Below the pieces are notes generated by a model that did not search any database, was not told the origin of the DNA, and saw only the letters and a program-made list of their open reading frames with translations. From positions 1 through 20,533 of IMG/VR virus record IMGVR_UViG_3300030328_002868: DNA of 20,533 nucleotides; one strand, written 5' to 3'. Source of the DNA: a virus. Positions 1 to 20,533 of this stretch are shown here, piece after piece. The position numbers were made by a program, and so were the translations under genes. Numbering within the stretch: the stretch's first letter is position 1; each line of letters begins with the position of its first letter.

Positions 1-573
1 ATTGGCGCAATGACAGATATTTCTAGGAAGCTTTTAATTCAGTCTTCTTTAGATGTTGAGTCATTAGTTAGAAGTTCTCTTGCTTCTTCTGTTGCTCTTG
101 AAATAGATCGTGCAGCTCTTTACGGGCTAGGGTCGAGTTCTGAGCCATTAGGCCTGCATAACACAACTGGAATTTCTACGGAAAATATCACAAACAATGA
201 TCCTACATTTGGTGAGATTGTTGCGATGGAATCTGACATTTCAGTTGCTAATGCTTTGACTGGTTCTCTTGCTTATGTAACTAGAGCTAACATTGCTGGA
301 GCAATGAAAGTTAAGGCTAAGGATTCTGGCTCTGGTCTCTTTGTTTGGGATAACGGAACCGTTAACGGTTATCCGGCTTATATCTCTAATCAAGTAGAAG
401 CTGGCGATGTCTGGTTTGGTAACTGGTCTGAATTGATCCTTGCTTACTGGTCTGGTTTAGATCTACAAGTAGATCCTTATACAGGCGGTGCGTCTGGAAA
501 CGTAAGAGTAAGAGTCTTACAAGATGTAGACGTTGCTGTTAAGCATCCTGCAAGTTTCTGTCTTGGTGCATAA
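1..573 (+). CDS. Major capsid protein, HK97 fold (C-terminal part, 5' end outside window)
   Basis: This is the shell-forming subunit of the phage head. The frame is open from base 1, and the first ATG (base 10) is an internal Met in the conserved stretch MTDISRKLLIQSS, so the gene starts upstream of the window. The visible part has the usual HK97-type P-domain/A-domain landmarks: an 'ISRKLLIQSSLDVE..VRSSLA' helix, 'EIDRAALYGLGSS.EPLGL' about 35 residues on, and a C-terminal beta region ending in 'VRVRVLQDVDVAVKHPASF'. About 190 residues remain of a family that usually has 300-400. It heads the operon that continues into joining and tail genes, as in HK97 and lambda. Family call from sequence pattern; no search was run. 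Confidence 0.9.
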   Translation: MGAMTDISRKLLIQSSLDVESLVRSSLASSVALEIDRAALYGLGSSSEPLGLHNTTGISTENITNNDPTFGEIVAMESDISVANALTGSLAYVTRANIAGAMKVKAKDSGSGLFVWDNGTVNGYPAYISNQVEAGDVWFGNWSELILAYWSGLDLQVDPYTGGASGNVRVRVLQDVDVAVKHPASFCLGA

Positions 574-575
574 GC

Positions 576-791
576 ATGAAGATTGAAGCCTTACGTTCTT
601 TTGGATTAAGAGGCGAAGTTGTTCAGATTGGGGAGGTTATAGAGGCTTCCCCCTCTGAAACAAGACAGCTAATTAACTCAGGTCAGGCAAAAGAGGCCGT
701 GGTCTGTGAGGTTCAAAAGGAACCAAAGCCAAAAGCAAAGAAAACCCCTAAAGCTAAACCCACTCCAACCCCAGAGGTAACTGACGAATGA
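576..791 (+). CDS. Small head-region protein with KP-rich tail
   Basis: This 71-residue protein has a compact N-terminal half (MKIEALRSFGLRGEVVQIGEVIEASPSETRQLINSGQAKE). That pattern is seen in short proteins encoded just after the capsid gene in many siphophages: a beta hairpin, then a helix with 'G.A'. Residues 47-68 are a low-complexity Lys/Pro/Ala/Thr tail. It starts 3 nt after the capsid stop, and its last four bases (ATGA) hold the next start, so translation is probably coupled. Its position matches lambda FI or small connector genes, but the function is not established. Confidence 0.65.
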   Translation: MKIEALRSFGLRGEVVQIGEVIEASPSETRQLINSGQAKEAVVCEVQKEPKPKAKKTPKAKPTPTPEVTDE

Positions 792-1168
792 CTATTCAAA
801 ACCTAGGTTCAAAAGGAACCGCCGTTAACATCTTGCCTAATGATGTTCTTGCCTCAACCGCTAATGGTTCAGGTATAGATCTTCAAGGATATGAGGGAAG
901 CGCTGCTTTCGTTCTTTCCTCTGAAGCAATGGGCGCAAGCGTCACTCTTGCTGTTCATCTTGAAGAATCCGCTAACGACTCGGATTGGTCTGATGTCGCA
1001 AACGGCGCATTTACAACTACGGCAGCCAACACCGCTGCTTTCGAGCAAATCGCTTTAAACGTCTCTGATCTTAAGCGCTATGTGAGAAGTGCAGCTGTAG
1101 TTTCTGGAGGAACCGGCACAGGGGCTGTCAATCTCACCGCATACGCTTCTAAGAAGTACACAACTTAA
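788..1168 (+). CDS. Virion structural protein, probable head decoration or connector-region beta protein
   Basis: A 126-residue protein with no cysteine, predicted mostly beta, rich in Ala/Thr/Ser/Val. It has the pattern 'GSGIDLQGYEGSAAFVL... VTLAVHLEESANDSDWSDV ... FEQIALNVSDLKRYVR'. I associate this with a widespread family of small structural proteins found between capsid and tail genes in siphophages, often suggested to be decoration proteins. It overlaps the previous gene by ATGA at 788-791 and is followed after 7 nt by the gpFII-like gene. The structural role is inferred from position and pattern; decoration and connector functions cannot be separated here. Confidence 0.6.
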   Translation: MTIQNLGSKGTAVNILPNDVLASTANGSGIDLQGYEGSAAFVLSSEAMGASVTLAVHLEESANDSDWSDVANGAFTTTAANTAAFEQIALNVSDLKRYVRSAAVVSGGTGTGAVNLTAYASKKYTT

Positions 1169-1175
1169 TAAGTAG

Positions 1176-1457
1176 ATGTCATTTTCTGATGACATAGACA
1201 CGATGCTTGGTTCTCCCTTCGGTGTTTCTTGCACTGCGGGGGGAACTACTGCATTCGGCATTCTTGATGAACCCACTTCGGTAGTTGCTGGGGATTCAGT
1301 CCTATATGTCGATAGAGTTTTGCATTGTAAATTTGCCGACTTTGGAACTCTTGTCGGTGGAGACAGTATTAGTGTTAATTCTGTGAATTATAAAGTCAGA
1401 ACTAATGAACGTGGACTAGATGGCCTGACCTGTGAAATCTCATTGGAGAAAGTGTAA
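1176..1457 (+). CDS. Head-tail joining protein, lambda gpFII-like
   Basis: This 93-residue protein fits the gpFII-type head-tail joining fold, a small beta barrel at the head-tail interface. It begins with the typical 'FSDDIDTMLGSPFGV' segment, followed by 'GILDEPTSVVAGDSVLYVDRVLHCKFADF..L.GGDSISVNSVNYKVRTNERGLDGLTCEISLEKV'. That gives a 'gD.v.v.g..Y.V' beta unit and a closing 'D.l...i.Le' strand, both characteristic. It lies just before a tail-terminator homologue, as FII lies before Z/U in lambda. The stop is immediately followed by the next ATG (1458). A role in making the assembled head competent to bind the tail is known for the family. Confidence 0.75.
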   Translation: MSFSDDIDTMLGSPFGVSCTAGGTTAFGILDEPTSVVAGDSVLYVDRVLHCKFADFGTLVGGDSISVNSVNYKVRTNERGLDGLTCEISLEKV

Positions 1458-1886
1458 ATGGCCTCTAAACGTGAAGACATATTGGATGCAATTAAGACCG
1501 CATTAGCGGGAACAACTGGAGTTTCTACAAGAATCTATAGAAGTAGAACTATTCCACTGGCTCAAAGGTCAGAACTGCCTGCTTTGCTGATTTCTTGGAC
1601 AAATGACGGAGCAGAACAAAATACATCTTTACCTACTCTTGATTGGTCATTAAATGTTGTTGTTACTGTTTTAAGTTCTGGAGACGTTCCAGATTCTCAG
1701 GCAGACGATACCTTGGTGAGTATGCACGCCAAAATGTGCGCTGACTTAACGCTTGGAGGTGAGGCGATAGACATTCAACCTAGTGACGTAAGCTTTGAAG
1801 CAATTGACGGTGACCAACCAATTGGAGCCATCAACTGTAGTTATATCGTTAGGTATAGAACAGAAGTAGATGATTTAACGCAGTAA
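1458..1886 (+). CDS. Tail terminator protein, gpU-like
   Basis: This 142-residue protein has the layout of lambda gpU and HK97 gp10 tail terminators. An N-terminal helix (KREDILDAIKTALAG) is followed by a strand 'VSTRIYRSRTIPLAQRSELPALLISW', a long beta segment 'LDWSLNVVVTVLSSG', a helix 'DDTLVSMHAKMCADL', and a C-terminal strand ending 'INCSYIVRYRTEVDDL'. Terminators cap the growing tail tube and then bind the head. The gene directly follows the FII-like gene and precedes the tube gene, which is the conserved order. After it comes a 57-nt gap, one of the larger gaps in this operon. Confidence 0.8.
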   Translation: MASKREDILDAIKTALAGTTGVSTRIYRSRTIPLAQRSELPALLISWTNDGAEQNTSLPTLDWSLNVVVTVLSSGDVPDSQADDTLVSMHAKMCADLTLGGEAIDIQPSDVSFEAIDGDQPIGAINCSYIVRYRTEVDDLTQ

Positions 1887-1892
1887 TACGTC
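1884..1892 (+). promoter_or_regulatory. TAATACGTC element before the tail-tube gene
   Basis: The 9-mer TAATACGTC lies at the end of the terminator gene and the beginning of the 57-nt leader of the tail tube gene. The same 9-mer occurs at 11050-11058, in front of the first fibre gene. Both leaders also contain ACGTCTAA followed shortly by ATGGC. The repetition in front of two structural genes suggests a shared regulatory site. No promoter activity can be shown from sequence alone. Confidence 0.2.
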
Positions 1893-1943
1893 GCAATAGC
1901 AAAGAACGTCTAATATGGCTGCATAAGATCTAATGAAAGTGCC

Positions 1944-2885
1944 GTGCCAAAGCTAACTAGAAAACGGACAATCCTCCTGAAGAGCGAAGCGAGTTATGGC
2001 GTTGATCCCACACCCACAGCAAGTGCCAACGCTGTACTAGTAAAAGATTTATCTGTTGAACCGATTCAAAGCGATGAGGTTAGTAGAGATCTTATAAAAA
2101 GTTATCTCGGAAACTATGACGTTTTATTAGCGAACCAAAGGGCAAGCGTAAGTTTCACGGTAGAGCTTTGCGCTTCTGGAACCGCAGGTACGGAATGTCA
2201 ATATGCCCCAGCGCTTAAAGCGGCTGGCCTTGCTGTCACTACGGTTAGTGCAACTAGTAATACATATGCTCCTGTTAGTAGTTCTTTTGCTTCCTGTGCT
2301 GTCTACGCCAATATTGACGGCGTAAATCATGCCATTACGGGTTGTAGAGGAACTTTTTCAATCGCTTGCAGCGTTAACGAAATTCCTACAATAACCTTTA
2401 ATTTAGTTGGAAAATATAATGCACCTGCCGACGTAACTCTTCCTACTTGCACTTATCAAAAGCAAGCTGATCCCGTTATTTTTAAAAATGATAATGTCAC
2501 AGGGTTTGAAATCTTTGGTAGTTCCTTAGCTTTACAAGCTTGGTCTTTTGATATGAATAACGATACTGTCTATAGGGAATTGGTCGGAACTACAGCAACA
2601 AAAGAGGTGTTGATTACAGATAGAAAACCTTCAGGTTCATTAGAGATAGAAGCCCCTGCATTATCTGCTAAAAACTTTTTTACTATCGCTACAGGATCTT
2701 CTACAGGATCAAATAAATTTACTATTGATGGTGGCGGGGCTGGTAAGAAAATTGAAATAAGCTGTCCACAAACTGATATAACAACTCCTAGTTATGGAGA
2801 TAGTGACAACATCGTTACTTTGTCCCTTCCATTTAATGCCATCCCTAGCAGTGGTAATGATGAGTTGAGCATTAAATACTTCTAG
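1944..2885 (+). CDS. Major tail tube protein
   Basis: This 313-residue protein would form the stacked hexamer rings of the flexible tail. The N-terminus 'LTRKRTILLKSEASYGVDPTP..SANAVLVKDLSVEPIQSDEVSRDLIKSYLGN' is typical of siphophage tube proteins: 'E..YG.dptPt...n.i.v....~P...~~~.R'. The rest is beta-rich and Thr/Ser-rich. The C-terminal end includes 'NIVTLSLPFNAIPSSGNDELSIKYF', like the usual 'p....~g.DEl.i...' ending. The start is GTG (1944); the nearby ATG at 1933 is in another frame and soon hits a stop. The gene lies between tail terminator and tail chaperone genes, as expected. It should be among the most highly expressed genes here. Confidence 0.85.
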   Translation: MPKLTRKRTILLKSEASYGVDPTPTASANAVLVKDLSVEPIQSDEVSRDLIKSYLGNYDVLLANQRASVSFTVELCASGTAGTECQYAPALKAAGLAVTTVSATSNTYAPVSSSFASCAVYANIDGVNHAITGCRGTFSIACSVNEIPTITFNLVGKYNAPADVTLPTCTYQKQADPVIFKNDNVTGFEIFGSSLALQAWSFDMNNDTVYRELVGTTATKEVLITDRKPSGSLEIEAPALSAKNFFTIATGSSTGSNKFTIDGGGAGKKIEISCPQTDITTPSYGDSDNIVTLSLPFNAIPSSGNDELSIKYF

Positions 2886-2888
2886 GCA

Positions 2889-2917
2889 TTGCTTCTTTAA
2901 GCAAGAGGGTTTACCCT
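2889..2917 (+). other. Two tandem hairpins after the tail tube gene
   Basis: TTGCTT (2889-2894) pairs with AAGCAA (2899-2904) around a 4-nt loop. Directly after it, AGGGT (2906-2910) pairs with ACCCT (2913-2917), or AGGG/CCCT with a 4-nt loop. No T-tract follows, so this is not a standard intrinsic terminator. It may stabilise the 3' end of tail tube mRNA or reduce read-through into the chaperone gene. Function is speculative. Confidence 0.35.
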
Positions 2918-2938
2918 AAGCAGACATATTAAAACTGT

Positions 2939-3280
2939 ATGGCTTTTGTTTTAAAGCAATCTGATACCTATAAATGGGATGTATCAGTTGATGTCCCTGT
3001 TGATGGTCAGCATAAACGTTCTACTTTTACAGGTGAATTTAAAAGGATTCCTCAATCTCGCATACGTGAGATAGGTCAACAGATCGAAGAAGGAACCATC
3101 ACGGACGCTGAAATGGTAGAAGAGGTTCTGGTTGGTTGGGATGGCATAGACGATATGAAAGGAGAGCCTGTTAAATTTTCAAGGACAGCATTACAGCAAC
3201 TTGTAGATGTTCCAATGGTTGCCACTTGTATTGCTACTGCTTACTTTGAATCAATTGCAGGCGCAAAAAGAAAAAACTAG
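2939..3280 (+). CDS. Tail assembly chaperone, gpG-like (zero-frame product)
   Basis: This 113-residue protein lies between tail tube and tape measure genes, the fixed place of tail assembly chaperones. It begins 'MAFVLKQSDTYKWDVSVDVPVDGQHKRSTFTGEFKRIPQSRIREI', a substrate-binding-like beta strand and helix pattern common in this family, and has 'VLVGWDGIDDMKGEPVKFS', a 'l.gW.gv.d..G.~~~fs' motif typical of gpG-like proteins. It ends GCA AAA AGA AAA AAC TAG. The last 7 nt before the stop form a -1 slippery heptamer, so a fraction of ribosomes should continue into the 3277-3600 frame to make the longer gpGT-like chaperone. Both forms bind tape measure protein during tail assembly in lambda; here this is by homology of position and architecture. 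Confidence 0.85.
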   Translation: MAFVLKQSDTYKWDVSVDVPVDGQHKRSTFTGEFKRIPQSRIREIGQQIEEGTITDAEMVEEVLVGWDGIDDMKGEPVKFSRTALQQLVDVPMVATCIATAYFESIAGAKRKN

Positions 3281-3312
3281 AAGCCGCTGCTATTTATTGG
3301 TGTAGTGGCGGC
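3271..3312 (+). promoter_or_regulatory. Programmed -1 ribosomal frameshift signal
   Basis: The slippery heptamer A_AAA_AAC occupies 3271-3277 in exactly the right phase (AGA AAA AAC TAG). After a 5-nt spacer (3278-3282), an 11-bp stem forms between 3283-3293 and 3302-3312 (GCCGCTGCTAT with GTAGTGGCGGC, three G-T wobbles) around an 8-nt loop. Heptamer, short spacer and stable stem are the standard parts of a -1 frameshift site. The -1 frame is then open without a stop to 3600. Confidence 0.85.
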
Positions 3313-3600
3313 GTACAGGATTTAACACAACAGGACGCAGCGGCGTTAGGGGTGGCATTGCCTGAATCTGAGCCGGATGAACATTTTGAGGTGCTTAGTG
3401 AAAATTGGGATGTTGTCGGTCTCTTTTTAAAATGTCAGACGCAATGGCGGACATCTGTAGGCGGTGTTACTGGTTTTGATTATGCCAGCGTAGTAACCAT
3501 CGCTAAACTATATGAGTATAAGGATTTGCCCTCTGTGATTGAAGATCTACAAATCATGGAAATTGCGGCAATGGCTGAAATGAATAAGGAGACGAAATAA
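3277..3600 (+). CDS. Tail assembly chaperone gpGT extension (T domain, reached by -1 frameshift)
   Basis: These codons are read only after the -1 slip at 3271-3277. The full product is join(2939..3277, 3277..3600), about 220 residues. The extension begins LEAAAIYWCSGGVQDL and contains 'ENWDVVGLFLKCQTQWR..VGGVTGFDYASVVTIAKLYEY', the pattern of the DUF1799-type tail chaperone domain ('W...lFl...TQWr.g..G.tGldy'). In lambda the T domain binds the tube protein while G binds the tape measure. A GTG at 3352 could be read as a start, but it lies inside the conserved domain region and has no clear ribosome binding site. The TAA stop overlaps the tape measure ATG by one base. Confidence 0.85.
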   Translation, partial: LEAAAIYWCSGGVQDLTQQDAAALGVALPESEPDEHFEVLSENWDVVGLFLKCQTQWRTSVGGVTGFDYASVVTIAKLYEYKDLPSVIEDLQIMEIAAMAEMNKETK

Positions 3601-5402
3601 TGGCAGGCAACAATTTCCAGTTAAACGTTAATACCCGTGTTAAAGGGCGGCGAGAATTAACAAAGCTAGGCAATTCTTTCCAAGGCGTTCAAGGTAAAGC
3701 CAAAAATTTACTTTTAACGATTAGATCATTAGCTGGTCCTTTTGCCACTATCTTTGCAACATATAAGGCAGTTGGATTCGTTGCCAATAGTTTCACAGTA
3801 ATGGCAGAGCGTGCAAGTGATATGAAGGTTCTTGCTAGTAGTCTTTCAACTATTACAGCGGATGCACCTAAGACAGCAAAATCCTTAAAAGAGTTGGCTG
3901 ATTCTTTAGGCTATAAGACCTTATTTGATGAAAGAGACTTTATAAAAGGATTTAATTTATTAACGAGCTTCAGAACAATAGGGGTTGATAGCTATGAAAG
4001 AGTTACGATTGCGGCGGCTGATATGGCAACTAAATTAGGTACAGATGTAAGAAGTAATTTATTACAATTAGCAAAAGCATTAGAAGCCCCAGAGGTAGGC
4101 CTTACAGCATTAAGGAGATCAGGAACAAGATTCACAGAAGAGCAAACTAATTTAATCAAGTCATTAGTAGATAGTGGAAGATTATTAGAGGCACAAAAGC
4201 TAATTTTAGAAGAAATTGAGAGCCAATATGGTGGGGCTGCTTTTGCTGCTGCGCAAGGTTTTGCGGCTTCTTTAGATACTTTAAGACAAAGGGCAAGAGA
4301 CTTGCAGGAAGAATTAGGAAGGTTATTAGATCCATTAGCAACACCAGCGGTAGAAGGATTAAGCGATCTCATGGAAAGCGCAACTAATGGAATTAAATAT
4401 ATGCTTTCTAATCTTCCACAAGTTTTCACCTGGACTACAAGATTATTGAAAGTAACATCAATCTATGCCTCTGTATGGGCTGGTATAGCGGCGGCTAAAT
4501 CTTTAGGCGCAATATTAAAAGGCGCAAAATTATTATTAGATATGGAGAAAGCAAAGCTAGCAATTGTAAAGTCTAGGGCTGCCATTGAAGCTACTTTGGC
4601 AGCTATTGCGGCAACTCCCGGTTTATGGACAAAGATACTTGCTGGTGGAACTGTTGCGGCTGGTGCTTATGTCGTTTTGGATAAAGTAATTAACGACACT
4701 ATGGCCTCCGTAGAGGGTTTATATTCGGAATTTGATAATTTAAACGGACAGTTAGTTAGCGCAGGTGAGGGACTAACGGAAAAAACCGAGGAAATAGTTA
4801 ATAACTGGAAAATGGTTAAGGACTCAATTAAAGGAGGAATGCAAGAATATGCAAAGAGTATTGGAGACACAGCCGGGCAAGTAAAAGGCGCAACAGTAAA
4901 TGCTTTCAAAGGCATGGAAAACCAGTTGGTTTCGTTCGTGACTACGGGCAAGTTTTCATTTAAGTCATTAGCAAAAAGCATTATTGCTGATTTGGCAAGG
5001 ATAGCGATTAGAGCAATGATCCTTAAGCCTCTTATGGCTGGCTTTGGAATTAAAGGATTCGCAAAAGGTGGCGTCTTTGAAAATGGGAATCAAATAACGG
5101 CTTATGCAAAAGGCGGCGTAGTTAATAGGCCAACAATGTTTGCTATGGGAGGGGCGGGCAACTTTGGGATTATGGGAGAAGGGGGGAATCCAGAAGCAAT
5201 ACTACCTTTGAAGAGACGTAACGGCGTCTTAGGCGTAGAAGGTGGAGGCAATTCTAATAATGTGGTAGTCAATGTAAATGCTCAAGGTACAAACGTTCAG
5301 GGGGATGAAGAAGAAGGGAAGATGCTAGGAAAGCTTATAGCCGCCGCTGTTCAGTCCACTTTGATTAAAGAACAAAGACCCGGAGGCCTTTTAGCTGCTT
5401 AA
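3600..5402 (+). CDS. Tail length tape measure protein
   Basis: This 600-residue protein sets tail length and may enter the cell envelope during DNA ejection. It follows the chaperone genes with a one-base overlap. The N-terminal half is helical, with the family-like stretch 'MAERASDMKVLASSLSTI...A...LKELADSLGY...ERDFIKGFNLLTSF...VDSYERVTIAAADMATKLGTD'. Hydrophobic, possibly membrane-active helices occur near residues 37-65, 278-312 and 334-363. The C-terminus (about 489-540) is Gly-rich with repeated 'AKGGV' units and 'MGEGGNPEAILPLKR', the usual end of lambda gpH-type tape measures. At roughly 0.15 nm per residue it would give a tail near 90 nm. That is an estimate from known phages. Confidence 0.92.
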   Translation: MAGNNFQLNVNTRVKGRRELTKLGNSFQGVQGKAKNLLLTIRSLAGPFATIFATYKAVGFVANSFTVMAERASDMKVLASSLSTITADAPKTAKSLKELADSLGYKTLFDERDFIKGFNLLTSFRTIGVDSYERVTIAAADMATKLGTDVRSNLLQLAKALEAPEVGLTALRRSGTRFTEEQTNLIKSLVDSGRLLEAQKLILEEIESQYGGAAFAAAQGFAASLDTLRQRARDLQEELGRLLDPLATPAVEGLSDLMESATNGIKYMLSNLPQVFTWTTRLLKVTSIYASVWAGIAAAKSLGAILKGAKLLLDMEKAKLAIVKSRAAIEATLAAIAATPGLWTKILAGGTVAAGAYVVLDKVINDTMASVEGLYSEFDNLNGQLVSAGEGLTEKTEEIVNNWKMVKDSIKGGMQEYAKSIGDTAGQVKGATVNAFKGMENQLVSFVTTGKFSFKSLAKSIIADLARIAIRAMILKPLMAGFGIKGFAKGGVFENGNQITAYAKGGVVNRPTMFAMGGAGNFGIMGEGGNPEAILPLKRRNGVLGVEGGGNSNNVVVNVNAQGTNVQGDEEEGKMLGKLIAAAVQSTLIKEQRPGGLLAA

Positions 5403-5404
5403 TT

Positions 5405-5740
5405 ATGGCTACTTTCACGTACACCCCTTCCTATTCCGCAACAGAAACTAGTCAACCTTTGGCTAGAACGGTTCAGTTCGGAGAAGGCTACGAGCAAAGA
5501 ATACAATTTGGGTTGCAACGTGATCCTAAAAGTTGGGCTCTTAATTTTGCTAATAGAGATGATACGGAAAGGGACAACATAATTACTTTCTTAGAAGCAA
5601 GAAAAGGCACTGAATCTTTTGATTGGACACCGCCAAGAGGTAGCGTTGGTAAATATGTTTGTTCTGAATGGACAACTGAAATAGCAGTTCATGGGCGTAC
5701 AACTATTACAACAACTTTTAGAGAGGTCTTCGAACCCTAA
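5405..5740 (+). CDS. Minor tail protein, lambda gpM-like
   Basis: This 111-residue protein belongs to the gpM family of tail-tip proteins. 'FTYTPSYSATETSQPLARTVQFGEGYEQRIQFGLQRDPKSWALNF', the central 'ARKGTESFDWTPPRG' and the end 'TTTITTTFREVFEP' match the family pattern (G.GY.qR...G.n.....w...f; FLe...G...F.Wtpp.g; i.a.F.Ev~ep). gpM sits at the junction of tail tube and tip complex. The gene begins 2 nt after the tape measure stop, and its TAA overlaps the next ATG (TAATG). Confidence 0.88.
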   Translation: MATFTYTPSYSATETSQPLARTVQFGEGYEQRIQFGLQRDPKSWALNFANRDDTERDNIITFLEARKGTESFDWTPPRGSVGKYVCSEWTTEIAVHGRTTITTTFREVFEP

Positions 5741-6321
5741 TGGCTATTCCTGTAAGTGAATTACAAAGCATTTCGCCTAGTTCTGTTATTGAATTATTCG
5801 TTTTAACCCTTGACCCTACGCTTCATGGAAGTTCAGATTCATATAGATTTCATAACGGAAGTGCTCCTGATAATAATGATGAGGTTATATGGGCGGGTAA
5901 TTCTTATATGCGTTATCCCATTCAAGTAACCGGTTTCGAACAGTCTGGAAAAGGAGCTTTACCCCGTCCGCATCTAGTAGTTAGTAATATTCTTTCGACC
6001 ATGACGGCAGTAATTCAAGAGGTTAATATAACTTATACCCCAGGAAACGATCTTTGCGGCGCAGAATTTTTGAGAATTAGAACCCTTGCTAGATACTTGG
6101 ATGCTGATAACTGGGAAACAGGAGTAAACCCGTTCGGCACCCCATCGCCATCAACAGAACTACCACGAGAGATATACAAAATAGATAGAAAAATTGCAGA
6201 AAATAGAAACGTTATTGAATGGGAATGTGCAAGCGCATTTGATTTATCCTACGGCGCTAAAGCTCCAAAAAGATTAGTTACTAGAACTGATTTTCCTGGT
6301 GTTGGCACTTTTGTTGGATGA
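5740..6321 (+). CDS. Minor tail protein, lambda gpL-like, lacking the Cys-rich C-terminus
   Basis: This 193-residue protein matches the body of the gpL tail-tip family: 'PVSELQSISPSSVIELFVLTLDPTLHGSSDSYRFHNG' at the N-terminus, 'VIWAGNSYMRYPIQVTGFEQSGKGALPRPHLVVSN' in the middle, and 'IYKIDRKIAENRNVIEWECASAFDLSYGAKAPKRLVTRTDFPG' at the end. In lambda, gpL is 232 residues and its C-terminal domain binds a [4Fe-4S] cluster through four cysteines. Here the protein stops where that domain would begin, and only two cysteines remain (in 'DLCGAEF' and 'WECASAF'), so that cluster cannot be coordinated in the same way. The stop overlaps the next start by ATGA. The truncation looks natural, with no frameshift remnant. 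Confidence 0.85.
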   Translation: MAIPVSELQSISPSSVIELFVLTLDPTLHGSSDSYRFHNGSAPDNNDEVIWAGNSYMRYPIQVTGFEQSGKGALPRPHLVVSNILSTMTAVIQEVNITYTPGNDLCGAEFLRIRTLARYLDADNWETGVNPFGTPSPSTELPREIYKIDRKIAENRNVIEWECASAFDLSYGAKAPKRLVTRTDFPGVGTFVG

Positions 6322-7031
6322 CTTGGAAAGAAGCGGCGTTAAAACACGCAAAAAAGGAAATGCCTAAAGAAGCTTGTGGCCTTGTCTGTATTAATAAAGG
6401 AAGAGAAAAATATTGGCCTTGTCGAAATGCCGCCGATTTCCCTAGTGAGGGTTTTTTATTACATCCCGACGACTGGATGGAATGCGAAGACGTGCATGAG
6501 ATCGTTGGGGTCTTTCATTCTCATCCTGGGGAATCTCCAGAGCCGAGTCAAGTAGACAAGGCTAGTTGTGAATATATCGACCTACCTTTTTATATCGTTA
6601 ATCCTGAGACTGAAGGGTGGCATTACTTCGAGCCGTCAGGATATAAAGCGCCTTTGATTGGTAGGACTTTTTGTTGGGGGTCGCAAGACTGTTGGTCTCT
6701 GATTATTGACTACTTTGCAGAGAAAGGCTTAAAGGTCAAAGACTGGAAGAGGCCGGGGCTTCCTGAAGAAATTTTAACCAATAATATTTTCTGTGAAAAA
6801 AACTTTATTGAAAGCGGTTTTGTTCCTTTGACTAGTGATGCTGAATGGAAAACAGGAGATGTTCTTTCATTTGCGTTTAATGATCAATGCCCCGACCATG
6901 TGGCTATCTATATTGGGAATGGGCAACAGATTTTGCATCATGTAGGAGCAAAATTAAGTTCTAGAGATCTTTACAACGATTTCTACATCAAGAAAACAGT
7001 CAAGAGGTATCGCCATGCTGAGAAAAATTAA
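6318..7031 (+). CDS. Tail-tip peptidase, lambda gpK-like: JAMM metalloprotease plus NlpC/P60 domain
   Basis: This 237-residue two-domain protein belongs to the gpK tail-assembly family. The N-terminal Mov34/MPN (JAMM) domain keeps all its metal and catalytic residues: Glu18 in 'PKEACGL', then His67-x-His69-x7-Ser77-x2-Asp80 ('FHSHPGESPEPSQVDKA'). The C-terminal NlpC/P60 domain has the nucleophile Cys125 in 'WGSQDCWSLIIDYF' and the catalytic His194 in 'CPDHVAIYIGNGQQILHH', preceded by the usual 'GDVL'. The second domain may cleave peptidoglycan stem peptides during entry, and the first may process tail proteins. The start overlaps the gpL stop by 4 nt, and the end overlaps gpI by 17 nt. Confidence 0.9.
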   Translation: MTWKEAALKHAKKEMPKEACGLVCINKGREKYWPCRNAADFPSEGFLLHPDDWMECEDVHEIVGVFHSHPGESPEPSQVDKASCEYIDLPFYIVNPETEGWHYFEPSGYKAPLIGRTFCWGSQDCWSLIIDYFAEKGLKVKDWKRPGLPEEILTNNIFCEKNFIESGFVPLTSDAEWKTGDVLSFAFNDQCPDHVAIYIGNGQQILHHVGAKLSSRDLYNDFYIKKTVKRYRHAEKN

Positions 7032-7662
7032 AGTTTATGGACGTCTTTCAAAGTTTTTAGGTTGGCGTACGTTTGAAGCAGACGTATCTAGCACAGCGGA
7101 GGCTATGCGTTTTCTTTTAGCTAATTGGCCGGAATTAAGAAAGCATATGGCTGATCAGTATTACAAAATTGAAGTCGGTAATTACAATGTGGGAATAGAT
7201 GAGTTACATGACCCAGCGGGAGAAAATGACGCTATAACGATTGTCCCCGTAATGATTGGGGCTAAGAAATTTGTCAAGTCTGCTTTAGGCAAAATTATTA
7301 TTGGTGCTGCAATTGTTGCGGCTGTTGTTCTAACAGCTGGCTTCGGTGGGGCGGCAATTGGCACCGCTGCATTTGGAGCGGCGGCGGGTTCGTCAATTGC
7401 AGTAGGTTCAATAGTTGCAGGTATTGGTGTTTCTATAATGTTGGCCGGGGTAGTCCAAATGCTTAGTCCGCAGGATGAATACGCCTCCCCAGGGGAGGGG
7501 TCTGACCCTAATGATATGGATCCTAATAGTAATTATCAATTTTCAGGAATAAATAATGTTAGTCGTAGTGGCCTGCCATTGAGTCTGATATATGGATGGG
7601 ATTGTTATGTAGGTTCAATAGTTATTAGTAACGGTATTGATACTATTCAGGGAGAGGGTTAA
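7015..7662 (+). CDS. Tail assembly protein, lambda gpI-like
   Basis: This 215-residue protein has the two-part layout of gpI. Residues 1-80 form a beta-grasp-like region ('MLRKIKVYGRLSKFLGWRTFEADVSSTAEAMRFLLANWPELRKHM... GIDEL.DPAGENDAITIVPVMIGA'). Then a long Gly/Ala-rich hydrophobic region (about 87-149) could cross a membrane more than once, followed by 'NYQFSGINNVSRSGLPLSLIYGWDCYVGS', the usual '~f.g~~N.~~~G.p.pl.yG...vGs' end. gpI helps assemble the tip with gpJ in lambda. It overlaps the gpK gene by 17 nt, and the gpJ ATG follows its stop by 2 nt. Confidence 0.85.
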   Translation: MLRKIKVYGRLSKFLGWRTFEADVSSTAEAMRFLLANWPELRKHMADQYYKIEVGNYNVGIDELHDPAGENDAITIVPVMIGAKKFVKSALGKIIIGAAIVAAVVLTAGFGGAAIGTAAFGAAAGSSIAVGSIVAGIGVSIMLAGVVQMLSPQDEYASPGEGSDPNDMDPNSNYQFSGINNVSRSGLPLSLIYGWDCYVGSIVISNGIDTIQGEG

Positions 7663-7664
7663 TC

Positions 7665-10600
7665 ATGGGATGGGCAGCGGGAGGAAGTAGAGAAGAATTT
7701 AGGGCGTTTTGGGGCTTGCCTTCACTTCCTGGGGATGCTTTAGCGAGTAATCAATATGCAACCTATATCGAAGCATTAGGGGAAGGAGTTTTAGCGGGTT
7801 TTCCTAGTGCTATAGATGCGGGCTACACAGAGGGGACAACTAATTATAATATTGCTGCGCTTAAAGATGTTTACTTAAATAATACTCAGGTTTTAAGCAC
7901 TACCGCCGATCCGGCAAATACAACGGATGGGGATTTTAACTTTAAAGGAATTAATTTTAACTTCCGTTCAGGGTCATCAGGTCAAACATATATCTCGGGA
8001 ATAGCGGAAATAGAAACAGAGAAAAATGTTGCAACAAAGATCGAAAATGGATCACCAATTACAAGATCTATCACTAATACTTCTGTTACATCAGCAAGGG
8101 TTACAGTTGCTTTCCCTAGGCTAGAGCAATATGAAAAAACGGGGGATGTTAACGGGGCAGAAGTAAGGTTAGAAATTCAAGTTCAGTACAACGGCGGAGG
8201 CTTTACTTCAGTTATTAATGATACTGTTAAAGGTAGAACAAGTAATACATATACTAGAGATTATAAAGTAACTTTAAGCGGTGCTTTTCCTGTTGATATT
8301 AGAATTATTAGGCATACAGCAAATAGCAGTTCTTCTAAATTAGTCGACGAATCTTACTGGACTTCCTACACAGAAATAATTGACGAACAAAGAGCCTATC
8401 CTAATACCGCTCATGCTGCGATTAGGTTAGATGCTCAGAATTTCCCACAGACGCCGGCTCGGATGTATCGGGTTAGAGGTATTAAAACTAAGATTTATTC
8501 AAACGCTACTGTTCAGAGTGATGGGAGTTTAACTTTTAGCGGTGTATGGGATGGCACATTCAAGGCAGATAAAGAGGCGCATAGTGATCCAGCCCTAATC
8601 CTCTGGGATCTTTTGACAAATGAACGCTATGGATTTGGTAGTCATATTTCAGAAAGTCAGCTAAGTAAGTTCGATTTTTATTCGGTCAGTGTTTATAACA
8701 ATGAACAGGTAGACGATGGCACAGGAACAGGCTCAACACACGCAAGATTTGCATTTTCTGGTTCTATTCAAAAGCAGACAAACGCTTATAAATTAATTGC
8801 CTCAATTTGTTCCACCATGCGGGTAATGCCTTACTGGTCGGTTGGAGCGCTGACTATTAGTCAAGATTCACCTAAAGATAGTTCTTATTTATTTACTCTT
8901 GCCAATGTTGTTAATGGTGGTTTTACTTATAGCGGCTCGTCTGTACAAAGCAGAGCAACACAAATCAATGTTAGTTATTTTGACCCGGTTACAAAGACGG
9001 TTGACTGGGTTGAAGTTCAGGATGCAGCTTTAGTTGCTAAGTACGGAATCGTCCAAAAAAATGTTAAAGCGTTTGCCTGTAATGATCGAGCTAGGGCACG
9101 CCGTCTTGCTTTATGGATGCTTTACACTTTGGCCTATGAGACAGAAATTGTTAGCTTTAGCACTTCCCTAGATGCGGGTGTCTGTATAGCGTGCGGGGAT
9201 GTTATAGACATTGCTGATCCTGTAAGAACTGGAATTAGAAGGGGTGGAAGGATTAAAGCGGCAACCTTAAACACTGTTACGGTAGACAACACTGATCAAA
9301 CTGATTTACCTACTTTAAACAGTCCGACTCTCAGCGTTGTTTTAACTGATGGGACTGTAGAAAAAAGAGAAATTATAAATATTTCAGATGATGTTATTAC
9401 TGTTAATACTAATTTTTCATCTATTCCAAACGCTAATTCAATTTGGGTATTAGAAAATACAACAGCTTTAACAAGTCAATGGCGGATAATCCACATTAAA
9501 GAAGAGGACGAAGCTGTATATAGTGTTGCTGCTATTTCATATAATGCATCAAAATTTGACTACGTAGAAGACGGAGCAACTCTTTCAACTAGAAAAGTTT
9601 CTGTATTGAATGAAATTCCAAGTCCTCCGACAAATTTAATAGCAACAGAGCAAATCTACGAAGAGAACGGGGCGGCAAAAGTTAAGATTATTCTTAGTTG
9701 GCAACCTATAAGAGGTGTTAATCGATACTTAGTTAGATGGCGCAGATCAAATGATAATTATGATCAAAAAGAGGTAACAAGTTTAGAGCATGAAATTTTA
9801 GATACAACAGCCGGAACATATGACATTACTGTTTACTCAATAAATGCAGCTTTAAAACCTTCTACAAATCCCGCTGAATTAACCTTTACGGCAATTGGTA
9901 AAACGGCACCGCCTGCGGATGTTGCCAATTTGACTTTTGAAGCAATAAGCGCAAACTCTGGAAGGTTGAGATGGGATAGATCCACTGAGCTGGATGTAAT
10001 CAATGGCGGAGGTGTGAAGTTCAAGCATTCCTCAGATACAACAGGCGCCGCAACATGGGGTAATTCAACTTCATTAATAGATTCAAAGTCAGGTAGCCAA
10101 ACAGAAGCAATCGTTCCCTTAATAGAGGGGGAAATGTTGGTTAAGTTCTTTGATGACGGTCAAAGAGAAAGCACTAATGCAACATCTGTAATAGTTGACT
10201 TACCTGAGACCCTCGGAGCTTTAGCAGTTCTTACACAAAGGGAAGATCAATTAAGTCCAACGCCTTTCAGTGGTACTAAGACAAATGTTTCATATGACTC
10301 AACATTAAGCGCCTTAATCCTTTCAATGGATATGTTTGACGGCGTTGCCTCTGTTGATGCTGTTACGGATTTCGATGATATTGGCTATGGAGACGTAGAA
10401 GGCACGGGAACTTATAACTTCGCTAATAAGTTGGATTTAGGAGGTGTTTACTCTCTTGATTTAAAACGTCACTTTAAAACTGTTGGTTACTTGCCAGATG
10501 ATGAAATAGACGACCGCATAGGTTTATGTGATACGTGGGGAGACTGGGACGGCGCAGTTACCAACGTAGACGCCAAACTATATGTAAGAGCTACTAATGA

Positions 10601-11036
10601 TGATCCTGCAAGCGGTGGCGCTAGTTGGGGAGCATGGCAAGAGTTTGCAAATGGAACGCATAAGGCAAGAGGCTTTGACTTTAAATCTATCCTTAGCAGT
10701 ACAGATACCGATGAAAATATTCAAGTAAAAGAGCTTGGTTATTCTGCAACCCTACAAAGAAGACAAGAGCAAAGTGTTGCAGCCGTTGCAAGTGGCGCAA
10801 GCGCTAAAACTATCTCCTTCAGTAAGCCGTTTTTTGTTGGTACTAGCGGACTAGGTGGCGCAAATGCTTATCTTCCTAGTGTAGGGATCAATGTTAATAA
10901 TCTTGCTTCTGGAGACTATATAGAGATGGGAACGGTAACAGGCAGTCAATTCACTGTGACCTTTAAATCATCTGGAGGAAGCGCCGTTAATCGCAATTTC
11001 ACATGGGCAGCAACTGGATACGGTATGTCTGTCTAA
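7665..11036 (+). CDS. Central tail fibre/host specificity protein, lambda gpJ-like
   Basis: This 1123-residue protein is the tip hub and main receptor-contact candidate. The N-terminal half carries the gpJ core. Near residues 310-320 is 'SDPALILWDLLTNERYGFGSHI', the conserved 'NPa..l.DlLt...yG.G..i' motif, followed by the hub beta domains. Residues about 645-745 form a fibronectin type III-like repeat ('PSPPTNLIATEQI...LSWQPIRGVNRYLVRWR...GTYDITVYSINAA'), and a second FN3-like unit spans about 747-835. The final 90 residues ('QSVAAVASGASAKTISFSKPF...GDYIEMGTVTGSQFTVTFKSS...RNFTWAATGYG') resemble a terminal domain recurrent in phage fibres, probably exposed at the tip. The gene has a clean ATG, 2 nt after gpI. 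Confidence 0.9.
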   Translation: MGWAAGGSREEFRAFWGLPSLPGDALASNQYATYIEALGEGVLAGFPSAIDAGYTEGTTNYNIAALKDVYLNNTQVLSTTADPANTTDGDFNFKGINFNFRSGSSGQTYISGIAEIETEKNVATKIENGSPITRSITNTSVTSARVTVAFPRLEQYEKTGDVNGAEVRLEIQVQYNGGGFTSVINDTVKGRTSNTYTRDYKVTLSGAFPVDIRIIRHTANSSSSKLVDESYWTSYTEIIDEQRAYPNTAHAAIRLDAQNFPQTPARMYRVRGIKTKIYSNATVQSDGSLTFSGVWDGTFKADKEAHSDPALILWDLLTNERYGFGSHISESQLSKFDFYSVSVYNNEQVDDGTGTGSTHARFAFSGSIQKQTNAYKLIASICSTMRVMPYWSVGALTISQDSPKDSSYLFTLANVVNGGFTYSGSSVQSRATQINVSYFDPVTKTVDWVEVQDAALVAKYGIVQKNVKAFACNDRARARRLALWMLYTLAYETEIVSFSTSLDAGVCIACGDVIDIADPVRTGIRRGGRIKAATLNTVTVDNTDQTDLPTLNSPTLSVVLTDGTVEKREIINISDDVITVNTNFSSIPNANSIWVLENTTALTSQWRIIHIKEEDEAVYSVAAISYNASKFDYVEDGATLSTRKVSVLNEIPSPPTNLIATEQIYEENGAAKVKIILSWQPIRGVNRYLVRWRRSNDNYDQKEVTSLEHEILDTTAGTYDITVYSINAALKPSTNPAELTFTAIGKTAPPADVANLTFEAISANSGRLRWDRSTELDVINGGGVKFKHSSDTTGAATWGNSTSLIDSKSGSQTEAIVPLIEGEMLVKFFDDGQRESTNATSVIVDLPETLGALAVLTQREDQLSPTPFSGTKTNVSYDSTLSALILSMDMFDGVASVDAVTDFDDIGYGDVEGTGTYNFANKLDLGGVYSLDLKRHFKTVGYLPDDEIDDRIGLCDTWGDWDGAVTNVDAKLYVRATNDDPASGGASWGAWQEFANGTHKARGFDFKSILSSTDTDENIQVKELGYSATLQRRQEQSVAAVASGASAKTISFSKPFFVGTSGLGGANAYLPSVGINVNNLASGDYIEMGTVTGSQFTVTFKSSGGSAVNRNFTWAATGYGMSV

Positions 11037-11049
11037 ACTAAAAACAACT

Positions 11050-11058
11050 TAATACGTC
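11050..11058 (+). promoter_or_regulatory. TAATACGTC element before the first fibre gene
   Basis: Second copy of the 9-mer found at 1884-1892. Here it lies 5 nt upstream of the ATG at 11064, in the 27-nt gap after gpJ, and is followed by TAAGCATGGC. A regulatory function is inferred only from the recurrence of TAATACGTC and ACGTCTAA in two structural-gene leaders. Confidence 0.2.
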
Positions 11059-11063
11059 TAAGC

Positions 11064-11666
11064 ATGGCAACACATGACTATGTAATAGCGAACGGCACGG
11101 GTGCGGCTGTAAGGGCAGACATTAATAATGCTCTGGCTGCAATAGTTTCTAATAACTCAAACGGTACAGATCCTTCAACCACGTTTGCATATCAATTTTA
11201 TGCGGACACTGGAGACGGCAAGTTATACCTAAGAAATGCCGCCAATAATGGCTGGGTAGAAATTGGAACGCTAGCAAGTGCAAATCTTGGATTAGCAACC
11301 GCAGCCAGTCCGACAATTACAGGAACAGCGGACTTTGATAGCAATACAGCAATCAAGGTTTGCGATGGGACAACGGCGCAAAGACCTGGGTCTCCTGCGG
11401 CTGGAATGCTCCGTTACAATACGACTACAAGCAGCTTTGAAGGTTATACGGACGCATGGGGTGATATTGGCGGAGGCGGAGGCGGAGCCACTGGGGGAGA
11501 TTCAGGAGCTAATGCCGTCTTCTGGGAAAATCAGGCAACAGTGACGCATGACTACACATTGACCGCTGCTAGGGGTGTTGGTTCTTTTGGCGGTGTAAAT
11601 GGAATTACTATTAACTCGGGTATTACTGTTACGATTCCCGCTGATTCAGTGTGGTCAATCGTGTGA
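11064..11666 (+). CDS. Tail fibre/collar-type structural protein
   Basis: This 200-residue protein starts 'MATHDYVIANGTGAAVRADINNALAAIVSNNSNGTDPSTTFAYQFYADT'. I recognise this N-terminal domain from many marine phage fibre proteins ('...n.sg..vRaDlN.al.Ai...nsg...P.tt...~~wvDTs.~~lk~Rn~~n~~Wi~ig'). The middle 'CDGTTAQRPGSPAAGMLRYNTTTSSFEGYTDAWGDI' is a fibre-shaft or head-binding repeat found in the same proteins. It is followed by a Gly linker and a short beta end ('NGITINSGITVTIPADSVWSIV') that looks like the trimeric tip of small marine fibres. It probably attaches to the tail tip near gpJ. Confidence 0.75.
   Translation: MATHDYVIANGTGAAVRADINNALAAIVSNNSNGTDPSTTFAYQFYADTGDGKLYLRNAANNGWVEIGTLASANLGLATAASPTITGTADFDSNTAIKVCDGTTAQRPGSPAAGMLRYNTTTSSFEGYTDAWGDIGGGGGGATGGDSGANAVFWENQATVTHDYTLTAARGVGSFGGVNGITINSGITVTIPADSVWSIV
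11469..11486 (+). repeat. (GGCGGA)x3 microrepeat, Gly linker
   Basis: Three perfect copies of GGCGGA inside the fibre gene encode an uninterrupted glycine linker between the conserved shaft motif and the C-terminal beta tip. Such a short repeat could change in copy number and alter linker length. Confidence 0.8.
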
Positions 11667-11707
11667 TCAAGTTGCTATTCCGCCGTATTACTCGCTAAAC
11701 TCTGATT

Positions 11708-12301
11708 ATGCCTATTGCAATCGCTGGAGCTGGTACTGTCACGGGAGTTTCCGTTGGTGGACTTCCTGATGGAATAGTTGACACAGATATGATCGCAGCA
11801 GCGGCAGTTACAGATGTTAAAAGAGGACCGGGAGCAATTCTCCAAATAGCACAAACGACTGCAACAGGAGATGTTAGTTCTAGCTCAGCAAGCAGTATTA
11901 TCGCATCAGGTCATATATGTTCAGTTACACCAAAACAAACAGGATCTAAATTTTTAGTCACAGCCGACGGTATTAGTGGCCATTTTAATAGAGTATCAAC
12001 GACTAATTTTGGTTGTAGGTATTTTATTTATGCATCCGTTAATTCTGGTACTTATGCAAATGTAACCTCTGCACTTCTGCAAAATGTTTACGTAAATGGG
12101 GATACTGGAGCTTGGTTAAATCCTCCTGTAGGATTCTCATTTTTAGCAGCACCCTCTTATTCAGCAGGACAAACAGTCGCATTCCAAACTTATTTTCAAA
12201 GAGGAAATGGTGATAGTAGTAGTGTTACTTTCTATTATAATCATGGTAGCTCTGGTGGTCAGAATGTAAGAACTTTGACAGTAATGGAGGTATCACAATG
12301 A
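11708..12301 (+). CDS. Tail fibre protein A (fibre/chaperone pair 1)
   Basis: This 197-residue protein begins with a Gly/Ala/Val-rich segment ('PIAIAGAGTVTGVSVGGLPDGIVDTDMIAAAAV'), common in marine phage fibres as a repeating attachment stem, followed by 'GPGAILQIAQTT.TGDVSSSS'. The remaining 140 residues form a Ser/Thr/aromatic-rich beta domain ending 'GQNVRTLTVMEVSQ', typical of small receptor-binding fibre heads ('...l.v.Ei~'). Its stop overlaps the downstream chaperone-like gene by ATGA (12298-12301), a common arrangement for a fibre and its dedicated folding chaperone. Receptor binding is inferred. Confidence 0.72.
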   Translation: MPIAIAGAGTVTGVSVGGLPDGIVDTDMIAAAAVTDVKRGPGAILQIAQTTATGDVSSSSASSIIASGHICSVTPKQTGSKFLVTADGISGHFNRVSTTNFGCRYFIYASVNSGTYANVTSALLQNVYVNGDTGAWLNPPVGFSFLAAPSYSAGQTVAFQTYFQRGNGDSSSVTFYYNHGSSGGQNVRTLTVMEVSQ

Positions 12302-12591
12302 ATTACGATCACGACGCTACTAGAAAAGCTTATCCAAACGCAGAAACTATTATTGATAACGCTGGAGTCTTTGATAAAGACAGTAAAGTAGTCTCTTTAG
12401 ATCAGGCGAAAATAGATACAGCCAGAAAAGAATTAGATGATGCAGCAGCTCTTATTAAATATAAATCTGATAGAGCAGCCGAATATCCTTCTTATGGCGA
12501 ACAATTAGATTATATATTTCATCACGGGCTGGCAAAGTGGAAGACCGATATTGTCCAACCTGTAAAAGACAAATTTCCTAAGCCATTATGA
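12298..12591 (+). CDS. Putative tail fibre assembly chaperone A
   Basis: This 97-residue, charged, mostly helical protein is encoded by a gene overlapping fibre A at ATGA. Its second half, residues 55-74 ('YKSDRAAEYPSYGEQLDYIF'), followed by an aromatic/His region and 'W....I..VK..FPKPL', is a motif common in marine phage proteins next to fibre genes ('Y...R..~YPs.g~qLD.~~~~g...w...i..vk..~Pk'). It shares 'Y.xDR..xYPSxG...D' and a 'PKP.' end with the protein at 13178-13504. A fibre folding or assembly role is inferred from this pairing; it could instead be a structural part of the fibre. Confidence 0.6.
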   Translation: MNYDHDATRKAYPNAETIIDNAGVFDKDSKVVSLDQAKIDTARKELDDAAALIKYKSDRAAEYPSYGEQLDYIFHHGLAKWKTDIVQPVKDKFPKPL

Positions 12592-13181
12592 GCAAAGTTA
12601 AGTTAACGGCTACTACAGGCGGGGGGTCTACATCCCTAGAAGCGCCAAACGCTACAACAGGCAACGCTAATGTTTCTTGGAAACTTCCTGTAGCTGATGG
12701 GAGTTCAGGCCAAGCTATAACAACAAACGCTTCGGGTCAGCTTGCTTTTTCCTCTGTTGGCGGAGGTAAAGTCGTAGGCTTATCTATAGCCAATTCAACT
12801 ACTAACGAACAGAATACAAGTGGAGCTACAACATGGACATTAGTTGGGCCACAAATTACATATACCGCAGTGAGTTCAAGTAATAAATTAATTTTCCTAC
12901 ATAATCATCACATGATGGTTGAAGCTATGACTTGGCGGATGGCCTTATTCAGAGATGGTACAAGCGGGACTAATCTTTATACAATGAGAACTCATAATCA
13001 AACTGCCATATGGATGGCAGCGCAAGGTATTTGCAGTGCTGTTGCTGATGCCCCAGACACAAGTAGCCATACTTATCAGTTTGCTATCTATAGAGATGAT
13101 GGAGCGGATAATAAAATAAGATACTCACCAAACAGTGAGAGTACTGGAAGTCAAGTGATCTTAGTGGAGCTGGAGCCATGA
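12588..13181 (+). CDS. Tail fibre protein B (fibre/chaperone pair 2)
   Basis: This protein has 197 residues, the same length as fibre A, but a different stem. It begins with 'SKVKLTATTGGGSTSLEAPNATTGNANVSWKLPVADGSSGQAITTNASGQLAFSSVGGG', the short collar/shaft motif found in many cyanophage and pelagiphage fibres ('sl.aP.~t.sn~t~~LP~.dGs.gq~l~Tng~G.L~w'). The C-terminal beta domain contains 'HNHHMMVEAMTWRMALFRDG' and ends 'SQVILVELEP', parallel to the end of fibre A. It overlaps the genes on both sides by ATGA. The shared shaft motif suggests it attaches to the same tip structure and offers a second receptor-binding head. Confidence 0.75.
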   Translation: MSKVKLTATTGGGSTSLEAPNATTGNANVSWKLPVADGSSGQAITTNASGQLAFSSVGGGKVVGLSIANSTTNEQNTSGATTWTLVGPQITYTAVSSSNKLIFLHNHHMMVEAMTWRMALFRDGTSGTNLYTMRTHNQTAIWMAAQGICSAVADAPDTSSHTYQFAIYRDDGADNKIRYSPNSESTGSQVILVELEP

Positions 13182-13504
13182 CTTACACTTATCTACCTTC
13201 TCGTTCTGATGCTGTTAGATCCTTGCAACCTTCTGCTTTGTTTGTTGATCAAGGCACTTTCATTCAATGGTTGCCTGACAATAAAGCGACTGAAGTAACA
13301 GAGGATCAAATAAATACGGAACTAACTCGTATAAGAGCAGAATATGCAGGACTAAAATATCAAAGAGATAGGAAGAATGCATATCCTTCTTTGGGAGATT
13401 TTGCAGATGCTATGTACTGGAACTCTAAAGGTGATGCATCTAAACTAACTGCCTACTATGCGGCCTGTGAAAAGGTCAAAACCGACAACCCCAAACCTTC
13501 TTAA
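13178..13504 (+). CDS. Putative tail fibre assembly chaperone B
   Basis: This 108-residue protein is encoded immediately after fibre B with an ATGA overlap. Residues 61-80 ('YQRDRKNAYPSLGDFADAMY') and the end 'VKTDNPKPS' parallel chaperone A, while the N-terminal 60 residues differ ('TYTYLPSRSDAVRSLQPSALFVDQGTFIQWLP'). It begins like proteins whose N-terminal part interacts with a specific fibre, joined to a common C-terminal domain. Role inferred from position and similarity to its paralogue. Confidence 0.6.
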   Translation: MTYTYLPSRSDAVRSLQPSALFVDQGTFIQWLPDNKATEVTEDQINTELTRIRAEYAGLKYQRDRKNAYPSLGDFADAMYWNSKGDASKLTAYYAACEKVKTDNPKPS

Positions 13505-13510
13505 TTAACA

Positions 13511-14683
13511 ATGTCTACTCTCAAAGTCGGGGCAATAAGAGGAATTAGCGCAACTGCTGATGCAATCACTGTTAATGCAAGTGATGGGACTTGCACGGCA
13601 AAGATTACTAATAAATCAGGTCACAATCTTGTTACGAACGGGGCTTTTCAAATCGCTCAAAGAAGTACATCGTCAACTGAGTCAGGATATGGAAGTGTAG
13701 ATAGATTTGCTGTAAGTCATGGAAATCACGATGAAGCAATAACACATGCACAAGTTGCATTAACTTCTAGTGATACTGGCCCTTGGGCTAAAGGCTTTAG
13801 GACAGCATTACAACTAACAAATGGTAATCAGACAAGTGGTGCTCAAGCTGGTTCTTATTGTCAAATTTATCAAAAAATAGAAGGACAAAATTTAGCCCAA
13901 TCAGGTTGGGATTACACTTCAGCAAGTAGCTATATTACTTTATCTTTTTGGATTAAGTCTAGTATTGCACAGAATTTTTACGGACATATAAGAACAAGCC
14001 ACGGTACTGAACAGTTATATGTATGGGAAACAGGATCATTATCTGCAAATACTTGGACAAAGATAACTAAAACAATTCCGGGTAATTCAAATATTACTGT
14101 TACTAATGACGCTTCTGCGACAGCATATTTATTTTCTTTCTGGCCTTTTGCTGGAACAAACTTAACAGGATCAGTCTCATTAAATACTTGGGCTGCTTAT
14201 TCTAGTTCTACAAGGCTGCCTGATAATACAACTACTTGGTGGACAACCAATGATTCAACTATTGCTATTACAGGCGTTCAGTTAGAAGTTTCAGACCATG
14301 CCACGGATTTTGAGCACTTGCCATACGGAGTCGAATTAGCTAGGTGTCAGAGGTATTTTTATAGCCTTGTAAATGGTTCAGGTCAAACTGTTGGAATGGC
14401 TTCATATAAACAGGATACTGAATGGAGAATACCGCTAACATTTCCTACTACTATGAGAGCAAATCCAAGTATGGTTTGTTCTAATAATTCTGGTGATTTC
14501 GTAGGACATTCCAGTGGAGGCGAGGTAAGTGTTGCAACAATCGGTGATTGGCATAATGCCGCATCATTAACTACTGGGACACTAGGGACTAACGCTGTTC
14601 CAGATAACAATTATGCTGGACAGGCTTCCTATATTAAAACAGGCAACTCAACTTCTTCAATAACCTTTAGCGCAGAACTTTAA
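13511..14683 (+). CDS. Long tail fibre/receptor-binding protein with carbohydrate-binding-like domain
   Basis: This 390-residue protein starts with a short attachment segment (MSTLKVGAIRGISATADAIT). The motif 'NLVTNGAFQIAQRS' (about 39-52) then opens a galactose-binding-like beta sandwich. That domain includes 'ITLSFWIKSS', 'WTKITKTIPG' and 'ITGVQLEVSDHATDFEHLPYGVELARCQRYFY' (about 253-285), which is strongly recurrent in marine phage fibre proteins. The last 100 residues form another beta-rich head ('WRIPLTFPTTMRANPSM...'), similar to the 'f...mR..P.v' unit following this domain in other phages. It probably binds a host surface glycan. Starts 7 nt after the preceding stop. Confidence 0.78.
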   Translation: MSTLKVGAIRGISATADAITVNASDGTCTAKITNKSGHNLVTNGAFQIAQRSTSSTESGYGSVDRFAVSHGNHDEAITHAQVALTSSDTGPWAKGFRTALQLTNGNQTSGAQAGSYCQIYQKIEGQNLAQSGWDYTSASSYITLSFWIKSSIAQNFYGHIRTSHGTEQLYVWETGSLSANTWTKITKTIPGNSNITVTNDASATAYLFSFWPFAGTNLTGSVSLNTWAAYSSSTRLPDNTTTWWTTNDSTIAITGVQLEVSDHATDFEHLPYGVELARCQRYFYSLVNGSGQTVGMASYKQDTEWRIPLTFPTTMRANPSMVCSNNSGDFVGHSSGGEVSVATIGDWHNAASLTTGTLGTNAVPDNNYAGQASYIKTGNSTSSITFSAEL

Positions 14684-14685
14684 TT

Positions 14686-14847
14686 ATGGCACTCTATAAA
14701 CTTTACAACACAGATGAAGGGACTCAAGGGGTTAGAAAAAACTTGACTAATTTCAATATCGCAATTCCATTCGACCCAGCAAACACAGATTACCAAGAGT
14801 ATCTAGAGTGGGTAGCAGCAGGTAACACAGCGGAGGCAGCTGATTAA
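14686..14847 (+). CDS. Small fibre-region protein (53 aa)
   Basis: This short gene begins 2 nt after the fibre stop: ATG at 14686, TAA at 14845-14847. The product starts MALYKLYNTDEGTQGVRKN, has the segment 'IPFDPANTDYQEYLEWVAAG' and ends 'NTAEAAD'. The '(I/S)P.dp.N~dYq.YL.W~aeGNtpe.aD' pattern is common in small marine phage proteins at the ends of fibre genes or operons, and in the C-termini of some fibres. It is probably the last gene of the plus-strand virion operon. Its stop overlaps the stop of the minus-strand gene 14844-15011. Confidence 0.6.
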   Translation: MALYKLYNTDEGTQGVRKNLTNFNIAIPFDPANTDYQEYLEWVAAGNTAEAAD

Positions 14848-15011
14848 CGGTATAGGCGTTCAGGCAAAGGCGGTCTAGGTTCTAATACTTGATTATGTTT
14901 TTGTCCAATTAAATAAAGAGGCGCTAAAGCAAGAAATAATATTCCACACATACCAAGAGCCACACTTGAAGCTTTTAATACAGCGCTTCTTACTATGTCA
15001 TTGTCAAACAT
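14844..15011 (-). CDS. Small single-pass membrane protein (55 aa)
   Basis: A minus-strand ATG frame: MFDNDIVRSAVLKASSVALG..., then the hydrophobic 'MCGILFLALAPLYLIGQ', and a Pro-rich C-terminus with 'EPRPPLPERLYR'. A single membrane helix spans about residues 14-36. It fills the otherwise gene-free gap between the fibre operon and the next plus-strand gene, is convergent with the fibre operon and divergent from 15063-15266. Upstream there is no strong Shine-Dalgarno match. The family is unknown to me. Holin- or spanin-like function is possible by position and topology only. Confidence 0.45.
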   Translation of the reverse strand: MFDNDIVRSAVLKASSVALGMCGILFLALAPLYLIGQKHNQVLEPRPPLPERLYR

Positions 15012-15052
15012 GGCTGATTATTGTTAATAGGCTTATTATGCCGACATAGTAA
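14990..15052. repeat. 10-bp inverted repeat in the divergent gene interval
   Basis: TTACTATGTC at 14990-14999 is the exact reverse complement of GACATAGTAA at 15043-15052. One arm lies in the first codons of the minus-strand gene and the other just upstream of the plus-strand gene at 15063. This could be a shared operator or a hairpin, or chance. The second arm also contains the TAGTAAA motif found at 17985-17991 and 18983-18989. Confidence 0.4.
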
Positions 15053-15062
15053 AGGTTTACAC

Positions 15063-15266
15063 ATGGTTAGAAAGTTAATTGACGGTTTAGCCGTTGCTTC
15101 ATTTTTGTTAAGCGCTGCTTTCGTTGCAGGTGGTATTTATTCATACATGTGGATTTCTAATGAAGACAACCAAAAAGAACTGATGGATAGCGCAGTAGAA
15201 AAGATCAAGGAAAACTTGCCAATACCGACAGTTCCTAAAACAACAGGTGGAGCCTTGCCGTTCTAA
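15063..15266 (+). CDS. Small membrane protein (67 aa)
   Basis: I chose ATG 15063 because AAAGG (15051-15055) lies upstream with suitable spacing, and the product then starts MVRKLIDGLAVASFLLSAAF, with a helix from about 8 to 31 after a short positive N-terminus. An earlier TTG at 15021 in the same frame is less likely. After the membrane helix come a charged segment ('NEDNQKELMDSAVEKIKENL') and a Pro-rich end. This organisation resembles a short protein common in marine cyanophages next to the type encoded by the following gene. The stop TAA (15264-15266) is directly followed by the next gene's GTG, so the two are probably cotranslated. Confidence 0.65.
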   Translation: MVRKLIDGLAVASFLLSAAFVAGGIYSYMWISNEDNQKELMDSAVEKIKENLPIPTVPKTTGGALPF

Positions 15267-15989
15267 GTGGAGATACCAGAAATACCTAAAATTGGTATTC
15301 GTAATATAAAAATTCAGGAAGTACCAGTTAGGCCGTCTTATTTAGATATAGAGGTGCCCGGTTGCAGCTATCAGCATCGTGATCAGAATTTACAACCAAA
15401 GCTCTTAATTACAGATCCCGGCGGAGTTTATTCTAATTGCCCCGGTGGTGCTGGCATACCTAGTTATTATCCGATGGACTGGAACTCTAAGGATATAAAG
15501 GTTATAGAAGAAAAACCCGTTGCTAGTAATGACCCGCCTCCACCTCCTGAGACAAAGACGGAGAAGTCAACAATTCCAGAGATTGAAAAGGAAGATGTTG
15601 AATGCCCAAATCCAAATAAGAACAATCCCCGCATAGGAGATATAGCGGCTAACGGGAAAGAAAAGGTTTCAGGGTTTGAGCTTAGTTCTGATGGTCAAAC
15701 TTGCCTTGTCGTCTATGAGCCAATTGGTGCTATTCAGCAATATTTGCCAGCGCCTACTACTGTTACTACTACAAGTGTGATCGCTTCGGCGGCGGTAGTT
15801 AGTTCCGTTTTAGCCAAGCCCTTAGCCGACCTAATTTTAAAAATAATACGGCCAAGTATTAAAAAATTGATTACTACTGCTCAAACAAAGATTTTTCGAA
15901 AACCCCCCAAGGTAGTTTCATATCGTGAAAAGTTGATGGCTCAAAGAGTGAAGAATAGGGCTGTACGTCTTTTAAAAAAAGGTTGGTAG
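15267..15989 (+). CDS. Cyanophage-type membrane-associated protein of unknown function
   Basis: This 240-residue protein starts at GTG 15267, immediately after the previous stop. It has three parts. The N-terminal part has repeated 'EIPEIPKIGIRNIKIQEVPVRPSYLDIEVPGC' followed by 'NLQPKLLITDPGGVYSNCPG' and 'SYYPMDWNSKD'. A Pro-rich stretch lies near residue 90. The C-terminal part has 'QQYLPAPTTVTTTSVIASAAVV', a membrane helix (about 165-190) and a very basic tail ('YREKLMAQRVKNRAVRLLKKGW'). I recall proteins with this layout in marine cyanophages, but no function. The last 116 bases overlap the 3' end of the opposite-strand gene 15874-16581. Confidence 0.65.
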   Translation: MEIPEIPKIGIRNIKIQEVPVRPSYLDIEVPGCSYQHRDQNLQPKLLITDPGGVYSNCPGGAGIPSYYPMDWNSKDIKVIEEKPVASNDPPPPPETKTEKSTIPEIEKEDVECPNPNKNNPRIGDIAANGKEKVSGFELSSDGQTCLVVYEPIGAIQQYLPAPTTVTTTSVIASAAVVSSVLAKPLADLILKIIRPSIKKLITTAQTKIFRKPPKVVSYREKLMAQRVKNRAVRLLKKGW

Positions 15990-16581
15990 ATTTTATTTCG
16001 TGCTTATGCGGTAAGACTTGATTTGGTAAAACGGTGACTTCAATATCTTCACAGGTTACGGCGCTAGGACTCCCCGGACGGAAGCGGACGCCAAGCTTGA
16101 GTTGTTCGGCGCATATCTTGAGACGATGCAAACTTACCTCTAATGAAGTCTTGGTATATAGCAACTCTTGATTCTTGATATTCGTTTGAACGGCTTGATG
16201 GCAAAGGTCAACACCTCTACCCAGTGGAATGCTGAACTGTAAACTTGCGCCCCAATTGAGAGCATAATTATCCTTCTCAAAGCGGGGAATCTCACTGTGG
16301 TACAGGACTTCTCCACTGTCCGAATATATGGGCGTTCTCGTAACAGTTTCCTTTGGTCTTGCAAAGCTGTGCGAATTTACAACATACGGCGAGAAACTAA
16401 CGGACGGGGTGGTGCATTGAATACCCTGCGAATAGCGCATAACTGTGCCACTTGACGGGATTATTTGCGTAGCATTGTTGTTAACGACCCCACTAGAATT
16501 ACTTGAAGGCGATGCGACCGTTGTCGATGCTAAAACTGGGGTATGGCCACTTATTAAGAATATATAGGCTATTGCCCGAAT
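15874..16581 (-). CDS. Exported protein C of the minus-strand envelope cassette (start uncertain)
   Basis: A minus-strand frame open from an ATG at 16707. That start would give 42 extra residues lying in another frame over the preceding gene, and would bury the signal peptide. From an ATT at 16581 the protein is about 235 residues and begins with a normal export signal ('RAIAYIFLISGHTPVLA', cleavage likely before STT). The next part, 'STTVASPSSNSSGVVNNNATQIIPSSG...YSQGIQC', then 'NYALNWGASLQFSIPLGRGVDLCHQA', a helical 'LYTKTSLEVSLHRLKICAEQLKLGVRF', and 'APHKHEI'-like 'LPHKHEIKS', match a cyanophage protein type I recall. About 40 residues after this match overlap the plus-strand gene. The start codon is non-canonical or mis-sequenced; no ATG/GTG/TTG is near. 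Confidence 0.6.
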   Translation of the reverse strand: MRAIAYIFLISGHTPVLASTTVASPSSNSSGVVNNNATQIIPSSGTVMRYSQGIQCTTPSVSFSPYVVNSHSFARPKETVTRTPIYSDSGEVLYHSEIPRFEKDNYALNWGASLQFSIPLGRGVDLCHQAVQTNIKNQELLYTKTSLEVSLHRLKICAEQLKLGVRFRPGSPSAVTCEDIEVTVLPNQVLPHKHEIKSTNLFLKDVQPYSSLFEPSTFHDMKLPWGVFEKSLFEQ

Positions 16582-17057
16582 ATACTGACTGACTCGCTGA
16601 CCTGCGTTGTTTCTACCGTCCTTTGTATTGTTGTTGTATTCTCTAACCCCGGTGCCGTTACATGTTCGATTAAAGAAAATGGGGCTGCCTCGTTTACTAT
16701 TTGCCATTGTGGAATTGATTCAAGTTGTGGCGAAGTCCATGAGAAATCAACGCCGCCTACTGTTTGTGTAGTTGTAGAAGTAGCAGAGGGATTTATTAAT
16801 GTTCCTGTCGTTGGTTCTACGTTCATTCCTGATGCTGAGTAAGTATATCCTGTGTTGTAAGAATGACTGGTCACTGTCTCACTTAGGACAGATGTAGAGG
16901 TTGAATTTATCCTCATCTCACCGCTACGAAATTGAGGAGTTAAAGGGGCTGCAATGGCTTTAGGTACTATTAAACTGCATAATGGTAATAAAGATAAAGC
17001 ACTAATAATAAAAGTGCTAGCGCAATGATTCCTAATATTGTTAATATCATTTGTCAC
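16569..17057 (-). CDS. Exported beta/Thr-rich protein B of the envelope cassette
   Basis: A 162-residue secreted or envelope protein. From GTG 17057 it has a short N-region and a hydrophobic export signal (about 15-36, 'FIISALSLLPLCSLIVPKAIA', cleavage likely after AIA). The mature part is rich in Thr/Ser, with alternating polar/nonpolar strands: 'TPQFRSGEMRINSTSTSVLSETVTSHSYNTGYTYSASGMNV', later 'WQIVNEAAPFSLIEHVTAPGLENTTTIQRTVETTQVSESVSIFGQ'. I recall this pattern in cyanophage proteins. It starts 1 nt after the stop of gene A (TAG-A-GTG), and its end overlaps the start of protein C. Another ATG at 17050 opens a separate small frame. Function unknown; a surface fibre or envelope-binding role is possible. 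Confidence 0.65.
   Translation of the reverse strand: MTNDINNIRNHCASTFIISALSLLPLCSLIVPKAIAAPLTPQFRSGEMRINSTSTSVLSETVTSHSYNTGYTYSASGMNVEPTTGTLINPSATSTTTQTVGGVDFSWTSPQLESIPQWQIVNEAAPFSLIEHVTAPGLENTTTIQRTVETTQVSESVSIFGQ
16970..17050 (-). CDS. Possible 26-residue hydrophobic micro-protein inside gene B
   Basis: In another frame of the gene B signal region, ATG 17050 opens a 26-residue product starting MILTILGIIALALLLLVLYL and ending in YYHYAV, stop TAA at 16972-16970. It is almost wholly hydrophobic and would be a single membrane helix. The ATG is 7 nt from the GTG of gene B, so ribosomes ending gene A could use either. It may be only a by-product of the AT-rich signal sequence read out of frame, so confidence is low. 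Confidence 0.25.
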   Translation of the reverse strand: MILTILGIIALALLLLVLYLYYHYAV

Positions 17058-17058
17058 T

Positions 17059-17547
17059 CTAATCTATTGTAATTTGACTTTGAATTGATCCGACTGCCGT
17101 ACTGTTCGCCCCTCCGGCAGTTAGAGAAATCACACCAGCGCTTGTGACCGACCCTGCGAGCGAACCAGCCACACCGCCGAGCGTGCTTGTTTGATTACTG
17201 AAATTGCCTACGGTGCCCACTGTTGGAGCGCTAGTTGGAACAGCATCACCTTGAATATATGAGCTGCTAAAACTGAAATTTTCTCCAGAAGTAGCATTCT
17301 GAGTTGCTGCAATGGTTCCCGGCGAATAAACCCCGCTGCTGATTGTTCCAGCGCTTAGGGTGCCTGCGGTGGTTCCATCGGTTACGTCTACACCCGTGCC
17401 CGAAATGCTGAAGGTGCTCGGAACCCTAGTGGCGGTAGTAGAAGCAGCGCCTACCGTGAGCTGAGCTGAAGAAGTGATTGAGTGCTGTATGTCTGAATAG
17501 GCAGGATTTGCTAGCAGAAATAAAGCGAATGGAAAGAGTCGTTTCAT
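17059..17547 (-). CDS. Exported beta/Gly-Ser-Thr-rich protein A of the envelope cassette
   Basis: This 162-residue protein has a classical signal peptide: MKRLFPFALFLLANPAYS, cleavage before Asp19. The mature chain begins 'DIQHSITSSAQLTVGAASTTATRVPSTFSISGTGVDV', continues with Gly/Ser/Thr-rich short strands ('FSFSSSYIQGDAVPT') and ends 'GNFSNQTSTLGGVAGSLAGSVTSAGVISLTAGGANSTAVGSIQSQITI'. No cysteine appears. It resembles a set of signal-peptide-bearing cyanophage proteins I remember only as uncharacterised. Its ATG overlaps the preceding stop (ATGA at 17544-17547). It may form a beta-helix or adhesive layer outside the inner membrane, or be attached to the virion. Confidence 0.7.
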   Translation of the reverse strand: MKRLFPFALFLLANPAYSDIQHSITSSAQLTVGAASTTATRVPSTFSISGTGVDVTDGTTAGTLSAGTISSGVYSPGTIAATQNATSGENFSFSSSYIQGDAVPTSAPTVGTVGNFSNQTSTLGGVAGSLAGSVTSAGVISLTAGGANSTAVGSIQSQITID

Positions 17548-17975
17548 GAGAGTTTGTCTAGGTCGTTAATACGTGTAGCGGTAGGTTGTTTGGTTATCAA
17601 CTCTATTGGCTGCTTAATGACTATGGTTTGTTGACCTCCTGCATTTCTTGCGCTCATTTGTTCGTCTTCTCTCTTCTTCTTTTTGTTGCCATTATTTGAT
17701 CCAACACTGATTCCCCAACCTGCAAGGATGTTTCCTAATAAACCCGCTGCGAAAGTCGAATCGATCCTTGGCTGATCTGGTATCTCAACGCCAAACATAT
17801 TTGTAGGCAATTTTATGTATCCGAGAGATAACACGCAGATACACCAAAAAAGAATAAATCCTTGCGCCGTGGTACTAACCAAGAACATTATTTTTTCTTG
17901 GTATTCGGGCTGATCTTCCTGAACCTTTACGGGTTTTGGTGATTCTTCTTTTTTGTTAGGTGTTTTTTCGACCAT
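17544..17975 (-). CDS. Membrane-anchored protein, first gene of the minus-strand envelope cassette
   Basis: This 143-residue protein heads the four-gene minus-strand block. Residues 1-28 are charged and Pro/Lys/Glu-rich. A membrane helix lies at about 30-55 ('MFLVSTTAQGFILFWCICVL...'). Then comes 'LPTNMFGVEIPDQPRIDSTFAAGLLGNILAGWGISVGSN', with a second hydrophobic stretch (about 74-91), and a Lys/Arg-rich, probably cytoplasmic, tail. A similar layout recurs in marine cyanophages without known function. It could be an anchor or holin-like partner for the exported proteins encoded after it. The 47 nt between it and the divergent gene 18023-18190 must contain its promoter. Confidence 0.65.
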   Translation of the reverse strand: MVEKTPNKKEESPKPVKVQEDQPEYQEKIMFLVSTTAQGFILFWCICVLSLGYIKLPTNMFGVEIPDQPRIDSTFAAGLLGNILAGWGISVGSNNGNKKKKREDEQMSARNAGGQQTIVIKQPIELITKQPTATRINDLDKLS

Positions 17976-18022
17976 ATGCAGGCGTAGTAAACTCTACCTA
18001 GTGTGGAGTAGTTTCTTCTAAT

Positions 18023-18190
18023 TTGCAATTGACTGAAGTTTTAGCCGCTCTTGTTTCAGGATTATTTGTCTTTGGAGCAATGAACGCAAAGAAAACCTCA
18101 GAACTCAATAGAGAGATATTCCAGCGATTAAATAAGTTGGAAACTACTCAAGCTCGATTAGAAGAAGCCATACGTCTACAAAGAAACTAA
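18023..18190 (+). CDS. Small membrane protein with coiled coil (55 aa)
   Basis: A plus-strand frame from TTG 18023 (no ATG or GTG start is available upstream before a stop at 17999). The product starts with the hydrophobic 'LTEVLAALVSGLFVFGAM' and continues with heptad-like 'KTSELNREIFQRLNKLETTQ', a short coiled coil, to the stop 18188-18190. The next ATG begins at once. This resembles the general layout of single-pass phage membrane proteins with a soluble coiled coil (XhlA-type or i-spanin-like), without sequence identity that I can name. Confidence 0.5.
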   Translation: MQLTEVLAALVSGLFVFGAMNAKKTSELNREIFQRLNKLETTQARLEEAIRLQRN

Positions 18191-18349
18191 ATGGAAGACA
18201 TTCTTTCTAGCCCGATCTTTTGGGCTGCTTTCGCTCTTGTCTCTGAATTGGTCGGAGCATCAAAGCTCAGACAGAACGGAATTATTGCCGTTATCTTCGA
18301 TGCTATTAAAAAAATGAAACCAAAGGAGAGCGACACAAGTGTCAAATGA
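18191..18349 (+). CDS. Small cyanophage-type protein (52 aa)
   Basis: ATG 18191 follows the preceding TAA directly. The product starts 'MEDILSSPIFWAAFALVSEL', then 'VGASKLRQNGIIAVIFDAIKKMKP', and ends with a charged tail. 'SPiFWa..AL.SEliG.sklk.NsiiqlI..ai..lKp' is a pattern I associate with short ORFs common in cyanophage genomes. The helix may be membrane-associated or amphipathic. Its last 11 bases overlap the next gene. Function unknown. Confidence 0.6.
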   Translation: MEDILSSPIFWAAFALVSELVGASKLRQNGIIAVIFDAIKKMKPKESDTSVK

Positions 18350-18566
18350 AATGGGCCCTGAGTGGGTAAAGGAAAATCAAAAACGCACTGAATTTATGAA
18401 TGAACTTTACGAGCTAGATGGCAGAGACGGCGACCATCCAAAAGCGGGGACTTATACAGGCCTATATGAAGAATATTTGATCTATCTCAAATGGTCGGGA
18501 TATTTTTATCCTGATATGCCTAGACAGAACAAAGCCCCTGTCCTAGGAACAAGGGCTCCGAACTAG
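18339..18566 (+). CDS. Conserved-looking cyanophage protein of unknown function (75 aa)
   Basis: A good ribosome binding site (AAAGGAGAG, 18322-18330) lies 8 nt before GTG 18339, favouring this start over ATG 18351. The product has 'EWVKENQKRTEFMNELYELDGRDGDHPKAGTYTGLYEEYL', a charged, soluble sequence with the pattern '...R.eFMd.~Y..~GRd.p.Hp..G.YTGL~~~yl' that recurs in small cyanophage genes. Function unknown. It overlaps the previous gene and ends 2 nt before the 3' end of the convergent gene 18569-18739. Confidence 0.6.
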   Translation: MSNEMGPEWVKENQKRTEFMNELYELDGRDGDHPKAGTYTGLYEEYLIYLKWSGYFYPDMPRQNKAPVLGTRAPN

Positions 18567-18568
18567 CG

Positions 18569-18739
18569 CTATCCAAATTCTATATCAAGAATTAGTTCAA
18601 CTAGGGTGGTTTTCTTTGCATGTAAATTTTTTCCTAAAATTCGTTCAAGTTGTTTATTAGGTAACCCCATCAAATAGAAGCGCCTTAGCTGTTTCTCTTC
18701 CAGAGGTGGAGGGCTTATATACACAAAGGGATTCTTCAT
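18569..18739 (-). CDS. Small soluble protein of unknown function (56 aa)
   Basis: A minus-strand ATG frame: 'MKNPFVYISPPPLEEKQLRR', then 'FYLMGLPNKQLERILGKNLH', then 'AKKTTLVELILDIEFG'. It would be basic and helical in its second half, with a helix-turn-helix-sized segment at 15-38, but no recognisable DNA-binding motif. It exactly fills the 198-nt gap between two plus-strand genes. No strong ribosome binding site was seen. No family recognised. Confidence 0.4.
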   Translation of the reverse strand: MKNPFVYISPPPLEEKQLRRFYLMGLPNKQLERILGKNLHAKKTTLVELILDIEFG

Positions 18740-18764
18740 AGCAATAATCTTTATTACTTCTAAT

Positions 18765-18965
18765 ATGCCGCCATATCAAGGAGAAACTAAACCATTGAAA
18801 CACCCTTTATATATTCGTGATTTCTTTGAAAATTTTGATGACGGCTGCCCTTACCATTTAAGTAGTTTGCACGAACTTCAGGAAGCGATAATGAAGGCAG
18901 ATCCAAGGATTTTAGATGGTGAGGCGGCATGGTTCAGAACTTGGAGCCAGTCAGGTAAGCGCTAA
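18765..18965 (+). CDS. Small cyanophage protein with FFENFD..CP motif (66 aa)
   Basis: This 66-residue protein starts at ATG 18765. 'YIRDFFENFDDGCPYHLSSLHELQEAI' is followed by 'ADPRILDGEAAWFRTWSQSGKR'. This 'ylkdFf.nFd.g.pHh..A~.~Le~.l...LL~.~a.Wf.~Wsq.gKr' pattern resembles a short domain found alone or attached to cyanophage lysozyme-like proteins. The catalytic part of a lysozyme is absent here, so lytic activity should not be assumed. It is the last plus-strand gene before the terminator at 19022-19075. Confidence 0.6.
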   Translation: MPPYQGETKPLKHPLYIRDFFENFDDGCPYHLSSLHELQEAIMKADPRILDGEAAWFRTWSQSGKR

Positions 18966-19021
18966 GACCTATTGCGTCAGCGTAGTAAAAAGATATGTTT
19001 GATATGGGTCTGCTACCTTTG

Positions 19022-19075
19022 CCCTCATCCCCTGCCGCTAGCTGAGCATGACTAGCGGTTAGAGGGTATTTTTTT
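19022..19075 (+). terminator. Factor-independent terminator closing the plus-strand side
   Basis: CCGCTAG (19035-19041) pairs with CTAGCGG (19052-19058) around a 10-nt loop. An outer CCCTC (19022-19026) pairs with GAGGG (19062-19066). Seven T follow at 19069-19075. It lies 57 nt after the stop of 18765-18965 and would terminate plus-strand transcripts before the minus-strand genes. Confidence 0.75.
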
Positions 19076-19086
19076 GTCAATTCTGA

Positions 19087-19236
19087 GCCGGGGGATGGAT
19101 CAGCTTCTTTCGAACTGCCTTGTTTTTCCCGTCAAGGGTGTTGTATAACTTTCAGCCTCCGCTGGTTTATACCTGTCCCCCTGTCAATCTCTTAACAAGG
19201 GCAGTACACTCAGCGGTTAGCATCAGGCTCCCCGGC
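19087..19236 (+). ncRNA. Candidate structured RNA in gene-free segment
   Basis: No convincing gene lies from 18966 to 19242. After the terminator, a nested set of stems is possible. GCCGGGG (19087-19093) pairs with CCCCGGC (19230-19236). AGCCT (19154-19158) pairs with AGGCT (19225-19229), directly next to the first stem's 3' arm. CCGCTG (19159-19164) pairs with CAGCGG (19211-19216). TAC-TGTCC (19170-19178, one bulge) pairs with GGGCAGTA (19199-19206). A side hairpin CCTTG/CAAGG lies at 19118-19137. G-U pairs favour plus-strand folding slightly. No known riboswitch, tmRNA or tRNA was recognised, and the transcribed strand is not established. Confidence 0.35.
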
Positions 19237-19242
19237 GTTGGA

Positions 19243-19464
19243 TTAAGTACCTCCTTGAAATTGGATTTCCCAGTCTTTAACCGTTGACCATTCAACAGTT
19301 GAGGCTTCGGCGCCTTTTCCTATATGAAGAAGATGAATGCATATCTCATGGTTGGCAATATCAACCGAGACACCATTTACATAAAACTCAGCGCCGTTGG
19401 GGTCAGTGACTAAAGCACCTTTGAGGACGTTTATATCAAAGGAATTGTTAGAGGAAATTTTCAT
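19243..19464 (-). CDS. Small protein of unknown function (73 aa)
   Basis: An ATG-started minus-strand frame. The product has a repeating beta pattern: 'FDINVLKGALVTDPNGAEFYVNGVSVDIANHEICIHLLHI', then 'STVEWSTVKDWEIQF'. It is acidic and soluble, probably a small beta-barrel or sandwich. No family was recognised. It lies after an intrinsic terminator that ends the upstream gene, so it needs its own promoter or read-through. It belongs to the minus-strand early-type side with the methyltransferase. Confidence 0.55.
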   Translation of the reverse strand: MKISSNNSFDINVLKGALVTDPNGAEFYVNGVSVDIANHEICIHLLHIGKGAEASTVEWSTVKDWEIQFQGGT

Positions 19465-19484
19465 AGTTATAAAAGCGAAAGAAT

Positions 19485-19508
19485 AAAAAAGCCCCTGGTT
19501 AGAGGGGC
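19485..19508 (-). terminator. Intrinsic terminator after the coiled-coil gene (minus strand)
   Basis: On the minus strand the sequence reads GCCCCT-CTAACC-AGGGGC followed by TTTTTT: stem arms 19503-19508 and 19491-19496, T-tract at 19485-19490. It lies 7 nt beyond the stop of 19516-19767, as expected for terminating that transcript. Confidence 0.8.
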
Positions 19509-19515
19509 AGGGTGA

Positions 19516-19767
19516 TTAGTTGATTGGGAAAAGTTCAACAACTTGCCTTTTTGCTGTGCTGAAAAGAAATGTGATGTCCTTAACAAGGAAGTCGATCTCT
19601 TTATTGTGCTCAGCTAGGCGGCGGCTGTAGTCCTGTCTGTAGTCTTCGAGGGATAGAGCCTTGTTTGCTGCCTTTGCTTCCAACTCTGCAATCTCTGCTT
19701 TTGCTTGTCTGTAATACTCTTTGTAATCAGCAAGTCTGGACTTCGAGTTGATTGTTTGAGTAATCAT
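19516..19767 (-). CDS. Small coiled-coil protein (83 aa)
   Basis: From ATG 19767 (ACAGG 7-12 nt upstream) the product is 83 residues. A longer frame upstream is excluded because it covers the promoter at 19808-19836; an ATG at 19803 would lie at the expected transcript start. The chain is charged and helical: 'RLADYKEYYRQAKAEIAELEAK', 'NKALSLEDYRQDYSRRLAEHNKEIDFLVKDI', then 'TAKRQVVELF'. It probably forms a coiled coil. No family recognised. With its own strong promoter and terminator it is a single-gene unit, typical of early phage genes. Confidence 0.65.
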   Translation of the reverse strand: MITQTINSKSRLADYKEYYRQAKAEIAELEAKAANKALSLEDYRQDYSRRLAEHNKEIDFLVKDITFLFSTAKRQVVELFPIN

Positions 19768-19807
19768 GTGATACCTGTTTGAAAGAAAGCCATCTCTGGC
19801 CATATTC

Positions 19808-19836
19808 AATATATATGAGAGTATACCCTTTGTCAA
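19808..19836 (-). promoter_or_regulatory. Near-consensus sigma70 promoter
   Basis: On the minus strand: perfect -35 TTGACA (19836-19831), 17-nt spacer, -10 TATATT (19813-19808; one mismatch to TATAAT). The expected transcript start is near 19801-19802, about 35 nt before the coiled-coil gene ATG at 19767. The -35 box overlaps the stop codon of the methyltransferase gene. Confidence 0.8.
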
Positions 19837-20533
19837 CTATTCTGCTCAGGGATAGCAAAAGAATGTAAGTCTAAAACCCTTTGTAGTGGTATCGCTGCGA
19901 CTTGAGGAACAATTGAATTACCTAATGCTTTAAGTCTGTGTACCCGATTGGATAGCCCATCATCTCCTCTACGAAGAACGGGTTGAGACTCATATTTTCG
20001 CCAGTTTGGGTAAAGGCGTCTGGAAGTAGCGGCCCATATCCCCTTTCCCTGAACCCTTTTGTTTGTGGCCCCTTGTGATCTCTGGAGCATGGAGTCGGCA
20101 ACAGAGCTCCTAACAGTGGTGTTCCTCCTTGTTTGATTTTTGCCCTCCTGTCTCCTACTGACGCTAGTGGCGTAGGCAATAATCCAAATTCGTTCTCTTT
20201 TGTGACAGGCTCCCAATGCACTTGCAGGTATGCACGCCCATTCACAATTGAACCCTGCCTCGGCCAACTCTCCGAGTACGATTCCCAATCCGTTATTAAG
20301 GATCGCTGCCACGTTTTCCAAGACGACGTAAGAGGGGCGTGCCAGGCGAATGACTCGCATGAGCTCGTAAAAGAGACCTGACCTAGTTTCTTCGGTGATA
20401 CCTTTGCCTTGTCCTGCAACTGAGATGTCTTGGCAGGGGAATCCTCCAGAAATAACGTCTGCTGAATATGGTTCTGGCTTGTAGGTTTTGATGTCGTCAT
20501 AGATAGGAACGTTAGGCCAATGCTTTTTTAAAA
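19833..20533 (-). CDS. DNA (cytosine-5) methyltransferase, N-terminus beyond window
   Basis: The frame is open from the right edge to TGA at 19835-19833, giving 232 residues here. The catalytic motif IV is 'SGGFPCQDIS' (Pro-Cys-Gln at 20438-20430). Motif VI is 'VVLENVAAIL' (Glu-Asn-Val at 20318-20310). Then come the arginine motif 'HKRERIWIIA' and the C-terminal 'RLKALGNSIVPQVA' (motif X, GNSIVP). The usual SAM-binding motif I lies outside the window. The region between the arginine motif and motif X, the target-recognition part, is short (about 70 residues). The enzyme methylates C5 of cytosine; its site is unknown. It may protect phage DNA from host restriction. No restriction endonuclease is visible next to it. 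Confidence 0.88.
   Translation of the reverse strand, partial: LKKHWPNVPIYDDIKTYKPEPYSADVISGGFPCQDISVAGQGKGITEETRSGLFYELMRVIRLARPSYVVLENVAAILNNGLGIVLGELAEAGFNCEWACIPASALGACHKRERIWIIAYATSVSRRQEGKNQTRRNTTVRSSVADSMLQRSQGATNKRVQGKGIWAATSRRLYPNWRKYESQPVLRRGDDGLSNRVHRLKALGNSIVPQVAAIPLQRVLDLHSFAIPEQNS

Follow-up and report, generated by a model that had tools for sequence, protein, structure and literature searches.

A cassette of membrane and exported proteins in marine cyanophages of three virion types, with a proposed role at the host envelope

Gene content and predicted products of the cassette

The window, a stretch of 20,533 nucleotides, is a siphovirus-like phage contig whose plus strand carries the capsid, tail tape measure, tail tip J and fibre genes. 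Downstream of the fibre genes lie E and then D on the plus strand, facing C, B, A and H on the minus strand (Table 1). The initial annotation described a block of four minus-strand genes joined by few-base contacts. This block is real, but it is not limited to four genes, since the convergent D and E are members of the same conserved neighbourhood as H-A-B-C. Likewise, the close contacts hold for H, A and B, which touch or overlap slightly, the start of A overlapping the stop of H, but not for B and C, which overlap by 139 nt. D runs convergently into C and shares a stretch of 116 nt with its end. The records of E carry the label 'plasmid stability', which is doubtful. No Rfam families or tRNA were found in the window. 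A further small ORF with a TM segment lies outside the cassette genes at 18029-18190.

Table 1. Positions and features of the cassette genes in the window
Feature	Position	Strand	Description
H	17544..17975	-	143-aa membrane protein; PF20048 DUF6450; phrog_2714/721
A	17059..17547	-	162-aa predicted exported beta protein; phrog_564; S-RSM2 'OMP1', T4-GC 237
B	16569..17057	-	162-aa predicted exported beta protein, GTG start; PF19847 DUF6322 / phrog_650; paralogue of A
C	15874..16707	-	277-aa predicted exported protein; phrog_848/1755; T4-GC 235; likely start ATG 16707 inside B, -1 frame
B/C dual-coding overlap	16569..16707	-	3' end of B and long basic n-region of the predicted C signal peptide
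D	15267..15989	+	240-aa Pro-rich protein, C-terminal TM segment, basic tail; phrog_570; T4-GC 234
E	15063..15266	+	67-aa protein, N-terminal TM segment; phrog_568

The membrane helix first assigned to H was recovered as a clear TM segment plus a weak second one, followed by a basic stretch. The second segment scores 1.31-1.54 on the Kyte-Doolittle scale or, in short homologues, falls below threshold, and the corresponding P-SSP7 gene 043 is annotated with 2 TM. H may be described as holin-like by architecture only; in a comparison with curated holin families, the only matches were DUF6450, a sub-cut-off DUF2852 and PHROGs of unknown function. The export signals reported for A, B and C also hold: inspected by eye, each protein has the n-, h- and c-regions of a Sec signal with an AxA-type site, and these are conserved in relatives. 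Cleavage is predicted between MKRLFPFALFLLANPAYS and D in A, between ..SLIVPKAIA and A in B, and between ..IAYIFLISGHTPVLA and S in C. A lipobox ([LVI][ASTVI][GAS]C) was not found at the cleavage regions of A, B and C in the window, where the motifs seen follow the AxA pattern. By hhalign, A is a paralogue of B (probability 96.5%, E = 7.5e-10). The mature part of C contains invariant cysteines at 38, 109, 139 and 159, a pattern expected for disulfides outside the cytoplasm.

AlphaFold2 models of moderate confidence were obtained for C (pLDDT 72.5, pTM 0.42), with a predicted long beta-hairpin (48-68 / 74-95) and a 40-residue helix, and for B (pLDDT 77, pTM 0.45), with two predicted long strands (9-31 / 100-123). 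Foldseek searches of both models against the PDB returned nothing at E < 0.001; the best E values, 0.047 for C (flagellar LPHT ring) and 0.015 for B, are not significant, and the neighbours at this level are mostly long-hairpin ring or pore proteins that a generic hairpin would also find. In the BFVD structure search, matches at E < 0.001 were solely relatives from cyanophages or unnamed or uncultured phages. A TolC/OEP identity of C, prompted by the motif GASLxFSxPLDxxxQxxC..A, was rejected as no family match was present in Pfam or the PDB, and weak PDB profile matches to antibody chains and designed WRAP-T proteins, obtained with A and B, were judged to reflect composition or short chance matches.

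Start of C and the overlapping B/C frame

C was originally read from 16581, a start that was rejected because the codon there is ATT. The only ATG, GTG or TTG upstream in the open C frame, before the signal-like stretch, is ATG 16707 inside B, which is the likely start; C therefore has 277 aa and overlaps B out of frame. The signal peptide of C is thus encoded within B, and mature C would begin at about 16527. The same overlap was seen again in more than 200 loci. In nearly all of them, no usable C start lies close to the signal peptide, and the -1 frame is open into B. The C start stands at a fixed distance from the B stop, at -169, -163 or -136 in sipho- and myoviruses and at -109, -64 or -190 in podoviruses. 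It typically originates from a Trp codon of B (TGG) preceded by A or G (ATGG/GTGG), and the base before C-start Trp codons is A in 28/49 cases vs 569/1991 elsewhere.

When the synonymous codons of B were shuffled, the C frame was open from its start by chance in 0.5-36% of trials per lineage, and the summed log10 P for overlap openness was -37.8 over 28 lineages, which lie below 75% identity and are not fully independent. The overlapping B/C frame is under selection. In P-SSP3, a stop interrupts the long C frame, and a nearer ATG is supplied by a new Trp codon in B. A small group of loci gives C its own ATG across the B stop (CAATGA), with the upstream frame closed at -4, -16 or -91; in L144, which also has an ATG at the B stop, it is closed at -22. 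Exceptions to this pattern are L002 and L153, which use another frame with TTG or ATG, L220, which has no start, and L224, which has only a distant one (-352). The start is likewise distant in S-SM2, an ATG at -289, and in L143, where it lies at or beyond -316.

Production of C as part of a B-C fusion, through a -1 ribosomal frameshift, or by non-canonical ATA, ATT or GTA initiation near the B stop is very unlikely. Such translation would account for the C frame being -1 to B at the B end in all loci except L002 and L153, and the ATT of the earlier reading aligns with a TTG start in MED4-184. However, the C frame is open far up to the NTG at its fixed position and mostly closes shortly above it, a frameshift close to the B end would need no open frame of 110-190 nt, and the loci with their own ATG at the B stop have the upstream frame closed. 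Inspection by eye noticed no classical slippery heptamer. A programmed -1 frameshift is accordingly disfavoured, and the non-canonical ATT start was rejected on comparison of start positions in relatives. The question concerns the translation of C and is compatible with any role of the cassette. The S-SM1 and Syn9 annotations already contain the overlap, and the deposited P-SSP7 045 and S-RIP1 SWVG_00016 are truncated and lack the signal peptide, which would have masked C as an exported protein.

Distribution, co-inheritance and the previously reported gene cluster

IMG/VR yielded 49 loci in a search with A and 80 more with C, to which annotated phages and genome contigs were added. Of 144 loci, 131 carry A-B-C on a single strand in the order of the window; most have a convergent D, and 58 have H immediately upstream of A. 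This co-occurrence is far more frequent than chance would give and agrees with the expectation that the genes recur in this order across cyanophages. Among 50,697 phage records searched with tblastn, A was found in 394-397 and C in 434-462. Judged by organism name, these are Synechococcus and Prochlorococcus phages, other cyanophages, among them Tiamatvirus, to which P-SSP7 belongs, and marine or uncultured viruses; the matches in isolates are marine-cyanobacterial phages without exception. The recurrent order is H-A-B-C convergent with D-E in cyanosiphoviruses and A-B-C convergent with D in T4-like cyanomyoviruses (e.g. S-SM2, S-SM1 and Syn9), and MED4-184 has the gene order of the window. 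Syn9 and S-SM1 also contain E, with H on the opposite strand of the same neighbourhood, and in many T4-like phages D and H lie apart from A-B-C or on the other strand. The T4-like module is located near psbA, hsp20 and pstS, not beside lysis genes.

T7-like cyanopodoviruses carry C too, and an extra IMG/VR scan for them gave 80 loci. Of 84 podovirus loci, 70 have the order D-H-B-C-small terminase subunit (TerS), and in 25 of these the tail fibre gene can be seen upstream. In P-SSP7, genes 042-045 correspond to D-H-B-C and lie between the tail fibre and TerS; P-SSP3 and S-RIP1 are alike, and P-SCSP2 shows the convergent arrangement of the window. The depositors of P-SSP7 remarked on 1 TM, 2 TM, a possible signal peptide and a hypothetical protein for these four genes, respectively. 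B and H of P-SSP7 belong to the same PHROG families as those of the window, and podovirus D is linked to the window D by architecture and position only (phrog_570 E = 0.17). None of the examined podoviruses showed the A paralogue.

Profile searches found B and C together in Syn9, S-SM1, S-SM2, MED4-184, P-SSP7 and P-SCSP2, and neither in Syn5, S-PM2, S-SZBM1 and S-CREM2. The C matches have E <= 1e-13, and the weakest B match, in P-SCSP2, is marginal at 0.005. H (DUF6450) matched this pattern where tested, apart from a single sub-cut-off match in S-CREM2. Apart from this match, B, C and, where tested, H are jointly present or absent in these ten isolates, as expected of the linked set first described.

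The cassette had been regarded as undescribed, but its T4-like version was reported by Sullivan et al. in 2010 as a cluster of five hypothetical genes (PMC3037559). In the parts of that paper available to us, T4-GC 218/219/234/235/237 and a plasmid stability gene form a cluster in all cyanomyoviruses but S-PM2, for which functional linkage and mobility were proposed and no function was given. T4-GC 218, 234, 235 and 237 correspond to H, D, C and A, B is T4-GC 236, and E is also included. In S-SM1, genes 163, 166, 167, 168 and 169 are GC 218, 234, 235, 236 and 237, and the profiles of A, B, C and H match there. The window represents a siphovirus-like version, in contrast to the T4-like cluster, and those parts of the 2010 account contain no export signals, selection on overlapping genes or occurrence in sipho- and podoviruses (PMC3037559). 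The spread over three morphotypes, the export of A, B and C as predicted from their signals, the selected B/C overlap with its corrected starts, and the T7-like position are new here. Our literature search found DUF6322, DUF6450 and the cassette PHROGs unnamed.

A proposed role in breaching the host envelope

The distribution of the module tracks the host group irrespective of virion type, which speaks against a structural role. Because it is common to sipho-, myo- and podoviruses of one host group, action at the host envelope, as the initial annotation suggested, fits better than a virion part and is probable. We give about even odds to the proposal that the cassette is a late marine-cyanophage module serving to breach or remodel the host envelope, with lysis as the likeliest purpose. 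In T7, the stretch from tail fibre 17 to large terminase 19 contains holin 17.5 and Rz/Rz1 18.5/18.7. The corresponding slot of the cassette in cyanopodoviruses lends weight to envelope lysis, one of the ideas raised at the outset, which stays an inference. The timing points in the same direction: the T4-type late promoter motif NATAAATA, described in PMC2984593, lies at -30 to -35 of A in 8 of 24 T4-like loci vs 2.6 expected, suggesting late expression in T4-like phages, and an exact copy is missing in Syn9 and S-SM1. No Rz-family gene (PF03245) was found in nine isolates, with a positive E. coli control. Together with co-inheritance and the host-group distribution, these observations argue for a function at the end of infection.

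Under the lysis proposal, H would build up in the inner membrane in the manner of class II holins, and A, B and C, with translation of C initiating inside B, would be exported via Sec. The paralogous A and B, with their long amphipathic strands, would then assemble with C in the periplasm or outer membrane and disrupt it. C may contribute its predicted long beta-hairpin, 40-residue helix and four conserved cysteines, and the three proteins would take over the job of the Rz/Rz1 spanins of T7. D, Pro-rich and anchored by its C-terminus, and E, anchored by its N-terminus, would act as partners in the inner membrane. The dual coding of the C signal peptide and the B end links the two genes.

The cassette resembles the T7 and lambda holin and Rz/Rz1 genes in its cyanopodovirus slot, in placing a small membrane protein beside exported proteins, and in the out-of-frame overlap of adjoining envelope genes (B/C, -1 frame), which is an analogy and not a homology. 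It differs in lacking sequence homology and a lipoprotein, with two or three secreted beta proteins instead. No cassette gene fits the i-spanin type (TM segment plus long coiled coil), and membership in the classical two-component spanins was rejected for want of a lipobox and of Rz homology. The lack of homology to any holin, endolysin or spanin counts against the lysis reading, as does the fact that S-PM2, Syn5 and S-SZBM1, which are devoid of the module, still lyse cells, so that it is not essential for lysis generally. Further points against it are the displacement of D and H in many T4-like phages, the location of the T4-like module away from lysis genes, the moderate confidence of the models with their lack of significant PDB matches, and the loose link of podovirus D to the window D. 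A more specific version, in which marine cyanophages of all three tail types share a new lysis or egress machine, unrelated to spanins, that combines a holin-like protein with an oligomeric A/B/C beta-barrel ring opening the outer membrane, is doubtful.

Modification of the envelope of the living infected cell, with A, B and C coating or occupying the surface to block superinfection or grazing and H, D and E serving as inner-membrane assembly factors, is an unlikely alternative. The export signals, the Thr/Ser-rich beta bodies, the strict tie to one host group across morphotypes and the location of the T4-like module among host-interaction genes would suit it. However, the late-type motif before A in several T4-like phages and the late position behind the tail genes in sipho- and podoviruses point to a role at the end of the cycle, and superinfection exclusion is usually early.

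An envelope-spanning channel for uptake or export during infection, in which a loosely TolC/FlgH-like C would form an outer-membrane pore with A/B, anchored by D, E and H, appears improbable. The one hairpin predicted per C subunit and the two long strands of B are reminiscent of the ring or barrel formers FlgH (L-ring), lysenin and aerolysin, which are among the weak structural neighbours. However, every structural match is insignificant (Foldseek E > 0.01, TM-scores below 0.3), proteins of this kind would be matched by any long hairpin, and C has an extra long helix and no sequence relationship to them or to other entries in Pfam or the PDB. That A-B-C are minor structural virion proteins, fibres or assembly proteins, as their place in sipho- and podoviruses, after the genes for tail and fibres, might suggest, is highly improbable given their signal peptides, their occurrence in phages with three unrelated virions, the P-SSP7 remarks on B, D and H, and the lack of B/C relatives among PDB chains that include the capsid and fibre of the related P-SCSP1u. 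S-SZBM1 and S-CREM2, for which virion proteome tables were read, lack the A, B and C genes.

Should the cassette act in lysis as proposed, it would bear on a poorly explained step of marine cyanophage infection. Our literature search found no account of how cyanophages pass the outer membrane, and no Rz-family spanin was found in the tested model phages that carry the cassette. Since the cassette is present in hundreds of isolates of three virion types and missing from few, its role is directly testable in P-SSP7 or Syn9.

Overlap and relatives of C

The gene for the exported protein C and the convergent gene D, encoding a Pro-rich protein with a C-terminal TM segment, share 116 nt at their 3' ends. 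This antisense overlap spans 80 nt between Syn9 gp164 and gp165, whereas S-SM1 166 and 167 abut without overlapping; the overlap itself is therefore not strictly conserved. Relatives of C also occur on two contigs labeled bacterial, Nonlabens xiamenensis NODE_6 (L141; 188 kb) and Prochlorococcus AG-418-C09 (L142). Both are about as long as a phage genome, and the C relatives on them may not be host genes: the contigs could be genomes of T4-like cyanophages present through contamination or co-sorting.

The label of E

Records for the E family (also S-SM1 164, Syn9 gp162, and MED4-184 CPAG_00006) carry the label "plasmid stability", on which passages of published work rely (PMC9602691, PMC3037559). 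E itself is a short protein with one TM segment; the label seems unfounded.

Small neighboring genes

Coordinates of the features discussed
Feature	Locus	Position	Strand
C/D overlap	window	15874-15989	
E	window	15063-15266	+
55-aa ORF, begins MFDNDIVRSAVLKASS	window	14845-15012	-
Small ORF, divergent from H	window	18029-18190	+
Small ORF, divergent from H	window	18191-18349	+
SWVG_00017, immediately after C	S-RIP1 (L154)	6371-6643	+

The 55-aa ORF, read by eye, contains a single hydrophobic segment and is flanked by E and the last of the fibre genes. Two small ORFs diverge from the membrane protein gene H: one combines a TTG start, an N-terminal hydrophobic segment and a heptad-like tail, and the other has a hydrophobic N-terminus and matches phrog_22542. 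Both could be additional lysis or membrane genes. The S-RIP1 protein, with an N-terminal hydrophobic segment and a coiled-coil-like tail, is Rz-like in outline, which supports searching for lysis genes there.
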